From positions 372,001 to 436,000 of the forward strand of contig NZ_JAAAGB010000004.1 of the NCBI RefSeq assembly GCF_010586825.1: a DNA stretch of 64,000 bases, written 5' to 3'. Positions 1 to 64,000 of the stretch are shown in pieces. Within the stretch, counting starts at the first letter, position 1, and each line of letters starts with the position of its first letter. Both the position numbers and the translations under genes were made by a program. The notes below the pieces were generated by a model that was not told where the DNA came from, made no database searches, and saw only the letters and a program-made list of their open reading frames with translations. This stretch comes from Draconibacterium mangrovi (GTDB lineage Bacteria; Bacteroidota; Bacteroidia; Bacteroidales; Prolixibacteraceae).

Positions 1-552
1 ATTGGAATTGATCTGAACGAAGATCTCCTGCAACAAGCCATTGACAATAAGAAACACGAAAAGCTGACTTTTCAGCAGGGAAATATGCTGGAACTGACGC
101 AGGATTTTAAAGCGCAGCAGTTTGATGCCGTATTGTGTTTTGGAAATACCTTGGTGCACCTCAACTCCGAAGCACTTGTTTTGCAAATGCTGGAAGGTGC
201 CAAATGCGTGTTAAAACCCGGCGGACAATTACTCATTCAGTTACTGAACTACGACTACATTTGCAGCGAACCGGTTGATGCACTACCGGTAATCGACACG
301 GAGAATATAAAGTTTATTCGTCGTTATAATTTTATTGAAAACGCTGAGCTTATCGGTTTTCAAACCGACCTGGAAATAAAAGCCATCAACCGAATCGTAT
401 CGAACGAAACACCTTTACTGGCCCTAAAAAGTGAAGCTTTAAGAACGCTGCTGGAAAAAGCTGGTTTCCAAAACATTCAGTTTTATGCCAACTTTAAACA
501 GGATGTTTTTGGTGGAAAACATTTGCCTTTGGTGGTGAGTTGTGAGAAGTAG
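1..552 (+). CDS. Class I SAM-dependent methyltransferase, 5'-truncated by window edge
   Basis: The frame is open from base 1, so the gene starts before the window; 183 codons are visible. The first residues (G-I-D-L-N) fit the end of motif I/strand beta-2 of a Rossmann-fold methyltransferase, where the acidic residue binds the ribose of S-adenosylmethionine. Further on are D-A-V-L-C-F-G-N-T-L (motif II region) and L-K-P-G-G-Q-L (motif III region), the usual order in methyltransferase types 11 and 25. The glycine-rich loop is outside the window. The substrate cannot be inferred. The stop is followed by the inverted-repeat element at 614-981, so no co-transcribed downstream partner is evident. 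Confidence 0.8.
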   Translation: MGIDLNEDLLQQAIDNKKHEKLTFQQGNMLELTQDFKAQQFDAVLCFGNTLVHLNSEALVLQMLEGAKCVLKPGGQLLIQLLNYDYICSEPVDALPVIDTENIKFIRRYNFIENAELIGFQTDLEIKAINRIVSNETPLLALKSEALRTLLEKAGFQNIQFYANFKQDVFGGKHLPLVVSCEK

Positions 553-613
553 GTTTTCGCTTTTCAAGTCGTTTTAGTTTTTCGCACCATAAATCTCCTG
601 CCGGAGGCTATCA

Positions 614-981
614 TTTTTGTCTTGACACAAAAACGATACAAAAAAGTCAAGGCTCCTTTTGATCTTCACCCTACGTTTTTATAAAACCTAAATTCGGACG
701 GGTGATCTCCTCGATCCCTCGGAGCTTCCCGCTCTCATTAAGGCTTTATTTCAACTTCGGGCAAAGACCAAAAGAGGCCGTTCAACTGCTGCAGCGTCAG
801 CCACATCGCAGCTTGGCCTCGTCAGGTGAGCCGGAAAACAAGCAGTGACGGCGTTAAAAAATTACTGTTGTTTGAGGAGGTACGACGAGTTTCAGGAATT
901 TTAGCTGGCATTGCGTAGCTTTTCCGAGCGAAGCGGGCGCAGCCTTGAGTTTTTTGTTTACTTATTGTCTCAAGACAAAAA
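614..981. repeat. 368-bp element with 43-bp terminal inverted repeats (MITE-like)
   Basis: Bases 614-656 and 939-981 are imperfect inverted copies of each other: 36 of 43 positions match when the right arm is reverse-complemented. Each arm runs from T5-GTCTTGA outward to CAAGGCT inward and contains an ACAAAAAA tract. The roughly 280 bp between them carry no convincing gene; the short minus-strand frame at 822-1004 has no family resemblance. The layout resembles a non-autonomous transposable element or a large structured intergenic repeat. No target-site duplication is clear. The gene-free stretch 553-1156 otherwise shows nothing. Confidence 0.6.
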
Positions 982-1156
982 GTAAAATCGGCCCGATAGG
1001 GCAAAAGGCATTTTTAATACTTCTTGATGTGATTGGGATTACCCAAATTTGGCATCAGATGTAATGCTAAAGCTCATTTCAGCTATAGAAAAAAGGATTT
1101 CCTGTCAGGAAAGACAACAGCAAATAATTATCTTTCGGGCACAAAAGAGAACCGGA

Positions 1157-1516
1157 ATGAAAAGAAAAGTATATTACCTGTCCACCTGCGATACCTGCAA
1201 ACGTATAATGAAAGCAATAAACGTTGACGATAGTTTTGAGAAGCAGGATATTAAAACCGATCCAATCACAGAGGAACAGGTTGAAAGCCTGTACGCTTTT
1301 ACTAAAAGCTACGAAGCACTGATAAATAAACGAGCCCGGAAATTAAAAGCTGCTCTGGAAGCCAATCCCGTTAAATCCGATGCCGATTACAAAAAACTGT
1401 TGCTAAGGGATTACACTTTTCTGAAACGCCCGGTATTTGAAATCGACGGAAAACATTTTGTTGGAAATGCCGCCAAAACTGTGGCGGAAGTTAAAGCGGC
1501 TTTAGCAAAAGAATAG
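1157..1516 (+). CDS. ArsC/Spx-family thioredoxin-fold protein
   Basis: A 119-residue protein beginning MKRKVYYLSTCDTCKR. The redox motif C-x-x-C (STCDTC, about residues 10-13) sits after the first beta strand, as in Spx and YffB-type ArsC relatives. A later arginine and the R-P-V-F-E-I-D-G-K-H-F-V-G segment match the ArsC-family C-terminal half. Longer in-frame starts exist upstream, but the ATG at 1157 puts the first beta strand at the N-terminus as in the family. It is probably a thiol reductase or an Spx-like protein; arsenate reduction is not implied, because no arsenic genes lie nearby. Confidence 0.75.
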   Translation: MKRKVYYLSTCDTCKRIMKAINVDDSFEKQDIKTDPITEEQVESLYAFTKSYEALINKRARKLKAALEANPVKSDADYKKLLLRDYTFLKRPVFEIDGKHFVGNAAKTVAEVKAALAKE

Positions 1517-1527
1517 TCAATTAAGAC

Positions 1528-1770
1528 AATCCCTTTGGGGAGCACGATTATTCCCTTGGTAAGAAAGACAATTCCCTTGTCCTTCATAGATATTCCCTAA
1601 GTAATCGAAACAATCCCTTAGGTAATATCTATGGTTCCCTTGGGTAAAGACATAATTCCCCTGGGTATAATAGATATTCCCTAGGGTACAGGAGTAATCC
1701 CATAGGGAATATCTATGATTCCTTAGGGTAGAAGAATAATTTCCTCGGGTAGAATGGTTATACCCTGATT
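1528..1770. repeat. Degenerate 21-bp tandem repeat, about 12 units
   Basis: The core AWTCCCtwGGGTA recurs with its CCC at about 1531, 1553, 1574, 1595, 1615, 1637, 1658, 1679 and 1699, and with weaker copies near 1721, 1743 and 1763. Spacing is 20-22 bp. The core is quasi-palindromic (TTCCCtTGGGTAA). Linkers between cores alternate among similar strings such as TAGATAT and AATATCTATG. Twenty-one bp is seven codons; on the minus strand some units read L-P-K-G-I, but stop codons occur in all long frames, so it is not coding as it stands. Confidence 0.8.
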
Positions 1771-1895
1771 GTTTGAGTTGTTAAAAAGCTCCTGAAAGGC
1801 TTGAGAACAGGGACTTTCTTGATTTAAATAAGTTAATAGAACAATTCCGATATGCTAATATGGGAGTTTGGATTTTTGTAATGGTTGTTTTTGTT

Positions 1896-2029
1896 GTTAA
1901 CGGTTGGTACATGTTGTCGGGGCGGATTTCGGAGAGCGTTCCTGTCCGGCAGGACGGAACGATGTTGCGAGAATCTAGCGTACGACACACCAAGAACCCC
2001 GCAATGCAATTTACAATTTGTTATGCCAC
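1896..2029 (-). other. attC-like site at the 3' end of cassette B
   Basis: Read on the minus strand, the site begins directly after the stop of the gene at 2031-3413 with GTGGCATAAC (2020-2029) and runs through ATTGCGGGG. It ends with CCCCGACAACATG and CCAACC-GTTAAC (about 1896-1918). The order of boxes (AAC core, A/T-rich arm, GCGGGG, variable loop, CCCCG, CCAACC, GTTA) is the same as in the site at 3433-3628. The R''-like core is the perfect complement of GTTATGCCAC at the other end of the same gene unit. Assignment as attC is inference from this architecture. Confidence 0.5.
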
Positions 2030-2030
2030 G

Positions 2031-3413
2031 TTATTTTTTATTGTTTAATCGAGCAATCATTTTTAAGTTTTCAAAATTCCCTTTACTAAATGGATTTGAG
2101 TAATCTTCAATTCTGTCAATTGCTGATGAGTCATTTAGTACTTCATTAATAATCTTCAACTGTTTATCAAGTTTATCTTTTAAGGGCAAAGTCTCAGCTT
2201 TAATTTTCTCTAATTCAAATAAATCTTTTTCAATTTGTTTCGATTTTTTAATGATATCTGTTTCGATTCTCTTTAATCTTTCCCATTTGTCGGTTGACAA
2301 TTCATCAGGTTTGTTTTTTAGTTCAGTGCCAAACAATACATTGTTTAACTCATCTCTTAGTAGCTCATTTTGAAGTTTTAGTTTTTCAAGGTTTCTAAAC
2401 TTTTGTAGAAATGCAGTATATTTTTCCCAATCATTCTCATTAATGATTTCAGGCTTTCTGCTATTCAACAATTCTGATATTTTATCTATATCACTATAAT
2501 CACTCACATTAAAAATACATGACGTAACGTAGGCTCGACTTATCAATGAAATGATTTCTTCCCACGCATCTTCATCTATGTTTTTAGGTCTTTTAAGAGA
2601 AAGATACTTATCACTTTTCCAGTTGTAGCTTTGGTAAATATCTTCGGAGATTGACAATTTCATTTTTTTTTGTGAAGCTAATTTCAGTTTAATCCATTCA
2701 TCATCTGTTATAAATTTTTGTTTGTCTGTATTTAAAATTTGATAACAAAGTGAATTAACTAGATTGATTGAGTAGTCATTATCAAAAACATATTTGATTG
2801 AATCTTCCCTGAATTTTTTCCATTTATCTATCGGGACATACCACGGTTTTGACTTTCTAAGAATTTCATCATAAGGCTTGTAATTAACTCTTGATGCAAC
2901 TGAGTCAATTGCTAATTTTCTAATTCCAAAAATTGATAAAATCAGATATAATAAGAGTACACCCAAAGAAATAAATCCAATTGAATTGTTTGAAGCTAAT
3001 GCTGGTTTTGCAGAGCCTTTTGAATGTTTTATGTCTAATTCGTTCACGGTTATTCCATTGCCAGAGGATTTAAAGATTATTTTAACATTTCCTTCTGGTG
3101 GTATTTGTGGGTATAAAATTTCCAATGTGCTTTTATTCTGTGATACAATAATTGAATCAGAAGAAGTTACTTTTTGAATATAATAATCAAGCACATTAGT
3201 GTTAATCTTTATAATAATTCTTTGTAATTCGACGTCACCAGTATTGAGTAGTTCAAGTTGCTGAATGCTTTCAGTTTCATTGCCATCAAAAAGGTTTGTT
3301 GGAATCCTGTCAGACACAACATATCTAAGTTCTGTTTTATCATCAAAAAAGTACTTAGTTATTAATCCCCCAATAACTATTAATACAATTCCAGCTATTA
3401 TCGAATTTTTCAT
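2031..3413 (-). CDS. Cassette B protein: two-TM membrane protein with W-motif repeats and coiled coil
   Basis: No family recognised. The 460 residues comprise a TM segment at about 4-23, an extracytoplasmic region at 25-140 likely to be a beta-sandwich, a second TM at about 145-164, and a long, probably cytoplasmic, helical region. That region holds five loosely spaced copies of a short motif, roughly [I/L]-x-x-[D/E]-x-W-[E/K/I], with tryptophans at W198, W240, W284, W329 and W377. A charged heptad-like coiled coil spans about 340-420. The DNA is clearly more AT-rich than the flanking core genes. The stop codon abuts the attC-like site and the start lies about 20 bp from the other boundary repeat, as in integron cassettes. 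Function unknown. Confidence 0.8.
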   Translation of the reverse strand: MKNSIIAGIVLIVIGGLITKYFFDDKTELRYVVSDRIPTNLFDGNETESIQQLELLNTGDVELQRIIIKINTNVLDYYIQKVTSSDSIIVSQNKSTLEILYPQIPPEGNVKIIFKSSGNGITVNELDIKHSKGSAKPALASNNSIGFISLGVLLLYLILSIFGIRKLAIDSVASRVNYKPYDEILRKSKPWYVPIDKWKKFREDSIKYVFDNDYSINLVNSLCYQILNTDKQKFITDDEWIKLKLASQKKMKLSISEDIYQSYNWKSDKYLSLKRPKNIDEDAWEEIISLISRAYVTSCIFNVSDYSDIDKISELLNSRKPEIINENDWEKYTAFLQKFRNLEKLKLQNELLRDELNNVLFGTELKNKPDELSTDKWERLKRIETDIIKKSKQIEKDLFELEKIKAETLPLKDKLDKQLKIINEVLNDSSAIDRIEDYSNPFSKGNFENLKMIARLNNKK

Positions 3414-3432
3414 AATCGGTCTATTTTATAAT

Positions 3433-3628
3433 GTGGCATAACGGTTTGGCTATGTGGAGTGCGGGACTTTGAAATGCTTCACAGTCAGGCTGCCACTGAG
3501 CCAATTTGTTTATTCATATTTTAGTTTTTATAGCCAAATCGTCAAAGACGAATGGTCGGTATTGCAACGGAGAATTGCGGTTGGATTACCCACTGTACCC
3601 CGCATTACATATAGCTTTTGTTGGCGGT
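3433..3628 (-). other. attC-like site between the two gene cassettes
   Basis: On the minus strand it starts with ACCGCCAAC (3620-3628), 12 bp after the stop of the 3641-4987 gene, and continues through CTATATGTAATGCGGGG. After a loop of more than 120 bp it returns through TCCCGCACTCCACATAGC and CCAAACC to GTTATGCCAC (3433-3442), 20 bp before the start of the next gene. The two inner arms pair imperfectly: 14 of 18 positions match between GGCTATGTGGAGTGCGGG and the complement of the far arm. ACCGCCAAC is complementary to the start of the upstream cassette, and GTTATGCCAC to the end of the downstream one. This is the pairing rule of integron cassettes. Confidence 0.55.
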
Positions 3629-3640
3629 TCGTTATTTTAC

Positions 3641-4987
3641 TCAATCATTTGCACTAATAAGTTTAATAAATCCAAAAATTAATATTGTTGATATAGAAAA
3701 AGTGAATAAAAAACCAATCGGAGAAGGATTCTCAAGTTTAAATAAATAATGAACTGGATTGATGACCAACCACGCTGCTAAAAAAGATAGTGAAAAGAAA
3801 AACAAATTCATTATTATTGATATAGTTAAACTTCGGTAGGAAACTAGTACTTCATTTTTTGAGCCAAATAGCGAAGAGAAAGCTGTATTAATTGAAAATG
3901 GTGAGCTACTAAATTCTTTCCATTTTCGGTATGACAACATTGTCATTAACCATAACATTATAGGAAGAAAAATACAATATATTAAGAAAAATATCCATTC
4001 ATAAACGGTTGTTGTCCAGAAGTCTTCACTAATCCAAAGTTCTGCTGTAAAAAGAACGATATTGTAAACTAATCTATAAATAAGTAAGGATAAAACAATA
4101 AGGATAGAAGTTCGAACCAGCCTAAGTACTATTAGTAAAGTACGAATTATTGTATCTTTAATAAGAGAAAAAACTTGTTCAAATATAATTACTAGAATCT
4201 GCCTAACTAAATCACCCGCAGTAAGTATTCCTCCACCAATTATCTTAAAAAAATTCTCTATGCTGTTAATTATTATTTCAAAGGGAGAAGCTCCTGTATG
4301 TAATTTGCTATTTGGGAAAATAAACGGTTTTACTTTTAGTTCTTTGATTAATGAAGCAGAGATTGAAACGATGGATACTAATCCAAGTATTACTGCTACA
4401 ATTGCACTCCTATATTCGTAGATGATTTCTAAATAATAAAATAATTTATTTAAAACTTCCTTAATAAAGCTATGATTGATTAATCCAATTATTATGGGTA
4501 ACGAGTAGTATAACAAAGTCAGACTTATGCTTACTATCATAGACAAAACAATCCAAAAGGAGCCTTTATTCAATTTGTTTAAATATACGGCATCTTTAAA
4601 ACCAAGATTTATTGAACTAATAATAGGTATTAGCAGGATTAATACTGACACTATTATTAATAGTTTCTCAATATTCATAAAATATTGTGGTGCATTTTTA
4701 TCAATTAATACTGATGTAATAATCATGGAAGGAATTAGGAGCATTAATGCTTTTGTTAATTCATTTGGTCTATTTCTTAAAATGAATATGACTATTAACC
4801 AAATTCCAATTCCAAAAACAGGTAAAAGTAAGTCTACAAAATTTAAGGGACGCAAGTAATAGATTATCAACAGTAATAACGAAAATATTAAGTAAGGCAC
4901 ATATGGTCTTTTCATAAAACTCCTACCACATTTTGGACAAATAGTGTCCAATTCACAATTCGTTACATGTCCGCAATTTAGTTTCAT
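3641..4987 (-). CDS. Cassette A protein: zinc-ribbon polytopic membrane protein
   Basis: No family recognised. The 448-residue protein begins with a small zinc-ribbon-like module: C5-G-H7, C11, C17-P-K-C20-G. About ten strongly hydrophobic segments follow from residue 30 to the C-terminus. A soluble-looking stretch with K-P-F-I-F-P-N-S-K-L lies near the middle. The codon use is very AT-rich compared with the core genes on either side. The gene is bracketed by the perfect 9-bp inverted pair GTTGGCGGT (3620-3628) and ACCGCCAAC (5006-5014). A membrane sensor or transport role is possible but not shown. Confidence 0.8.
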   Translation of the reverse strand: MKLNCGHVTNCELDTICPKCGRSFMKRPYVPYLIFSLLLLIIYYLRPLNFVDLLLPVFGIGIWLIVIFILRNRPNELTKALMLLIPSMIITSVLIDKNAPQYFMNIEKLLIIVSVLILLIPIISSINLGFKDAVYLNKLNKGSFWIVLSMIVSISLTLLYYSLPIIIGLINHSFIKEVLNKLFYYLEIIYEYRSAIVAVILGLVSIVSISASLIKELKVKPFIFPNSKLHTGASPFEIIINSIENFFKIIGGGILTAGDLVRQILVIIFEQVFSLIKDTIIRTLLIVLRLVRTSILIVLSLLIYRLVYNIVLFTAELWISEDFWTTTVYEWIFFLIYCIFLPIMLWLMTMLSYRKWKEFSSSPFSINTAFSSLFGSKNEVLVSYRSLTISIIMNLFFFSLSFLAAWLVINPVHYLFKLENPSPIGFLFTFSISTILIFGFIKLISAND

Positions 4988-5454
4988 ATTTTTGTTTTTA
5001 TAATGACCGCCAACGTATGTGTAAGTGTATTACACATACATCGCTTATAGCATAAGTTTTTAAATTTTGTATAAATCGTATTTTCCTGGGGCGCGCTCCA
5101 CTGCTTTGAATCTTCTTCCTGTGTCGCCGGGTGAAAAGGTCGAATAAAAATAGAAATAAATACTATGTAAACCAAACAGGGAGCGTAAAACTGCTTAATT
5201 GTATTTGGAGCAAGGGCAGGAAGCTATATTTGAAAGTGAAAACAATTCTGATGAATATCCTGAATGCCGATGATTTCCGGCTCCTTTTGTAAGCTACTCT
5301 ATACATAAAAATAACTTTTGAAGGGGTAGGTAAAATGACCAATATTCAATAACGAATATCCAATGCAGAACAAGGCAAAACGTATCAATCTGCAGTTGAT
5401 TTGGATATCGTTTATTCAGATTTTGCTATTGGCCTTCAGAGGACTATCAAAAAA

Positions 5455-5489
5455 AAAGGAAGCAAACTTCCTATCGAAGTGCTTCCTTT
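5455..5489 (-). terminator. Hairpin with flanking A-run, minus-strand terminator candidate
   Basis: AAAGGAAGC pairs with GCTTCCTTT and ACTTC with GAAGT, with a two-base bulge. The run of A on the left gives a U-tract on minus-strand RNA. It may be a second terminator for the M1 peptidase gene. Confidence 0.55.
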
Positions 5490-5594
5490 CTGATTTATTT
5501 AAATCGCGGTTAGGATTATACAAATTGTAATTTAAAATGGCCTGTGGAAAATTTTACATATTACAATTGTTAATGCCGATAGACTGAAAAAGGA

Positions 5595-5610
5595 GTCCCG
5601 ACTTCGGGAC
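5595..5610 (-). terminator. Terminator of the M1 peptidase gene
   Basis: GTCCCG and CGGGAC form a tight stem 24 bp past the peptidase stop codon. The minus-strand RNA continues into a U-rich run (complement of 5585-5592). Confidence 0.65.
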
Positions 5611-5633
5611 GACATTTTTGAAGCTAATCGGTA

Positions 5634-7952
5634 TTATTTTTTTGCCTTTTGCATGGGGTTTTCGCCACCTCCGGAGTATCGGCCACTGCCATATCTTGAT
5701 TTGTACAATTCGAAACGGGTTGGCTGTCTACGCTCGGGCCAGTAGTTGTTGTTCAAATCGGTGTCGGCAGTTTCGCGGTAAGGGTCGAGGATAATTTGCT
5801 CCACTTCTTTGCTAAACATAAACACCTTAGATACCTCTTCGTTGTTTTTCCGCCAAATTTCGGCAGGAATGTACTGAAGCTCTTCTGTTCCGTCGGTAAA
5901 TTCAAATTTCAGGATCACCGGCATTACCAGTCCGCCCAAATTCTTAAAGTCGATCTGGTAGAAGTTCAGGTTGGCACCCAGCAATTCTTTTTCTTCCTTG
6001 CTCAGGCTTTTTACAAACCGATCGTACTCCTCTTTATCTTCTTTGGTTACTTTGTATTCGTCGTAGGTGGTATAAAAATCTGCAGCTTCAGGGTTTTTAG
6101 CCCTGTAGGTTTCATTGGCAAATGCTTTGTTGCGCATGGTGGTAATGGAAATAGCTGCCTCTTCGTCAGTGGCTTTTTTTAGTGGTTTTTCCACTTCAGG
6201 ATCTTGGGTATTGGCCTGGTACCATTTTACGTTCTCCATCGAAATATCGCAGTGGTCGGTGGTAAAAAACCATCCGCGCCAGAACCAGTCCAAATCAACT
6301 CCCGAGGCATCTTCCATGGTACGGAAGAAATCGGCAGGAGTAGGGTGTTTAAACATCCAGCGTTGTGCATATTCTTTAAAAGCATAGTCGAACAGTTCGC
6401 GGCCCATAACAGTTTCGCGCAAAATATTCAGTGCCGTACTTGGTTTGGCGTAAGCATTGCTACCCAGGTTCCAAACCGACTCGGAGTTGGTCATTACCGG
6501 CGAAATAAATTTCTTGTCGCCACTCATATAAGGAACAATGTTGGCTGCTACTCCGCGCGACGACGGGTAACCGGGTTCCCATTCCTGTTCGGTTAATAAC
6601 TGTACAAATGTATTTAATCCTTCGTCCATCCAGGTCCACTGGCGTTCGTCGGAGTTTACGATCATCGGGAAGAAGTTGTGTCCCACTTCGTGAATGATAA
6701 CACCGATCATTCCGTATTTGGTGCGTTTGCTGTAAGTACCGTCGCTTTCGGGGCGGCCACCGTTAAAACAAATCATCGGGTATTCCATTCCAATGCGGTC
6801 GGTGTGTACCGAAATGGCTACCGGGTAGGGGTAATCGAAAGTGAATTTCGAGTAGGTTTTTACAGTATGCGCTACCACGCGTGTTGAGTATTGCTCCCAC
6901 AGCGGGTTCCCTTCTTTGGGGTAATACGACATGGCCATTACGGTGCGTTCGCCAAATTTTACGGCCATCGCATCCCAGATAAATTTACGCGAGCTGGCAA
7001 AAGCAAAGTCGCGTACATTTTCGGCTTTAAATACCCATGTTTTTTCTTTTTTTACTTTTCCTTTCTCAGCCTTCAGTGCATCTTCAGGAGATACAATAAA
7101 AACAGGATCTTCCGTATCGGCTTTTGCTTTTTCAAAACGATCGATCTGTTCCTGAGTCAATACCTCGTCGGTGTTCTGAAGAACTCCGGTTGCACCCACC
7201 ACGTGGTCGGCCGGAACGGTAAGACTCACTTCAAAATCGCCAAAGGGCAGGGTAAACTCGCCTGTTCCGAGGAACTGTTTGTGTTGCCAGCCTTCCACTT
7301 CGTTATAAACGGCCATACGCGGGTAAAACTGAGCAATGGTATAAATGTAGTTGTCTTCGTTTTTAAAATATTCGTAACCCGAACGGCCACCATCAGTTAG
7401 GCGGTCGTTAATGTTGTACCACCATTTTACTTTAAAAGTGAAAGATTCGCCCGGTTTTAAAGTTTCGGGTAAATCAACACGCATCATGGTTTTATTAATG
7501 GTTGCCGGCAAATCGTTTCCATCGGCATCCTGCACGTAATCCAGTTTAAAACCACCATCAAAATCGTACATCATGCGTTTCAACTGGCCAAATGAAACAC
7601 GCTGATTTAATCCTGAAGTCATTGTTTTGTAGGTGTCCGAATCCTTTGCACGCATATTCTGGTCGAGCTGCAACCATAAATATTTCAGAATGTCGGGCGA
7701 CTGGTTGTGGTAGGTAATGGTTTCTTCGCCATAAATTCGCTGGGTTTCGTCGTCCAGCCTGATGTTCATTTTGTAATCGGCCTTTTGTTGCCAGTACTCG
7801 TGCCCCGGTGCCCCCGATGCGGTACGGTAAACATTAGGTGTTGCCAACTCTTGTTTTAACTGCCTGAACTTATTCAGGTTAATGTTTTCCTGAGCCAGCG
7901 AAACGGCACAGGCAGATACAAAAAAGGTAATAAAAAGTGCTAATTTTTTCAT
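5634..7952 (-). CDS. M1-family (gluzincin) metallopeptidase, secreted
   Basis: 772 residues with a signal peptide (residues 1 to about 20, ending S-L-A-Q). The zinc site is H421-E-V-G-H425 with the third ligand E444 in W-M-D-E-G-L-N-T-F. That is the HEXXH-X18-E spacing of M1 aminopeptidases. The N-terminal half is the usual beta-rich bowl domain (W-L-Q-L-D-Q-N near residue 93). The canonical GAMEN substrate loop is not obvious; G-M-E-Y-P occupies its place. Likely a periplasmic or surface peptidase. Followed by a hairpin terminator. The neighbouring HupE-like and DUF6702 genes may form a functional group with it. Confidence 0.92.
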   Translation of the reverse strand: MKKLALFITFFVSACAVSLAQENINLNKFRQLKQELATPNVYRTASGAPGHEYWQQKADYKMNIRLDDETQRIYGEETITYHNQSPDILKYLWLQLDQNMRAKDSDTYKTMTSGLNQRVSFGQLKRMMYDFDGGFKLDYVQDADGNDLPATINKTMMRVDLPETLKPGESFTFKVKWWYNINDRLTDGGRSGYEYFKNEDNYIYTIAQFYPRMAVYNEVEGWQHKQFLGTGEFTLPFGDFEVSLTVPADHVVGATGVLQNTDEVLTQEQIDRFEKAKADTEDPVFIVSPEDALKAEKGKVKKEKTWVFKAENVRDFAFASSRKFIWDAMAVKFGERTVMAMSYYPKEGNPLWEQYSTRVVAHTVKTYSKFTFDYPYPVAISVHTDRIGMEYPMICFNGGRPESDGTYSKRTKYGMIGVIIHEVGHNFFPMIVNSDERQWTWMDEGLNTFVQLLTEQEWEPGYPSSRGVAANIVPYMSGDKKFISPVMTNSESVWNLGSNAYAKPSTALNILRETVMGRELFDYAFKEYAQRWMFKHPTPADFFRTMEDASGVDLDWFWRGWFFTTDHCDISMENVKWYQANTQDPEVEKPLKKATDEEAAISITTMRNKAFANETYRAKNPEAADFYTTYDEYKVTKEDKEEYDRFVKSLSKEEKELLGANLNFYQIDFKNLGGLVMPVILKFEFTDGTEELQYIPAEIWRKNNEEVSKVFMFSKEVEQIILDPYRETADTDLNNNYWPERRQPTRFELYKSRYGSGRYSGGGENPMQKAKK

Positions 7953-7996
7953 TATGTAATTAAATGTCTAATATCGATGCCAAAATGCTAGGCGAA

Positions 7997-8004
7997 CAAA
8001 ATTA
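7997..8004 (-). promoter_or_regulatory. Bacteroidota -7 element TAATTTTG for the M1 peptidase gene
   Basis: The reverse complement of CAAAATTA matches TAnnTTTG and lies 45 bp before the start codon at 7952. No clear -33 TTTG is seen at the expected distance. Confidence 0.5.
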
Positions 8005-8098
8005 GCAATACTTTTAAGTTATTGTAATTTCTACTATAAAAAATACAATTTGTTTACAAAAGCTTGCAATGGCTTCGGATTTGTTATGAAACGAAAGT

Positions 8099-8677
8099 TT
8101 AAAAAACGGCCGGTGCTTTCTCTATCATTAAAATAACAGAAATACCAAAAGCCATTCCGGATACAAAAATGCGCCAGAAATCGCTTTTCGACCGAAACAA
8201 TTGCACGGTGAGAAACATCAGCGCAAAATAGATGGCAAGTATCAGCAGTTGCCCCAATTCGAGACCGATGTTAAAGGCCAGCAGAGGTGTTAAGATATTC
8301 GACTCGCGCCCCAACAGTTGTTTCAGGTAGTTTGAAAATCCCAGTCCGTGTATCAGACCAAAAAACAAAGTAAGCACATAAACCACCCGGTTATTTTTGG
8401 CTTTAAACGGAATAATATTGGCAATGGCCGTAACACAAATGGTGGCCGGAATCAGAAATTCAATTATATCGGACGAAACATTAACGACGTTTAAAGTGGA
8501 TAGTGCCAGCGTAATCGAGTGCCCAATGGTGAAAGCCGTTATCAGTATAAATATCTTTTTAAACTGGCTTAAATTGTACCCGGCACATAAGGCCAGAACA
8601 AAAACAATGTGGTCGTAACCGTGAATGTCAATAATGTGTTTGAACCCCAATTTGAGGTACATCTCGAATAAACTCAT
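8099..8677 (-). CDS. HupE/UreJ-like membrane protein
   Basis: 192 residues from the internal ATG at 8677, chosen over the 33-residue longer start because the longer form would run through the divergent gene's promoter and start. Six hydrophobic segments carry histidines in the HupE/UreJ pattern: I-D-I-H-G-Y-D-H-I-V-F, F-T-I-G-H-S-I-T-L and F-G-L-I-H-G-L-G-F. Such proteins are membrane permease-like proteins linked to metal handling, but in Bacteroidota this type is typically found with DUF6702 proteins rather than with hydrogenase or urease. The substrate is unknown. Confidence 0.8.
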   Translation of the reverse strand: MSLFEMYLKLGFKHIIDIHGYDHIVFVLALCAGYNLSQFKKIFILITAFTIGHSITLALSTLNVVNVSSDIIEFLIPATICVTAIANIIPFKAKNNRVVYVLTLFFGLIHGLGFSNYLKQLLGRESNILTPLLAFNIGLELGQLLILAIYFALMFLTVQLFRSKSDFWRIFVSGMAFGISVILMIEKAPAVF

Positions 8678-8685
8678 AAAATTTT

Positions 8686-8693
8686 TACTTTTG
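8686..8693 (+). promoter_or_regulatory. -7 element TACTTTTG for the DUF6702 gene
   Basis: An exact TAnnTTTG match 18 bp before the ATG at 8712, inside the 34-bp spacer between the divergent starts. Transcription would begin about 10 nt before the start codon. Confidence 0.5.
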
Positions 8694-8711
8694 CCCAATA
8701 ATTTGAAGGGC

Positions 8712-9221
8712 ATGAAAATAAGTAAAAAAATAATTCTACCGGTTTTGTTTCTTTTTTTAGGGGTGTTTTTCTCCAATGCACATCCTTTTTATGTGAGTAT
8801 TTGCCAGATAGATTTTAATGAGCAAAACCAATCGCTTGAAATTTCGGTAAAAATCTTTGTCGACGATCTGATCGAAGGATTGTCGGAAGAAGGGCACAAT
8901 AAACTTTACATTGGCGAAACGCGGGAAGATGCGCATACCGACGAATATATTTATGATTATTTAAAGAAAAGTATCCGGCTGAAGGTAAACGACAAGGATG
9001 TTGAACCAGCATTTGTTGGCAAGGAGCTGGAGACAGACGTAGTTTGGACCTACATGGAGATCGGTAACATTGCCGACCTGAAGAACATAGAAGTAGACTG
9101 TAATTTGCTTACCGATGTTTTTAGCGACCAGAGCAACATTGTACAGGTGAATAAAAACGGGGAAATAAAAAACCTGCTGCTGAGTAAACGAGATACAAAC
9201 GGCCGGTTAAAGTTTGATTAA
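8712..9221 (+). CDS. DUF6702 family periplasmic protein
   Basis: 169 residues from the ATG at 8712, which gives a proper signal peptide (M-K-I-S-K-K then a hydrophobic core ending F-S-N-A). The mature protein starts H-P-F-Y-V-S, the hallmark of DUF6702, followed by alternating strands (L-E-I-S-V-K-I-F-V-D-D-L). The upstream extension would overlap the divergent HupE-like gene and was rejected. Its role is not known. Conserved pairing with a HupE-like membrane protein and an M1 peptidase suggests a shared envelope or metal-related function (inference). Confidence 0.82.
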   Translation: MKISKKIILPVLFLFLGVFFSNAHPFYVSICQIDFNEQNQSLEISVKIFVDDLIEGLSEEGHNKLYIGETREDAHTDEYIYDYLKKSIRLKVNDKDVEPAFVGKELETDVVWTYMEIGNIADLKNIEVDCNLLTDVFSDQSNIVQVNKNGEIKNLLLSKRDTNGRLKFD

Positions 9222-9296
9222 AAACTGAACCAACTTATTGTTAGGGTGAATATTTACGCAGATAATATTATCTTACAACCCGAATAACAGAGTAAT

Positions 9297-9677
9297 ATGA
9301 ATCCATTAGCCATTATTGGTGCATTTGTAATAACCCTGTCGTTTCTGGCCTACGGCGTTGGAAGCATTTCATTGGTGCGATTCAGAATTGTTGGACGAAT
9401 TGTAGTTACCTTTTTGTCGATAGGCGTAGTACTGGATATTGTTGCAATAACTTTAATGGTTTTGGGCTCAAAGGGATCTCCCTTTACCTTGCACGGTTTT
9501 CTTGGTGCAACAGCGTTTTTAGTCATGTTGGTGGAGGCAATATGGTGTTGGAAAATGTATATTGCCGAAGGTCGCGACAGCAAGGCACATAAAACGCATA
9601 TTATTTATACAAAAACCGCTTATTTATTTTGGGTAGTGGCTTATTTTACGGGAAGTTTAATAGTAATTTGGAGGTGA
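9297..9677 (+). CDS. Small four-TM membrane protein (TIGR03987/HsmA-like)
   Basis: 126 residues with four hydrophobic segments at about 5-25, 32-57, 66-86 and 104-125. The motif F-T-L-H-G-F-L-G-A near residue 62 and basic H-K-T-H near residue 100 recall the TIGR03987 membrane family. That assignment is from memory and weak. The stop codon is one base before the start of the SUI1-domain gene, so the two are translationally close and probably co-transcribed. Confidence 0.65.
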
Positions 9678-9678
9678 T

Positions 9679-10026
9679 ATGTCGAATAATGACTGGAAAG
9701 AACGATTAGGAGTGGTGTTTTCAACCAATCCTGATTTTAACTACGATAAAGACGAACAGGAAGAGCAGGACACCTTAGCTGCCAATCAACAGGATTTGCG
9801 GGTAATGCTGGATCGGAAAAAACGAAAAGGCAAAGCGGTAACGCTTATAACCGGTTTTGTTGGATCAGAAGACGACCTGAAAGAACTGGGTAAAAAACTT
9901 AAATCGAAATGTGGGGTAGGCGGTACTGTTAAAGATGGCGAAATCCTTATTCAGGGCGACTTTTGCCAACGTATTATCGAGCTGCTTAAAGCTGATGGTT
10001 ATAAAGTAAAACGATCAGGTGGTTAA
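9679..10026 (+). CDS. SUI1/eIF1-like translation factor (YciH family)
   Basis: 115 residues. An acidic N-terminal tail (about residues 1-45) is followed by a compact SUI1 domain: [11 protein letters not shown], then [21 protein letters not shown]. The cysteine-glycine turn and basic loop are typical. In archaea and eukaryotes the domain monitors start-codon choice on the small ribosomal subunit; the bacterial role is less clear. A bidirectional terminator follows. Confidence 0.88.
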
Positions 10027-10070
10027 TTCAGATTATTATCAAGAAGCCGGAATTTACTTCCGGAAACCTT

Positions 10071-10217
10071 ACCCTCACTTTTATCTCTCCCTTCCTTGAA
10101 GGGAAAGACGATCAGCCTCCACAAGTAAATACGAATTAAATAAATTGATGTTTTTGATGTGAACAACCACTGTCCAATCGTCCTTCCTTGCTTGCAGGGA
10201 AGGATAAGAGGAAGGGT
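10071..10217. repeat. Intergenic element with imperfect inverted arms
   Basis: The left arm (10071-10112) and right arm (10177-10217) are imperfect complements. ATCGTC-TTTCCC corresponds to ATCGTC-CTTCC, and both arms contain a short self-pairing AGGGAAGG/CCTTCCTT core. The inner 64 bp hold no recognisable feature. It resembles the small palindromic repeats scattered in Bacteroidota intergenic regions. Confidence 0.5.
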
Positions 10218-10232
10218 ATTTTAGATGAAGAG

Positions 10233-10270
10233 AAAAGCCCCGTTCCATTTTTACAAGGAACGGGGCTTTT
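10233..10270. terminator. Strong bidirectional terminator
   Basis: AAAAGCCCCGTTCC and GGAACGGGGCTTTT form a perfect 14-bp stem with a 10-nt loop and a T-run on the right and A-run on the left. It lies between the converging SUI1-domain gene and rplS. Confidence 0.9.
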
Positions 10271-10336
10271 TTATGCTTTTTAGCCGACGTTAAAATTCGA
10301 TCAGTTTGAGTTTTGGAACAGTTTTGTGTAGGGAGC

Positions 10337-10366
10337 AAAAAAAAGGCCTCCAAGCGGAGACCTTTT
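10337..10366 (-). terminator. rplS terminator
   Basis: On the minus strand AAAAGGTCTCC-GCTT-GGAGGCCTTTTTTTT forms a stem with one wobble pair followed by a U-tract, 20 bp after the rplS stop. Confidence 0.85.
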
Positions 10367-10385
10367 ACTTATTGCGATGCAATTT

Positions 10386-10733
10386 TTAGAATCTTTTTTC
10401 TTTGATACGGGCTTTTTTACCTGTTAAGCTACGTAAGTAGAAGATACGTTTACGACGAACGCTACCACGTTTGTTCAATTCGATACTCTCGATGAAAGGA
10501 GAGCTGATAGGGAAGATACGCTCAACACCAATGTTACCTGACATTTTACGGATAGTAAAAGTTTTGGTAGTTCCTCTTCCACTTATCTGGATAACAACAC
10601 CACGGAATTTCTGAATCCTTTCTTTGTTACCCTCTTTAATTTTATAGCTAACAGTGATAGTATCACCTGCGCCGAATTTTGGGTGGTTTACTTCCACTTC
10701 AAATTCTTTCTCTACTAATTTAACTAAGTCCAT
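10386..10733 (-). CDS. rplS: 50S ribosomal protein L19
   Basis: 115 residues, the usual L19 length. Diagnostic segments include P-K-F-G-A-G-D-T-I-T-V, R-I-Q-K-F-R-G-V-V-I, F-T-I-R-K-M-S-G-N-I-G-V-E-R and the R-R-K-R-I-F-Y-L-R C-terminal region. L19 sits at the 30S-50S interface. The gene is monocistronic here, with its own promoter (-33 TTTG and -7 TATTTTTG) and terminator, and without rpsP, rimM or trmD beside it. Confidence 0.98.
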   Translation of the reverse strand: MDLVKLVEKEFEVEVNHPKFGAGDTITVSYKIKEGNKERIQKFRGVVIQISGRGTTKTFTIRKMSGNIGVERIFPISSPFIESIELNKRGSVRRKRIFYLRSLTGKKARIKEKRF

Positions 10734-10804
10734 TTTCTTAATTTTTAATAAGTTGGCAATGTATCCAGATGATTATCGGGAAAGAGATTGCATTAAATCG
10801 GCTG

Positions 10805-10834
10805 CAAAAATAGTGTTTTTTTCAACTCCTCAAA
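10805..10834 (-). promoter_or_regulatory. rplS promoter, both Bacteroidota elements present
   Basis: On the minus strand TTTG (10831-10834) and TATTTTTG (10805-10812) are separated by 18 bp, close to the TTTG-N19-TAnnTTTG consensus. The start codon is 71 bp downstream, leaving a leader long enough for ribosomal-protein control. Confidence 0.75.
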
Positions 10835-10895
10835 CACTTTTGGCCTTTATTTTCAATTATTTGCCTGGTTCCAGGTATTGAAACACACTTTTCTT

Positions 10896-12584
10896 TTAAT
10901 GGCTGTTACCATTTACTTTAAAATGGTCGCCCGTAGCTTTAATTATTGCTTCGTACCACCATTCGGGGTATCCTGCAAAAATTGGCGATGCCGGCATACC
11001 TGTTTCGGTACGTACAAATTCGCCGCCACTTTCGCGTTTTATGTTGCCATCGGTGTATTTTACCACCAAATAATGATAGAGTTTTTTCCATTCTTTGGTC
11101 ATATTTTCAGCTTCATTTCGCGAGAACTCGGTAATAAATTTTCTTGCCTGTTCTTCATTAACCGTGTTATACAGGTTTTCAGCTGCTTTATCAATTGACG
11201 GTACGTAGGTCACAAATTTATCTTCCAGTTGGCGCTGAACGATTTTTACATCTTTAATCATATCGCTGTAACGCAGGTAGGCGTAGTTGGCCACCTGGCT
11301 GAAAGTCCAGAATGCAGATGTTTCGCTGTAAGTAAGCAAATCGCCGTTGCCCACTGCAAAACACTCCGGAATTTCTGTAATTCCGCAATACATCGGAACG
11401 TAGCAGGTTGAGTAGGTGTCGTCAACGCCGAACCACAGAATTCCACCAATTGGATCGGGCAACCAGTTGCGGCATTGTGCCACAAACGAAAATCCGGTTT
11501 GCTGAGTTGAAATGGCGCGCTCGTTGCAGTATTCAACCGAATCAACTTCCCATGTCAGTCCGCGCCAGCGGTAGGGCAGTCCGTAAGGTCCGGCTCCCAA
11601 ATCCTGTGTCATATCCAGTTCTGTTCCTTCAAAATGATCACGCATCATACCCATCACATCCTGAACGCTCAGTTGTTTATCGGGCTTTACCCACAAGGGC
11701 AAACGGTTGGTTGCATAATTGTTTTCGCCACCTTGCAGCACAATTCCTTTTGCATACTCGGTGTATTCTTCCATTCCGCCGGCCACTTTGTTAAAACCGG
11801 CCCAAACGCGCGCATCGCAAAAACGTGCGGCACCAAAATCAACCGGAGCATATACATCGGAGAAACTAAAATCTTTATTGGTGCCCATAAACCAGCCTTT
11901 TTCGCGGGCAAACGAAATTACATCTTTTGAATACAGGCAGTTTTTCGAGTCGTTTAACGGGAAAGTTGTAATACGCGCCTGGTTGGCGTGTCCGCTTATA
12001 TAACCATCGGGAATACGTTGTGCAACCCAAACAGCCCCTTTTTCGCCTTGTCCTTTGCCAATCATCTCTAAAATCCAAACTTCTTCAGGATCGGCTATCG
12101 AAAATGATTCCCCCGAGCTGTAGTAACCATATTCTTCAACCAAACCGGTCATTACCTCGATGGCTTCGCGGGCTGTTTTGGCACGTTGAAGTGTTACATA
12201 AATCAAACTGCCGTAGTCCATAATTGCACCCGGCTGGCTCGCTAATTCGCTGCGGCCGCCAAAAGTGGTTTCTGAAATGGCCAGCTGAAACTCGTTCATA
12301 TTGCCAATTACACTATAGGTGTGTGCCGGTTGCGGAATTTCACCTAAATAAATACCGGTGTCCCATTCGTAAATCTTACGCATGGCACCTTCGGGGTGAT
12401 CGGCTGCCGGCTGATAATATAACTCGCCGTAAAGCGTGTGCGAATCGGCCGCATAGGTGATCATCGTTGACCCGTCGATAGAAGCGCCTTTTGAAATTAA
12501 AAAATTGGTACAAGCATTCGATAGCTGCTGATTTAAAAGAATGAATGTCAGAACGAGCATTCCTATAACCCTAATCTTCCTCAT
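10896..12584 (-). CDS. C69-family dipeptidase (Ntn hydrolase)
   Basis: 562 residues. A signal peptide (about 1-24) ends directly before C25 in A-C-T-N-F. In the C69 family this is the N-terminal nucleophile freed by processing. Conserved blocks include G-S-T-M-I-T-Y-A-A-D-S, G-N-M-N-E-F-Q-L-A-I-S-E-T-T-F-G-G and E-V-W-I-L-E-M. The protein should be exported and self-activated and should cleave dipeptides. A -7 element (CAAAGATA, 12615-12622, reverse strand) lies 31 bp upstream of the start. Confidence 0.92.
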   Translation of the reverse strand: MRKIRVIGMLVLTFILLNQQLSNACTNFLISKGASIDGSTMITYAADSHTLYGELYYQPAADHPEGAMRKIYEWDTGIYLGEIPQPAHTYSVIGNMNEFQLAISETTFGGRSELASQPGAIMDYGSLIYVTLQRAKTAREAIEVMTGLVEEYGYYSSGESFSIADPEEVWILEMIGKGQGEKGAVWVAQRIPDGYISGHANQARITTFPLNDSKNCLYSKDVISFAREKGWFMGTNKDFSFSDVYAPVDFGAARFCDARVWAGFNKVAGGMEEYTEYAKGIVLQGGENNYATNRLPLWVKPDKQLSVQDVMGMMRDHFEGTELDMTQDLGAGPYGLPYRWRGLTWEVDSVEYCNERAISTQQTGFSFVAQCRNWLPDPIGGILWFGVDDTYSTCYVPMYCGITEIPECFAVGNGDLLTYSETSAFWTFSQVANYAYLRYSDMIKDVKIVQRQLEDKFVTYVPSIDKAAENLYNTVNEEQARKFITEFSRNEAENMTKEWKKLYHYLVVKYTDGNIKRESGGEFVRTETGMPASPIFAGYPEWWYEAIIKATGDHFKVNGNSH

Positions 12585-12614
12585 TTTAAGTCTGTTTTAT
12601 TTCAATCAATGGGG

Positions 12615-12622
12615 CAAAGATA
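12615..12622 (-). promoter_or_regulatory. -7 element TATCTTTG for the C69 dipeptidase gene
   Basis: An exact TAnnTTTG match on the minus strand, 31 bp before the start codon. Confidence 0.55.
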
Positions 12623-12660
12623 ATGAAATGAAAAAACTGGCTAATGATTTTTATTTCGTA

Positions 12661-13848
12661 TTACAGGCAGCTTTTTATCCGTTCAAAAATCTCCTCAATA
12701 TCGTTATCCAAACCAACAGAAAACCGCACCAGTCCATCAGATAATCCCATTTCTTTTTGTACTTCAACAGGAATTTCTGATGATGTACTGTGTCCCGAGC
12801 AGCTAAACAGCGTGCGGAAATAGCCCAGCGAAACTGCCAGGTAGCCAATATTGGCCTGTTGCATTTTAAACATCACTTCGTTAGCGCGTTTTTCCGTTTC
12901 CAGGTCAATCGCCAGCATTCCGCCGTAACCGTATTGTTTGTTCATTAGGCGTGTGTGCAATTCATGTTGCGGATGGCTTGGCAGGCCGGTGTATTTTATT
13001 GAAACGCCCATTTCTTCGAGTTTTTCTGCCAGAAATAAGGCATTCTTGCTGTGCTGTTTTATACGCAGATGCAGGGTGTGCAGATTCTTCAAAATGCTCG
13101 ACGAGCGTAAAGGATCAAGAACAGGACCCAGCAACATGGCTGTGCCGTCGTTTACATTCGAAAGCTGACTGATAAACTCATTCGAGCCGCAAATAGCACC
13201 GGCTACACAATCGTTTTTACCGTTTATAAATTTGGTCATGCTGTACACCACAAAATCGGCACCCAGTTCGGCCGGCGAAAATATCATAGGCGTAAAAGTA
13301 TTGTCGACCATAATTTTTGCCTGATGGTCGTGGGCAATTTTTGCCAACCCGGGAATATCAGAAACCTGAAGTAACGGATTGGTAACCATTTCGGTGTAAA
13401 TGATTTTTGTATTGGGGCGCAAAGCATTTTTCACCTGTTCCAAATCGGTAATATCAACAAATGAAACTTCAATATTGTATTTAGGGAGCCAGTTTTTGAG
13501 AAAGGCATAGGTGCCGCCATATGTGGTTACACTGGTTATTATGTGGTCGCCCGATTTGCAAAGTTGCAATATGGAACAGGTAATGGCTGCCATTCCTGAT
13601 GATGTTATCCATGCCGATTCTGTTCCTTCCATGGCTGCCAGTGCGTCGGCAAGGAATTTATTACTCGGGTTCCAGTGGCGCGAGTATAAAAAACATCCCT
13701 CCATATGGCCGAGGAATGTTTCTTCCATGGTTTCGCCTTCCAGAAAAGTGTAGGTTGAAGAATCGGTTATCGATGGGTTTACACCACCAAATTCGCCAAA
13801 TTGCTGGATATCGAAAATTCTTTTTGCAGGATCTGAGTTCATATTCAA
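12661..13848 (-). CDS. Cys/Met-metabolism PLP-dependent enzyme (cystathionine/methionine gamma-lyase type)
   Basis: 395 residues with the fold-type I signature of this family: Y-S-R-H-W-N-P near residue 55, S-S-G-M-A-A-I, the cofactor aspartate D182 in V-D-N-T-F and the Schiff-base lysine K206 in Y-S-M-T-K-F-I-N-G-K. Family members make or break C-S bonds in cysteine, homocysteine or methionine. The usual Y-x-R cofactor-phosphate motif is present as Y-S-R. Which reaction it performs cannot be decided without close homologues. Confidence 0.9.
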   Translation of the reverse strand: MNMNSDPAKRIFDIQQFGEFGGVNPSITDSSTYTFLEGETMEETFLGHMEGCFLYSRHWNPSNKFLADALAAMEGTESAWITSSGMAAITCSILQLCKSGDHIITSVTTYGGTYAFLKNWLPKYNIEVSFVDITDLEQVKNALRPNTKIIYTEMVTNPLLQVSDIPGLAKIAHDHQAKIMVDNTFTPMIFSPAELGADFVVYSMTKFINGKNDCVAGAICGSNEFISQLSNVNDGTAMLLGPVLDPLRSSSILKNLHTLHLRIKQHSKNALFLAEKLEEMGVSIKYTGLPSHPQHELHTRLMNKQYGYGGMLAIDLETEKRANEVMFKMQQANIGYLAVSLGYFRTLFSCSGHSTSSEIPVEVQKEMGLSDGLVRFSVGLDNDIEEIFERIKSCL

Positions 13849-13958
13849 AGTTTTAGTTTGAGGGCAAGTTAGAGGGAATGAAAATACAAGAGAATGATTT
13901 TTGTCTGCAAATGAATTTCCCTGCTGTAGAATATCTTTTGTGTGAGGTTAAAACGAAT

Positions 13959-15032
13959 TTAGGGCAAAAAGATCACACCGCCACAACTGTCCTTTCTTGC
14001 CCCGGTCACTGATGCCAGACAGTTTACCTGTTCTTTCAGACGAAGCACGCCCATAAATGCAAAAACGATGGCTTCTTTGTAATTGATCAGATCCGGTTCG
14101 GGAAGAACGATTTCAGTTGTTGTTAATTCCTGCATCCGTTCAATTAAAAAGGAGTTGAATGCACCGCCACCGGTTACCAGCATTTTTCCTTTACCTGACA
14201 GATCTTTTGTGATTTGCACGGCAATATGCTCGTAAATGGTGCGCATATTATCGTAAGTATTCAATTCTGATTCATCCAGAATGGGTAGAAAATCAGCTTC
14301 GATCCATTCGCGCCCTAACGATTTTGGAGGCTGCTGGTGATAGTAGGAGAGTGCATTTAATTTTTTCAGAAGGGTTTCATCAACTTTTCCTTTCCTACCT
14401 AAATTGCCGTTTTTATCATAGGGCAGACCAAATTCTTCTGCCAGCGGATTTAAAACAATATTCACCGGGCAATTGTCAAAAGCTAAACGAACACCTTTCG
14501 CATCGTACGAAATATTGGCAAAACCACCCAGATTGAGGCAGTAATCGTATTCCGAAAAAAGCAGGCTGTCGCCAATAGGTACAAGCGGAGCTCCCTGGCC
14601 ACCAAGTACTACATCGCCGGTTCTGAAATCGCAAACTGTAAGGCAATTGTTTTCGGCAGCAAGATGTGCTCCGCTGCCTATTTGCAGGGTAAAACCATTT
14701 TCGGGCTGATGAAAAACAGTGTGGCCGTGTGATGCAATTAAATCCGCTGCGAATTTTGTTTTATTAATAAACTTGCTGGCTTGTTCGCCCAGGAATATCC
14801 CGTATTCTGCATTTAGTTTTGTGAGTTCAGTTCCGGAAAGCGTATGTGCTGTTTCAAGGCGTTTTTTCCATTCAGAAGTGTACGAAATGGTTTCGGCTTC
14901 CTGCAATTTGAACGCCCATTTATTATTGTGCTCCGTAAATTCAACAGCCGCAAAGTCTAATCCGTCGAGTGAGGTGCCCGACATCATTCCAATGGCCTTA
15001 AACGTATTTTTACTTTCCCGGGAATTTTTCAT
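13959..15032 (-). CDS. anmK: Anhydro-N-acetylmuramic acid kinase
   Basis: 357 residues. The ASKHA-type phosphate loop G-M-M-S-G-T-S-L-D-G-L-D (residues 15-26) is diagnostic of AnmK. Other blocks are G-H-T-V-F-H-Q, T-G-D-V-V-L-G-G-Q-G-A-P-L-V-P, L-N-L-G-G-F-A-N-I and L-V-T-G-G-G-A-F-N. The enzyme phosphorylates and opens 1,6-anhydro-MurNAc during peptidoglycan recycling. The next gene on the same strand, 17 bp upstream, is an M23 peptidoglycan hydrolase, which fits a wall-turnover operon. Confidence 0.96.
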   Translation of the reverse strand: MKNSRESKNTFKAIGMMSGTSLDGLDFAAVEFTEHNNKWAFKLQEAETISYTSEWKKRLETAHTLSGTELTKLNAEYGIFLGEQASKFINKTKFAADLIASHGHTVFHQPENGFTLQIGSGAHLAAENNCLTVCDFRTGDVVLGGQGAPLVPIGDSLLFSEYDYCLNLGGFANISYDAKGVRLAFDNCPVNIVLNPLAEEFGLPYDKNGNLGRKGKVDETLLKKLNALSYYHQQPPKSLGREWIEADFLPILDESELNTYDNMRTIYEHIAVQITKDLSGKGKMLVTGGGAFNSFLIERMQELTTTEIVLPEPDLINYKEAIVFAFMGVLRLKEQVNCLASVTGARKDSCGGVIFLP

Positions 15033-15048
15033 CTTTTCACAATTTTAA

Positions 15049-16746
15049 TCACTTCCAAAATTGAGTTTCATAAACTGTATTGTTATTTCGATAGTCGGTA
15101 ATTGTTAATTTGAAGGTATGGTTTTTTCCCATTTCAAATCGCTCCTTATCGAAATAATGGGTTATTGTTGCTGTTTTCGGGTCGTATTCAAAAAGTGCCC
15201 ACCTTCCGTCGAGCAAACCTTCAATGGTATTTATGCCGGCAAGGTCATCCTTGATTTTAAAACGAATCCGGTTCGCCTCAGTTAGTTTATTGTCTGCGAT
15301 ACTTAATGGGACTATCTCTGGCGGAATGGTGTCAACCGTAACTGCATAAACGCCTAAATTAGTCGTTTCTGTTGTAACCCAGCCATTTTGGTAACGGCCA
15401 CCGGCAGCGCTGAATTCACCCGTTACCGGGTGAACGTAAGCCATAACTACTTTAGATTCCAGATGTGCAGGCAGGCTGTCGGTGCGAATGGCAATCATTG
15501 CATTTTTGTGTAAGGGAACGGTATTGTTGTGGAGGAAATGATAATCGGAGAAAAAGGTATCGGAAGCCTTTTCGGTGCGGTATTCAAAACGAAAATCGGA
15601 ATACAAAGCACCTGCCGGGATCTCCAACCGAACCGAATCGTTTGCAAAACGATTAAAATGGTTATAAACAAAACGTTCACCTTTTATTGAATCTGGTTTA
15701 AGGTTAGCATTTTTCCCCACAATTGTAAAGTCAATCAACGAGGTATTTCCGTACGTGTCCTGCAGTTCTATTTCAACCTTTCCGTTTTGCTCGTTCTTCG
15801 AAATTAAGTGTCCTTCTGATCCGTTGTGCGTGTATATTGGGAGTTTGTTTCCCGGGTCGATCCATGTTTTTATATAACGGCGTTGTTCCGTTTTATACGC
15901 GCTGTACACAATGTGGCTGTTCAGATAACGCGTATCGTTAAACGAAAAACGGTTGAGGGTAAACGAGAACTGATCTTCGTTATTAAACAGCATCCGCAGC
16001 AGGTTGATACCGCATTTGTTGTAGCTGTCGTTAAAATAGTCGTTGGTTTGTATGGCAACGCCAATCTCTCCCCAAACCGGAATGATTGGATTGTTTTTTA
16101 AGTGGTATTTGCCCTCGTAAAAAACTACGGGGTAACTTTTTGGCGTGCGCGAATAAGCCACATGCGAACTGTCGGAGAGCGGAACCAGCAACACTGAGAA
16201 TATCTTTGGGGCAATATCATCTTTCACCGGAAATCCAAAATTCAAAGGATTTAGTGGCTCTTCCGTTCTGGTGTCGCGAATTTCGAAATGCAGGTGCGGC
16301 CCGCCCGAACTTCCGCTGTTCCCGCTTTTGGCAATCTCTTCGTCCTGTTTAACCGGGAACAGATACGACGGAATTTGGAGGTCGACCCGAAAAGATTGTT
16401 TTTTGTATTGCTGATCTTTTACATACTTGGCAATTTCACGACTAAAAGCTTTTAAATGCCCGTAAACAGAGGTGGTCCCGTTGGGATGATCGATATATAA
16501 AGCCTTACCATAACCAGTTGGCGATACCACAATACGCGATACGTAACCATCGGCAACAGCATAAACCGGCAAGCTTGTTGTACCCTGTGTTTTTAAATCG
16601 ATGCCCGAATGAAAATGATTGCTTCGCAGCTCTGCAAAACTTCCGCTTAGCAGTAAGGGAATCTTCACCGGATCGGTATAATAGCGTTGTTGGGCCATCC
16701 CAAACAATGCGAATAAAAGAAAAAGAGGTGTAAAAAATGTTCTCAT
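15049..16746 (-). CDS. M23-family (LytM) metallopeptidase, secreted
   Basis: 565 residues with a signal peptide (about 1-19). The LytM zinc ligands are visible: H46-x-x-x-D50 in N-H-F-H-S-G-I-D-L-K and H-L-H-F-E-I in G-G-P-H-L-H-F-E-I-R-D, with Y-G-H-L between them. The catalytic domain is at the N-terminus (about 30-180), followed by a long beta-rich C-terminal region with Ig-like segments (P-P-E-I-V-P-L). This class cleaves peptidoglycan cross-bridges. Upstream neighbour of anmK on the same strand. Confidence 0.93.
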   Translation of the reverse strand: MRTFFTPLFLLFALFGMAQQRYYTDPVKIPLLLSGSFAELRSNHFHSGIDLKTQGTTSLPVYAVADGYVSRIVVSPTGYGKALYIDHPNGTTSVYGHLKAFSREIAKYVKDQQYKKQSFRVDLQIPSYLFPVKQDEEIAKSGNSGSSGGPHLHFEIRDTRTEEPLNPLNFGFPVKDDIAPKIFSVLLVPLSDSSHVAYSRTPKSYPVVFYEGKYHLKNNPIIPVWGEIGVAIQTNDYFNDSYNKCGINLLRMLFNNEDQFSFTLNRFSFNDTRYLNSHIVYSAYKTEQRRYIKTWIDPGNKLPIYTHNGSEGHLISKNEQNGKVEIELQDTYGNTSLIDFTIVGKNANLKPDSIKGERFVYNHFNRFANDSVRLEIPAGALYSDFRFEYRTEKASDTFFSDYHFLHNNTVPLHKNAMIAIRTDSLPAHLESKVVMAYVHPVTGEFSAAGGRYQNGWVTTETTNLGVYAVTVDTIPPEIVPLSIADNKLTEANRIRFKIKDDLAGINTIEGLLDGRWALFEYDPKTATITHYFDKERFEMGKNHTFKLTITDYRNNNTVYETQFWK

Positions 16747-17089
16747 CGTTGTTTAATCCGTATTATTTATCTCCACGTAGCAAACCTTCCAATGCGACAA
16801 AGTTTCGTTCCCATTTTCGATAGTCAAAAATGAACTCAACAAAGTCGGGATTAACCCGGAAAAACATGTTTATTGCTCGAATCAAATGAATTATCCGGCT
16901 TAATTGGAAGCACCAAATTTAATTAATTTATAACGGCTGCAAGTCTTGTTTTTAACTTTGTCCTGTAATCTTCATTGTTCATCTGCAAACTACTAACATA
17001 GGTTTGTTAGCATAAAAAGAATGCAATCGATTTGATTTCCTTTTACAATCAGGAAAAAAAGTTAACTTTGTTCGCGAAATGCAGCTAAA
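16747..17089. other. Divergent intergenic region with a promoter for the zapA operon
   Basis: No gene is evident. TAACTTTG at 17063-17070 is an exact -7 match 20 bp before the start at 17090. No clear -33 TTTG is at the consensus distance (TTTG occurs at 17031-17034, 28 bp away). The left half has short self-complementary stretches (CGGGATTAACCCGG near 16846) but nothing that can be named. Confidence 0.5.
17063..17070 (+). promoter_or_regulatory. -7 element TAACTTTG upstream of the zapA-rny genes
   Basis: An exact TAnnTTTG match whose expected start point would be just before the first gene, leaving a very short leader. Confidence 0.5.
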
Positions 17090-17383
17090 ATGACCGAAGA
17101 GGATCACTTGCTACTTAATGATTTAAAGCGCAATACACAGCAACTGTTCGAAAAATACAATGAATTGGAACAGAAAAATAAAATGCTGAGTGAACAGGTA
17201 GAGGACCTGAAGCAGGAAATTGAATTAATGGAGCATGAAAAGGTTGAATTAGGTCGGAGTTACGAGCAACTAAAAGTAGCCAACCGGATTTTATCTGAAC
17301 GGGATGAAAACGGTGAAGCTAAACAGAGAATTGACTTTTTGATACGGGAGATTGATAAATGTATCGCATTACTAAACAGGTAA
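17090..17383 (+). CDS. Small coiled-coil protein upstream of zapA
   Basis: 97 residues, almost entirely coiled coil (heptads from about residue 5 to 75; L-E-Q-K-N-K-M-L-S-E-Q-V-E-D-L). A short C-terminal segment I-D-F-L-I-R-E-I-D-K-C-I-A-L-L follows. It resembles ZapB-like division proteins in size and composition, and sits directly before zapA with a 4-bp gap. A role as a ZapA/FtsZ-ring partner is inferred from this position; similarity of coiled coils alone is weak evidence. Confidence 0.75.
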   Translation: MTEEDHLLLNDLKRNTQQLFEKYNELEQKNKMLSEQVEDLKQEIELMEHEKVELGRSYEQLKVANRILSERDENGEAKQRIDFLIREIDKCIALLNR

Positions 17384-17387
17384 TGTT

Positions 17388-17690
17388 TTGAAAGATAAAG
17401 ACTTTAGAATACATATTAAGATTGATGGACGGGTTTACCCTCTAAACATCAATCGCGACGAGGAAGAGAGATACCGAAAAGCTGCAAAGATTGTTGAAGA
17501 AACGATTTCGTCATTTCGGAAGATGTTTCAGGATAACGACAATCAGGATATTTTGGCAATGACTGCATTTCAGGTGGCACTGCGTTACACTGAAGAGCAA
17601 CAAAGCCGCGATTACTCTCAATTCGTTGATGATATAAAGGATATAAAGGATGATATTTCTGATTTTCTTAAGGAAAAGGAAAAGAAATAA
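17388..17690 (+). CDS. zapA: Cell division protein ZapA
   Basis: 100 residues. It begins with strands K-D-F-R-I-H-I-K-I-D-G-R-V-Y-P-L-N-I, then R-D-E-E-E-R-Y-R-K-A-A-K and a long helix through M-T-A-F-Q-V-A-L-R-Y, the ZapA architecture. ZapA cross-links FtsZ filaments at midcell. The start codon is TTG at 17388; the nearby ATG at 17383 is out of frame and leads to a stop after two codons. Co-transcribed with the coiled-coil gene and probably with rny. Confidence 0.9.
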   Translation: MKDKDFRIHIKIDGRVYPLNINRDEEERYRKAAKIVEETISSFRKMFQDNDNQDILAMTAFQVALRYTEEQQSRDYSQFVDDIKDIKDDISDFLKEKEKK

Positions 17691-17711
17691 AGTCTGAATA
17701 CATAAATAATC

Positions 17712-17764
17712 AAAGCCCGTATTAGGCCGGTTCGAACGAGGACCAGGTTTATTACGGGTTTTTT
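17712..17764 (+). ncRNA. Structured RNA between zapA and rny (6S-like candidate or terminator)
   Basis: AAAGCCCGTA (17712-17721) pairs with TACGGGTTTT (17753-17762, one wobble) and is followed by T residues. The enclosed 31 nt form a second hairpin in which CC-GGTTC pairs with GGACC-A-GG around the loop GAACGA. A closing stem, internal bubble and apical hairpin resemble a compact 6S RNA. In Proteobacteria the 6S gene also lies directly after zapA. The length is much shorter than classical 6S, so an elaborate terminator is the alternative. Confidence 0.4.
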
Positions 17765-17784
17765 AGTAACTAATTATTTGAAAT

Positions 17785-19338
17785 ATGGATATAATAATAG
17801 GAGTAGCCGCAGGGTTTATTGTGGGAGGCGCTTTAGCTTATCTGGTGTGGGATAAGGCCCTGAAGGCGAAAAAGAATCGGATTATCGGCGAAGGAAAAGC
17901 CGAGGCCGAAGTGATTAAAAAAGATAAAATATTGCAGGCCAAAGAAAAATTTCTGCAGTTAAAATCGGAACACGAAAAGTACATTAATGAAAGGAATTCG
18001 CAGTTAGCGAAGGAGGAGAACAAGTACAAACAACGTGAGACAACTTTAAATCAACGTCGCGATGAGTTAAATCGCAAAACAAAAGAATTTGAAACTACAC
18101 GCCGTGAAGTGGAAGCTATTCGCGAGAATTTGAATACACAATTACAGCGTGTTGAGCACAAAAGCGAAGAGCTTGATAAAGTACACAGACAACACCTTGA
18201 AAAACTGGAGCAAATTTCAGGACTTTCGGCTGATGATGCAAAAGAGCAGTTGGTAGAATCGTTACAGGAAGAAGCCAAAACAGAAGCCGTTGCATACATT
18301 AACGAAATAATGGAAGAGGCGAAACAGACTGCCAATAAGGAAGCTAAAAAGATCGTTGTAAAATCGATTCAACGTGTGGCTACCGAAACGGCTATTGAAA
18401 ATGCTGTTACTATTTTCCACATTGAAAGCGACGAAATTAAAGGACGAATTATTGGTCGTGAAGGCCGAAACATTCGTGCCCTTGAAGCCGCTACCGGTGT
18501 TGAGATTGTTGTTGACGATACTCCGGAAGCAATTGTGCTTTCAGCTTTCGATCCTGTACGACGCGAGATTGCCCGTTTGGCTTTGCACCAGCTGGTAACC
18601 GACGGACGTATTCACCCTGCACGTATTGAAGAAGTGGTGCAGAAAGTGAAAAAACAGGTTGACGAAGAAGTTATTGAAACCGGTAAACGTACTGCCATCG
18701 ACCTTGGAATTCATGGTTTACACCCTGAGTTGATTCGTTTGGTTGGTAAGATGAAATACCGTTCATCATACGGACAAAACCTGCTGCAGCACTCGCGCGA
18801 GGTAGCTAACCTATGTGCTACTATGGCATCGGAGTTGGGATTAAATCCTAAAAAAGCAAAACGCGCCGGATTGTTGCACGATATTGGTAAAGTGCCGGAT
18901 GACGAGCCGGAATTGCCACACGCAGTGCTTGGTATGAAACTGGCGGAGAAATACAAAGAGAAACCGGATATTTGCAACGCCATTGGTGCTCACCACGACG
19001 AAGTGGAAATGCAATCATTATTTGCACCAATCGTTCAGGTTTGTGATGCTATTTCTGGTGCTCGTCCGGGTGCCCGTCGCGAGGTGGTTGAGTCGTACAT
19101 TAAACGATTGAAAGACCTTGAAGATTTGGCACTTTCTTATCCTGGAGTACTGAAGACATATGCTATTCAGGCGGGTAGAGAATTACGTGTAATTGTTGGT
19201 TCAGAGAAATTAACCGATCAGGATACTGAACAGCTTTCATACGATATCTCGAAACGTATTCAGGATGAAATGACTTATCCGGGACAGATTAAAATTACTG
19301 TAATAAGGGAAACCCGTGCAGTAAGTTATGCGAAGTAA
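17785..19338 (+). CDS. rny: Ribonuclease Y
   Basis: 517 residues in the RNase Y order: an N-terminal TM anchor (about 2-22), a long coiled coil (about 25-200), a KH domain with [12 protein letters not shown] near residue 217, and an HD domain with L-L-H-D-I-G-K near residue 360. Further H-H-D-E motifs follow. It is a membrane-bound endoribonuclease that starts mRNA decay. A bidirectional terminator follows. Confidence 0.97.
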
Positions 19339-19358
19339 GAAGTACAACTTTATAGATA

Positions 19359-19395
19359 CAAAAAAAACTTCGGCCAAATGGTCGAAGTTTTTTTA
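19359..19395. terminator. Bidirectional terminator between rny and the transglutaminase-like gene
   Basis: AAAACTTCGGCC and GGTCGAAGTTTT form a stem with an AAAT loop, with A- and T-runs on the two sides. Confidence 0.9.
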
Positions 19396-19414
19396 TGCCT
19401 AAAGTTTGCTGTCC

Positions 19415-20287
19415 TTAAAACAAACTAAGCAATTCTTTTATCTTATCTTCCTTTTCGGTATATCCAACCGCATTGTATGCCTCAAGCATCGATTCTACCA
19501 GACGTTGTATAAATAAAACATCAGGTTTTGGCTCGGCATATTCTCTTATAGGTCGGTATTCGTTTCTTTTAAGGTGATAATCAATTTCTCTGCGGCTGGT
19601 AATCGAGCCTTTATTCGATGGGTTGATATAAAAGAGCACCTCTGTATCCCGGGTTGAACCATGTACTTTTTGTGCCAGTTCTGCATCTACAATGGCTACC
19701 AGCGGGTTTTTCGGGAAATCAACCAGATATGCCGGTAGCTCAATGGCTCGGGCAATAATCGTATAAAAAATACTCATCGAAACCGGATTACCGCGTTTGG
19801 TGTCCAGTATCTGGTTTAAAAAGCAGTTTTGTGGCGAATTGGGATTGCTCAAATTCACCGAATAACCATTCAAATTAAAAATGAAATGGTTTAATATGGT
19901 CGTCTTTTCAAGTAGCGTCAACGAGTTATTCAATTCCAGCCAGATCGATTTTCGCAGGTTCTCGATCTTTAAGGTCAGGTTTAACGGATTCAAATCCGGG
20001 TACTGAAATTTATCGACGGCACAAAATCCTTCAAAAAGATCTTGCGTTCCCGGCGTTTGGTTGATCCAGTTTTTCAGCCCGCTAAAAGTTCTTTTAAACT
20101 GAAGGCTTTGAATGATATTTTCAATACGGTTTTGACTGTTCTCATCAAAACTTTGTTCCCACTTTTTTTCCAAAGCCGGAATAATTTCTTCATCTTCTTT
20201 TAGCAATTCCTGTTGAACCATCTGGAACACAGTTGTATCCGGATCATCAAGGAGGGTGATTAGTGCATCAAGTCTTTCCTGTTTCAT
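19415..20287 (-). CDS. SirB1-type transglutaminase-like protein
   Basis: 290 residues. The central block (about 150-200), with N-C-F-L-N-Q-I-L-D-T-K-R-G-N-P-V-S-M-S, matches the Transglut_core2/SirB1 family. The N-terminal 100 residues are helical (HEAT-like, D-D-P-D-T-T-V-F-Q-M-V). The G-N-P-V-S-M-S block takes the place of the catalytic-cysteine loop of true transglutaminases, so enzymatic activity is uncertain. It lies two bases from the nucleoside phosphorylase stop and is surely co-transcribed with it. Confidence 0.82.
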   Translation of the reverse strand: MKQERLDALITLLDDPDTTVFQMVQQELLKEDEEIIPALEKKWEQSFDENSQNRIENIIQSLQFKRTFSGLKNWINQTPGTQDLFEGFCAVDKFQYPDLNPLNLTLKIENLRKSIWLELNNSLTLLEKTTILNHFIFNLNGYSVNLSNPNSPQNCFLNQILDTKRGNPVSMSIFYTIIARAIELPAYLVDFPKNPLVAIVDAELAQKVHGSTRDTEVLFYINPSNKGSITSRREIDYHLKRNEYRPIREYAEPKPDVLFIQRLVESMLEAYNAVGYTEKEDKIKELLSLF

Positions 20288-20289
20288 GC

Positions 20290-21159
20290 CTAATTACTTA
20301 AATTATCGAGTACTGCTTTAATTAGTTTTTTCATCTCGTCGCGGTAGTTTTCGTTGGCGGTAAGCGTAACGCGGTTGGCAATAATTAAACATACCGTAAG
20401 CGCGTTGTGCCCCATCAGTTTCGACAAGCCATAAATGGCCGAGCTTTCCATTTCAAAATTGGTTATCCGCAAATTTTTGTACGAAAAGGTTTCAACCAAT
20501 TCGTTTAATTGAGGGAAAGCCAATGGTAAACGCAACTCCCGGCCTTGTGGGGCATAAAAGCCCGGTGCCGAAATGGTAACACCCTTTTTAAAGCGCTCAT
20601 CCGAAAATTTATCCAGTAGCTTTTGTCCGGCATCAACGGTATAAGGAGCTGCCAGCGAATTGCTCCATTGGGTATGATTCCGAAAGGCCGTTTCGAACTC
20701 CATGTCGGAAACCTGCTCGCGGTTGGCGTAATAATTCAGCAAACCATCAAAACCAATCGATTTTTCAGAAACCACAAAGCTGTTTACCGGAAGATCAGTC
20801 TGTAATCCGCCCGATGTGCCTATACGAACAATATCAAGCGAGCTCAGTTCTTTTTTTACACTGCGTGTTTCCAGGTCGATATTTACCAGAGCATCTAGCT
20901 CATTCAATACAATATCAATATTATCGGTGCCAATTCCTGTTGAAATAACTGATATTTTCTTTTGCTTGTAAAATCCGGTAATCGTTTTAAATTCACGGTT
21001 TTGCACCGTAAAATCGATTTTGTCGAAAAAGCCGGCAATGGTATCAACGCGGGCAGGATCGCCAACAAGAATAATTTGCCTGCCAATGTTTTCAGGTTTT
21101 AAATGTAAATGGAATATACTTCCATCGCTATTTAAGATTAGTTCTGAGTGTTTAATCAT
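20290..21159 (-). CDS. Nucleoside phosphorylase (uridine phosphorylase-like)
   Basis: 289 residues of the PNP/UDP family: I-L-V-G-D-P-A-R-V near residue 32, V-I-S-T-G-I-G-T-D-N-I, R-I-G-T-S-G-G-L-Q and N-F-E-M-E-S-S-A-I-Y-G-L. These correspond to phosphate- and ribose-binding loops. The E-M-E-S motif binds ribose hydroxyls. The base preference is not decided; the overall pattern resembles uridine phosphorylases. Acts in nucleoside salvage. A -7 element (21181-21188, minus strand) lies 21 bp upstream. Confidence 0.9.
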   Translation of the reverse strand: MIKHSELILNSDGSIFHLHLKPENIGRQIILVGDPARVDTIAGFFDKIDFTVQNREFKTITGFYKQKKISVISTGIGTDNIDIVLNELDALVNIDLETRSVKKELSSLDIVRIGTSGGLQTDLPVNSFVVSEKSIGFDGLLNYYANREQVSDMEFETAFRNHTQWSNSLAAPYTVDAGQKLLDKFSDERFKKGVTISAPGFYAPQGRELRLPLAFPQLNELVETFSYKNLRITNFEMESSAIYGLSKLMGHNALTVCLIIANRVTLTANENYRDEMKKLIKAVLDNLSN

Positions 21160-21180
21160 TGTTTGCTTTTATAGTCCGAC

Positions 21181-21188
21181 CAAATCTA
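21181..21188 (-). promoter_or_regulatory. -7 element TAGATTTG for the nucleoside phosphorylase operon
   Basis: An exact TAnnTTTG match on the minus strand, 21 bp before the start codon. Confidence 0.5.
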
Positions 21189-21366
21189 TTTAAAATAACG
21201 TTGAACACCAATGACGGCGCGGAAAACATATAAACAGCTAAGAACGAAGTTTCAGTTTTTATTGTGTGATTTTGTTAAAAACCCTACATATGTTAAACAG
21301 AAAGGATAAATTTTGGAGAAATCCCCAGATTATTACGTTTTAATACTAAAAAACCCATTAAATTTT

Positions 21367-21374
21367 TATTTTTG
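21367..21374 (+). promoter_or_regulatory. -7 element TATTTTTG for the helical-repeat/GH16-like gene
   Basis: An exact TAnnTTTG match 29 bp before the ATG at 21404. Confidence 0.5.
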
Positions 21375-21403
21375 ATACAAATACGAATCTAATAGCAAAC
21401 CAG

Positions 21404-23221
21404 ATGTCATTTAAAATTTTTTCACTTCAACTTACAGGTAAGATCAAGTCGGTTGAGGTAATCGAGAAAAAGCGCAAACAATTAGCCGACGATTACGCTG
21501 AATTTTTAAAAACGCAAGATTCAGAAGAGCTGAAAGCATTTTTAGAGTTGGAAAAATATGTTACTTCCAATGAATTTGCTGCAAGGAAGAAGGAGGTTGA
21601 AGGACATAGTTTTAAAGGAAGTGAGGAGGAAAAGCAATTAAAGGAATTTCATGGATTGCAAAAGGCAGCACGTATAAAGAACTATTTTAAGGTAGAAGGT
21701 TCTGCTGACCTGATTCGGTATGAGAAAGAAAAAGAATCGCAGAAACTGGCAGATTTTTATGCGCTTGAAGAATACGTGAAAGATGGCGATTTTGAAAAAG
21801 ATAAAAAGGAAATTAAAGGCCGGGTTTTTAAAGGTTCGGCTGAAGAGAAGCATTTAAAGGAATTAAAAAAGCTTGAAAAATCGGCCGGTATAAAAGCCTA
21901 CAATGAGCTGGAAGGTTCGGAAAAACTGAAACAGCACAAGGCATTTGAAGCTTCGGATAAAATGAAGCAATACAAAGAGTTAAAAACGGCAGCAGTAAAT
22001 GATAGCGAAAAGAAGAAGGAGTTTAACCGTTTGAGCAAGGATTCGGCAGTTGTAAACTATTTCAAATTCGAGAAATCGAAAAACCTGAAGTTGTATCACG
22101 AGATTAGCGGAAGTCATAGTCTGGTTCGTTACAAAGAATTAAAAGAACAGGTAAACACCGAAGAATTCAAAAAGAAGGTTGCCTTTTTAAAAGACAAGAA
22201 GAAGTTTGAAAAAAGCGAAGCCTACAAAAAATACACAGATTATAAAAAACTGGCAGCTGATCCGGTGGTGACTTTTGTGTTGAAATACGAGAAATCGAAA
22301 CTCTACAAAAACTACCTTGACGTTAAAGAATCGTTTGATTTAAAACGACATAACGAACTTAAAGAGTTGATTGAATCGGAAGAATATAAAAAGAAAAAAG
22401 CGTGGTTGGAAGACAAAAAACGCTGGGAAAAAACAGAAGATGCGCAGAAGTTGAACCAATACGAAGCCGATAAGAAGAAACCGGAATTTGTAAAATACTT
22501 TAAATACAAAGACAGCAGCGATTTTGACTTTTTCAAAAACTGGGATGTTGTGTTTGAGGACTCGTTTGCCGATAAAAAACTGGATAATACCAAATGGATG
22601 ACAAGCTCGTTAACAGCATCAAAAACTTTGGGGCAAAACTATGCAATGCCGGGCGACTTAAGTGTTTTCACTAACGGTGCCAACATTCAAACCGGTAATA
22701 AACTAAGTATTCAGGTTAAACGTGAAAACAAAGAAGGCATGGTTTGGCAAATGCCAGCCGGCTTTGTTCCTGCTGATTTCGACTATACGTCGGGAATGAT
22801 CAGTTCGTGCGAGAATTTCCAGTTCGGGGATGGAATTGTTGAAGCAAAAATTTTCTTTAATCCCGTGAAACAGGTGGCCAGTTCATTTTACCTGGCCAAT
22901 GGCAGCAACGTTCCGCGTGTTAACCTGGTTGAAATGGGAGCAAAAAATATTCTGGGAATTTACACCATGAACGGAAGCGGAAAAATAGCTTCAGAAGGAT
23001 TGGAAATTAATAACCTGAAAAAGGGAGCTTATATTTTCTCGCTCGAAAAATCGGGAGCAACTTTCACCTGGAAAATTAATGAACAGGAGGTTTTACAGCT
23101 GAACAGTAACGATTTAAATAAACCTTTGGAGTTAAATGCTTCAAGTCTTGTTATTGATAAATTACCCGGATCATCAGCCAGTTTCGATGTTGAATGGGTG
23201 AAATGCTATCGTAAAAAATGA
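21404..23221 (+). CDS. Helical-repeat protein with C-terminal GH16-like jelly roll
   Basis: 605 residues without a signal peptide. Residues 1 to about 375 are lysine- and glutamate-rich and repetitive: units of 20-40 residues carry variants of F-x-x-[L/F]-E-x-S-x-x-L-K-x-Y (F-E-K-S-K-N-L-K-L-Y, Y-E-K-S-K-L-Y-K-N-Y, L-E-G-S-E-K-L-K-Q-H). Residues from about 378 look like a concanavalin/GH16 domain (W-D-V-V-F-E-D-S-F, then L-D-N-T-K-W). The GH16 catalytic E-[I/L]-D-x-x-E is not present; V-N-L-V-E-M-G stands in its place. It may therefore bind rather than cleave glycans, or have another role. The stop overlaps the PAS gene start. Confidence 0.75.
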   Translation: MSFKIFSLQLTGKIKSVEVIEKKRKQLADDYAEFLKTQDSEELKAFLELEKYVTSNEFAARKKEVEGHSFKGSEEEKQLKEFHGLQKAARIKNYFKVEGSADLIRYEKEKESQKLADFYALEEYVKDGDFEKDKKEIKGRVFKGSAEEKHLKELKKLEKSAGIKAYNELEGSEKLKQHKAFEASDKMKQYKELKTAAVNDSEKKKEFNRLSKDSAVVNYFKFEKSKNLKLYHEISGSHSLVRYKELKEQVNTEEFKKKVAFLKDKKKFEKSEAYKKYTDYKKLAADPVVTFVLKYEKSKLYKNYLDVKESFDLKRHNELKELIESEEYKKKKAWLEDKKRWEKTEDAQKLNQYEADKKKPEFVKYFKYKDSSDFDFFKNWDVVFEDSFADKKLDNTKWMTSSLTASKTLGQNYAMPGDLSVFTNGANIQTGNKLSIQVKRENKEGMVWQMPAGFVPADFDYTSGMISSCENFQFGDGIVEAKIFFNPVKQVASSFYLANGSNVPRVNLVEMGAKNILGIYTMNGSGKIASEGLEINNLKKGAYIFSLEKSGATFTWKINEQEVLQLNSNDLNKPLELNASSLVIDKLPGSSASFDVEWVKCYRKK

Positions 23222-23571
23222 TATTGAAAGATAGGGACGTAAACTGGATGGACGCATTTGGTGGAGCCATTACAGTTTGCAATACAGAGGGGATTATTGT
23301 TTATATGAATGATTTTTCCATTCGGCAGTTTGAAAAGTATGGCGGCGAAAAATTGTTGGGTACAAACCTTCTGGATTGTCATCCCGAGCCATCGAAAACC
23401 AAACTTCGTGAAATGCTGGCAACACCAACCGAGAATACCTATACCACTGAAAAGGATGGAGTAACAAAGGTAGTTACCCAAAAACCATGGATGGAAAACG
23501 GGAAATTCTGCGGGGTAGTGGAGCTGTCGTTTGAACTTCCTTCAGCTATAGAAAATCATATTCGTAGTTAA
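23218..23571 (+). CDS. Single PAS-domain protein
   Basis: 117 residues forming one PAS domain: A-F-G-G-A-I-T-V-C-N-T-E-G-I-I-V-Y-M-N, then L-L-G-T-N-L-L-D-C-H-P-E. No output domain is present. The start overlaps the stop of the preceding gene by ATGA, implying coupled translation. The PAS protein may sense a small ligand or redox state for its partner (inference). The 3' end converges with the patatin gene 14 bp away. Confidence 0.85.
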   Translation: MILKDRDVNWMDAFGGAITVCNTEGIIVYMNDFSIRQFEKYGGEKLLGTNLLDCHPEPSKTKLREMLATPTENTYTTEKDGVTKVVTQKPWMENGKFCGVVELSFELPSAIENHIRS

Positions 23572-23585
23572 TTTGGATACCTGTT

Positions 23586-25874
23586 TTACAAACCTCGTTT
23601 GTTGAATAAGATATATCCAAAATTCAGCGTAACATAAAGGTTGGTATTACTTTTTTCGTAGTAGTTGAACGACAGACTTACCGGTCCGATTCCGGTTTGA
23701 TAAACCAATGCAGCCAATCCCTGCAGATAATAATTATTGATAAAATCGTCGCTTTTAATTGCCGAAAGGTCTGCTTGTTCCAACTCTTCATGAATAGGGC
23801 AAAAACCATAACCTTCAACACGAAGATGCCAGTCGGGCGAGAATTTGAATATGGCTTTTAATCCTCCGGCCAGGAAATTATTCGAATTAAATTCGTTTAT
23901 AAACAGCGATTTACTGTGTGGTGTTGGCGAAAATCCCTGGGCTGAAAGTTTTGTCGACCGGTATGTTTGAAACAATTTTTTTGTACTTAAAAATGATTCG
24001 AGATGAGTACCCAACACAAATCTCTCTCCCAACGAAAAATAGCGTAAAGATTGGGCATGAAGTTGAAAATAATTATGATTTGAAAGTTGTGTTGCAGACT
24101 TTGCATTATTTCCTGCTATGTACTTTTCTTCGCCAATCACAAATCTACCGTCAATTACACGATGGGCACCTTCTGTTGCATACTGCTTGTAATTCAGTGA
24201 GTTATTTTCGAATGCCAACTTCGAAACGAATGCGTTGAATTTTGAATTGTTAGGCGTACCTCCTTCTTCCGTTTCATCGGTTTGATAAAAATCATTACTT
24301 GCCGATGAATAGGCAATACCCGCATAAATTTTACTGTGCAGGCCCAGCGGTAATCCGGTTTCTAATCTGAAGTTGGTTTCATCTTTTATAATGAACGGCG
24401 AGCGAACATCTTCGAAAATCAGCTCTGTACTCGACGAAAAATAATCCCAGCGGTTAAAGGTTAGATACGACTCGAGGTAGAAAGGCAGTGCTGTTGGATA
24501 ATCAATGCGGCCCCCCAACTTAAATGAACTGTAAAATCGCCCAAAATAAATGTTTGAATGAAGCGAGTAGGCTCTGCTGTTGTAGCTCCGGAAATTAATC
24601 GCTGCAAAACCCTGGTTAATCGGCTTGGTAGAAATATTTCCACCAATACTCAAATCCAAACGTTTTTCGGGTTCTACTTTTAAATGCAGATCGAAATAAC
24701 CCGTACCGGGATTGTAGCGCGTAATGGGTTGGATCGACTTTAGCTGTTCATCGGCAACCAATTTGAAATATTCGGTTTTTAATGCAGAAAGCGAGACAAT
24801 GTTATTCCGGTGTTTTATACTTTGGATGATGAACTGTCGTTGCATGGGGTCGGTAACACCTTCAACCTGAATATTTTGAAAGTTGAGTTCAGGTTTTCGT
24901 GCATTAAAACTGTCGCGTTTTGCCTGAACCACTTCTTTTGGAATACGACGTTTAATCAGTTGTTTTATACTATCTATTTGGGCCAGTGTAGTTTGTTCTC
25001 CGCGGGCCAGAACGGTATCTATTTTATGAAAATCGAGCAAACCAACATTGTCGAATTTAGTTTCCAGAAGAATTCCATCCGATGGTTTAATCTCAAAATT
25101 AGTAGGCCGCATCACCATGTTCGAAATTTGCCGCATAACATCATCGGCGTCGGCAGCTCTTACATCATCAGCCACCTTATGCCCGATAATAATATCCGGG
25201 TTAAAAATTTCTTTCATATGGTCGGTAGGGAAGTTATTCAGCAAACCACCGTCGAAGAGTAATTTCCCGTCAATCTCGATAGGTTTAAAATAAAGCGGAA
25301 CCGTCATCGATGCCCGCATGGCATTGCCCAAATCGCCGTTGCGCAAAACCAGTGGTTTACTATTGTTTACATCGGCGGCAATACAAAAGTAAGGCACCAT
25401 CAGCTGGTTAAAATCATAGTTACAGGCCGCGCTGGTTGCAGCCGTTAGTTCCATAAAGGCAAAATCCATTTGTTCACCTGGAATAATATTGGTTGGTGGC
25501 AGAATTTTTACTTTTTCATCTTTTTTTGCCACACGAAGTTGTACCCAGGTTGGATCGTCTTCCTGACGTTTAAAATAATAACGGTATTCACGTTGTATTT
25601 TTCCGGTCGACCAGAAATAAAAATCATCCGACTTAAAAAGTTCTTCCATTTCCTCGGTAGAATAACCTGCGGCATAAAGTCCACCAACAATTGCTCCAAT
25701 TGAAGTTCCTGATATATAATCGATTGGAATGTTGTTTTCTTCCAGAACCCGTATCACCCCAATATGCGCCATTCCTTTGGCGCCACCACCACTAAGCACA
25801 AGCCCAACCGATTGAGCATTGCCATGCAAAACGGCAAAAATAAATAACGGAATAACAAGGAGTGATCTAATCAT
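23586..25874 (-). CDS. Patatin-like phospholipase with C-terminal Omp85-type barrel
   Basis: 762 residues with a signal peptide (about 1-20). The patatin domain has the oxyanion loop G-G-G-A-K-G (about 30-34), the nucleophile S58 in G-T-S-I-G and D208 in F-D-G-G-L-L-N-N-F-P. A POTRA-like region (about 330-410) and a beta-barrel with aromatic-rich strands to the C-terminus follow, ending G-Y-I-L-F-N-K-R-G-L. This is the PlpD-like type VD secretion layout: an outer-membrane lipase anchored or exported by its own barrel. A -7 element lies 36 bp upstream. Confidence 0.9.
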   Translation of the reverse strand: MIRSLLVIPLFIFAVLHGNAQSVGLVLSGGGAKGMAHIGVIRVLEENNIPIDYISGTSIGAIVGGLYAAGYSTEEMEELFKSDDFYFWSTGKIQREYRYYFKRQEDDPTWVQLRVAKKDEKVKILPPTNIIPGEQMDFAFMELTAATSAACNYDFNQLMVPYFCIAADVNNSKPLVLRNGDLGNAMRASMTVPLYFKPIEIDGKLLFDGGLLNNFPTDHMKEIFNPDIIIGHKVADDVRAADADDVMRQISNMVMRPTNFEIKPSDGILLETKFDNVGLLDFHKIDTVLARGEQTTLAQIDSIKQLIKRRIPKEVVQAKRDSFNARKPELNFQNIQVEGVTDPMQRQFIIQSIKHRNNIVSLSALKTEYFKLVADEQLKSIQPITRYNPGTGYFDLHLKVEPEKRLDLSIGGNISTKPINQGFAAINFRSYNSRAYSLHSNIYFGRFYSSFKLGGRIDYPTALPFYLESYLTFNRWDYFSSSTELIFEDVRSPFIIKDETNFRLETGLPLGLHSKIYAGIAYSSASNDFYQTDETEEGGTPNNSKFNAFVSKLAFENNSLNYKQYATEGAHRVIDGRFVIGEEKYIAGNNAKSATQLSNHNYFQLHAQSLRYFSLGERFVLGTHLESFLSTKKLFQTYRSTKLSAQGFSPTPHSKSLFINEFNSNNFLAGGLKAIFKFSPDWHLRVEGYGFCPIHEELEQADLSAIKSDDFINNYYLQGLAALVYQTGIGPVSLSFNYYEKSNTNLYVTLNFGYILFNKRGL

Positions 25875-25910
25875 TGGGTCAATTGTTTTCTGAACGCTAT
25901 CAAAATTACT

Positions 25911-25918
25911 AAAAAAGG
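25911..25918 (-). promoter_or_regulatory. -7 element TAATTTTG for the patatin gene
   Basis: An exact TAnnTTTG match on the minus strand, 36 bp before the start codon. Confidence 0.45.
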
Positions 25919-26054
25919 AGAGTATGTTAAATACGCTTATCAGTAAATCTTACTAAAAACTGATTAAATTCATTTGTATCATTTATACAGACAGAAAAAT
26001 ACCAGAAGAGGTTGCTTTCATGTATCATAATTTTCTAAACACTACTTTTATTGA

Positions 26055-26062
26055 TAGTTTTG
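26055..26062 (+). promoter_or_regulatory. -7 element TAGTTTTG, possible promoter for the LytM-like gene
   Basis: An exact TAnnTTTG match about 110 bp before the GTG start at 26172. The distance implies an untranslated leader near 100 nt. Confidence 0.35.
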
Positions 26063-26171
26063 TTAAAGAGAGCAGTTTTAGTGCCTGATTTTAGTTTTAT
26101 CTTCAGGGTAAAACAGCTTTAAAGTGTTTTGGATATACAATTGACAACAGGTTCGAATTAAAAGATAACGA

Positions 26172-27551
26172 GTGAAACGACTAATCACCATATATATTCT
26201 TGTTTGGCTTAGCTTTTTGAGTAGTGCACAGCTGGTGACCGAACCCGATTTTAGTTGGGGAAATTGCCACTATTACAATGCCAGTGTTGGAGATACCATA
26301 AAGTTTAAGGGGGAAGATATAGTGCTGCTCGGTATACATAACCACTATAACACACTGAGTATTGATAATGATACCATTGAACTGAAGGTAAGCCGGCGCA
26401 GTTTGCCGACGAGTTTAAATCGGGTGCGTGCTTTTGTTGCCGATAATCAAAATGTAAAAAAGCTGGCTTCCAATAAAGCGGCGCACGGATTATTAAAAAA
26501 GGACGCACTGATTTGTTTGTCGGATAACCAGGATTTGATGCTGGCTCCTGATTCGTTTGGTTTTCCGGTGAGTTATAACGATGGTTTTAATTGGAATATG
26601 AACGAAGATAACCATATGTTTTCGTTCCCGGGAAAAGCTTGCAACGGGGGCAATGATGAAGTGAAATCGAACGAGGGAATCGGAATTGCTTTAACCGATG
26701 CGCGGGGCATTGAAAAACACTGGTTGCTGGCCATTGAAGATAGTAAAGTTGTTTGGGTAGAAGAGCAAAAAGATGGACGCAATAGTAAAGAAGCGTGCAT
26801 GCTTTTGCAGAGTAATTCAAATCCGTCGGTTTTTTATGTGTACGATCGTTTATACGCCAACACTGTTCAGGTAAAGGATGGACAGGATGTGAGAACCGGA
26901 GAGCTTTTAGGAACGGTATGGAGAGACGAAAAATGGGCTTATCTGCAACTGGCAGTGGTAAAAAGTGATACCATTCCTAATTACGAAAACAGGTATGCCA
27001 ACTGCATAAATTTTTTCCCGCAGTTGTACGAGCTGTATTTTAAAAACACCTTTAATTTTACGAAATCGTTCACCCGGGGAAAAGTGGATTTTGCGCGGCA
27101 ACCACAAAGTAACGGCAACCGGAAAAACCTGCTTGCCTTTGAGGAATATGCCGGTATGGGATGGGATATGGGAACCTGGAACACAACCGATAAAGTTATG
27201 TTTTGCACAAAGGGCGAACAAGGGAATGCCCGATTAAAGAAAGTACTGTTCGGGGGCTCTGATGCGGAATGTCGGAATCCGAAAAATTATTTTGAATACG
27301 AAATTAATGTGCGAAACGGTGTGTACCGGGTGCGGGCACAGGTAGGAGATGTGGAACAGGATTCGTGGCAAAAAATTGAATACGAAGGTGTTGAAGGCTC
27401 TTCCTATGACCTGGACGCAGGAGAGCTAAAATGGACATCGGAAAAAGTTGTTAGAGTAAACGACCGGCGCTTAACGGTTCGTATATATGTTGATCCAACT
27501 AACCAGAAAGTTGCCGGAATCAGTGAGATTGTATTTCAGCAAGCGTACTAA
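26172..27551 (+). CDS. Secreted protein with degenerate LytM-like domain and malectin/CBM-like C-terminus
   Basis: 459 residues with a GTG start and a signal peptide (about 1-19). Residues about 225-270, with V-Y-D-R-L-Y-A-N-T-V-Q-V-K-D-G-Q-D-V and G-E-L-L-G-T-V, match the Y-x-H-L...V-K-x-G-Q-x-V...G-x-x-I-G pattern of M23 peptidases. The zinc-binding histidines are replaced: D-R-L for the histidine motif and Y-L-Q-L for H-L-H-F. The C-terminal 110 residues resemble carbohydrate-binding malectin-like domains (N-G-V-Y-R-V-R-A-Q-V-G-D). A non-catalytic wall-binding role is plausible. The 3' end overlaps the converging metallo-hydrolase gene by 4 bp. Confidence 0.75.
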   Translation: MKRLITIYILVWLSFLSSAQLVTEPDFSWGNCHYYNASVGDTIKFKGEDIVLLGIHNHYNTLSIDNDTIELKVSRRSLPTSLNRVRAFVADNQNVKKLASNKAAHGLLKKDALICLSDNQDLMLAPDSFGFPVSYNDGFNWNMNEDNHMFSFPGKACNGGNDEVKSNEGIGIALTDARGIEKHWLLAIEDSKVVWVEEQKDGRNSKEACMLLQSNSNPSVFYVYDRLYANTVQVKDGQDVRTGELLGTVWRDEKWAYLQLAVVKSDTIPNYENRYANCINFFPQLYELYFKNTFNFTKSFTRGKVDFARQPQSNGNRKNLLAFEEYAGMGWDMGTWNTTDKVMFCTKGEQGNARLKKVLFGGSDAECRNPKNYFEYEINVRNGVYRVRAQVGDVEQDSWQKIEYEGVEGSSYDLDAGELKWTSEKVVRVNDRRLTVRIYVDPTNQKVAGISEIVFQQAY

Positions 27552-28333
27552 AATCTAAAGACCATTCCTGTTTTTACCTGCTCTGTTGTAAAGCTTGAGT
27601 GAAATAATGCCAGGGCCGGAAGTGCTGTACAGTGCGATGGTAAAAGTTTCTCGACTTTACTTTTCTTAAAATATTCAACGGTTTTTAGCGATTGTTTGTC
27701 TTGTTCTTTCAAATGAAAACCGCCGATTACAGCTTTAATATTATCAACTCCGGTAACCTTTTTCGCATGTTCACAAATATTACATATACCGGAATGTGAG
27801 CAGCCGGTAATCACAATCAATTCTTTATTCACAATGGCAGCCAATGCTGAGTCATCAGGGATAAAATCATCGGAACCATCTGCAAATTCAAAGCTGGTTG
27901 ATTGGCTTTCAAAATCATTATTTCGTGATATTTCGCCCAAAAAGAACAGGTTTTTGGAAAGTTGTAGCGAGTCTCTGCTTTCCATTAATGTAAACTGTTT
28001 TTCAATCTCATTTTTGGTTAGTTCCAATCCTACCAGAGTGTGGTCTGTTTTTCGGTATCGTTTTGAAAAACTGTCCGGATGAGTTATCAGCGTTTTGTTT
28101 TTCAGGTATTTTAATCCGTTTCCATGGTCCCAGTGTCCGTGACTCAGAACTACCTTTTTTACCTCTTTTTCAATGTCGATATTTAGCTTTTTAGCATTTT
28201 GCAAAAAAACATCAGAATGACCGGTATCGAATAGAATTTTTTCATTATCGATCTCAACGAGGTAGGAGAGTCCATGCTCTGCGATAAATTGTCCTCCGGC
28301 TGTATTATCTGTTAAAATAGAGACTATTAACAT
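27548..28333 (-). CDS. MBL-fold metallo-hydrolase (COG1237 type)
   Basis: 261 residues. The metal motif H65-x-H67-x-D69-H70 (L-S-H-G-H-W-D-H) is followed by T-G-C-S-H-S-G, V-I-G-G-F-H-L and L-P-S-H-C-T-A. This matches the family annotated as beta-ribofuranosylaminobenzene 5'-phosphate (dihydropterin-related) synthases. The reaction is not established for most members. It is the last gene of a minus-strand operon and starts 3 bp after the stop of an Fe-S ATPase gene. Confidence 0.88.
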   Translation of the reverse strand: MLIVSILTDNTAGGQFIAEHGLSYLVEIDNEKILFDTGHSDVFLQNAKKLNIDIEKEVKKVVLSHGHWDHGNGLKYLKNKTLITHPDSFSKRYRKTDHTLVGLELTKNEIEKQFTLMESRDSLQLSKNLFFLGEISRNNDFESQSTSFEFADGSDDFIPDDSALAAIVNKELIVITGCSHSGICNICEHAKKVTGVDNIKAVIGGFHLKEQDKQSLKTVEYFKKSKVEKLLPSHCTALPALALFHSSFTTEQVKTGMVFRF

Positions 28334-28335
28334 GT

Positions 28336-29214
28336 TTAATGAATCGAATTATTGCTGATTTTTTCCCAAATGGTTTTTAAATTTAAACTTATTGGATGAT
28401 TCGGCGCATATTCAACCAACGATTTTTCGTGTAACATGCACTCAACAAACATTTCTGAAAAAGGTATTTTTCCAACAAGCGGAATATTGTTGTCGATTAA
28501 ATAGTGTTCGACTGTTGCCGTAAATTCAAGGTTTATGTCGTGTTTGTTAATGATGGCATAAATTGGAACTTTAAACGAATTAACCAGTTCCACAAGCCGT
28601 TTGGCATCGTGTAATCCTGAAACTGTTGGTTCTATCACCAGCAGAACGGCATTTGTTCCGGTTATAGATGAAATGGCAGTGCAGCCAATTCCCGGAGGCC
28701 CATCGTTTATTATAAATTGTGCTTTATTTTCCCTGGCCAGTTCTTTTGCCTTTTCTCGTATTCGTGTTACCAGTTTACCTGAATTCTCTTCGCCGGGACC
28801 CATTTTTGCGTGTACCATCAATCCAAAACGTGTGTCGGAAATAAACCACTGGTTGTTCCGGTTTTGAGTAGTTTGAATGGTGCCGACCGGGCAAAGTCGT
28901 TCGCATAAACGACAGCCTTCGCACTGATAGGGATTGATTTCAGGGAAACCAGTCTCGTTAGTAAAAATCGCTTCAAATCGACAAGCTTTCTGACAGGTTC
29001 CGCAGTTTGTACACTCTTCCTGATTGATGAATGCCAGTGAGCCGCTATCGAATGGATGCGTTTCTTTTATCTCGGGTTTTAAAATCAAATGCAAATCGGC
29101 AGCATCAACATCGTTGTCGCAAAATACAGCGTTTCGGGCCAACGAAGCCAAGGCAGCAGCAATGCTTGTTTTGCCGGCACCACCTTTTCCGCTGAGTATT
29201 GTAATTTCTTTCAT
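28336..29214 (-). CDS. MinD-superfamily P-loop ATPase with inserted ferredoxin domain (A)
   Basis: 292 residues from the ATG at 29214, one base past the upstream gene's stop; a longer start would overlap that gene. The deviant Walker A is G-K-G-G-A-G-K-T (residues 9-16). A two-cluster ferredoxin insert has C68, C71, C74, C78 and C98, C101, C104, C108. D-G-P-P-G-I-G near residue 180 is the switch region. COG1149 proteins are related to the Fe-S scaffold ATPases Nbp35/Mrp. A role in Fe-S or Mo-Fe-type cofactor handling in anaerobes is inferred. Confidence 0.9.
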   Translation of the reverse strand: MKEITILSGKGGAGKTSIAAALASLARNAVFCDNDVDAADLHLILKPEIKETHPFDSGSLAFINQEECTNCGTCQKACRFEAIFTNETGFPEINPYQCEGCRLCERLCPVGTIQTTQNRNNQWFISDTRFGLMVHAKMGPGEENSGKLVTRIREKAKELARENKAQFIINDGPPGIGCTAISSITGTNAVLLVIEPTVSGLHDAKRLVELVNSFKVPIYAIINKHDINLEFTATVEHYLIDNNIPLVGKIPFSEMFVECMLHEKSLVEYAPNHPISLNLKTIWEKISNNSIH

Positions 29215-29215
29215 T

Positions 29216-30085
29216 TTAGTTGATAATGGTAGCCAGTTTTGCAAGGATAGAATGATAAGCTTTTTCTACATCCACCGGTATATTTTCAAATAATTCTCCC
29301 CGCGAATAATTCTCCGCATACACTTTTGAAAATGGTATTTTACCCAGCAACGTGATGTTGTTTTCCTCTAAAAATTGATAAATAGCGTTGTTCCCCAAAC
29401 CTGCTTTGTTTACAATAACGCCAAATGGTTTATGAATTTCATTTAGCAGCTCAACTGTTATTTTTAAATCGTGCAAGCCAAAGGGAGTGGGTTCGGTAAC
29501 CAGAATGACGTAATTAGCTGTTGCAACGGTTTCAACAACCGGGCAACTTGTGCCGGGAGGTGCATCCAGCAACGTAATTTGTTGATTTGAATCAGCTAGC
29601 TTTTTTACACTTTTAATCAATGCCGTTTGCATGGCGGAACCAATTTTGAGCCGTCCTTCAACTATTCCGGCGCCAAAGGTTGTCCGGTAATCAGAAATGC
29701 TGCCCAGCGAATTCTGAACCGGTGTGAGCGCCTCAAACGAACAAGCCGCAAAACATGCACCGCAGGAATGGCAAAGTTCGTAATTTAATTCCGCAAATTT
29801 TAGTCTTTGAACAATGCTAATTGCATTGAATTCGCACCATTCCCCGCATTTTTTGCAATAGATACACCTTTCTTTATCAATTTCAGGAACGATGGTAAAA
29901 ACCTCTTTTTCTGCTTCTTTTTTCGCTTGAGGAAAAAAGAGTATATCGTTAGGTTCTTCCACATCGCAATCGATTAATTGTATGCGGTGATAATATTTTT
30001 CAGATAAGAAATAGTACAGGTTAACCGAAACGGTTGTTTTGCCGGTACCTCCTTTACCGCTTGCTATGGCAATTTGCATATTCAA
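29216..30085 (-). CDS. MinD-superfamily P-loop ATPase with inserted ferredoxin domain (B)
   Basis: 289 residues, paralogue of the downstream gene. Walker A is G-K-G-G-T-G-K-T (10-17). The two [4Fe-4S] motifs use C74, C77, C80, C84 and C105, C108, C111, C115. D-A-P-P-G-T-S marks the switch II region. Two such ATPases side by side probably form a heterodimer (inference from known family layouts). A hairpin with a U-tract lies just upstream of this gene, so expression may be set separately from the NifX-like genes. Confidence 0.9.
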   Translation of the reverse strand: MNMQIAIASGKGGTGKTTVSVNLYYFLSEKYYHRIQLIDCDVEEPNDILFFPQAKKEAEKEVFTIVPEIDKERCIYCKKCGEWCEFNAISIVQRLKFAELNYELCHSCGACFAACSFEALTPVQNSLGSISDYRTTFGAGIVEGRLKIGSAMQTALIKSVKKLADSNQQITLLDAPPGTSCPVVETVATANYVILVTEPTPFGLHDLKITVELLNEIHKPFGVIVNKAGLGNNAIYQFLEENNITLLGKIPFSKVYAENYSRGELFENIPVDVEKAYHSILAKLATIIN

Positions 30086-30098
30086 TTGTGTTTAAAAA

Positions 30099-30125
30099 AT
30101 TCCCCGGAGTGTTGCCCCGGGGAAT
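30099..30125 (-). terminator. Hairpin/U-tract inside the Fe-S operon (terminator or attenuator)
   Basis: On the minus strand ATTCCCCGG and CCGGGGAAT form a perfect 9-bp stem with a 9-nt loop, followed by six U residues. It is 14 bp before the start of ATPase B and downstream of the NifX-like gene at 30235. Confidence 0.75.
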
Positions 30126-30234
30126 ACCGAATTAGTAGCTAACCTAACTCTGAGTGACTATGAAATCTCAGAAATGCACTAAACTTAGCATGTTTTGGAC
30201 TATTGTCAGACAGCATAAAACCGCCAGATATTTC

Positions 30235-30576
30235 CTAATGGTCGCAGTAATTGGCCGAAAACTCGATGGTATCGTTAAGGAAACCTTGTGCCAGTTCGGA
30301 TGCAGAAAGGTGCGGTGCACCCACAAAAACATTTACATTGTTGTAGTTGAAAATTTGAATGGCTTTATGGCCCATTCCTCCTGCCAGCACATCGGTAACG
30401 CCATTTTCGGCTAACCACTTAGGCAACACTCCCGGCTCGTGAGGTGGGGGAGTTACCCGTTCTTCGTTTACAATCGTTGTCTCTTCAACATCTAACAGTG
30501 CAAAGTACTTGCAGTGTCCGAAATGTCCGTCTAAAATCCCGCTTTCGTCAACAGGAACAGCAATTTTTTTTCTCAT
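30235..30576 (-). CDS. NifX/NifB-C-terminal-like (dinitrogenase cofactor-type) protein 1
   Basis: 113 residues beginning I-A-V-P-V-D-E-S-G, then H-F-G-H-C-K-Y-F, E-P-G-V-L-P-K-W-L and V-L-A-G-G-M-G, the conserved NifX-like pattern. The domain binds Fe-S precursors of the nitrogenase cofactor in NifB and NifX; free-standing copies like this occur in non-fixers. C-terminal D-H may be a metal-binding tail. Co-transcribed with the DUF5320 gene and a second NifX-like gene. Confidence 0.88.
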   Translation of the reverse strand: MRKKIAVPVDESGILDGHFGHCKYFALLDVEETTIVNEERVTPPPHEPGVLPKWLAENGVTDVLAGGMGHKAIQIFNYNNVNVFVGAPHLSASELAQGFLNDTIEFSANYCDH

Positions 30577-30591
30577 GCTTATTTCAAATTA

Positions 30592-30819
30592 TTAATTTTC
30601 TAAAGGGCCAAATCCCCGGCCACGACCTCTCCCTTTTCCACGTCCCCAATCAATTGGTAAGTTTTCGTCGGTTGCGCGATTTCTAAATCTGAAACCTCTT
30701 CCACCTCGTCTTCCAACGTTGGCAAACTGTTCTTCATTTAATGCGGGGTTGCATCTTCCTTGTTTTCTGCCGGTTTGGGCTCCTTGTCCCATTGGTCCGG
30801 TTTTGTTTAATCCTGGCAT
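30592..30819 (-). CDS. DUF5320 protein
   Basis: 75 residues, Gly- and Arg-rich. It begins M-P-G-L-N-K-T-G-P-M-G-Q-G and ends in a G-R-G-K-G-R-G-R-G-R-G tract, the normal composition of DUF5320 proteins. These small proteins recur between NifX-like and COG1149 genes in anaerobes. Function unknown. Confidence 0.82.
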   Translation of the reverse strand: MPGLNKTGPMGQGAQTGRKQGRCNPALNEEQFANVGRRGGRGFRFRNRATDENLPIDWGRGKGRGRGRGFGPLEN

Positions 30820-30824
30820 TGTTT

Positions 30825-31145
30825 CTAATTGTTTTCAATTCTCGAAATCACATCTCTTACTTTCAGTTCTTCATCATTTAACTCTATCATTTGAATTTCA
30901 AATTTCTCCAGCATATCCTTGGCTTTTGGTCCAAAATGACCCGAGATGATCTGTTGCGCACCCAATTCAGCAGCCATTTCCGAAGATTTTGTACCGGCTC
31001 GGCCATTTGAGTTTTTAAAACTGTTTTCAATGAAGTTAGTTGTGTGGGTTTCTTTGTCGTACACACAAAACCAAGCCGCACGTCCAAATCGTAAATCAAA
31101 TTTAGCATCTGCATTGTCTCCGGATGAAGTAATTATTGTTTTCAT
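30825..31145 (-). CDS. NifX-like protein 2
   Basis: 106 residues: K-T-I-I-T-S-S-G-D-N, F-D-L-R-F-G-R-A-A-W-F and G-A-Q-Q-I-I-S-G-H-F-G-P-K-A. This is the second free-standing NifX-like domain in the operon and the first gene of the cluster. A near-match -7 element (TACTTTCG, minus strand 31167-31174) lies 21 bp upstream. Confidence 0.88.
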   Translation of the reverse strand: MKTIITSSGDNADAKFDLRFGRAAWFCVYDKETHTTNFIENSFKNSNGRAGTKSSEMAAELGAQQIISGHFGPKAKDMLEKFEIQMIELNDEELKVRDVISRIENN

Positions 31146-31255
31146 ATAATAAACATATGTGCTTTACGAAAGTAAGTGAAATAGTTGAATTAAACAAGAA
31201 ATAAATTGATCAAATGTTTATTTATAAGGTTTGGTGATTATTAGAATTGGGCACA

Positions 31256-31297
31256 AAAAAAATTGCAAGGCCATTGTTGATCATGGCCTTGCAATTT
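31256..31297 (-). terminator. Terminator of the HdeD-like gene
   Basis: AATTGCAAGGCCAT and ATGGCCTTGCAATT form a perfect 14-bp stem. On the minus strand it is followed by a long U-tract. Confidence 0.88.
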
Positions 31298-31321
31298 CTA
31301 ATAAATTGAAATACAGAATAG

Positions 31322-31900
31322 TTAATTATTCTCCATTTCCTGTGCTTTCTTTTTTACGCGATTAGCGAGCAAAATAGTAATTATACCTGCAAAGATGGCA
31401 AAAGAACCCATTACTTTTACAACGACCAGTGCCGATGTATACGGAGAGGAAATTAGAATAATACCGAGGACTATTGAAAATATTCCGCCCCAAATCATAG
31501 AGCGTTCGCCGGTGTGGTATTTCTTTATTCGTATCCCGGTAACAACTCCGGTAATTCCGTTTATTAAAGCAACCAATCCTAAAAACCACATTAAAAAAGA
31601 AGTAGTGAGTACTGAGCTCGAAAAAGGTTTTAATACGACGATTAGTCCCGCAATTATGCTTAGGCCGCCAGTAATTAATCCCCACCACCAATTTCTTCTC
31701 ACATCTTTTTGTTTGTAGGTGTTGTAAAGAGTTACAACTCCGTCAATTAGCCAGTAAATACCGAGAATAAAAATCAACGTTGTAAGCGTTGCCTGAGGGA
31801 ATAGGAGTAAAACTAATCCTACGACTACTAGGACTATGCCTCGGGCCATGATAAGTTTCCATAAGCTTTCGGCAACTTTTTTGTTTGTGTTGTCTGTCAT
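31322..31900 (-). CDS. HdeD/DUF308-family membrane protein
   Basis: 192 residues with six TM segments in two similar halves. Typical motifs are L-F-P-Q-A-T-L-T-T-L-I-F-I-L-G-I-Y-W-L-I-D-G and G-L-V-A-L-I-N-G. HdeD is linked to acid stress in enterobacteria; in Bacteroidota the role is unproven. Monocistronic, with a strong terminator. Confidence 0.88.
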   Translation of the reverse strand: MTDNTNKKVAESLWKLIMARGIVLVVVGLVLLLFPQATLTTLIFILGIYWLIDGVVTLYNTYKQKDVRRNWWWGLITGGLSIIAGLIVVLKPFSSSVLTTSFLMWFLGLVALINGITGVVTGIRIKKYHTGERSMIWGGIFSIVLGIILISSPYTSALVVVKVMGSFAIFAGIITILLANRVKKKAQEMENN

Positions 31901-31984
31901 TTCTACGATTTTATTTGAGTTGGTATGTACTACAAGTTAGGGGAAATTACTGAAAGTTACCAAAGAATTATTATAATAAATACA

Positions 31985-32013
31985 AAAAGGTTGCCTGATA
32001 CAGACAACCTTTT
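31985..32013 (-). terminator. Terminator after the DUF2892 gene
   Basis: AAAAGGTTG and CAACCTTTT form a 9-bp stem with an 11-nt loop, with U residues on the minus-strand side. Confidence 0.75.
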
Positions 32014-32036
32014 ATGTTACGCATTTTATTGCAGAG

Positions 32037-32222
32037 CTATTCTACTCCTGCCTTTTCAAGGATAAGTTCCAATGGGCAGAATTTGGTGATTGATGATTGA
32101 AATAAATTCAATCCAACAAAACCTGCCAGGCCAAGCCAGTATATATTAACGAATATGGCCAATAGAATGCTTGTCAACACAAATATTCCTGCAACTGCGC
32201 GTACTATTCTCTCTTTCATCAT
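32037..32222 (-). CDS. DUF2892 membrane protein (YgaP-TM-like)
   Basis: 61 residues with two TM helices. The C-terminal S-S-I-T-K-F-C-P-L-E-L-I-L-E-K contains the conserved F-C-P of DUF2892. In YgaP this module anchors a rhodanese; here it stands alone. It follows the efflux genes at the end of the same strand block. Confidence 0.85.
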   Translation of the reverse strand: MMKERIVRAVAGIFVLTSILLAIFVNIYWLGLAGFVGLNLFQSSITKFCPLELILEKAGVE

Positions 32223-32261
32223 ATTATTGTTTTTTTATTGATATCTATATTAAAATGGTGA

Positions 32262-32573
32262 TTATACAAATTTCTCAATAGCTGATATATAGGCACTTAT
32301 TGGGCTTATTCCTTCAGCTTCTTCATTAAATACTTTTATTCGCTCAAGGAGTTCATTTGCTTTATCCTCCTCCAAAAAGGTAAATGAAATGAAATAGCGG
32401 TACGGATTTTTTGACGATCCAAACCAGTTGGAAATATCTGAGTGTCCATCGGCGCTTTCCATAAAACCGTCAACCGGTAATTCGCTGTACGAATTGATGT
32501 GGATGTCGCGAAAGATCTGCTCCAGCTCATGATGATAAGCTTCGGCGCTCTGAATAATTATAAATTTCATCAT
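32262..32573 (-). CDS. Small protein coupled to the RND permease (PII-like fold?)
   Basis: 103 residues, not confidently recognised. Alternating strands and helices (M-K-F-I-I-I-Q, Y-R-Y-F-I-S-F-T-F, S-A-Y-I-S-A-I-E) suggest a ferredoxin-like or PII/DUF3240-like fold. Small proteins of that kind often close RND efflux operons. The start lies one base past the permease stop, so it is co-translated. It may regulate or bind the transporter on the cytoplasmic side (inference). Confidence 0.65.
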   Translation of the reverse strand: MMKFIIIQSAEAYHHELEQIFRDIHINSYSELPVDGFMESADGHSDISNWFGSSKNPYRYFISFTFLEEDKANELLERIKVFNEEAEGISPISAYISAIEKFV

Positions 32574-32574
32574 T

Positions 32575-35500
32575 TTAATTTTCCTCTTCGTTAGATAAGT
32601 TATTTTCAGTTTTCGGAGTTTCAGCTACCGGAGCTTCTTCTACCGGGTATTTTTTCTTCTCAGTCATGTAATAAATCAGCGGAACAATAACCAGCGTTAA
32701 GAATGTAGATGCAATTGTTCCACCCATTAATGAAATCGCCAATCCCTGGAAAATGGGGTCGAATAAAATCACTACAGCACCGATTACAACGGTTCCGGCA
32801 GTAAGCAGGATAGGAGTGGTTCGCACTGCACCGGCCTCGATTACTGCGTCTTTTAGCGGCGCTCCGTCTTTAAGCCGGAGGTTTATAAAGTCGATGAGCA
32901 GTATGGAGTTTCGGACCATAATTCCCGCCAGTGCAATCAATCCGATCATTGAAGTTGCTGTAAAGAAAGCTCCCATCAGCCAGTGGCCGATTAAAATACC
33001 AACCAATGAAAGCGGAATGGCAACCATCATTACAAACGGAACCGTAAAGTTCTGGAACCATCCAATGATTAACAAGTAAATTACCAACAGAACTACTGCA
33101 AATGCAGCGCCCAGATCGCGAAATACTTCGTAGGTAATTTGCCACTCACCGTCCCATTTCAGGCTGTAATTATCTTGTACAAACGGCTGTTGTGTGAACT
33201 CTTCGTTAAGCGTGTAACCTTCAGGTAGCTGGATTTTATCGAGATTGTTGCTCATATCAAGAATTCCGTATACCGGGCTTTCCAGTGCTCCTGCAATATC
33301 GGCAGTTACATAAACCACGCGTTTCTGGTTTTTACGGTAAATGCTTTTATCCTGAATTTCTTCTTTTATTTCAACAACATCGCCAAGCGCCACTTTCTGG
33401 CCGGTCATGCTCATGATATTTATTTTCTTAAGATCCTCAATGCTCGAACGTTCATCTTCAGAAAAACGTAATGCAATGCCAACCTGCTCGTGTTCTTTCT
33501 CTGCGTAAAGTTGTGTGACTTCCTGACCGCCAAGAGCCATGGCAACACTGTTTACCACTTGTTGTGTTGAAATGCCGGCCAAAGCCGCCTTTTCTTTCAA
33601 TACATTAAATTTATATTCCACCTGGTCGTCTTCCACTTGCCAGTCGATATCTACCACATCCGCGGTATTGGCAAACAGGTCTTTTACCTGGTGGGCAACC
33701 TCAATTTGTTGATCGTAATCAGGACCGTAAATTTCAGCAACCAGTGTTGAAAGTACCGGTGGCCCCGGTGGAACTTCAACAACTTTTGCGTTGGCATTGA
33801 ATTTTTTTGCCAGCTGCTGAATACCCGGACGCATGGCTTTTGCAATGTCGTGACTTTGCGCTTTTCGCTCAGTTTTGTCAGTAAGGTTTACCTGAATATC
33901 AGCAACATTCGAACCTCTTCGTAAATCGTAGTGACGAACCAAACCATTAAAGTTCATTGGCGAAGCGGTTCCGACGTACGACTGGTAATTTAATACCTCT
34001 TCCTGCTGAGCAATGTAGGCTGCCAGTTCTTTTGTAACGGCAGCAGTGCGCTCAAGCGTGGTTCCTTCAGGCATGTCGATAATTACCTGAAATTCATTTT
34101 TATTATCGAACGGAAGCATTTTTACGGCTACCATTTTGAAATAAACCAGTGTCATTGAAGCCAACAGGAAAAATGTGATGGTACCGATAAATGTCCAGCG
34201 TTTCCACGATGATTCCAACATCGGTTGCATCGTTTTATAGTAGATCTTGTAAATCGGCGAATTTTCAAGTTTGAATGCCTTTTTTACCTTGTCGTCTTTC
34301 TCAACAACTTTCAGTAAACGGAATGCCAGATATGGTGTAATCGTTAGTGCTACCAGCAAAGAAAAGATCATGGCGATAGAAGCTCCAATTGGCATCGGAC
34401 TCATGTAAGGCCCCATTAACCCTGAAACGAAAACCATTGGCAATACAGCTGCAATTACTGTAAATGTGGCCAGAATTGTTGGGTTACCCACTTCATCGAT
34501 CGAGCGTAAAGCAGCCTGAATGAACGGCAATTTTTTCATTTTAAAGTGCCGGTGCATGTTTTCGGCAATAATTATCGAGTCGTCGACCACAATACCGGTT
34601 ACAAAAACCAGCGCAAAAAGTGTAATCCTGTTCAGTGTGTAATCGAGGAAATAGTAGCTGAACATGGTTAGTGCGAAAGTAATCGGTACCGACAGGAACA
34701 CAACCAGTCCGCCGCGCCAACCCATGGCAAGCATTACCACAAAAGTTACGGCAATAATTGCTCCGGCAAGGTGCATCAACAGTTCCGATACTTTGTGCGA
34801 CGCTGTTTCTCCGTAGTTACGGGTTACATCAACATGCACGTCTGAGGGGATAAGGTCTTTTTCAAGATGGCTGATTTTTTCCAGAATCTGGTCAGCAACT
34901 TTCATGGCATCAGCTCCACGGCGTTTCGCTACTGAAATAGTAACTGCTCCATAGTCGCCTGCAAATTCATTTTTCTTTTCATCCATCGATCCGTAACCAA
35001 AATTCACATATTGAATCGGTTCTTCAGGACCGTCAAGAATTTCGGCAACTTGTTTCAGGTAAACCGGACTTCCGTTGTGGATACCAACAACAAGGTTGGA
35101 AACATCATCTGAAGTTTGCAGAAATTCACCCGCTTCAACCAGGTATTCCACATCATTTTTATTAAAAGCACCGGTATTGAATTGCTGGTTTGCAATCTGT
35201 ATTTTCTGTGCAATACTCAATGCATCAACATTGTAACGAGCCATCGCTCCGTTGTTCAGCATCACGCGGATCTGACGTGAGCGGCCACCAATTACCTTTG
35301 TTTCCGAAACATCGGTAACCTGTTCAATTTCGTTATTTACTTCCTGTGCGATTCTTTTCAACTGGTAATCGTCGTAATTCTCGCTCCAGAAAGTCAGTCC
35401 CAACACCGGCACATCGTCGATCGAACGTGTTTTAACCAAAGGCAAACTTGTTCCGTGCGGCATCTGGTCCATGTGCTTCATAATTTCGTTGTACATTTTT

Positions 35501-35832
35501 ACCAACGAGCGTTCAATGTCTTCTCCAACATAAAACTGAACGATAAGCATGGCCTGACCCGGCATTGAGGTAGAGTATACGTATTCAACTCCCGGAATAT
35601 TGGCCACCACTTTTTCGAGCGGTTGCATTACGCGGGATTCAATTTCTTTCGGGCTGGCTCCCGGGTAGCTAAAGAGGATATCGGCAATTGGTACGTCAAT
35701 TTGCGGTTCCTCCTCACGGGGAGTCAGGTACGAGCTGTAAATACCGATCGCCATAAATGCGACCATCAACAGCGGCGTTAATTTTGAATTTATAAATTGT
35801 CTGGCTATTCCGCCGGCAAATCCTGTTTTCAT
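32575..35832 (-). CDS. RND efflux permease (AcrB/MMPL superfamily)
   Basis: 1085 residues. It has the RND topology: TM1 at about 15-32, a large periplasmic domain, TM2-6 from about 340, TM7 near 545, a second periplasmic domain, and TM8-12 to about 1060. The proton relay in TM4 is in V-D-D-S-I-I-I-A-E-N. The N-terminal P-R-E-E-E-P-Q-I-D-V and F-S-Y-P-G-A-S-P-K-E-I-E are typical of a Bacteroidota subgroup without proven substrate. The partner adaptor and TolC genes lie upstream on the same strand. Confidence 0.93.
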   Translation of the reverse strand: MKTGFAGGIARQFINSKLTPLLMVAFMAIGIYSSYLTPREEEPQIDVPIADILFSYPGASPKEIESRVMQPLEKVVANIPGVEYVYSTSMPGQAMLIVQFYVGEDIERSLVKMYNEIMKHMDQMPHGTSLPLVKTRSIDDVPVLGLTFWSENYDDYQLKRIAQEVNNEIEQVTDVSETKVIGGRSRQIRVMLNNGAMARYNVDALSIAQKIQIANQQFNTGAFNKNDVEYLVEAGEFLQTSDDVSNLVVGIHNGSPVYLKQVAEILDGPEEPIQYVNFGYGSMDEKKNEFAGDYGAVTISVAKRRGADAMKVADQILEKISHLEKDLIPSDVHVDVTRNYGETASHKVSELLMHLAGAIIAVTFVVMLAMGWRGGLVVFLSVPITFALTMFSYYFLDYTLNRITLFALVFVTGIVVDDSIIIAENMHRHFKMKKLPFIQAALRSIDEVGNPTILATFTVIAAVLPMVFVSGLMGPYMSPMPIGASIAMIFSLLVALTITPYLAFRLLKVVEKDDKVKKAFKLENSPIYKIYYKTMQPMLESSWKRWTFIGTITFFLLASMTLVYFKMVAVKMLPFDNKNEFQVIIDMPEGTTLERTAAVTKELAAYIAQQEEVLNYQSYVGTASPMNFNGLVRHYDLRRGSNVADIQVNLTDKTERKAQSHDIAKAMRPGIQQLAKKFNANAKVVEVPPGPPVLSTLVAEIYGPDYDQQIEVAHQVKDLFANTADVVDIDWQVEDDQVEYKFNVLKEKAALAGISTQQVVNSVAMALGGQEVTQLYAEKEHEQVGIALRFSEDERSSIEDLKKINIMSMTGQKVALGDVVEIKEEIQDKSIYRKNQKRVVYVTADIAGALESPVYGILDMSNNLDKIQLPEGYTLNEEFTQQPFVQDNYSLKWDGEWQITYEVFRDLGAAFAVVLLVIYLLIIGWFQNFTVPFVMMVAIPLSLVGILIGHWLMGAFFTATSMIGLIALAGIMVRNSILLIDFINLRLKDGAPLKDAVIEAGAVRTTPILLTAGTVVIGAVVILFDPIFQGLAISLMGGTIASTFLTLVIVPLIYYMTEKKKYPVEEAPVAETPKTENNLSNEEEN

Positions 35833-35873
35833 TTTTTTTCTCTTAAATTCATTTTTTAAGTTCTGTTTAATAG

Positions 35874-35947
35874 ACCCCCTATCGTCACTTTGTTCCGATT
35901 GTCTCCGTCGGCTGACGGAACAAGGGCTTTGCAGAAGCGACAGGGGT
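35874..35947. repeat. REP-like palindromic element in the efflux operon
   Basis: ACCCCCT-ATCG...TTGTTCCG pairs with CGGAACAA...CGACAGGGGT around an 18-nt loop, forming a long interrupted hairpin between the adaptor and permease genes. A second, shorter hairpin (GGTAATTC/GAATTACC) overlaps its right end at 35945-35966. It could process or dampen the polycistronic mRNA, or be a mobile repeat. Confidence 0.6.
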
Positions 35948-35972
35948 AATTCACTTAGGAATTACCTTTTTG

Positions 35973-37064
35973 TTAGTTAGAAGCTATAATTGCTCCGTCA
36001 AAAAGTTTGCTGTCAGATTTCACAACATATTGTTCTCCATCCGATAAACCTGAGATGATCTCAATTTTGTCGCCAAATGTTTTACCGGTTTTTACCCAGC
36101 GAAGCAAGGCATTTCCCGACTGACCAACAGCGTAAATTCCAACCAGCTGACCACGGTGGATCAGTGCTGATTCTGAAACCAGGATGCGTTTTTGAGTTCC
36201 ATATTCAAACAACACTTCGGCATACATTCCGCTGTACAATTTTGCTGTACAGTTTTCAGGAACGTTAACTAAAACCTTTGCCATGTATTGGTTGCCGGTA
36301 TTTGTTGTTGATGGATTTATTTCAATGATTTTTCCGTCCAATTCTGCATTTGCTGAAGTGAATTTCACTTTTACGGCATCGTTCAACTGAACTTTTGCGA
36401 TGTCGGCTTCAGGAACGCGTGCAATTACTTTCCACTGCGACGGGCTTTCCATGCTCAACAATGGCATTCCCGGATTGGCCATGTCGCCTTCCTGAACAAA
36501 TTTGGTTGTAATAACTCCGCTGTAAGGTGCACGAATCGATGCATAACGCATGTTTTCCTCCACTTCGTTTTCCATTTGTTCAACGGCAGCCAAACGTGCT
36601 TTAGCCATGTCGTAACGCGTGCGCATGTCGTCCATCTCTTTGTCCGATGCACTGTTTGCTTCGTATAGTGCTTCGTAACGTTTCAGGTCTTTTTCTGCGC
36701 TTTCGTAAGCGGTGCTTGCTTCAACTTTGCTTGCTTCAACCTGTGCTTTTTTTGCCAGAATATCCTGGTTTCTGATCTGGATCAACAGATCGCCCTGGTT
36801 TACTTTCTGACCTGGTTTTACGTAAATACGCTGAATTTGACCCATGATACGGGTGCTTAAATTACTTTGTTTATCGGCTTCCAATTTGCCCGAAAAACTA
36901 TGTACTACCGGGTAATCAGCAAGGTTGGCAACAGCTGTTTGTGCTGTAACTTTTTCTTGCGATACCGTGGTGTGTTCTTTCTCTTTGTTCCCACATGAGA
37001 TTGCAATTATTGATACCAATGCAATTGCAATTATGAATTTTGATTTTTGTACTAGTGTCTTCAT
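35973..37064 (-). CDS. RND periplasmic adaptor (membrane fusion) lipoprotein
   Basis: 363 residues. A lipoprotein signal ends I-A-I-S-C-G-N (lipidated Cys near 24). Lipoyl-like halves flank a helical hairpin of about 60 residues: G-Q-I-Q-R-I-Y-V-K-P-G-Q-K-V, then I-R-A-P-Y-S-G-V-I. The adaptor bridges the permease at 32575-35832 and the TolC protein at 37079-38410. Confidence 0.93.
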   Translation of the reverse strand: MKTLVQKSKFIIAIALVSIIAISCGNKEKEHTTVSQEKVTAQTAVANLADYPVVHSFSGKLEADKQSNLSTRIMGQIQRIYVKPGQKVNQGDLLIQIRNQDILAKKAQVEASKVEASTAYESAEKDLKRYEALYEANSASDKEMDDMRTRYDMAKARLAAVEQMENEVEENMRYASIRAPYSGVITTKFVQEGDMANPGMPLLSMESPSQWKVIARVPEADIAKVQLNDAVKVKFTSANAELDGKIIEINPSTTNTGNQYMAKVLVNVPENCTAKLYSGMYAEVLFEYGTQKRILVSESALIHRGQLVGIYAVGQSGNALLRWVKTGKTFGDKIEIISGLSDGEQYVVKSDSKLFDGAIIASN

Positions 37065-37078
37065 TTTTAGTATGGCGT

Positions 37079-38410
37079 TTATTCGTTAATATCTTGTTCT
37101 ATAAGCAATTCCATCTCAAAAATGGCTTGCTTGTAATTATAAATGGCTTGAATGTATTCTAGTTCTTTTTGTGAGGTGAGGGCTTCCGACATTAGCAGAT
37201 CGGCAGTTTTTTCCAGTCCTTGTTCAAAACGGTTTGTGCGGATTCGTAATGACTCCTGAGCCTGATTTTTTGCCAGTTTGCTCGATTGGATTCGGTTATA
37301 ATTGAGTTCCATTTTACGGGTAGCACGATTGATTTCTATTTGGCTTTGAGACAGGTAATCTTCGTAGTTAATTCGTGCTTCGTCCAGTTGAGCGGTTGCA
37401 TGTTGAATGGCTCCTGCATTTTTATATCCACTAAACAAGCTCCAGCTTAGAGATGCTCCAACCATGTAGTTATTCGCTGAAGTTCCGAACAACGATTCGT
37501 CGTTCCATTCAAATGCTCCAAAAGCATTCAGGCGAGGAACGAATTTCATTTTGTTCGATTTAACCATGTTCTCGCCGGCCTCGATTTGTTTTTGATAAGC
37601 GAGCATGTCCGAACGGCTTTCCAGGTTTACTGAATTCCGGTCGATAATCACCTGCATTGGCGGTTGAATCAGTGAATCGGTGGTTTCAATCACTTCGCTG
37701 AATTCCATGCCCAACAGGTAAGCCAAAAAGTCGTTGGCAGTTTGTCGCTGGTTTTGCGCTTCCAGTAATTGGTTCTTGCGTTCTTCAACACGAACAGAAG
37801 CTTCAAGTACATCTGCTTCTTTAGCAAATCCCTGTGCGGCATTATTTTGTGTTAATCGTAAAGCTTCTTCTGCAACAGCTACTGATTTTTCCAGTACCTC
37901 AACTGACGACTCGGCCAGCTCCAACATGTAGTAAGCTTTTTTTACTTCGTATTTAATGTTCAGTTTAACCCTGTTATTCTGAAACGCTAAAGCATCCAGT
38001 TGATTTTTGGCTGCTTTACGGGCATAAATTCCGTCGAGGTTCAGCAATGGCTGCTGCAGCTCGATTTTTGTCTGGAAATTCTCGATACTTCCCGGATCAT
38101 TCAGCAGATCAGGATTAAAATCTTGTTGCGTTACAATCTCTTGTTTCAATTTAAAACCAAAAGAATTTAGCGGGTCGTTGGTTGACATTCCGGTGTGACT
38201 CGCTTCAACTCCTGGTAAAAAAACAGAGTTTGTCATTCGGTAGCGGGCGCGTGCGGCTTCCACACGGGCTTCAGCACTTTTTACATTAAGGTTGTTTTCT
38301 TCAGCAAGGGTAATGGCCTCGCTCAAACTTAATGGTCTTGGTTGTGCCTTTACTATTGCCGGCGTTAATAACAGCAATAAAATAAGGTAATTGAATTTTT
38401 GTGTTGACAT
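37079..38410 (-). CDS. TolC-family outer-membrane efflux protein
   Basis: 443 residues with a signal peptide (about 1-22) and two long helical repeats typical of TolC: L-S-L-S-E-A-I-T-L-A-E-E-N-N-L-N and A-Q-L-D-E-A-R-I-N-Y. First gene of this three-component operon. A -7 element (TATATTTG) and a palindromic operator candidate lie directly upstream. Confidence 0.93.
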   Translation of the reverse strand: MSTQKFNYLILLLLLTPAIVKAQPRPLSLSEAITLAEENNLNVKSAEARVEAARARYRMTNSVFLPGVEASHTGMSTNDPLNSFGFKLKQEIVTQQDFNPDLLNDPGSIENFQTKIELQQPLLNLDGIYARKAAKNQLDALAFQNNRVKLNIKYEVKKAYYMLELAESSVEVLEKSVAVAEEALRLTQNNAAQGFAKEADVLEASVRVEERKNQLLEAQNQRQTANDFLAYLLGMEFSEVIETTDSLIQPPMQVIIDRNSVNLESRSDMLAYQKQIEAGENMVKSNKMKFVPRLNAFGAFEWNDESLFGTSANNYMVGASLSWSLFSGYKNAGAIQHATAQLDEARINYEDYLSQSQIEINRATRKMELNYNRIQSSKLAKNQAQESLRIRTNRFEQGLEKTADLLMSEALTSQKELEYIQAIYNYKQAIFEMELLIEQDINE

Positions 38411-38442
38411 ATTTGTAATCGTTTTTGATTCTTTTTTCGCCG

Positions 38443-38450
38443 CAAATATA
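38443..38450 (-). promoter_or_regulatory. -7 element TATATTTG for the TolC-adaptor-permease operon
   Basis: An exact TAnnTTTG match on the minus strand, 33 bp before the start codon. Confidence 0.55.
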
Positions 38451-38465
38451 TGTTATTAGATGCAA

Positions 38466-38485
38466 ATATCTACATAAATAGATAT
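38466..38485. promoter_or_regulatory. Palindromic operator candidate ATATCTA-N6-TAGATAT
   Basis: A perfect 7-bp inverted repeat with 6-bp spacer, 15 bp upstream of the -7 element, where the -33 region should lie. This placement suits a dimeric regulator of the TetR or MarR type. No such gene is adjacent. Confidence 0.5.
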
Positions 38486-38770
38486 ATAAATAATTGATTG
38501 ATCATTTTTGAAATCTATTACGATAATAGGTTGTTGATTTGTACGACTATTAGCATTCCAAAATTTATGTAAAAGCTAAGTGTAGTAACGTATTCTGATT
38601 CTTATAGTTACTGTGAGTTGATAAATTAATTCTATGAGGCGATAAAATTGATTTAGGGGATGAATTACATAGCAATTGTGAACATTATTTCAATGTTAAC
38701 TGGAATTGGTTTGAATTTGAAGGGTTTAGAAGTAGGAGAGAAGTTCCAATTTGTGTACAGAATTGGAAAT

Positions 38771-38802
38771 AGGATGTCATCTCTGTAAAAAGACGACATC
38801 CT
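38771..38802 (-). terminator. Terminator-like hairpin after the CzcCBA-type operon
   Basis: AGGATGTC and GACATCCT form an 8-bp stem with a long loop, 26 bp after the TolC-family stop at 38828. The U-tract is poor, so confidence is moderate. Confidence 0.5.
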
Positions 38803-38827
38803 TATAAAAAGTTTATTGTTGCAGTGT

Positions 38828-40006
38828 TTAGCGGTATATTAGCAATTGCGCCCTGGTAGTGCTTAATTCTTTTTCCATTTCAAGCAATTTCTCCAGGCTG
38901 TCGTAATACACAGTCAGCTCAAATAGATACTCAGTAAGCGAAATAGAACCTTTATCCAGCGCTTTACGCAACAATTCCAAATCGTTTTGCAACGATAGCT
39001 GCTCACGAAACTGTGTAATGTTTTGCTGTATTGCGATGGCTTTGGTATGTAGCGTTTTCATCTCGTTGTAAAAACGTAGCTTTGCATCCGTCTCACGTTG
39101 TTGGGCCGCTTCGTTTTTTAACTGAGCATATTTCACCGTGTTTTTATTCTCAAACAATGGTATTGAAACGCCCACCGAAACACCCTGAAAATGTTCGCCA
39201 ACTACTTTTTCGCTCATATAACCTGCATTTAGTTTGGGCAGACTTTGCGCTTTCTGCAATTGCGTGTTTTTGTCAGAAATGGCAATTTCCTGTTCTAACC
39301 AGGCCAGCACCGGATTGTTAACAGCTGCCTGCGTAGCCCACTGCTCAAAATCGTTATCGATCGGAACAGATTGAAAAGTCGTCTCCTCAAAACTGACTTC
39401 ATTGCCACCGTTTAGAGTTGCCAACTGTTGCAGTAGAGTTTGTCGCTGAATCTCAATGTGGCGAAGTTCAGCTTCCGTATTCAAAAGCGTAACTTTTGCT
39501 TTGTTTTGATCCAGAATATTGGCTTCTCCGGCATTCAGTTTTGTTTCAACTGACTTTGCAATCTGGCTGGCATTTTCCTGTCGTTTTTGGTATTCCGCCC
39601 GCAGTGCATTCTGGTAAGTGAGTTCTGCACAAAATAAACGCACCTGAAGGAAAATATCCATCTTCTGCTTTTTGTACTCCAGTTCAGCCTGCTCATTTTT
39701 CATGTCTGCAATCTGGTTGCGGTAGGCATAAGCCGATGGAAAATCAAACGACTGCTGAACGCTGATATCTGTGCGGTTACCAATGGCCGAGGGATCGCCC
39801 CACAAATAATGGAACTCCACTTCAGGGTTTTGCAGTTGAATACCTGTTTTATTGCCCATTTTTTCAGCGTCAACCATTTTTCTAAGCGCCGAAAGGGTGG
39901 TGTTGCTATTCTCAATCTCGGTCAACAATGTTTCGATGCTACTTTGCGCTGACGCAAATTGGCTGAACGTTAGAATCGATATAATTGTGAATATTAGTTG
40001 TTTCAT
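38828..40006 (-). CDS. CusC/CzcC-like outer-membrane factor
   Basis: 392 residues with a signal peptide (about 1-20). Two coiled-coil repeat halves (I-E-T-L-L-T-E-I-E-N-S-N-T-T-L-S; N-A-G-E-A-N-I-L-D-Q-N-K-A-K-V) are as in CzcC. Its start overlaps the stop of the CzcA-type permease by 4 bp. Part of an RND metal-efflux system with the two genes upstream. Confidence 0.9.
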   Translation of the reverse strand: MKQLIFTIISILTFSQFASAQSSIETLLTEIENSNTTLSALRKMVDAEKMGNKTGIQLQNPEVEFHYLWGDPSAIGNRTDISVQQSFDFPSAYAYRNQIADMKNEQAELEYKKQKMDIFLQVRLFCAELTYQNALRAEYQKRQENASQIAKSVETKLNAGEANILDQNKAKVTLLNTEAELRHIEIQRQTLLQQLATLNGGNEVSFEETTFQSVPIDNDFEQWATQAAVNNPVLAWLEQEIAISDKNTQLQKAQSLPKLNAGYMSEKVVGEHFQGVSVGVSIPLFENKNTVKYAQLKNEAAQQRETDAKLRFYNEMKTLHTKAIAIQQNITQFREQLSLQNDLELLRKALDKGSISLTEYLFELTVYYDSLEKLLEMEKELSTTRAQLLIYR

Positions 40007-43000
40007 TTCGAATCCTTTTTAATGTTTCCATTTTTGCTTAAAGCATAGTAAACGATGGGCACTACATAAATATTCAGAATGGTTGATGTTAGTAAACCTC
40101 CTAAAATTACCTGTGCCATTGGGCTTTGGATTTCGTTACCCGGTAAATCGCCATTCATTGCCAACGGAATTAGCGCCAATGCAGCTGTTAGCGCCGTCAT
40201 TAAAATGGGTAACAAACGGTCTTTTGATCCGTGTACCAGCGTTTCGTAAAGCTTTTCGCCCTCTTGCTCCAAACTTTGATAACGCGATACCAAAAGAATC
40301 CCGTTTCGTGTAGCGATACCAAAAAGTGTTATAAAGCCAATAATTGCCGGAATACTCAGCATCCCGGAAGTAAGCATGATGGCAAAAATTCCACCGATCA
40401 ATGCCAGCGGTAAATTCAGCAAAATGATACCTGCCAGTTTAAAGTTTTTGAATTCCTGGAATAAAAGCAGGAAAATGACAAAAAGTGCGGCAATAGAAGT
40501 GAGCAGCAACATACGTGAAGCTTTTTCCTCACTTTCAAACTGTCCGCCATATTCCACACGATAACCTTCCGGCAAGTCGATATTCTCGTTTACACTTTGT
40601 TTGATCGCTTCAACCACACTGTGCAAATCGCGACCGGCAACGTTGGCGGAAATTACCAGTTTACGTTTTACATTTTCGCGACTGATGGAATTTGGTCCGC
40701 TGGCCGAAACAATTTCTGCTACCTGGTTAAGTGGTACTTTTTTCCCATCGTAAGTATCGATCAGTGCATTTTTAATGCCTTCCAGCTGGTCGGTGTAATC
40801 GGTTTTGTAACGAAGCAGCAAATCGTATGTTTGTTGTCCCGCGTAAATGTCAGCCATTTTTTCACCACCGAGTGCTATATCAACAAATTCGTTGAATTCA
40901 TGAATTGAAATGCCATAAAAAGCCAGCATATCACGATTTGGACGAATTTGAATCTGTGGAATTTCAACCTGCTGTTCAACGTTCACGTCTACCAGACCAT
41001 CGATATCAACAATGTGTGCTTTAATATCGTTACCCATTTGGAACATGCGGTTTAGATCGGAGCCAAACAGTTTAATGGCAATGTTGGCGCGGGTTCCCGA
41101 AAGCATGTGGTCGATGCGGTGCCCCAAAGGCTGCCCAACGGTAAAGGCAATTCCCGGAATTCCGTAAAGTTTGCTGCGAACATCTTGCAAAAATGTCTCC
41201 AGTTCGCGGTCGTTCAGTGTAAAATTCACATCAATTTCGGCACTGTTGGTACTTTGCGAGTGTGTGTCCAGTTCGCCACGTCCGGTTCGTCGGGCAGTGC
41301 TGCTAACTTCTGGAATGGAAAGCATCTCGGTTTCAACGAGTGAACCCAGTTTGTCGCTTTCTTCCAGAGATGTACCTGGTTGTGTTATAACCGATAGCGT
41401 TAAGGCACCTTCGTTAAATTCGGGTAAGAAACTACGCCCAAAACCCGAGAAAATAAACAGCGAAACCACAAACAAACCGAGAATCGGGAATATCACCACT
41501 TTTTTGTGGTTCAGCACCCAAACCAACGAACGTTCGTAGCCTGCCGAAAGGTTTCGTGCCAGCCAGCTTTCTTTTGATTTTCGGGATAAATAGTTGTCGC
41601 CCGACAGCATCATTTTTGAAAGCAGAGGCGTTAATGTCATGGCAACAATCAGCGACATAAACAACGAAACAATGTAAGCAATACCAAGCGGTTTTAGCAT
41701 GCGGCCCTCCATTCCCGAAAGGAAAAATAGCGGCATAAATGCAACGATAATAATGAGGGTTGCATTTAAAATGGAAGCCCTGATTTCTTTTGAGGCTTCG
41801 TAAACCACAGTGAAAGAACTTTGCCGTTCGCCTTTTGGTAACAGGAAATTTTGCCGAAGACGTTTGTATACGTTCTCCACATCGATAATGGCATCGTCAA
41901 CCAGCGAACCAATGGCGATGGTCATACCACCCAAACTCATGGTGTTGATATTAAGCCCAAGCAGGTTCAGTACAATCACCGACCCGAGTAAAGAAAGCGG
42001 AATTGCAAGCAGTGAAATCACTGTTGTTCTAAAACTTCCCAAAAACAAAAACAGGATGACGATAACCAGCACGGCACCTTCCAACAGCGCACGTTGTACG
42101 TTATTAACCGAAGTTTCGATAAAATCCGCCTGACGAAAAATTTTTGTATTTATGGTTACATCGGGCGGCAGCGTGGCTTTCATAGCCTCCAGTTTTTGTT
42201 CGATTTTTTCTGTAACCTCGAGCGTATTGGTATTGGGCTGTTTCGAAACGGAAATAATAATCGACTTTTTTGCATTATGCGAAGCGTAGCCCATTTTAAC
42301 GGCGCTGCCAATTTTTACTTCGGCAACATCGTTTACCCGAATCGGTTTCCCGTTTATTGTTTTTACGAAAGTATTTCCAAGTTCTTCGGGATTTGAGGTA
42401 CGGGCCACTCCGCGAACTACATATTCGTTGCCATGCTCGCGCACGATTTTACCTGTTGAATTCTGGCTCATTTCGCGACAAGCGTTGGCCAGCTCGTTGA
42501 TGGAAACGCCGTAAAAATTCATTTTTAGCGGATCGGCCAGCACCTGGTACTGTTTGTAATCGCCGCCAATAATGGTTACCTGCGAAACTCCACCTGTTGC
42601 GAGTATTACCGGCTGGATATCCCATTCGGCGATTGAACGCAGAGTCATCAGATCCGTAGAATCCGCTTGCAGGCTCATAAAAAATATTTCGCCCATAACG
42701 CTCGACTGTGGCGCCAGAATGGGGTCACCCACATTTTCAGGCATTGCTTCCTGTACGGTAATCAGTTTTTCACTAACCACCTGGCGTGCTTTGTAAACGT
42801 CGGTGCCCCAATCGAAATCGACCCACACAAATGAAAAGCCCAGACCTGAAGATGAACGTACGCGACGTACGCCCATGGCTCCGTTTACTGCTGTTTCAAT
42901 GGGGTAGGTAACCAGGCGCTCCACTTCTTCGGGAGCCATTCCATGTGCATCGGTCATTACAATTACGGTAGGCGCCGTAAGGTCGGGAAACACGTCAATA

Positions 43001-43104
43001 TCCATATTTTTAGCCGTGTATACGCCGAACACCACCAGAACCACCGAGCACAAAATAATAAGGTATTTGTTGTTCAGCGAGAACTTTATAATATTGTTAA
43101 TCAT
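40003..43104 (-). CDS. CusA/CzcA-type heavy-metal RND permease
   Basis: 1033 residues, normal for the HME subfamily. N-terminal M-D-I-D-V-F-P-D-L-T-A-P-T-V and the TM4 relay V-D-D-A-I-I-D-V-E-N are HME hallmarks. Periplasmic domains and twelve TM segments are in the standard order. The cation (Cu, Ag, Zn, Co or Cd) cannot be read with certainty. The adaptor upstream has His-rich tracts, which favours soft divalent metals. Confidence 0.93.
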   Translation of the reverse strand: MINNIIKFSLNNKYLIILCSVVLVVFGVYTAKNMDIDVFPDLTAPTVIVMTDAHGMAPEEVERLVTYPIETAVNGAMGVRRVRSSSGLGFSFVWVDFDWGTDVYKARQVVSEKLITVQEAMPENVGDPILAPQSSVMGEIFFMSLQADSTDLMTLRSIAEWDIQPVILATGGVSQVTIIGGDYKQYQVLADPLKMNFYGVSINELANACREMSQNSTGKIVREHGNEYVVRGVARTSNPEELGNTFVKTINGKPIRVNDVAEVKIGSAVKMGYASHNAKKSIIISVSKQPNTNTLEVTEKIEQKLEAMKATLPPDVTINTKIFRQADFIETSVNNVQRALLEGAVLVIVILFLFLGSFRTTVISLLAIPLSLLGSVIVLNLLGLNINTMSLGGMTIAIGSLVDDAIIDVENVYKRLRQNFLLPKGERQSSFTVVYEASKEIRASILNATLIIIVAFMPLFFLSGMEGRMLKPLGIAYIVSLFMSLIVAMTLTPLLSKMMLSGDNYLSRKSKESWLARNLSAGYERSLVWVLNHKKVVIFPILGLFVVSLFIFSGFGRSFLPEFNEGALTLSVITQPGTSLEESDKLGSLVETEMLSIPEVSSTARRTGRGELDTHSQSTNSAEIDVNFTLNDRELETFLQDVRSKLYGIPGIAFTVGQPLGHRIDHMLSGTRANIAIKLFGSDLNRMFQMGNDIKAHIVDIDGLVDVNVEQQVEIPQIQIRPNRDMLAFYGISIHEFNEFVDIALGGEKMADIYAGQQTYDLLLRYKTDYTDQLEGIKNALIDTYDGKKVPLNQVAEIVSASGPNSISRENVKRKLVISANVAGRDLHSVVEAIKQSVNENIDLPEGYRVEYGGQFESEEKASRMLLLTSIAALFVIFLLLFQEFKNFKLAGIILLNLPLALIGGIFAIMLTSGMLSIPAIIGFITLFGIATRNGILLVSRYQSLEQEGEKLYETLVHGSKDRLLPILMTALTAALALIPLAMNGDLPGNEIQSPMAQVILGGLLTSTILNIYVVPIVYYALSKNGNIKKDSK

Positions 43105-43116
43105 AGTGATTGTCTT

Positions 43117-44661
43117 TTAGTGAACATGTCCGGCATGCGGATCCAAAGCTCCGGTTGATTTTGCCAGTTTTACCTGCATTGCACCTTGTGTTACAATTCG
43201 CTCATCGGCATTCAATCCCGCTGTTATTTCGGTTCGCAAACCATCGATTCCACCGATTTTTACCTCGCGTTTTTCGAACATTTCGGGTGTTACCTGTACA
43301 AAAACATAGTAAATGCCTTGCTCTTCCAGCAATGCAGTGTTCGGAACGGTAATCGCTTTTGAATTAGTCATTGTTTTCAGAAATACTTCAACAAAAGTGC
43401 CCGGTGCAAAACCCGCACGATTTCCTATTTCCAGACTTACCGGAAACAGGTACGAATCATCGTTTGCCGACTTTCCATAAGAAAGGATCTTCCCGTTTAA
43501 CTCATCCAGCGTGTATGTTTTTTTGTCGTGTATGGTGGTGATGTTGGCCGTATTTATAGATGGCAACAACGATAGATATTTTTGTTGCACCTGCGCGGTA
43601 AGCAACAATTTGTTGTTTTGACTGATGCTCACCAAGGGCTGGCCGGCAGCCACATATTGTCCGTTACTCACAAAAATCTGTTTCACAAAACCGCTCATTT
43701 TACTCTTCACCATTTGACCGGATTCATTGAAGTTCTTCGACAAATTTTCGTAAACAGCTTTACTGGTTTCGTAGGCATTTTTTGCATTCAACAATTCCTG
43801 CTCCGTTACCAGACGATCTTTTACCAGCTCTGACTTACGCTCGTAATTGGCTTTGCTGGTTTCATAATTGCTTTTGGCTTCAGCCAATTGAACCACAAAG
43901 TTGTTTTCGGCCATTTCGCTCGAAGAAATCGTGAAAAGTTTTTCGCCATTGGCAACTTGTTTTCCTTCAACCAAATTGTTGTTGGTAAACAATACCAAAC
44001 CGGAAGCTTTGGCAGCAATAATCTCTTCTTCGCCGCGTGCAGGTTCAATTTTTGCTACTGTTTTTATTGCTGGCCCGAATTCCTGTTCCAGTGGCAAAGC
44101 CGTTGCAAAATCAATCTTCCACGATTGTTCTTTTGTGAATACGGTGGCATTTACTGCCGAAGGCTCATCTCCGTGATCGTGATGGTTGTGGAGTTCTTCA
44201 TCGTTGGCAAAAACGTCCACATCGGGAACGATTACCTCAAACTGTTCGCCTTCGGTTTCGATATTAAAATACAATTTGCCTTCACCCGCAGTAGTAGGCT
44301 CAAGTTCGAAGCTGTAAATGCCTTTCCGAAGCGGTTCATTCAGCGTTTGGCTTACCGTTTTATCATTTACGACAAGTTTTGCCGTTATTTTTCCTGCTTC
44401 TAGCGGTTTAAAATTATCGAGAAAAGTAAAATGTGCCAGGATATCAGCGTGTTCGCCAGTTATCATGGCATCGGCTTCAGCAAACAATTCAAAATCGCTG
44501 CTGTATGTGGTATACTGAATTTTCTCGTGTTCGTGTTCACTTTCTGCTGCTTCCGCTTCGTGTTCGTGATCGTGTTCAGCTTCGCTACTACGGGGTGAGT
44601 TTTGATGGCATGAAAACAAAAGAAAAGCGATTGATGCCACCCATAAATATTTCAATTTCAT
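43117..44661 (-). CDS. Metal-efflux RND adaptor with His-rich N-terminal extension
   Basis: 514 residues, a lipoprotein (L-F-S-C near residue 18). The N-terminus carries H-D-H-E-H-E-A-E and S-E-H-E-H-E-K tracts, then an extra beta domain (about 50-160) and a second His cluster H-N-H-H-D-H-G-D near residue 160. The CusB/CzcB fold follows (V-A-K-I-E-P-A-R-G, helical hairpin, K-S-M-S-G-F-V). The His tracts probably collect metal in the periplasm. The extra N-terminal domain is larger than in E. coli CusB. Confidence 0.9.
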   Translation of the reverse strand: MKLKYLWVASIAFLLFSCHQNSPRSSEAEHDHEHEAEAAESEHEHEKIQYTTYSSDFELFAEADAMITGEHADILAHFTFLDNFKPLEAGKITAKLVVNDKTVSQTLNEPLRKGIYSFELEPTTAGEGKLYFNIETEGEQFEVIVPDVDVFANDEELHNHHDHGDEPSAVNATVFTKEQSWKIDFATALPLEQEFGPAIKTVAKIEPARGEEEIIAAKASGLVLFTNNNLVEGKQVANGEKLFTISSSEMAENNFVVQLAEAKSNYETSKANYERKSELVKDRLVTEQELLNAKNAYETSKAVYENLSKNFNESGQMVKSKMSGFVKQIFVSNGQYVAAGQPLVSISQNNKLLLTAQVQQKYLSLLPSINTANITTIHDKKTYTLDELNGKILSYGKSANDDSYLFPVSLEIGNRAGFAPGTFVEVFLKTMTNSKAITVPNTALLEEQGIYYVFVQVTPEMFEKREVKIGGIDGLRTEITAGLNADERIVTQGAMQVKLAKSTGALDPHAGHVH

Positions 44662-44743
44662 TTTTTATTGCTATTTAATTTTCCAAAAAATAATAACCAG
44701 AGTTTTGATTCAACAGAATCTGAATAGAATCGGGGTAGGAAAA

Positions 44744-45181
44744 TTAAACTACAGGAGGAGCACGAAGCCCCTTCGTGGAAGTGTAAATGTTTGTGGGTAG
44801 GGGAATGGTCCCTTCAATGTGGTATTGCCAGTTACTTTTGTCAATATCCAAATTGGCATTAAACAGGCCGGTTATCAGCAACGAGCAGTATGTGTGTTGC
44901 AGCGTGGTAATAATTAGTGGCTGGTCGGCTCTGATTTGTTTCCCCGGAAGTACCAGCAGGTTGTGAAGTGCGCAGTCAGTCGATTCACCTTCGGAATGGT
45001 CGTGCGTACAACTTGCTGTCTGAGCAGATGTTTCATGATGGTGATAAAAACACTTACATTCGGATGTTTCGATAACTGCCTGCCCGCTGTGCAAATGATG
45101 CGGGATAAAAGCATGCGACAGTATAATCGCTCCTGCAAAAATCAGTAAAAAACTTCCGATATGATTTATAGTTTTTTTCAA
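44744..45181 (-). CDS. Small His/Cys-rich exported protein (DUF6769-like)
   Basis: 145 residues with an N-terminal hydrophobic segment (about 8-25). A metal-binding-looking region follows: P-H-H-L-H-S, E-C-K-C-F-Y-H-H-H-E and C-T-H-D-H-S-E. It probably buffers or senses metal outside the cytoplasm. The family name is recalled, not verified. First gene of the CzcCBA-type operon, with a -7 element TATTTTTG (45214-45221, minus strand) 32 bp upstream. Confidence 0.72.
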   Translation of the reverse strand: MKKTINHIGSFLLIFAGAIILSHAFIPHHLHSGQAVIETSECKCFYHHHETSAQTASCTHDHSEGESTDCALHNLLVLPGKQIRADQPLIITTLQHTYCSLLITGLFNANLDIDKSNWQYHIEGTIPLPTNIYTSTKGLRAPPVV

Positions 45182-45213
45182 GCTCTAATCGTTTAGTTCT
45201 ATTCCGAGGAAAA

Positions 45214-45221
45214 CAAAAATA
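45214..45221 (-). promoter_or_regulatory. -7 element TATTTTTG for the small His/Cys-rich gene and CzcCBA-type operon
   Basis: An exact TAnnTTTG match on the minus strand, 32 bp before the start codon at 45181. Confidence 0.5.
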
Positions 45222-45266
45222 ATAAAAAGTAGCAGAAAAGGGGCTTTTTGTTTCTCTTAACAAAAA

Positions 45267-45656
45267 TTACAGCTGTTCGATAGCACGTGCAAGCTTATCT
45301 TTAATGAGGTGAGCAATTGGTTCGATAGATGAATTGTCAACAGCCATCATTGATGCAACCGGATCGATGGCAGAAACCATAATTTTGCCTGGTTGCGACG
45401 ATTCCTGAACCACAACATTACAGGGCAGCATTAATCCGATATGTTCTTCTGCTTTCAGTGCTTCAAATGCGTTTGGCGGATTGCAGGCACCAAGAATTTT
45501 GTATTTTCTGAAATCCACATCCAGTTTCTCTTTTAGTTTTTCGTGAATATCAATTTCTGATAATACTCCAAAGCCTTCTTTTTTAAGTTCTTCTTTAACT
45601 TTTTCTACTGCTGAATCAAAGTCAGTTTCAATGGTTGTTTCAATATAATACTTCAT
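45267..45656 (-). CDS. DUF302 protein
   Basis: 129 residues: Y-Y-I-E-T-T-I-E-T-D-F-D-S-A-V-E-K-V, G-F-G-V-L-S-E-I-D, K-I-L-G-A-C-N-P-P and L-P-C-N-V-V-V, the DUF302 signature with conserved cysteines. DUF302 proteins often accompany copper- and sulfur-linked genes and may bind heme or metals. No signal peptide is evident. Confidence 0.9.
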   Translation of the reverse strand: MKYYIETTIETDFDSAVEKVKEELKKEGFGVLSEIDIHEKLKEKLDVDFRKYKILGACNPPNAFEALKAEEHIGLMLPCNVVVQESSQPGKIMVSAIDPVASMMAVDNSSIEPIAHLIKDKLARAIEQL

Positions 45657-45766
45657 CTCTTAATATTTTAAAGTGTGTTGCTTTATACGCTTATAAAACC
45701 ATGCCATTCCTAACAGGTTTGGTTAGCGTATTGTTTACGTGGCGTTTCGTAAAATAGTTGACATTT

Positions 45767-45790
45767 GTTTGTAGAAATATTTCGACAAAC
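45767..45790. promoter_or_regulatory. 24-bp near-perfect palindrome upstream of the DUF302 gene
   Basis: GTTTGT-A-GAAAT and ATTTC-G-ACAAAC are complementary except for one pair. It lies about 110 bp upstream of the DUF302 start and just past the terminator of the HMA-protein gene. A dimeric-regulator site is plausible. Confidence 0.4.
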
Positions 45791-45806
45791 TGTGAATTTT
45801 GGCCAC

Positions 45807-45836
45807 AAAAAAGGGTTTCACAACTAATGAAACCCT
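45807..45836 (-). terminator. Terminator of the copper efflux operon
   Basis: AGGGTTTCA and TGAAACCCT form a perfect 9-bp stem with T/A-runs on both sides, 22 bp after the HMA-protein stop. Confidence 0.85.
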
Positions 45837-45857
45837 CTCTTTTTATTCAATAGAAAA

Positions 45858-46232
45858 TTAATGCATATGTCCTTCGTGTCCTTCTTCGGATTTAGTTTCG
45901 GCAGCACGGTCGTATTTGCAACAGCCTGGAAGTTTGTCGTAAACTTCGTCTTTTGCTTTGTGCATATCGGTGTCGTGACCAACAGCAGCAACGGCCATGT
46001 GAACTTTGTGGATGTTGGTTTTTGCATCATCGAAAGTCACTTCAAGCATTTTGGTTTCTTTGTTCCAATCTGCTTTCGAAACACCTTCAACTGCGTTAAC
46101 AGCTTTTTCAATGCGGGTTTCGCACATTCCGCAGTTTCCGTAAACTTTAATTTTCTCCGTTTTATTTCCTGCAAAAACGGTAAATGCGCCCATCATAAAA
46201 AGGGCTACTAAACTTAAAACTTTTGTTTTCAT
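45858..46232 (-). CDS. Periplasmic HMA-domain metallochaperone (CusF-like role)
   Basis: 124 residues: a signal peptide (about 1-21), an HMA domain with Y-G-N-C34-G-M-C37, and a His-rich tail ending H-E-G-H-M-H. The CxxC motif binds Cu(I) or similar ions. As the last gene of the large efflux operon it probably hands metal to the CusB-like adaptor. Confidence 0.9.
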   Translation of the reverse strand: MKTKVLSLVALFMMGAFTVFAGNKTEKIKVYGNCGMCETRIEKAVNAVEGVSKADWNKETKMLEVTFDDAKTNIHKVHMAVAAVGHDTDMHKAKDEVYDKLPGCCKYDRAAETKSEEGHEGHMH

Positions 46233-46266
46233 TCTATTAAAATTTTAATGGTTAATAAATTAAATA

Positions 46267-48048
46267 TCATTTTATGATTTCCCGGGTTTCCCCGCAACTC
46301 AGCATCATATCTCCGAAATAGGGATTTCGGATTTCCTTTTCAGCGCTAAACCAATAGGCTCCCTGGTCGCCGTTGGCCATCGGGCAGTACTGGTAATAAG
46401 TAGTGTCGTTATCCAAACCGAACATTTTCAGACTTTTGTAGAACGCCTGGTTAAATGTGGCGTATTCTAATCTTTGCTCATCAATGTTGGTGCTGTTGCC
46501 AATTTTTTGTAATGATGGTTTCAAAACATTTAGTTGATCCATCCAGGCCATATGTGTATCGCCTTTCAACAATTCCATTTTAATAGCTGCAAGAGCTTTG
46601 AAGGTGTTCTTTGCTTCCGCACTTACTTTGGCTGCATCTGTTGCAATAAAAGCCTCATTCATTTTTAGGTAGTCCTCGTAAAATGCGGTAAGTTGTTTTA
46701 CAAATGCCGGATCAACTTCTACTGATTCAATCGTTACATTTTGCTCGTCGTTGCCCATGTCCATTCCACCGTGGTTGTGACCTGTTGGGGCAGTGCCTCC
46801 TTCGGGGCTCATCATACTTGGTTTGCCTGCCAGCTGTGCCGCCGCATCAATACTAAATGTCCCGTTAACAGCAATTTCTTCGCCTATCTGAAGGCCGTTT
46901 TCAATAACATAACTTTCGCCAAGGGCAGGGCCGAGGTCCACCTCGCGCATATTAAAATACACGCCCTGGTCGGTTTCCGATTTTACATAAACTACCGAGC
47001 GTTCACCCGTCCACATTACAGCTGTTTTCGGTACCACAACAGCATCGGTTTGTGGCAATTTTGCGTCCACTTTCCCCGATACGAACATTTCAGGTTTCAG
47101 TTTTAAGCCCTTATTGGATTGAACAATGCGCGCTTTGGCAACTCTTGTTCTTGGATTGATAACCGGATCGAGGTAATCGATAGTTCCTTCAAATGTTTCA
47201 CCCGGCAGCGACTCGATCGTATAACTTACTTTATCGCCTTTTTTAATCCACGGCAAGTCCGATTCATACACATCAAAAAGTACCCAAACTCGTGAAAGGT
47301 CAGCAATCTCGTAAATCGCTTGCCCCCTTCGAACATAGTCGCCGGTGTTAACTTTTTTTAGTGTTATATATCCAGAAACTTCAGCCATTACATCAAATGT
47401 TTGTTGTGCTGTTCCGGATGCTAAAACCTGATTGATCTGCTCGTCGGTAAGTTTCCAGTTTTTTAGTTTTTCTTTGGAAGCCTCGAAAAGCTGTGGTTGC
47501 GAATCTTTTATTTTTTGTGCTTCAAACAACTCTTCCTGCGCGGTTACTAAATCGGGTGAATAAACTGAGGCGATCACCTGTCCTTTTTTTACATAATCGC
47601 CGGTAAAATTTACCATCAAATCCTCAATTCTGCCCGGAATATGCGACGATTGTGAAAAGATCAGGCGTTCATCTTCCTGTACTTTCCCGTTGAGCCGTAC
47701 AACTTTCAGCGGTTCTGATGAGCCAACAACCGCTGTTTGAATATTTGCCAATTGCATGGCCGTGGCCGACATACTTACCGCATTCGGATCGATTTCACTG
47801 TTTTGCTCTCCTTCCAGTGGAATTAAATCCATGCCGCAGATAGGGCAGTCGCCGGGTTCGTGCTGACGAATTTGCGGGTGCATAGAGCAGGTCCAGGTTG
47901 TTTCGCCTGCAACTTCTTCAGCACTGTGTTCGTGCTGATGTTCCTCAGTTACTGTGCTTTCTGAGCCACCAAATATCAACCACCCCAGCAACAATCCAAT
48001 TGCCAGTGTTGACAGAACTATTAATATTGTTTTTCTATTTGTATGCAT
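46267..48048 (-). CDS. CusB-like adaptor with HMBD and C-terminal DUF3347 domain
   Basis: 593 residues. An N-terminal TM anchor is followed by a heavy-metal-binding domain: W-T-C54-S-M-H-P with C68-P-I-C71-G-M-D. The barrel-sandwich and helical hairpin parts of CusB follow (about 100-400). The C-terminal 140 residues form a DUF3347 domain with Y-C-P-M-A-N and S-C-G-E. Such a layout is typical of Bacteroidota Cu/Ag efflux adaptors. Both ends are positioned to bind Cu(I). Confidence 0.92.
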   Translation of the reverse strand: MHTNRKTILIVLSTLAIGLLLGWLIFGGSESTVTEEHQHEHSAEEVAGETTWTCSMHPQIRQHEPGDCPICGMDLIPLEGEQNSEIDPNAVSMSATAMQLANIQTAVVGSSEPLKVVRLNGKVQEDERLIFSQSSHIPGRIEDLMVNFTGDYVKKGQVIASVYSPDLVTAQEELFEAQKIKDSQPQLFEASKEKLKNWKLTDEQINQVLASGTAQQTFDVMAEVSGYITLKKVNTGDYVRRGQAIYEIADLSRVWVLFDVYESDLPWIKKGDKVSYTIESLPGETFEGTIDYLDPVINPRTRVAKARIVQSNKGLKLKPEMFVSGKVDAKLPQTDAVVVPKTAVMWTGERSVVYVKSETDQGVYFNMREVDLGPALGESYVIENGLQIGEEIAVNGTFSIDAAAQLAGKPSMMSPEGGTAPTGHNHGGMDMGNDEQNVTIESVEVDPAFVKQLTAFYEDYLKMNEAFIATDAAKVSAEAKNTFKALAAIKMELLKGDTHMAWMDQLNVLKPSLQKIGNSTNIDEQRLEYATFNQAFYKSLKMFGLDNDTTYYQYCPMANGDQGAYWFSAEKEIRNPYFGDMMLSCGETREIIK

Positions 48049-48050
48049 CG

Positions 48051-49283
48051 TTAATATGTTTTTGCGGTGATGTAATTGATTTTTGCCACAGCGGTTTGGT
48101 ACTGAGATTCTGCCATGGCTTTCATTTTTTCGTATTTAAGCAGTTGTTGCTGCATGCGTAAAACTTCCTCAAAATCTTTTCCCGAATTTCCGTAGGCGCT
48201 AAACAGAAGGTTCAGCGTTTGTCCGGTTTCAAGGATTTGTTCCTCGTACAAATCGATTAAATCTTTTTGCTGCTGAATCTGAAACCAAACAGACTCATAT
48301 CCCGAGGTAAGCGAATTGATGGTTTCCTCTTTTTGAAAAGAGTATTGTTCCTGCATCAGTTGCGCCTCTTTTTCTGCTGCTCTGTACTTTTTTCTGAAAA
48401 TTGGAATACTAACCGAAACCATAGGCATGAATATGTTCTTGCCATTGTCTTTTACTTCCATATCGGTGCGTTTTCCAACAATTGCGTAATCCAGACCAAC
48501 ACCTACTTTCGGAAGTCCCTGCCTTTGTGCAGCCAGTTCACTTTTTTCGCTTGCCTGTTGTTTTAGATCGATTGCGTCAAGCATTGGATTGTTGGTCAGT
48601 AAAGAATCTCTCCTGAAATTTTCAGGCAACAATTCCATGGCCAGCGAATCCTGAAGAACCACAGCCTCGTTCTCGTCTCTGTTAAGCAAGTTATTGAATG
48701 CAACTAGCAAGGGTTTTTCCTTTTTATTCAGAATACCAAGATTGGTTTCTGCATCTTTCAGCATAATATCAACCCGTAATACATCGGTCATTGGCGAAAC
48801 TCCGTTTTTGAATTTCGAGTTGGCAATGGTTTTATACGATTGCAGAATTTCGATATTTCTCTGTTCAATTGCTTTTAACCGGCCCAACTCAATCAATGGG
48901 TAATAAGCTTCCGAAACGCTGTAATAAAGTCGGTTGCGTGCATCGAGAAATGCCTGGTATTTTGCATCGGCCATCAACGAAGCAGCATCAGCCTGGGCTT
49001 CCAAAGTTCCAAACCATGGGAACATCTGGCTCAACGAGAATTTTGCCCGTTGCGGTCCAACACGCGTTTCTACCGGCGAAATAAAATAGCCGAAAGAAAA
49101 GGTTGGATCGGGCAATGAACTTACCTGCGGTACTTTTTGCAGGGCAGCTTCAAAATCCTTGTATTTGGCCTGCAGCCCGGGATTATTTTCGGCAGCAACC
49201 TGGAAATAATCTTCCAGCGTTTGAGCGTTTGCTGCAAATCCTGCCACAAATAATGAAATGAATAGTATAATCGTAGTTTTCAT
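48051..49283 (-). CDS. CusC-like TolC-family outer-membrane protein
   Basis: 410 residues with a signal peptide (about 1-20) and two TolC repeats (L-E-D-Y-F-Q-V-A-A-E-N-N-P-G; S-V-S-I-P-I-F-R-K-K). Two bp from each neighbouring efflux gene, hence translationally coupled. Confidence 0.9.
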   Translation of the reverse strand: MKTTIILFISLFVAGFAANAQTLEDYFQVAAENNPGLQAKYKDFEAALQKVPQVSSLPDPTFSFGYFISPVETRVGPQRAKFSLSQMFPWFGTLEAQADAASLMADAKYQAFLDARNRLYYSVSEAYYPLIELGRLKAIEQRNIEILQSYKTIANSKFKNGVSPMTDVLRVDIMLKDAETNLGILNKKEKPLLVAFNNLLNRDENEAVVLQDSLAMELLPENFRRDSLLTNNPMLDAIDLKQQASEKSELAAQRQGLPKVGVGLDYAIVGKRTDMEVKDNGKNIFMPMVSVSIPIFRKKYRAAEKEAQLMQEQYSFQKEETINSLTSGYESVWFQIQQQKDLIDLYEEQILETGQTLNLLFSAYGNSGKDFEEVLRMQQQLLKYEKMKAMAESQYQTAVAKINYITAKTY

Positions 49284-49285
49284 GC

Positions 49286-52200
49286 TTACTGTTTTTTAAT
49301 TTTTCGTTCTTCCCTGAAGCTGTACAGTACCGGCACAACAAAAATGCTGATGAGCGCCACGGCCATTCCTCCAAACGACGGGATCGCCATCGGGATCATT
49401 ATATCGGAACCACGCCCGGTGGATGTAAGTACAGGCAACAGAGCAATCATGGTTGTTCCCACGGTCATCAGTGCCGGACGAATTCTCCGTAATCCTGCCT
49501 CAACTACTGCGGCTCTCACTTCTTTCAGATTTTGCGGATGGTTACGTTCGAAACTCTGATCGAGGTAGGTGGCGATCAACACGCCGTCGTCGGTGGCAAT
49601 ACCGAAGAGGGCAATAAATCCGACCCACACCGCCACACTGAGGTTGATGGTGTGCATCTGGAAGAGGTCGCGGAAATTGATGCCAAACACCGAAAAGTCC
49701 ATAAACCAGCCTTGTCCGTACAACCAGATCATCAGAAATCCTCCGCTGAACGCCATGGCAATTCCGGAGAAAACCATCATTGATGTGGAGACCGATTTAA
49801 ACTGGAAGTACAAAATCAGGAAAACAATGATCAAAACAATTGGTACGATGATCGACAATCGTTTTTCGGCACGGATCTGGTTCTCGTAACTTCCCGAGAA
49901 TTTGTAGCTCACACCTGAGGGCACCGTCAATTCTCCCGAATCAATTCTGTCCTGAATTACTTTCTGTGCGTCGTTTACCACGGTAACTTCCGAGAATCCT
50001 TCATTTTTATCGAAAAGCACATATCCAACAAGGAACGTTTCTTCACTTTTAATGGCCTGCGGACCGCGCTGATATCTGATATGAACCAGCTGGCTTAATG
50101 GAATTTGTGCTCCGGTTGGTGTTTGCATGAGTATTTTTCCTAACGATTCCGGATCGTCTCGCAATTCACGAGGGTAACGTACCCTGACCGGGAAACGTTC
50201 GCGTCCTTCTACCGTGGAAGTAATTTTCATTCCACCAACAGCCGTTTCAATGGTCTGCTGCACATCTTCTACATTTAAACCGTAACGAGAGATTTTATCC
50301 CTATCGATATCTATAAGTAAGTACGGTTTTCCTACAATCCGGTCGGCAAAAACAGCCTGTGCTTTTACCGAAGGAACTGTTTTCAGGATATTCTCGAGTT
50401 GAATTCCAAAATTTTCGATGGTTGTCAGATCCGGTCCGTACACTTTAATTCCCATCGGAGCGCGCATTCCGGTTTGTAACATCACCAGCCGGGTTTCAAT
50501 TGGCTGAAGTTTTGGTGCCGAAGTCACGCCGGGAATTTTTGTTGCATTCACAATTTCAGTCCAGATATCATCGGGCGATTTTATCTTATCGCGCCAGTTA
50601 CGGAAGTATTCACCTTTATCATCAGGAATCAAATCATCCCTTGTAATTCCACGTTGTAAAGCTTCTTCGTTGTTAAGTTTTTCGCCGTTCGTCAATACAA
50701 AACGATCGTCCTTATCAACTTTAAACCGAACACGGTGCCCTTTTTCATTCAGCATGTATTCCGGTTTGTAGTTGATTATATTTTCATACATCGAAATTGG
50801 TGCCGGATCGAGTGCCGATTCTACACGACCCAATTTTCCAACCGATAAATCAACTTCAGGAATATTGGTGAGCAACATATCGAGCTGGCCAACCACTTTT
50901 TGGTTGTATGCAATACCCGAGTGTGGCATCGATGTTGGCATCAACAGAAAACTTCCTTCATCCAGCGACGGCATAAATTCTTTACCAATTCCCGGGAAAG
51001 AATGTGCCAGCGTAGACCAAACTTTTGTTGTACGAACATTCCATCCCAGTTTGTCAAAACCTTTCGGAACGAAGCCAAACAGATTGCTGAATCCCATCCA
51101 TGAAGTGATTCCGACAAGGATCAGGAACGACGGAATGAGCAGAAATGCAACTTTGTGATCCAGACACCAGGTTAAAATGCGTTTATAGAAATGTTCGAGA
51201 AGCAGAAAACCGCCTAAAATAATTCCGACGAGGAGCCCAACAAAAATAAAGTTGGTGACGATTGTTCTTGAAGCTCCCAGTGGCAGCCAGTATTTGGCCA
51301 ATAGCCATACAACCGCAATTATTGAGATAATGATGCTGGCATATCTTAAAACCAGCAATCCAAACTTTTTCAATGAAGCGATGATTTTAGAATCATCTGT
51401 TGTATTCACTACATTTTGGCTGTAAATCAGGTTGAGTAATCCGGAAACTCCAAAAGCGATCAGTAGTGAGCCGGCCCATAAATAACCGGCAAAAAGTGCT
51501 ACAATTCCGGCAGGAATAATGGCAATGTTCAACCAGCGCACAATGTTTTTCTTTTTGATTTTTGCGCCAAATACCCAGTGAGCAAATGCCGGAAGAAATA
51601 TCAACGAAACAATTAGCGCAGAAACCAACGCGAATGTTTTGGTAAACGCCAGTGGGCCAAATAGTTTTCCTTCGGCAGCCTGCATGGTAAATACCGGTAT
51701 AAAACTTACAATGGTTGTGGAAACGGCTGTTAAAATTGCTGAACTTACTTCAGCAGCTCCGTCGTAAACCGTTGTAATGAGTTTTTGTCCGGGTGGCGCT
51801 TCTTCAATGTGTTTTATAATGTTTTCGGAGAGAATAATTCCCAAATCGACCATGGTCCCGATGGCGATGGCGATACCCGAAAGTGCAACAATATTTGCAT
51901 CTACGTGGAAATAGCGCATGGCAATAAAAACCATCAACACCGCAATTGGCAGCAAACTCGATATAAGGAACGAAGCCCGCAAGTTCAGCACCATTACAAT
52001 CACCACCAAGATGGCGATCAGAATTTCGAGCGAAAGCGCTTCTTCCAGCGTTCCCAGTGTTTCCTGGATCAGTGTTGAACGATCATAAAACGGAACAATG
52101 GTCAGTTGGCTTTCCTCGCCATTGTCAAGTGTCTTTTTCGGTAGGCCGGGTGCAATTTCGGCAATTTTAGCTTTTACATTGTTGATGACTTCCAGCGGAT

Positions 52201-53134
52201 TTGCCCCATAACGGGCAACCACAACTCCTCCAACCACTTCGGCGCCGTCTTTATCGAGCGCACCACGGCGGGTGGAAGGCCCAAGACTAACAACTGCAAT
52301 GTCTTTCACCCGAATCGGCACATTGTCCTGAACCGCAACCACGGCTTTTTCAATGTCTTCAACATTTTTAATGTAACCCAGTCCGCGAACGAGGTATTCT
52401 GCCTGGTTGATTTCAATGGTTTTGGCACCTACATCGCGGTTCGATTTCTGAACGGCCTGCATGACTTTATGCAGCGGAATGTTGTAGGCTTTCAGCGCAT
52501 CCGGATTAACATCGATCTGGTATTCCTGCACAAAACCGCCAATGGAAGCGACTTCAGAAACACCTTCAGCGGCATTCAATGAATACTTCACGAAGTAATC
52601 CTGTACCGTGCGGATTTCATGCAAATCCCAGCCTCCGGTCGGATTATCGTCTTTGTCGCGCCCTTCAATAGTGTACCAGTAAACCTGCCCGAGTGCCGTA
52701 GCATCAGGACCAAGCGCGGGCTGAACACCATCAGGCAAAAGTCCCGATGGTAATGAATTCAACTTTTCGAGTATCCGCGAACGAGACCAGTAAAATTCTA
52801 CATCTTCGTTAAAAATGATGTAGATGCTGGAGAATCCGAAAATGGACGAACTGCGTATTGATTTAACACCCGGAATCCCCAACAAGTAAGTAGTTAAGGG
52901 ATACGAAATCTGATCCTCGATATCCTGAGGCGAACGTCCCATCCATTGGGTAAATACTATTTGCTGGTTTTCGCCAATATCGGGAATGGCGTCAACCGGT
53001 ACCGGATCTTTTGGAAGCACTCCTGTATCCCAGCCAAAGGGCGATGTTATGATTCCCCAACTTACCAGTAGGATCAAAACCAGTATGGTAACCAGCTTAT
53101 TTTCAAGAAAAAACTTTATGATTTTATTGAGCAT
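49286..53134 (-). CDS. cusA: CusA-like heavy-metal RND permease, enlarged
   Basis: 1282 residues, about 240 longer than a usual CusA. TM4 has V-D-L-G-I-I-L-S-E-N, matching the D-x6-E relay of CusA. Two extra parts are visible: about residues 523-665 with several additional hydrophobic segments between TM6 and the usual TM7, and about residues 790-870 in the second periplasmic domain (K-G-H-R-V-R-F-K-V-D; W-R-D-K-I-K-S-P-D-D). It exports Cu(I)/Ag(I) with the CusB- and CusC-like partners downstream, judging from its operon. Confidence 0.92.
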   Translation of the reverse strand: MLNKIIKFFLENKLVTILVLILLVSWGIITSPFGWDTGVLPKDPVPVDAIPDIGENQQIVFTQWMGRSPQDIEDQISYPLTTYLLGIPGVKSIRSSSIFGFSSIYIIFNEDVEFYWSRSRILEKLNSLPSGLLPDGVQPALGPDATALGQVYWYTIEGRDKDDNPTGGWDLHEIRTVQDYFVKYSLNAAEGVSEVASIGGFVQEYQIDVNPDALKAYNIPLHKVMQAVQKSNRDVGAKTIEINQAEYLVRGLGYIKNVEDIEKAVVAVQDNVPIRVKDIAVVSLGPSTRRGALDKDGAEVVGGVVVARYGANPLEVINNVKAKIAEIAPGLPKKTLDNGEESQLTIVPFYDRSTLIQETLGTLEEALSLEILIAILVVIVMVLNLRASFLISSLLPIAVLMVFIAMRYFHVDANIVALSGIAIAIGTMVDLGIILSENIIKHIEEAPPGQKLITTVYDGAAEVSSAILTAVSTTIVSFIPVFTMQAAEGKLFGPLAFTKTFALVSALIVSLIFLPAFAHWVFGAKIKKKNIVRWLNIAIIPAGIVALFAGYLWAGSLLIAFGVSGLLNLIYSQNVVNTTDDSKIIASLKKFGLLVLRYASIIISIIAVVWLLAKYWLPLGASRTIVTNFIFVGLLVGIILGGFLLLEHFYKRILTWCLDHKVAFLLIPSFLILVGITSWMGFSNLFGFVPKGFDKLGWNVRTTKVWSTLAHSFPGIGKEFMPSLDEGSFLLMPTSMPHSGIAYNQKVVGQLDMLLTNIPEVDLSVGKLGRVESALDPAPISMYENIINYKPEYMLNEKGHRVRFKVDKDDRFVLTNGEKLNNEEALQRGITRDDLIPDDKGEYFRNWRDKIKSPDDIWTEIVNATKIPGVTSAPKLQPIETRLVMLQTGMRAPMGIKVYGPDLTTIENFGIQLENILKTVPSVKAQAVFADRIVGKPYLLIDIDRDKISRYGLNVEDVQQTIETAVGGMKITSTVEGRERFPVRVRYPRELRDDPESLGKILMQTPTGAQIPLSQLVHIRYQRGPQAIKSEETFLVGYVLFDKNEGFSEVTVVNDAQKVIQDRIDSGELTVPSGVSYKFSGSYENQIRAEKRLSIIVPIVLIIVFLILYFQFKSVSTSMMVFSGIAMAFSGGFLMIWLYGQGWFMDFSVFGINFRDLFQMHTINLSVAVWVGFIALFGIATDDGVLIATYLDQSFERNHPQNLKEVRAAVVEAGLRRIRPALMTVGTTMIALLPVLTSTGRGSDIMIPMAIPSFGGMAVALISIFVVPVLYSFREERKIKKQ

Positions 53135-53214
53135 ATCTTAATATCCTATGAGATTAATACAATAGAGAAACCGGATCATGAGCATTCATGATCAGTTAAA
53201 TTATCATAATAAAA

Positions 53215-53589
53215 TCATAAAAGATATACCTGTTCCTCGGCAAGAAATTCGAGTACTGTTGGAGGTGGAGGATCGTCGGTTAAAGTAAAGTTTTCTTCTG
53301 AATACTCAGAAGGAATCAATAAATCAAGATCGATAAAGGAATGCTGCAATACGTCGATTTCGGCCAGAACCGGAATCGTAGAAATTACCGGTGCAGAAAA
53401 ATCTTCTTTTACCTGGTAGAAATGGTTTTCATTGGAACAACATCCGCCATCGTCGCAGCATGAATCGGCCTGGGCGAAAATAGAAACATCAACCAGCGAA
53501 CTGTGGCAATAATGTTTGCTCACAGCCAATCCCATTGTTGAAATCAACAACAGAGATACTAAAATAATATGGCTGAGTTTTCTAATCAT
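53215..53589 (-). CDS. HYC_CC_PP family small protein
   Basis: 124 residues: a signal-like N-terminus, then K-H26-Y-C28-H, D-S-C44-C45, G-C50-C51 and a C-terminal D-P-P-P-P. These three marks define the Bacteroidota HYC_CC_PP family, whose members sit before RND or TonB-linked metal genes. The cysteine pairs suggest metal binding outside the inner membrane. It is the first gene of the copper efflux operon. Confidence 0.85.
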   Translation of the reverse strand: MIRKLSHIILVSLLLISTMGLAVSKHYCHSSLVDVSIFAQADSCCDDGGCCSNENHFYQVKEDFSAPVISTIPVLAEIDVLQHSFIDLDLLIPSEYSEENFTLTDDPPPPTVLEFLAEEQVYLL

Positions 53590-53622
53590 TTACAATTTAA
53601 ACTTCACTAAATAAACATTCTA

Positions 53623-53653
53623 CAAAACTAAAGGTTTAAACAAACCTGCCAAA
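53623..53653 (-). promoter_or_regulatory. Promoter of the copper efflux operon
   Basis: Minus-strand TTTG (53650-53653) and TAGTTTTG (53623-53630) are separated by exactly 19 bp, the Bacteroidota consensus. The -33 box lies in the middle of the palindrome at 53635-53675. Confidence 0.8.
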
Positions 53654-53675
53654 TGTTTGGCAAAGTTTGTTTAAA
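53635..53675. promoter_or_regulatory. 41-bp nested palindrome overlapping the copper promoter
   Basis: The outer arms TTTAAACAAAC and GTTTGTTTAAA and inner arms GCCAAA and TTTGGC are each perfect complements. It covers the -33 box of the operon promoter and ends 6 bp from the permease stop. An operator for a metal-responsive regulator, possibly the HMA-AraC protein nearby, is likely; a hairpin terminator for the permease gene is an alternative. Confidence 0.6.
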
Positions 53676-53681
53676 TAATGT

Positions 53682-54941
53682 CTACACTGCTTTATAACCA
53701 ATCGATTCAACGGTTTCTTTTACTTTATCCAGGTCGATGTTGTCGCCCTCTAAAGTAACCGTTTTTTCGGCAAGGTTTACTACTGCACTTTCTACAAATG
53801 CCAGTTTTTGCAGGTTGTTCTCTACATTTGCCTTGCAATGGTTGCAAGTCATCCCTTCAACTTTAATAGTTTTTAATTGCATTGTATTATTCTTTAATTG
53901 TGTTTCAGCTTGTTCTTTTGGAGTCCGGTATCGCTGGATGTAGCCGTTTATGATCAGTCCCAGAAGTAAAACTCCCGAAGCAATTTGCCACCAACTTAGG
54001 TGTGTTCCGTGATCGTGCCCCAAATGTTGTTGAGTAATTTCTGTAAACCACTGTACAGGCAGCAGGTAATCGATGATCAGCCCGGATCCCAAAGCACCAA
54101 TTATAATAGTTCCGAGATAGGTAAACAGACTTTTTTTGCCTAATACTTTTCCAATCATAGTAATTGTAGCTGCGTTGGTTGCCGGTCCGGCCATAAGCAA
54201 TACAAAAGCTGCTCCGGGACTTACTCCCTTCAATATTAATATGGCTGCCAAGGGAATCGATCCGGTTGCACAGATATACAAGGGAACAGATACAACCAAA
54301 ATCAGTAACATTTGCAGTATTGGCGAAAGGTTCAACAGTTCAAAGAAATCGTTGGGTATCAAGGCTGAAATAATCGCGGCCAGAACCAGACCAATGATCA
54401 GCCATTTTGAAATATCCTGAATAAACTCCACAAAACCGTAACGAAAAACATCCTTAACTTTCTGTACCAGTGATTTCGGTTTTGAAACAGTATCGGCAAC
54501 ATGCTGTTGTACAGGCTCATTTTTTGTAATTGCGCTTGTTATTAAACCTCCTGAAATTCCGGTAATCAATGCGGCAATCGGACGAATAATGGCAAATGGT
54601 AATCCCATAAGCGAAAACGTTGCCAAAATAGAATCGACACCGGTTTGCGGTGTGGAAATCATAAACGAAACAGTTCCTCCTTTTGATGCACCATTTTTAT
54701 ACAAAGCTGCTCCGGTAGGAATTACTCCGCACGAACATAAAGGCAGCGGGATTCCGAGTAATGATGAAAAAATAGATGAACGAAATGGCGATCCATTAAA
54801 ATACTTGTCTATTTTTTCGCGTGGGATAAATGCATACAATAGTCCTGCAAAGAAAAAACCCAGTAAAAGATAAGGGGCCATTTCTTCCAAAATGGTAGCG
54901 AAATCGCCTAAAAACTTCAATATATATTGTCCGATATTCAT
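53682..54941 (-). CDS. SO_0444-type Cu/Zn permease with C-terminal HMA domain
   Basis: 419 residues from the ATG at 54941. A longer start would read through the intergenic repeat and is rejected. About eight TM segments carry L-P-L-C-S-C-G-V-I-P, M-I-S-T-P-Q-T-G and A-G-P-A-T-N, the DUF318/ArsP-like permease pattern. Residues about 350-419 are an HMA domain with G-M-T-C-N-H-C. Likely an inner-membrane exporter for Cu or Zn delivered by its own chaperone domain. Confidence 0.9.
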   Translation of the reverse strand: MNIGQYILKFLGDFATILEEMAPYLLLGFFFAGLLYAFIPREKIDKYFNGSPFRSSIFSSLLGIPLPLCSCGVIPTGAALYKNGASKGGTVSFMISTPQTGVDSILATFSLMGLPFAIIRPIAALITGISGGLITSAITKNEPVQQHVADTVSKPKSLVQKVKDVFRYGFVEFIQDISKWLIIGLVLAAIISALIPNDFFELLNLSPILQMLLILVVSVPLYICATGSIPLAAILILKGVSPGAAFVLLMAGPATNAATITMIGKVLGKKSLFTYLGTIIIGALGSGLIIDYLLPVQWFTEITQQHLGHDHGTHLSWWQIASGVLLLGLIINGYIQRYRTPKEQAETQLKNNTMQLKTIKVEGMTCNHCKANVENNLQKLAFVESAVVNLAEKTVTLEGDNIDLDKVKETVESIGYKAV

Positions 54942-55027
54942 TTTTGTAATTTTTACAATACAAAGTAAGGGAATGGAAGGGAAGGGGTTGTTACACGATT
55001 TTGGAAATGATTTATAAGATTTTGGGG

Positions 55028-55119
55028 TTTCACGCAGATGGCGCAGATTTACGCAGAAAAAAAAAATCAACCATTTGGGTGAAAGAAAATCAGCGACAAT
55101 TGGCGATATCTGCGTGAGA
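55028..55119. repeat. Short inverted-repeat element (CGCAGAT family)
   Basis: TTTCACGCAGATGGCGC on the left and the complement of GCGATATCTGCGTGAGA on the right form arms around 57 bp. Further CGCAGA words lie inside. The same type of element is familiar from many bacterial intergenic regions. It lies between the permease and the regulator. Confidence 0.6.
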
Positions 55120-55151
55120 CAATAAATAAGGAGGAAAATAAATTTTGGATT

Positions 55152-55721
55152 TTATACCTCGTCAAGCGGTTTACGTTTATTTTCCTTTAGTTTTTTAAAG
55201 TGCGAAGGTGTTAATCCGGTAACCTTCTTGAACTGGTTCGAAAGGTGTTGTACACTGCTGTAACCCAGCTGATAAGATATTTCATTCAAGGTGAGCTCAT
55301 CATAAACGAGCAGCTCTTTAACTCTTTCGATTTTTTGATTAATGATGTATTTCTCGATCGTTATTCCTTCCACCGAAGAAAACAATTTACTTAAGTATGA
55401 ATAATCATATCCAACATCACCGGCAATTACTTCCGAGAAGTTAACCGGTTCTTTTTCTTCGTTTGAGTAATGAGTTTTTTCAATGATAACGGTTTTTATG
55501 CGGTCGATCAGCTGGCTTTTTTTATCGTCGATCAGTTCAAAACCATTGTCGTTTAGTACCGAGCGCACTTCCTCGGTTTGGTCTTTATCTAGATTTTCTG
55601 AAATAGCAACTTTACCCAATTCTATTGTTTCAACTTGTAAATCAAGTTTCTCAAGTTCTTCTTTCACCACTTTTATACAGCGGTTGCAAACCATATTCTT
55701 TATGTACAGAACTTGTTTCAT
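55152..55721 (-). CDS. HMA-AraC fusion regulator
   Basis: 189 residues from the ATG at 55721. The N-terminal 70 residues are an HMA-like domain with M-V-C12-N-R-C15. The C-terminal 100 residues are an AraC-type double helix-turn-helix: L-T-L-N-E-I-S-Y-Q-L-G-Y-S-S-V-Q-H-L-S-N-Q-F-K, then T-P-S-H-F-K. The metal-binding motif directly fused to a DNA-binding domain suggests a cytoplasmic Cu/Ag sensor for the adjacent efflux genes (inference). The usual cupin ligand domain of AraC is absent. Confidence 0.88.
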   Translation of the reverse strand: MKQVLYIKNMVCNRCIKVVKEELEKLDLQVETIELGKVAISENLDKDQTEEVRSVLNDNGFELIDDKKSQLIDRIKTVIIEKTHYSNEEKEPVNFSEVIAGDVGYDYSYLSKLFSSVEGITIEKYIINQKIERVKELLVYDELTLNEISYQLGYSSVQHLSNQFKKVTGLTPSHFKKLKENKRKPLDEV

Positions 55722-55768
55722 TAAGTTGAATTTATGGCTCAAACGAAACGGGAATATTTTTGCTGCAA

Positions 55769-56254
55769 CTATTTAAACGATTGCTGCAGTGCCACCATTT
55801 TAATGGCAGTAACGGCAGCTTCGTCTCCTTTGTTGCCCAGTTTGCCTCCGGCACGGTCGAGCGCTTGTTGTTCGTTGTTGGTAGTTAGAACACCAAAAAT
55901 AAACGGTTTGTTGTATTTCAGGTTCAAATCTTTTGTGCCTTGTGTTACGCCTTCGCAAATATAATCGAAGTGGCGGGTATCGCCCTGAATAACACAACCC
56001 AGAAGAATTACAGCATCCACGTTATCCAGTTCTGCAAAATATTGTCCGCCCAATGGAAGCTCAAAAGTTCCGGGAACATATTTTACTGAAATGTTTTCGT
56101 CAGTTGCTCCGTGCTTTTTTAATGTATCAACGGCGCCGTTTGCCAATGCCGAGGTAATTTCCCAGTTCCACTCGGCTACTACAACGCCAAAACGCATGTT
56201 TTCTGCTGATGGTACCGAATTAATATCGTATGCTGATAAATCTTTTGTTGCCAT
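55769..56254 (-). CDS. ribH: 6,7-dimethyl-8-ribityllumazine synthase
   Basis: 161 residues: V-V-A-E-W-N-W-E-I near residue 28, V-P-G-T-F-E-L-P near residue 60 and [14 protein letters not shown] near residue 90, the substrate-binding segments of RibH. It condenses a pyrimidine intermediate with a four-carbon phosphate in riboflavin synthesis. No other rib genes are beside it. Confidence 0.97.
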
Positions 56255-56304
56255 AATTCTGTGTTTTTGTATTGCTGATAAAGCAAAAGTAATGTTTATA
56301 TAAA

Positions 56305-56331
56305 CAAAAAACCCCTCCGAAGAGGGGTTTA
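56305..56331 (-). terminator. Terminator of the TPR protein gene
   Basis: AACCCCTC-CGAA-GAGGGGTT is a perfect stem with a tetraloop, followed by U residues on the minus strand, 23 bp after the stop at 56352. Confidence 0.88.
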
Positions 56332-56351
56332 ACTATCGTTTGAATTCTTTT

Positions 56352-57038
56352 TTAATTCAATTTTGTTTTGATGCGGGCAATGTAACGGTCGGCATTTGTA
56401 CCTTCTGAAGATTGCGGATATTCCGCTTTAATATCTTCGTACAACGCCAGTGCATCTTCCAGTTCGTCCATCGATTCGAGCAAATTAGCTGCTTTCATCA
56501 TATAAACCGGAGTGGTTAATTCGTTATCGCTAACTGAATATGCTTTTTTGTATTGTTTCAACGCGCTGTCGGTCTCACCTAATTCAAGGTAAGCATCGCC
56601 TTTTGCACCTTCGGCAACGGGAGCCAGCAACAAATCGTCAGTTTCAAAATCATTTAAATAATCCAATGCATTTTCGTACTCACCAAGGTACAGGTACGAA
56701 ATACCAGTGTAGTATTTTGCACGGTTAGCCGATTTCGTCATTCCGTAATCGTCAATAATATCAAGGAAACCCAGGTAGTTACCATCGCCGTTGATAGCCA
56801 GATTAAACGAATCTTTTTCGAAATAATTCTCGGCCATAAACATTTGCGATATCGCTTCGTCCTCTTTTGGTTGTACATAAAATTTGTTAAAACCAAGATA
56901 AGCTGCAACAACTATGATAATTCCACCAATTACGTAGCTGATGATCTTCGAATTATCTTCAACAAATTGTTCCGTTTTTGTTAACGCACTTTCAAGTTCC
57001 TGTAAATTATCGGCTTGCTCTACATTCTTCTTTGCCAT
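56352..57038 (-). CDS. Membrane-anchored TPR protein (YfgM-like)
   Basis: 228 residues from the ATG at 57038; the longer frame would need a TTG start. One TM segment (about 35-55) is followed by TPR-like helical repeats: A-K-Y-Y-T-G-I-S-Y-L-Y-L-G-E-Y, K-G-D-A-Y-L-E-L-G-E-T-D-S-A-L and A-A-N-L-L-E-S-M-D-E-L-E-D-A-L. It resembles YfgM, a partner of envelope folding factors. Annotated by architecture only. Confidence 0.82.
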   Translation of the reverse strand: MAKKNVEQADNLQELESALTKTEQFVEDNSKIISYVIGGIIIVVAAYLGFNKFYVQPKEDEAISQMFMAENYFEKDSFNLAINGDGNYLGFLDIIDDYGMTKSANRAKYYTGISYLYLGEYENALDYLNDFETDDLLLAPVAEGAKGDAYLELGETDSALKQYKKAYSVSDNELTTPVYMMKAANLLESMDELEDALALYEDIKAEYPQSSEGTNADRYIARIKTKLN

Positions 57039-57185
57039 TTGTCTCTTTTTCAAAATTGTGCCGCAAAAATAGCTTTTTTTTCAAAACAGCTAAACCAATG
57101 CTTGTTTTATTTTCCAGAATAATCAACATAGTAGTGTTATTAAGTCCTTTTTGTCAACATTTCGGAAATGTGCAGGCTTTTTATT

Positions 57186-57193
57186 TAGTTTTG
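57186..57193 (+). promoter_or_regulatory. -7 element TAGTTTTG upstream of recF
   Basis: An exact TAnnTTTG match 26 bp before the ATG at 57220. It favours that start over the longer frame, which begins upstream of this element. Confidence 0.55.
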
Positions 57194-57219
57194 TACGAAC
57201 GAATACAAAGAAACAGATA

Positions 57220-58326
57220 ATGCATATTGAAGAGATTTCAATTGTAAATTTTAAAAATATTCTGGAGGTAAAGGCTGAATTTTCGCCCAAACTGAATTGT
57301 TTTATCGGGAAGAACGGTGCCGGGAAAACCAACATGCTCGACGCTATTTATTACCTGTCGTTTTGTAAGAGCTTTTTTAATGCTACCGATCAGCTGAATA
57401 TAAATCACGAGGAGAGTTTTTTTATGCTGAACGGTAATTACAGTAGAATGGAATCGAAAGAAACTATTAATTGTGGTTTGCAAAAAGGGCAGAAGAAGCA
57501 GTTTAAACGCAATACAAAGGTTTATAAAAAGCTCCAGGAACACATTGGTTTGTTGCCTTTGGTGATGATAACCCCGTCGGATGTAAACCTGATTTTAGGT
57601 GGCAGCGACGAGCGCCGCAAATTTATGGATGGTGTAATTTCGCAATACAACCAAACTTACCTCGACGATCTGTTAAAATACAACCGGGCACTGATGCAGC
57701 GGAATAATCTGCTGAAACAATTCGCCAGCGATCGTTATTTCGACGAAGAGTTGCTGGGTATTTGGGATGATCAGTTGGTGGAGTACGGAACACGCATCCA
57801 AGAAGAACGGACACGTTTTGTTGAAAAGCTGATTCCGGTTTTTCAACGATACTATAATTATATATCGGGAGGAAACGAAGTGGTGGAGTTGGTGCATCAG
57901 TCGGATTTGTATGAATCGGATCTTGCAACAATGCTAAAAGCGTCATTACATAAAGATCGGGCGGTGCAGTACACCACCGTTGGAATTCATAAAGACGATC
58001 TGTTATTAAATATTGGTGAATACCCAATAAAAAAATTGGGATCGCAAGGGCAGAAAAAAACCTACCTCGTAGCACTGAAACTGGCACAATTCGAGTTCAT
58101 AAAAGAGATTTCGGGCATAAATCCCATTCTTTTACTGGACGATATTTTTGATAAACTGGATCAGTACCGGGTAGAGCAAATTGTTACTGCTGTAGCGGGC
58201 GAACAGTTCGGTCAGATATTTCTGACAGATACCAATCGCGAGCATCTCGACACCATAATTAAAAAGATGGATGCCGATTATCGTATTTTTAAAGTAGAAA
58301 ACGGAAAAGTAGAACTGGCAAAATGA
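57220..58326 (+). CDS. recF: DNA replication/repair protein RecF
   Basis: 368 residues from the ATG at 57220, giving M-H-I-E-E-I-S-I-V-N-F-K-N, the normal RecF start. Walker A is G-K-N-G-A-G-K-T-N (about 31-39). The signature is K-L-G-S-Q-G-Q-K-K and Walker B is I-L-L-L-D-D-I-F-D-K-L-D. RecF loads RecA at gaps. Its stop overlaps the start of the DUF721 gene by ATGA. Confidence 0.96.
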   Translation: MHIEEISIVNFKNILEVKAEFSPKLNCFIGKNGAGKTNMLDAIYYLSFCKSFFNATDQLNINHEESFFMLNGNYSRMESKETINCGLQKGQKKQFKRNTKVYKKLQEHIGLLPLVMITPSDVNLILGGSDERRKFMDGVISQYNQTYLDDLLKYNRALMQRNNLLKQFASDRYFDEELLGIWDDQLVEYGTRIQEERTRFVEKLIPVFQRYYNYISGGNEVVELVHQSDLYESDLATMLKASLHKDRAVQYTTVGIHKDDLLLNIGEYPIKKLGSQGQKKTYLVALKLAQFEFIKEISGINPILLLDDIFDKLDQYRVEQIVTAVAGEQFGQIFLTDTNREHLDTIIKKMDADYRIFKVENGKVELAK

Positions 58327-58613
58327 GACGAAGCAATACACAATCGTTAAGCGAGGTTTTAAAACAGTATATCCAGGAAAACCGCATTGAACGGAAATTG
58401 AAAGAAGTGGATATTGTGCAGGGCTGGGAAAACCTGCTTGGAAAAACTATTGCTCGTTACACCCGAAATATTTATATCCAAAACCGGATTTTATACGTGG
58501 AAATAACTTCTTCGGTGGTAAAGAACGAATTGTTTTTAATGCGCGAAGAAATTTGCCGGCGCATTAACCAGAATGCAGGAGAGGAGATGATTACCCGAAT
58601 TGTTTTTAAGTAA
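58323..58613 (+). CDS. DUF721 (DciA-like) protein
   Basis: 96 residues: S-L-S-E-V-L-K-Q-Y-I-Q-E-N, V-Q-G-W-E-N-L-L-G-K-T-I-A and Y-V-E-I-T-S-S-V-V-K-N-E-L, the DUF721 KH-like core. DciA proteins help load the replicative helicase in bacteria without DnaC. Coupling to recF supports a replication role. Confidence 0.88.
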   Translation: MRRSNTQSLSEVLKQYIQENRIERKLKEVDIVQGWENLLGKTIARYTRNIYIQNRILYVEITSSVVKNELFLMREEICRRINQNAGEEMITRIVFK

Positions 58614-58619
58614 GTGCTC

Positions 58620-58661
58620 GATTCTGGATACTGGATGCTTGATCCTTGATTCTGAATCCTC
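58620..58661. repeat. 7-bp tandem repeat (GATWCTK, six units)
   Basis: GATTCTG-GATACTG-GATGCTT-GATCCTT-GATTCTG-AATCCTC in uninterrupted series. It fills the space between the DUF721 and mutarotase genes and is degenerate. Confidence 0.7.
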
Positions 58662-58682
58662 AAAATCTGAAACTAAATAAAA

Positions 58683-59579
58683 ATGAACATAGACGAATTA
58701 AACGAAAAATTTGGCATTGAAGGCGAAGTTGGTTTTATGGAACTTGACGGCGATCTGCCTTTTATAACCATAACAAATAAATATGCCGAAGCCGATATTT
58801 GCCTGTATGGCGCACAAATAACCGGTTTCAGACCAATGCGAACTACCGATGTTTTGTGGATGAGTCCGTACAGCGTTTTCGAAAAAGGCAAAGCAATTCG
58901 TGGTGGTATTCCGGTTTGTTTTCCGTGGTTTGGCCCGCATGCAAGTGATTCTACTTTGCCGCAACACGGTTTTGCCCGTACATCGATGTGGGAAGTTACC
59001 GAAGTGGAGACATTGGAAAAAGGGGAGACTTACGTTTCCATGCAGTTAAAATCGTCGGAAGAAACTAAAGCTTACTGGCCTCATGATTTTCTTGCTGAAT
59101 TGATTTTTGTGATTGGCGATTCATTGTCGGTTACATTAAAGGTGACAAATCCTTCCGACTCGGCTATTTCGTACACATCGGCATTGCACACTTATTTTAA
59201 TTTATCGGCTGTTGAAAACATAAAAATTGCCGGACTGGCAAATACGCATTATGAAAACCAGCTGGACGGCAATCGTTATATTCAGGAGGAAGAATTGCTG
59301 GAAGTGTCGGAAGCTATAACAAGGCATTATTTTGATACGGAAACTGATTGTATCATTCACGATCCGTATTTCAAACGCGACATCCGCATTGCCAAAGAGG
59401 GCAGTAAATGTTCAACGGTGTGGAATCCCGGTGCTGAAGCATGCGAACAAATGAGTGACATGCCCAACGACGGATATGAAACTTTTGTGTGCCTCGAAAC
59501 GGTGAACAAGATAAACGATCAGATTGCTCTGGCTCCGGGGGAATCGCACAAAACTACAGCGGTAATTAGTGTTGAATAA
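58683..59579 (+). CDS. D-hexose-6-phosphate mutarotase (YeaD-like)
   Basis: 298 residues of the aldose 1-epimerase superfamily: A-D-I-C-L-Y-G-A-Q-I-T-G-F, I-R-G-G-I-P-V-C-F-P-W-F-G-P and H-G-F-A-R. The catalytic His region is L-H-T-Y-F-N and the base candidate is the late E in C-L-E-T-V. It interconverts anomers of glucose 6-phosphate-like sugars. Confidence 0.92.
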   Translation: MNIDELNEKFGIEGEVGFMELDGDLPFITITNKYAEADICLYGAQITGFRPMRTTDVLWMSPYSVFEKGKAIRGGIPVCFPWFGPHASDSTLPQHGFARTSMWEVTEVETLEKGETYVSMQLKSSEETKAYWPHDFLAELIFVIGDSLSVTLKVTNPSDSAISYTSALHTYFNLSAVENIKIAGLANTHYENQLDGNRYIQEEELLEVSEAITRHYFDTETDCIIHDPYFKRDIRIAKEGSKCSTVWNPGAEACEQMSDMPNDGYETFVCLETVNKINDQIALAPGESHKTTAVISVE

Positions 59580-59587
59580 AAGAAACA

Positions 59588-59636
59588 AATCAAGGGTTGA
59601 AAACATTAATCAGGAATTAAGCTTCAGCCCTTGATT
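59588..59636. terminator. Hairpin between the converging mutarotase and ndk genes
   Basis: AATCAAGGG and CCCTTGATT form a 9-bp stem with a long loop. U-tracts are weak. Confidence 0.45.
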
Positions 59637-59648
59637 CGTATATGTGAC

Positions 59649-60080
59649 TTATTCGTAATCATAAAAACGTTCGAAAGTAGAAAAGAAAAAGTCGGCTTCA
59701 CGGGTTGCGTTTTCGTCGCTGTCGGCACCATGAACCGCATTTTCGGTAACACTGCAGGCAAACAACTTGCGAACGGTGCCTTCTGCTGCATTTTCAGGAT
59801 TGGTCGCTCCAATTAGTTTGCGAAAATCTTCAATGGCATTTTCTTTTTCTAAAATGGCAGCAATTATTGGCCCCGAGCTCATAAACTTAACCAGGTTATC
59901 GTAAAAGGGTTTTCCTTTGTGAACTTCGTAAAAGGCACCGGCTTGTGTTGTGGACATGCGCGTGAGTTTCATTGCACGAATTTTAAAACCGGCATCGTTT
60001 ATCATTTTTAAAATTGCGCCCTCGTAGTTTTTTCTCACCGCACCGGGCTTAATCATTGTAAAGGTTCTGTTACCAGCCAT
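59649..60080 (-). CDS. ndk: Nucleoside diphosphate kinase
   Basis: 143 residues, standard NDK length: F-T-M-I-K-P-G-A-V near residue 8, the phosphorylated histidine H117 in E-N-A-V-H-G-A-D-S and G-A-T-N-P near residue 91. It equilibrates nucleoside di- and triphosphates. Confidence 0.97.
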
Positions 60081-60197
60081 TTTAAAAGTTTTAGTAGTTA
60101 TTGTCTGTTTATTGGTTCAAGCCATTAATAAAAGCTTGTCATTTACAATATTAACAAAATTTGGGTTATTAGCGTTTTCAGGCGAGGTAAGATTTTT

Positions 60198-60205
60198 TAT
60201 CTTTG
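60198..60205 (+). promoter_or_regulatory. -7 element TATCTTTG upstream of the NrnA-like gene
   Basis: An exact TAnnTTTG match; transcription would start about 6-8 nt after it, close to either candidate TTG start. Confidence 0.55.
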
Positions 60206-60218
60206 CCAATTCTAATTT

Positions 60219-61259
60219 TTGCGAATTTTGAAAAATACTGACATAGAGATTATTACATCGATTAAGGCATTACTCGCCACTTCGAAAAAGAAGCTGGTAA
60301 TTATTCCGCATGAAAATCCGGATGGCGATGCTATTGGTTCGGCGCTGGGACTCGGGCAGGTACTTGCCGATTTTGGGCACGAGGTTAAAGTGCTGTCGGC
60401 AAACGACTATCCCGTGTTTTTGAAATGGTTTTCTGCAGATGTTCCGGTGCTTATTTACGATAAAGACAAAAAGAAAGCAAAAAGCTGGCTGAAACAGGCC
60501 GATGCGATGATCTGTGTGGATTTTAACGAAGCCTCGCGTGCCGGGAAACTGGAAAAGAAAATTCTTGAATTTGAGCATAAAAAGGTATTGATCGATCATC
60601 ATCCGTACCCCACACAGTTTTGCGATTTTATGGTTTCCGAAACTTCGTACAGTTCAACTTGCGAACTGGTTTTTGATGTGTTAACTGAAACAGGTTTCAG
60701 CTCGTATTTCTCGAAAAAAGCAGCAGAGGCACTTTACACCGGCATTTTGACTGACACAGGTGGTTTTAGCCACAATATTTCAAAAAATACTTTTAAGGTG
60801 GTTTCGGAATTGTTGAACCACGATATTGAAACGGATAAAATACAGTCGGCAGTATTTCATAATTTTACAGCTGACCGGATGAAATTACTCGGATTCTGCC
60901 TGAACGATAAAATGCAGGTTTTTCCCGAGTACAGAGCCGCAGTGATCAGTATTAGTAAAGAAGAATTAAAACGGTTTAATTTTCAGCCCGGCGATACCGA
61001 AGGGTTTGTTAATTATCCGTTATCGATAAAAAATATTGTTTTCAGCGCCTTGTTTATCGAAAAAGATGAATATGTAAAAGCATCTTTTCGCTCAAAAGGA
61101 AATTTTCCGGCCAACGAATTTTCATCGAGCCATTTCAATGGTGGCGGGCATTTGAATGCAGCCGGAGGTGAGTCGGAACTAAATTTTGAAAAAACTTTAT
61201 TAAAGTTCACGCAACTTTTACCAGAGTATAAGCATCAGTTGTTGGAAACAACTATTTAA
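60219..61259 (+). CDS. DHH/DHHA1 phosphoesterase (NrnA-like oligoribonuclease/pAp phosphatase)
   Basis: 346 residues with a TTG start at 60219; a second TTG at 60228 would give 343 residues and a more normal leader. Motifs are H-E-N-P-D-G-D-A-I-G-S-A-L near residue 31, V-D-F-N-E-A near residue 105, L-I-D-H-H-P near residue 126 and C-terminal G-G-G-H-L-N-A-A-G-G of DHHA1. Such enzymes degrade nanoRNA and dephosphorylate pAp. Confidence 0.92.
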   Translation: MRILKNTDIEIITSIKALLATSKKKLVIIPHENPDGDAIGSALGLGQVLADFGHEVKVLSANDYPVFLKWFSADVPVLIYDKDKKKAKSWLKQADAMICVDFNEASRAGKLEKKILEFEHKKVLIDHHPYPTQFCDFMVSETSYSSTCELVFDVLTETGFSSYFSKKAAEALYTGILTDTGGFSHNISKNTFKVVSELLNHDIETDKIQSAVFHNFTADRMKLLGFCLNDKMQVFPEYRAAVISISKEELKRFNFQPGDTEGFVNYPLSIKNIVFSALFIEKDEYVKASFRSKGNFPANEFSSSHFNGGGHLNAAGGESELNFEKTLLKFTQLLPEYKHQLLETTI

Positions 61260-61262
61260 AAA

Positions 61263-61772
61263 ATGTTAAAAATGAAAATGAGATTAGTTACAAGATTATT
61301 ATTGGCGATTATTATCGGAGTTGCAGTGGCGTCGTGTATTGAAGAGTCTGAACCATATATTCCGCCAACAAAAGCTGAAGAGGACGCATTGTTAGCAGAG
61401 TATCTTGATACCCTGACCAACAGAGGGCTGGATATTGATACAACAGCAATGGGTGTTTATTACATCATCGATTCGATCGGAAACGGCACTTTCCCTCAGG
61501 ACGGAGATACCTGTGTGGTAAAATATTCGGGCAGGTTTATCGATGGTAGTGTATTTGATTCGACCGGGGATAATACCTGGGAGTATGTATTAGGTGCAGA
61601 GGGATTAATTGACGGATGGAATGACGCAACACGTTTTATTGATGAAGAAGGTTCTGCATTTTTGATAATTCCATCAGAACTTGGCTATGGAGCAACCGGT
61701 GCCGGCACTATTCCGCCAAATACTACGATAGTTTTTTTAGTAGATATGGTAGAAATCAAACCACATCATTAA
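61263..61772 (+). CDS. FKBP-type peptidyl-prolyl isomerase, lipoprotein
   Basis: 169 residues with a lipobox V-A-S-C near residue 24. The FKBP domain (about 80-169) has V-K-Y-S-G-R-F-I-D-G-S-V-F-D-S, G-L-I-D-G-W-N-D-A, P-S-E-L-G-Y-G and P-P-N-T-T-I-V-F, so the active-site aromatic and aspartate residues are kept. It lies 3 bp after the NrnA-like gene. It folds exported proteins at the membrane. Confidence 0.92.
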   Translation: MLKMKMRLVTRLLLAIIIGVAVASCIEESEPYIPPTKAEEDALLAEYLDTLTNRGLDIDTTAMGVYYIIDSIGNGTFPQDGDTCVVKYSGRFIDGSVFDSTGDNTWEYVLGAEGLIDGWNDATRFIDEEGSAFLIIPSELGYGATGAGTIPPNTTIVFLVDMVEIKPHH

Positions 61773-61836
61773 ATTTGCACCAAATTACAAGTTGAACGAC
61801 ACTGTTTTTAAACAATAGAAAATAATTAAAGATCAG

Positions 61837-62373
61837 ATGAAGAAAACATTATCATATATTTTATTGATGTTAGGGGCCGTTGCCTTTTTTGCCTGTAACG
61901 ACGGAATTGATTACCAAAAAATGAGGGATAATGAATTAGCGTTATTGGATGATTACCTGGCAATTACTCACCCGGGAGCGGAAGCTACTGCCTCTGGTCT
62001 TTATTATTTTAATGAGCCCGGTACCGGCGAAGGTGACACTATAAAAGTTGGCGACCGTGTTCAATTGTATTATGCTACCTGGTCGTTAGTTGAAGGACCG
62101 GATAGTTTATTGGTTGATGAAACAAACGGTTATCTGGACGGGCACAGGTACGATCCTTATGAGGTTACTGTTGGTACCGGAGGGTCGATTAAGGGGCTCG
62201 AAGAAGGTTTAACCTATATGCAGCCCGGAACAAGATCGCGCCTGGTGATCAACTCTGAATTGGCTTATGGTCAGCAAGGTTCAGGGTATTCTATCGGAGC
62301 TTTTCAAACGGTTTTAATGGAGATAGAAATTTACAAGGTCATTCCTTTTGAAATTTCTTCCAACGAAGAATAA
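61837..62373 (+). CDS. Second FKBP-like lipoprotein, divergent active site
   Basis: 178 residues with the lipobox F-F-A-C. The FKBP fold is kept (Y-Y-A-T-W-S, G-S-I-K-G-L-E-E-G-L, N-S-E-L-A-Y-G-Q-Q-G-S-G) but the central strand has an insertion and the F-D pair of the active site is replaced by L-V-D-E-T. Isomerase activity may be low. Probably co-transcribed with the preceding FKBP gene, 64 bp away. Confidence 0.85.
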   Translation: MKKTLSYILLMLGAVAFFACNDGIDYQKMRDNELALLDDYLAITHPGAEATASGLYYFNEPGTGEGDTIKVGDRVQLYYATWSLVEGPDSLLVDETNGYLDGHRYDPYEVTVGTGGSIKGLEEGLTYMQPGTRSRLVINSELAYGQQGSGYSIGAFQTVLMEIEIYKVIPFEISSNEE

Positions 62374-62393
62374 TCCATTGCTCTTTGTTTGCT

Positions 62394-63455
62394 ATGAACA
62401 GAGCACAATTATTTAAAAAATTACTGCCCGGTTTTATTCCTCTGTTCGTTTTCATCGCTGCTGATGAAATATGGGGGACTAAAATCGGGCTTTTTGTTGC
62501 TATCGCTGTAGGTGTGGCCGAAATGGTCTGGATTGCCATTAAAGAAAAGCGATTCGAAAAATTTGTGCTTTTCGATACTTTGTTACTGGTGGTTCTTGGT
62601 GGTGTTTCCATACTGCTCGACAACGATATTTTCTTCAAACTGAAACCCGGACTGATCGAATTGATACTGGTGACTGTTCTGGCCATTTCAGCATTCTCAA
62701 ATCTTAATATAATTGGATTGATGGGGCAGCGCTACATGAAAGATGTGGAGTTTAACACTGTTCAAATGCAACAGATGCGACAAAGTATGAAGAGCCTGTT
62801 CTTTATCTTTTTGGGGCATACTGTTTTGGTGTTTTATTCGGCCTTTTTTATGAGCAAAGAAGCCTGGGTATTTATCAGTGGCGGATTGTTCTACATCATT
62901 TTTGGCGTTTATTTTTTATATGAATTTTTGCGTCAAAAACAAAAAGCGCTTACAAACGAAGAGTGGGTACCGCTGGTTGATGAACAGGGAAAGGTTACCG
63001 GTCAGGCGCCGCGCAGCCAGGTGCATAACGGAAGCAAGCTGTTACATCCGGTGGTACATTTGCATGTGCTGAATAATAAAGGTGCCATCCTTATTCAAAA
63101 ACGTCCCGCTAATAAAATCATCCAACCCGGGAAATGGGATACTGCTGTTGGCGGTCACATTTCAGCCGGGGAGACTTTGGAACAAGCACTTAAAAAGGAA
63201 GTTTTTGAGGAAATCGGTTTAAAAGAGTTTTCGGCAAAACTGCAAAAAGTGTACAAATGGGAATCGGAGGTGGAAGCCGAATTGATTTACCTGTTTACTA
63301 CCTACGATTATAAAGGTTTTGGCATCCAGTCAGATGAAGTGGAGGAACTCCGCTTCTGGACCAAAAAACAGGTGGAGAAAAACCTTGGAAAGGATGTTTT
63401 TACACCAAATTTCGAGGTGGAATTTAAATTACTTCAGGAGCTCAAACTAATCTAA
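62394..63455 (+). CDS. YciB-like membrane domain fused to Nudix hydrolase
   Basis: 353 residues from the ATG at 62394. Residues 1 to about 180 are a six-segment membrane region like YciB/septation protein A (L-L-P-G-F-I-P-L-F-V-F; F-F-K-L-K-P-G-L-I-E). The C-terminal part is a Nudix domain with box G-G-H-I-S-A-G-E-T-L and K-E-V-F-E-E-I-G, the usual arginine being lysine. The Nudix part resembles IDI- or YfcD-like enzymes. The fusion suggests a membrane-tied nucleotide or isoprenoid-diphosphate hydrolase (inference). Confidence 0.85.
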   Translation: MNRAQLFKKLLPGFIPLFVFIAADEIWGTKIGLFVAIAVGVAEMVWIAIKEKRFEKFVLFDTLLLVVLGGVSILLDNDIFFKLKPGLIELILVTVLAISAFSNLNIIGLMGQRYMKDVEFNTVQMQQMRQSMKSLFFIFLGHTVLVFYSAFFMSKEAWVFISGGLFYIIFGVYFLYEFLRQKQKALTNEEWVPLVDEQGKVTGQAPRSQVHNGSKLLHPVVHLHVLNNKGAILIQKRPANKIIQPGKWDTAVGGHISAGETLEQALKKEVFEEIGLKEFSAKLQKVYKWESEVEAELIYLFTTYDYKGFGIQSDEVEELRFWTKKQVEKNLGKDVFTPNFEVEFKLLQELKLI

Positions 63456-63464
63456 AACGATTAA

Positions 63465-64000
63465 TTACCCCAACAAAAAGATTACCGGTTGTTTGTGCAA
63501 ATCGGGTGCACCGTCTTTTTTCCAATCCTGAATCGATTTGGTTTGGATAAATTCATCCTCTCCGGTAATATTGGCAGCTATACAAAATAAGGTAGATGGC
63601 GAGCACGATTTTAAAATGTCGCTTACCAGCTGGTTGTTTCGGTATGGGGTTTCAATAAATATCTGCGTTTGCCGGTTGTTTCTGATCGTTTTTTCCAACG
63701 CTTGTAATTCTTTTATTCGTTCCTGCGGTTTAACCGGCAAATAACCTTTAAAAGCAAAATTCTGTCCGTTCATTCCTGAGGCCATTAGTGCCAAAAGAAT
63801 TGACGAAGGCCCAACAATCGGCACTACTTTTATCCCTTTTTGATGAGCTATTTTTACCACATCGGCACCGGGATCGGCAACACCGGGGCAACCGGCTTCG
63901 GAAAGTACAGCCACATCATGTCCTTCTTTAACGGGCATTAAAAAGCGCGGCAAGTCGGCAACATTTGTGCGTTTGTTAATTTCGAAAAAAGTACACTCGT
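63465..64000 (-). CDS. RsmI-type tetrapyrrole-methylase-family methyltransferase, truncated by window edge
   Basis: The open frame continues to base 64000 with E-C-T-F-F-E-I-N-K-R upstream of the apparent TTG start, so the gene begins outside the window. Motifs are S-E-A-G-C-P-G-V-A-D-P-G, I-V-G-P-S-S-I-L-L-A and F-I-E-T-P-Y-R-N-N. This matches COG0313 proteins (16S rRNA 2'-O-methyltransferase RsmI and relatives). In the S-x-A-G-x-P motif a cysteine takes the place of threonine, as in a Bacteroidota subgroup whose target is not proven. Confidence 0.85.
   Translation of the reverse strand, partial: ECTFFEINKRTNVADLPRFLMPVKEGHDVAVLSEAGCPGVADPGADVVKIAHQKGIKVVPIVGPSSILLALMASGMNGQNFAFKGYLPVKPQERIKELQALEKTIRNNRQTQIFIETPYRNNQLVSDILKSCSPSTLFCIAANITGEDEFIQTKSIQDWKKDGAPDLHKQPVIFLLG

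Follow-up and report, generated by a model that had tools for sequence, protein, structure and literature searches.

A two-gene locus in Draconibacterium mangrovi is, on the evidence assembled here, very probably a two-cassette array of an integron-like system of the Bacteroidota. The elements of this reading are defined cassette borders, self-complementary cassette ends, covarying site arms, arrays lying on one strand, a recombinase beside such arrays, exact slot exchange, and the missing insert of the integron integrase (IntI) in that recombinase. A first-pass annotation had described the locus as integron-like gene cassettes, a description that the data support, whereas the term integron in its strict, IntI-based sense is not supported.

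The locus lies in a stretch of 64,000 nucleotides that was analysed as a whole (hereafter, the window), and its features are collected in Table 1. Both predicted genes of the first-pass annotation were recovered as open reading frames on the minus strand, and the four boundary words sit exactly where they had been placed: GTTATGCCAC (2020-2029) with GTGGCATAAC (3433-3442), and GTTGGCGGT (3620-3628) with ACCGCCAAC (5006-5014). Read in order, the layout is an attI-like inverted repeat, a cassette, a site, a second cassette and a second site, that is, two cassettes at a platform site. Pairing between the ends of cassette 2 extends over 10 bp, followed by an A.C mismatch and by TTAT/ATAA, while in cassette 1 a 9-bp pairing precedes a version of this arrangement that is offset.

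Table 1. Features of the cassette locus and its neighbours (window coordinates)
Feature	Position	Strand	Remarks
ArsC-family gene, right neighbour of platform	1157..1516	+	Pfam PF03960
GTT right border, distal platform end	1899..1901	-	Homology with sister genome G002 resumes here; GTTAACAACAAAAA(C/T)AACC... common to both
Cassette 2 (GTT to end of own site)	1902..3442	-	Ends GTTATGCCAC/GTGGCATAAC
Inter-cassette site 2, 118 nt	1902..2019	-	Model R1 match 1899-2022, 64.4 bits, E 7e-14
R'' box, cassette 2	2020..2029	-	GTGGCATAAC on minus strand
ORF of cassette 2, 460 aa	2031..3413	-	Membrane-anchored by eye
R' box, cassette 2	3433..3442	-	GTTATGCCAC on minus strand
Cassette 1 (GTT to end of own site)	3443..5014	-	Ends GTTGGCGGT/ACCGCCAAC; first cassette after platform site
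Inter-cassette site 1, 177 nt, longer class	3443..3619	-	Model R1 match 3440-3622, 56.6 bits, E 7.9e-12
R'' box, cassette 1	3620..3628	-	ACCGCCAAC on minus strand; complementary to 5006-5014
ORF of cassette 1, 448 aa	3641..4987	-	Several membrane stretches by eye
R' box, cassette 1	5006..5014	-	GTTGGCGGT on minus strand
attI-like platform site	5015..5050	-	Inverted repeat GTATGTGTAA-TACAC-TTACACATAC (5039-5015), immediately 5' of the GTT starting cassette 1
Presumed M1-type peptidase gene, left neighbour of platform	5634..7952	-	

The self-complementarity of cassette ends was assessed on 196 distinct cassettes, each bounded by consecutive matches to a site model that fixes only the GTT/AAC of the end boxes; cassette 2 is the sole window cassette among them. 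The 9-bp ends were fully complementary (9/9) in 172 of the 196, against a mean of 2.6 and a maximum of 9 over 1000 shuffles, confirming that the pairing exceeds chance. The 53 sites used for model building had initially been chosen by their paired ends, and the choice-free count, with sites outside model building, is 113/130. The ends comprise 110 distinct 9-mer words, the pairing box measures 9-14 bp, and the cores follow GTTR(N6)A, with position 11 occupied by A in 195/196 cassettes. The GTTRRRY rule fits 12/196 cassette starts. The longest ORF runs along the array in 229/251 cassettes. Two other search procedures were discarded: a first chain finder, too lax because one shuffled locus gave it a chain of 12, and a strict end search applying an A.C rule, which found 192 pairs (35.2 in shuffles) and whose count is unused here as many of its pairs are repeated units of a single locus (L106).

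Within the sites, 90.9% of 835 inner-arm cells were paired, compared with 65.4% after shuffling and 29-41% when the arms were slid against each other, and two-sided changes in all 13 variable pairs indicate strong covariation. A folded R''-L''-L'-R' site is thus present, as in integrons, together with an unpaired central spacer between the R and L boxes of 3 nt on one side and 6 nt on the other (best pairing offset +3). The bottom strand was the more stable fold in 156 of 167 restored sites, a bias that partly reflects base composition, given 100/167 in shuffles. Conserved A.C mismatches occur in the R box of 132/167 and the L box of 102/167 restored sites. The bottom-strand folds requested by the first-pass annotation are the more stable ones across sites, though not in site 1 of the window, where both strands are equal in energy (z -2.45 top strand and -1.80 bottom strand against shuffles). 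For site 2, the corresponding values were -1.10 and -1.19 for the top strand and -1.46 for the bottom strand. Taken singly, the window sites fold just modestly beyond shuffles, and the strength of the case lies in comparison across sites. The window yielded no Rfam family at threshold and no tRNA in a tRNA scan.

The arms of site 2 (left TTGTAAATTGC, right ATGTACCAACC) belong to different site families when compared by eye with other sites, and do not pair with one another; this last site of the array is a hybrid and perhaps inactive. A 90% identical copy of site 1 follows a recombinase gene on contig C6, with other cassettes at its borders.

Exchange at the platform is seen most directly in a sister genome (G002), in which the 54 bases preceding GTT are identical to those of the window and are followed by a different cassette. 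The left and right flanks of the two genomes are closely similar, the cassettes differ, the breaks fall at the GTT borders, and zero extra bases are found there; the slot thus houses different genes, as the first-pass annotation had asked. In Draconibacterium orientale, the conserved blocks of both sides lie 532 nt apart, against 3.9 kb in the window, and no site was found at the platform position; this species does carry an array of ~35 kb that follows its recombinase gene. Another pair of sister genomes (G003 and G036) shares 98.1% identity over 3523 bp that span a recombinase and platform and stop at the first GTT, and the pieces compared (20.0 and 15.8 kb) show no further match; the array has thus been replaced exactly next to recombinase and platform. 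By eye, an inverted repeat occupies the equivalent place in many other array heads. Whole cassettes common to different genomes amount to 9 pairs, of which 2 begin within 12 nt of GTT, a small number that lends weak support, and the empty platform as an exact joined word was absent from the loci examined.

The first-pass annotation had held that constant association of the same genes with the same flanks would speak against mobility; instead, each window gene matched only its own genome among 61 searched (E <= 1e-10) and was absent from the 60 others. Neither product matched a Pfam or NCBIfam family above cut-off. Elsewhere, some cassette genes match phage defence models. The left neighbour, which we take from its sequence to be an M1-type peptidase gene, was matched in 18 of 37 genomes (E <= 1e-150). 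Two genomes (G008 and G013) carry the recombinase ~1.0-1.3 kb after the peptidase gene, and no site match was obtained around the peptidase gene in ten others (L202-L208, L216-L218). Between peptidase and platform (window 5000-5700), a search for remnants of a recombinase gave no match better than E 1.8.

The boundary site is not confined to the window: it recurs throughout its own genome, and 145 of the 296 Bacteroidota genomes sampled gave at least one site match. Typical arrays lie on one strand and are headed by a tyrosine recombinase. Among 47 database loci analysed (of 80), 34 had a site match, with 135/135 matches on the strand of the recombinase; the 13 others include one (L172) whose cassettes show by their ends alone. 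First cassettes sit beside the recombinase, as expected of an attI-like insertion point. The earlier statement that no integrase is in view is true of the window, but an array-heading recombinase of 378 aa is encoded elsewhere in the same genome, on contig C6, where 92 nt later a cassette begins with 10-bp self-complementary ends and the site type of the window. Of the 61 genomes searched, 36 have a homologue (E <= 1e-60), a count that includes this genome itself. Over the 296 genomes, recombinase and sites occurred together in 67, recombinase only in 10 (of 77), sites only in 78 (of 145) and neither in 141 (Fisher p 1e-15), the sites-only count depending on a strict threshold (E <= 1e-60) and at most 6 candidates scored.

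We give little credence to the possibility that cassettes and sites are real while the enzyme acting on them is XerC/XerD or another tyrosine recombinase, its adjacency being of other origin. The genome does hold 12 tyrosine-recombinase matches above the Pfam cut-off, and the 78 genomes with sites and no close homologue would fit such a scheme, but recombinase-array adjacency recurs in distant families, co-occurrence is pronounced, and the array swap falls exactly after recombinase and platform. In the tree, the recombinase is separate from two Xer-like enzymes encoded in its own genome. Within the cassette group of that tree nest five gut Bacteroidales relatives, for which 10 kb of downstream sequence each contained no sites, and a sixth whose sites could not be assessed; this enzyme type is therefore not always tied to cassettes. 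Recombinases of alphaproteobacterial plasmids (H2, H3) resemble ours and are set among transposases or hypothetical genes.

The best NCBIfam match of the recombinase is NF040815 (recomb_XerA_Arch), at 223 bits barely exceeding the cut-off of 220 bits, and its score against the IntI model (210.6 bits) falls below the cut-off of 265. The alignment with IntI4 (PDB) breaks into two parts, separated by ~70 residues against ~28; ~40 residues of IntI1 are absent from the recombinase; and among the relatives listed, the TIGR02249 match is split, running to ~position 181 and from ~238, under cut-off. The enzyme thus lacks the additional domain around patch III that marks a canonical integron integrase. 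The first-pass annotation had proposed a search for a tyrosine recombinase with an integron-type insert: a tyrosine recombinase does head the arrays, and the insert is missing. The type found here has an extra N-terminal domain, which in the long recombinases is perhaps HARP-like (Pfam PF07443); Foldseek returned zero matches for it under 0.001. Two layouts were observed, a long recombinase aimed into the array and a short one diverging from it, and self-complementarity is weaker at divergent-layout loci (12/22 cassettes with 9/9, against 29/34).

These properties bear on a reading of the locus as a canonical integron remnant (CALIN), with ordinary attC cassettes and a lost IntI, which we regard as very improbable. 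The overall logic is alike, the window has no recombinase, and one canonical IntI was found in a relative from another family (G043); yet no match above the IntI cut-off was obtained in the 37 genomes of the same genus searched, some of them incomplete, the GTTRRRY rule is seldom obeyed, and a different recombinase heads the arrays. Site model R1 also matched nothing on an intI1-bearing plasmid, a weak control. Small transposons or MITE-like elements would likewise give a gene inverted repeats at both ends, but the end words vary by cassette rather than being shared, the window cassettes show no transposase, slot exchange leaves no extra border bases, and each gene travels with a site whose hairpin arms covary, so that this origin is extremely improbable. 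Next to no credence is due to chance, or to hairpins that serve only as terminators or as RNA elements separating the genes of an operon: single window sites fold modestly and reach the threshold of no Rfam family, but a terminator does not explain end complementarity across an entire gene, nor slot exchange, and the better-folding strand is on average the non-coding one.

Under the integron-like reading, we infer that a dedicated tyrosine recombinase, related to IntI and archaeal XerA but devoid of the IntI insert, would excise cassettes as circles and insert them either between cassettes or at the platform, with the cut at GTT or next to it. Circularisation would bring the 5' box of a cassette (GTTRNNNNN-N-A-NNN) together with its own 3' box, with 9 + 3 bp pairing, and the ~118-nt site would fold into a hairpin with R and L stems and the asymmetric unpaired spacer between them; at a junction in the linear array, the two boxes belong to different cassettes and are usually poorly matched. 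Since the A.C mismatches conserved on the top strand become T.G wobble pairs on the other, the bottom strand is probably the one used as substrate. With a recombinase gene missing at the window platform, the C6 enzyme would have to act on its cassettes in trans, and the hybrid last site points to additional cassette loss through ordinary homologous recombination. More broadly, we consider it probable that these loci represent a phylum-wide, undescribed class of Bacteroidota integrons in which insert-free recombinases act on folded single-stranded sites, aided in the long type by HARP-like annealing, either as a pre-insert form of the integron or as a parallel invention.

In searches of open-licence PMC papers, no account of such a system came up. 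According to a 2022 survey, integrons are very rare in Bacteroidetes, in which only cassette-free elements (In0) were known earlier and for which the survey itself contributes a single complete integron, that of Salinibacter ruber (PMC9024848). Against this background, integron-like sites in about half of the Bacteroidota genomes sampled, and arrays that hold many cassettes, would point to a second natural route for recombining folded single-stranded sites, making it possible to test directly which features of IntI are indispensable and which are historical. Cassette borders are also now available for many unknown genes.

Compared with known systems, the arrays share with integrons (attC/IntI) one-gene cassettes in a single orientation, an R''-L''...L'-R' site, pairing of each cassette's own end boxes, an asymmetric unpaired spacer, folding that favours the bottom strand, an insertion point adjoining the recombinase gene, and cassette clusters away from any recombinase. 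They differ in the recombinase, which lacks the IntI insert, has an extra N-terminal domain in the type found here and, in its long type, is aimed into the array; in the core and the 9-14 bp pairing box; and in the strand mark, which would consist of A.C mismatches rather than extrahelical G and T. A simple catalytic domain without insert is shared with archaeal XerA and XerC/D, and cassette arrays or folded sites are not known to be part of Xer/dif systems. According to one study, the IntI-type insert is incompletely conserved even among integron-like enzymes (PMC8138268). Like a CALIN, the window array has no adjacent recombinase gene; unlike one, it keeps its platform site, and G008 and G013 carry the recombinase beside the same peptidase gene.

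The boundary words, both genes and their strand stand in the window as the first-pass annotation had described them. Neither cassette protein exceeds a Pfam or NCBIfam cut-off, and the window contains no Rfam match at curated thresholds and no tRNA in a tRNA scan. Both boundary sites, as the annotation's reading of mobile cassettes implied, have further copies in the same genome: across 5.9 Mb, the stretch at 3414-3640 turns up once more as a good copy (90% identical, contig C6), and that at 1885-2040 gives 19 further matches at E < 1e-3, on contigs C2, C8, C10, C11, C20, C21 and C24. When the flanks are included, homology among these copies mostly runs out close to a left-hand AAC and a right-hand GTT. 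In the C2 array, each of four successive cassettes carries its own 10-bp complementary words at start and end. C6 encodes a 378-aa tyrosine recombinase, after which come a cassette with self-complementary ends and the window's site type, where the contig ends. The site type also has partial matches, each on its own, scattered through this genome.

Coordinates of features in the window and at other loci examined
Feature	Location	Description
Cassette gene	window 2031-3413	minus strand
Cassette gene	window 3641-4987	minus strand
Site 1	window 3443-3619	inter-cassette
Site 2	window 1902-2019	hybrid
Hybrid site	L043 7554-7686	
Tandem repeats	window 1586-1766	~42 and 84 bp, ATTCCCTAGGG-like units
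Other repeat stretch	L037 about 9560-9740	C6, upstream
Partial site match	L047 8253-8287	single
Partial site match	L049 7862-7900	single
Partial site match	L048 7427-7460	single
Cassette-type recombinase	L232 17772-19499	long N-terminal part
Canonical IntI	L238 (G043:C50:52308-53159)	above NCBIfam cut-off
Repeated units	L106 (G031:C1:6339000-6358999)	about 433, 489 and 1657 bp

The slot holds different genes in different genomes. The sister genome G002 matches the window exactly over the 54 bases that precede the first GTT, and its right flank, 88% identical, picks up again at GTTAACAACAAAAA; where the window has two cassettes, G002 has a single one, GTTAGCTGCC...GGCAGCTAAC, which contains two small ORFs. 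The opposite pattern, the same genes kept with the same flanks, was not seen, a search of 61 genomes having found neither cassette gene outside the window's own. G003 and G036 share 3523 bp at 98.1% identity, spanning the recombinase and the platform (the attI-like inverted repeat before the first GTT); the match stops at that GTT, and past the platform both read GTTA and then differ. Both sets of differences are what cassette exchange at one fixed point of insertion would leave behind. G008 and G013 have the recombinase 1.0-1.3 kb beyond the peptidase gene, the same gene that borders the window array. In Draconibacterium orientale the conserved blocks of both sides are 532 nt apart, versus 3.9 kb in the window; no site was found at that locus, nor around the peptidase gene in nine additional genomes.

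The tandem repeats adjoin the window array; G002 has a stretch similar to them, and the repeat stretch on C6 is a different one. In each of the two hybrid sites the left arm is of one site family and the right arm of another, a pattern that homologous recombination between two sites, with loss of the intervening DNA, would give.

From 121 sites collected between paired-end cassettes, 66 were non-redundant at their ends; in these, inner-arm pairing is highest at offset 3, leaving three unpaired bases on the left and six on the right. In an alignment of 53 sites of 107-121 nt, a 16-pair structure holds in 90.9% of 835 cells (65.4% when shuffled, 29-41% when slid); each of the 13 pairs that vary does so on both sides. 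The covariance model R1, built from AAC, site and GTT only, found matches in 52 of the 61 relatives with a cut-off of E <= 0.1 and, bearing out recurrence across related Bacteroidota, 145 of 296 phylum-wide genomes at E <= 0.001; its site counts are lower bounds, because few candidates per genome were scored in both searches. R1 sites numbered 141 in 32 sources, and 135 in 34 of 47 recombinase-locus sources, all 135 on the recombinase's strand.

End complementarity was assessed on 202 cassettes bounded by consecutive R1 sites (196 distinct). The ends pair at 9/9 positions in 172 of the 196 (shuffled mean 2.6, maximum 9), and in 113 of 130 cassettes whose sites lay outside the R1 building set. 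Position 11 of the cassette start is A in 195 of 196, opposite C in 153; positions 12-14 pair at 0.74-0.85, and pairing is at chance from position 15 onward. The two boxes at one array junction usually match poorly (commonest 5/9); pairing is therefore a property of the cassette, one that would matter only once both ends are brought together, as they would be in a circle.

Integron attC sites are described as recombining as bottom strands, marked by extrahelical bases and an unpaired spacer, in PMC2727003. Here, once each site was given the boxes of its own cassette, the bottom strand was the more stable fold in 156 of 167 sites (mean difference 3.8 kcal/mol), and with boxes as in the array in 142 of 167, versus 100 of 167 shuffled controls. 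The likely reason is that A.C mismatches conserved on the top strand become T.G pairs on the bottom strand. At window site 1 the two strands fold equally well.

The longest ORF runs along the array in 229 of 251 cassettes, with a median coverage of 0.91 and a median start 32 nt past GTT. Pfam searches of 142 cassette proteins, made up of the window's two and 140 of the 205 distinct ones, gave 127 families, none with more than four members; defence models, among them KwaB, AbiLi, AriA and DolB, matched one protein each. The units repeated in the L106 array, several copies each, hint at recent duplication.

Recombinase homologues at E <= 1e-60 occur in 36 of 61 genomes, the present one included, and the best 80 loci in an alignment search are mostly from Bacteroidota, one being in D. 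orientale. The first cassette starts about 40-170 nt (up to 455) after the gene in many loci with enough sequence, and many other recombinase contigs stop directly after it; an inverted repeat visible by eye precedes the first GTT at many array heads. Residues R230, K255, H320, R323, H346 and Y355 are invariant among 27 aligned sequences, as in tyrosine recombinases. Close relatives at L121, L122, L123, L128 and L141 (Parabacteroides, Bacteroides, Mediterranea, Phocaeicola) have no site match within 10 kb downstream and have perhaps been repurposed. The genome carrying the canonical IntI also yields nine matches of the new site type.

The C6 enzyme is closest to the archaeal XerA family (just above cut-off) and IntI (210.6 bits, cut-off 265), and its full structural model to archaeal Xer and IntI4. 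The integron-type insert that the annotation proposed looking for is absent: in IntI4 and IntI1 it separates the lysine hairpin from the HxxR motif, and among the matches listed the IntI model aligns to relatives of the C6 enzyme in two pieces around the gap, below cut-off. The insert is called IntI-specific and needed for integron recombination in PMC9668308 and PMC8138268, the latter also noting incomplete conservation within that subgroup. In a tree the cassette enzymes fall next to IntI; a separate group for them, which also includes six gut Bacteroidales relatives, has modest support (90/68), and the five of these relatives with 10 kb of downstream sequence have no site there. Query-type enzymes bear about 85 extra N-terminal residues, and of 48 such stretches, 9 have a Pfam HARP match, the best at E 2.5e-05; by eye, the long N-terminal part of the L232 enzyme resembles the extra domain repeated several times. 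In SMARCAL1, HARP mediates DNA annealing at forks, and we may guess that the extra domain folds or holds the site.

We conclude with high confidence that the cassette system works like an integron, and with good confidence that the adjoining recombinase is its enzyme; our confidence in the details of the proposed mechanism is moderate. The system falls outside the canonical integron class, since it departs from two defining features: the IntI insert (patch III) is missing, and 12 of 196 cassette starts fit the GTTRRRY core. Among the loci inspected, recombinases of the long type face into the array, and five short ones without the extra domain (L224, L225, L226, L230, L231), also devoid of the IntI insert, diverge from it; full-box pairing is rarer in short-type cassettes (12/22 versus 29/34). 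An integrase diverging from its array is usual in integrons, and the short recombinase type shares this layout with them.
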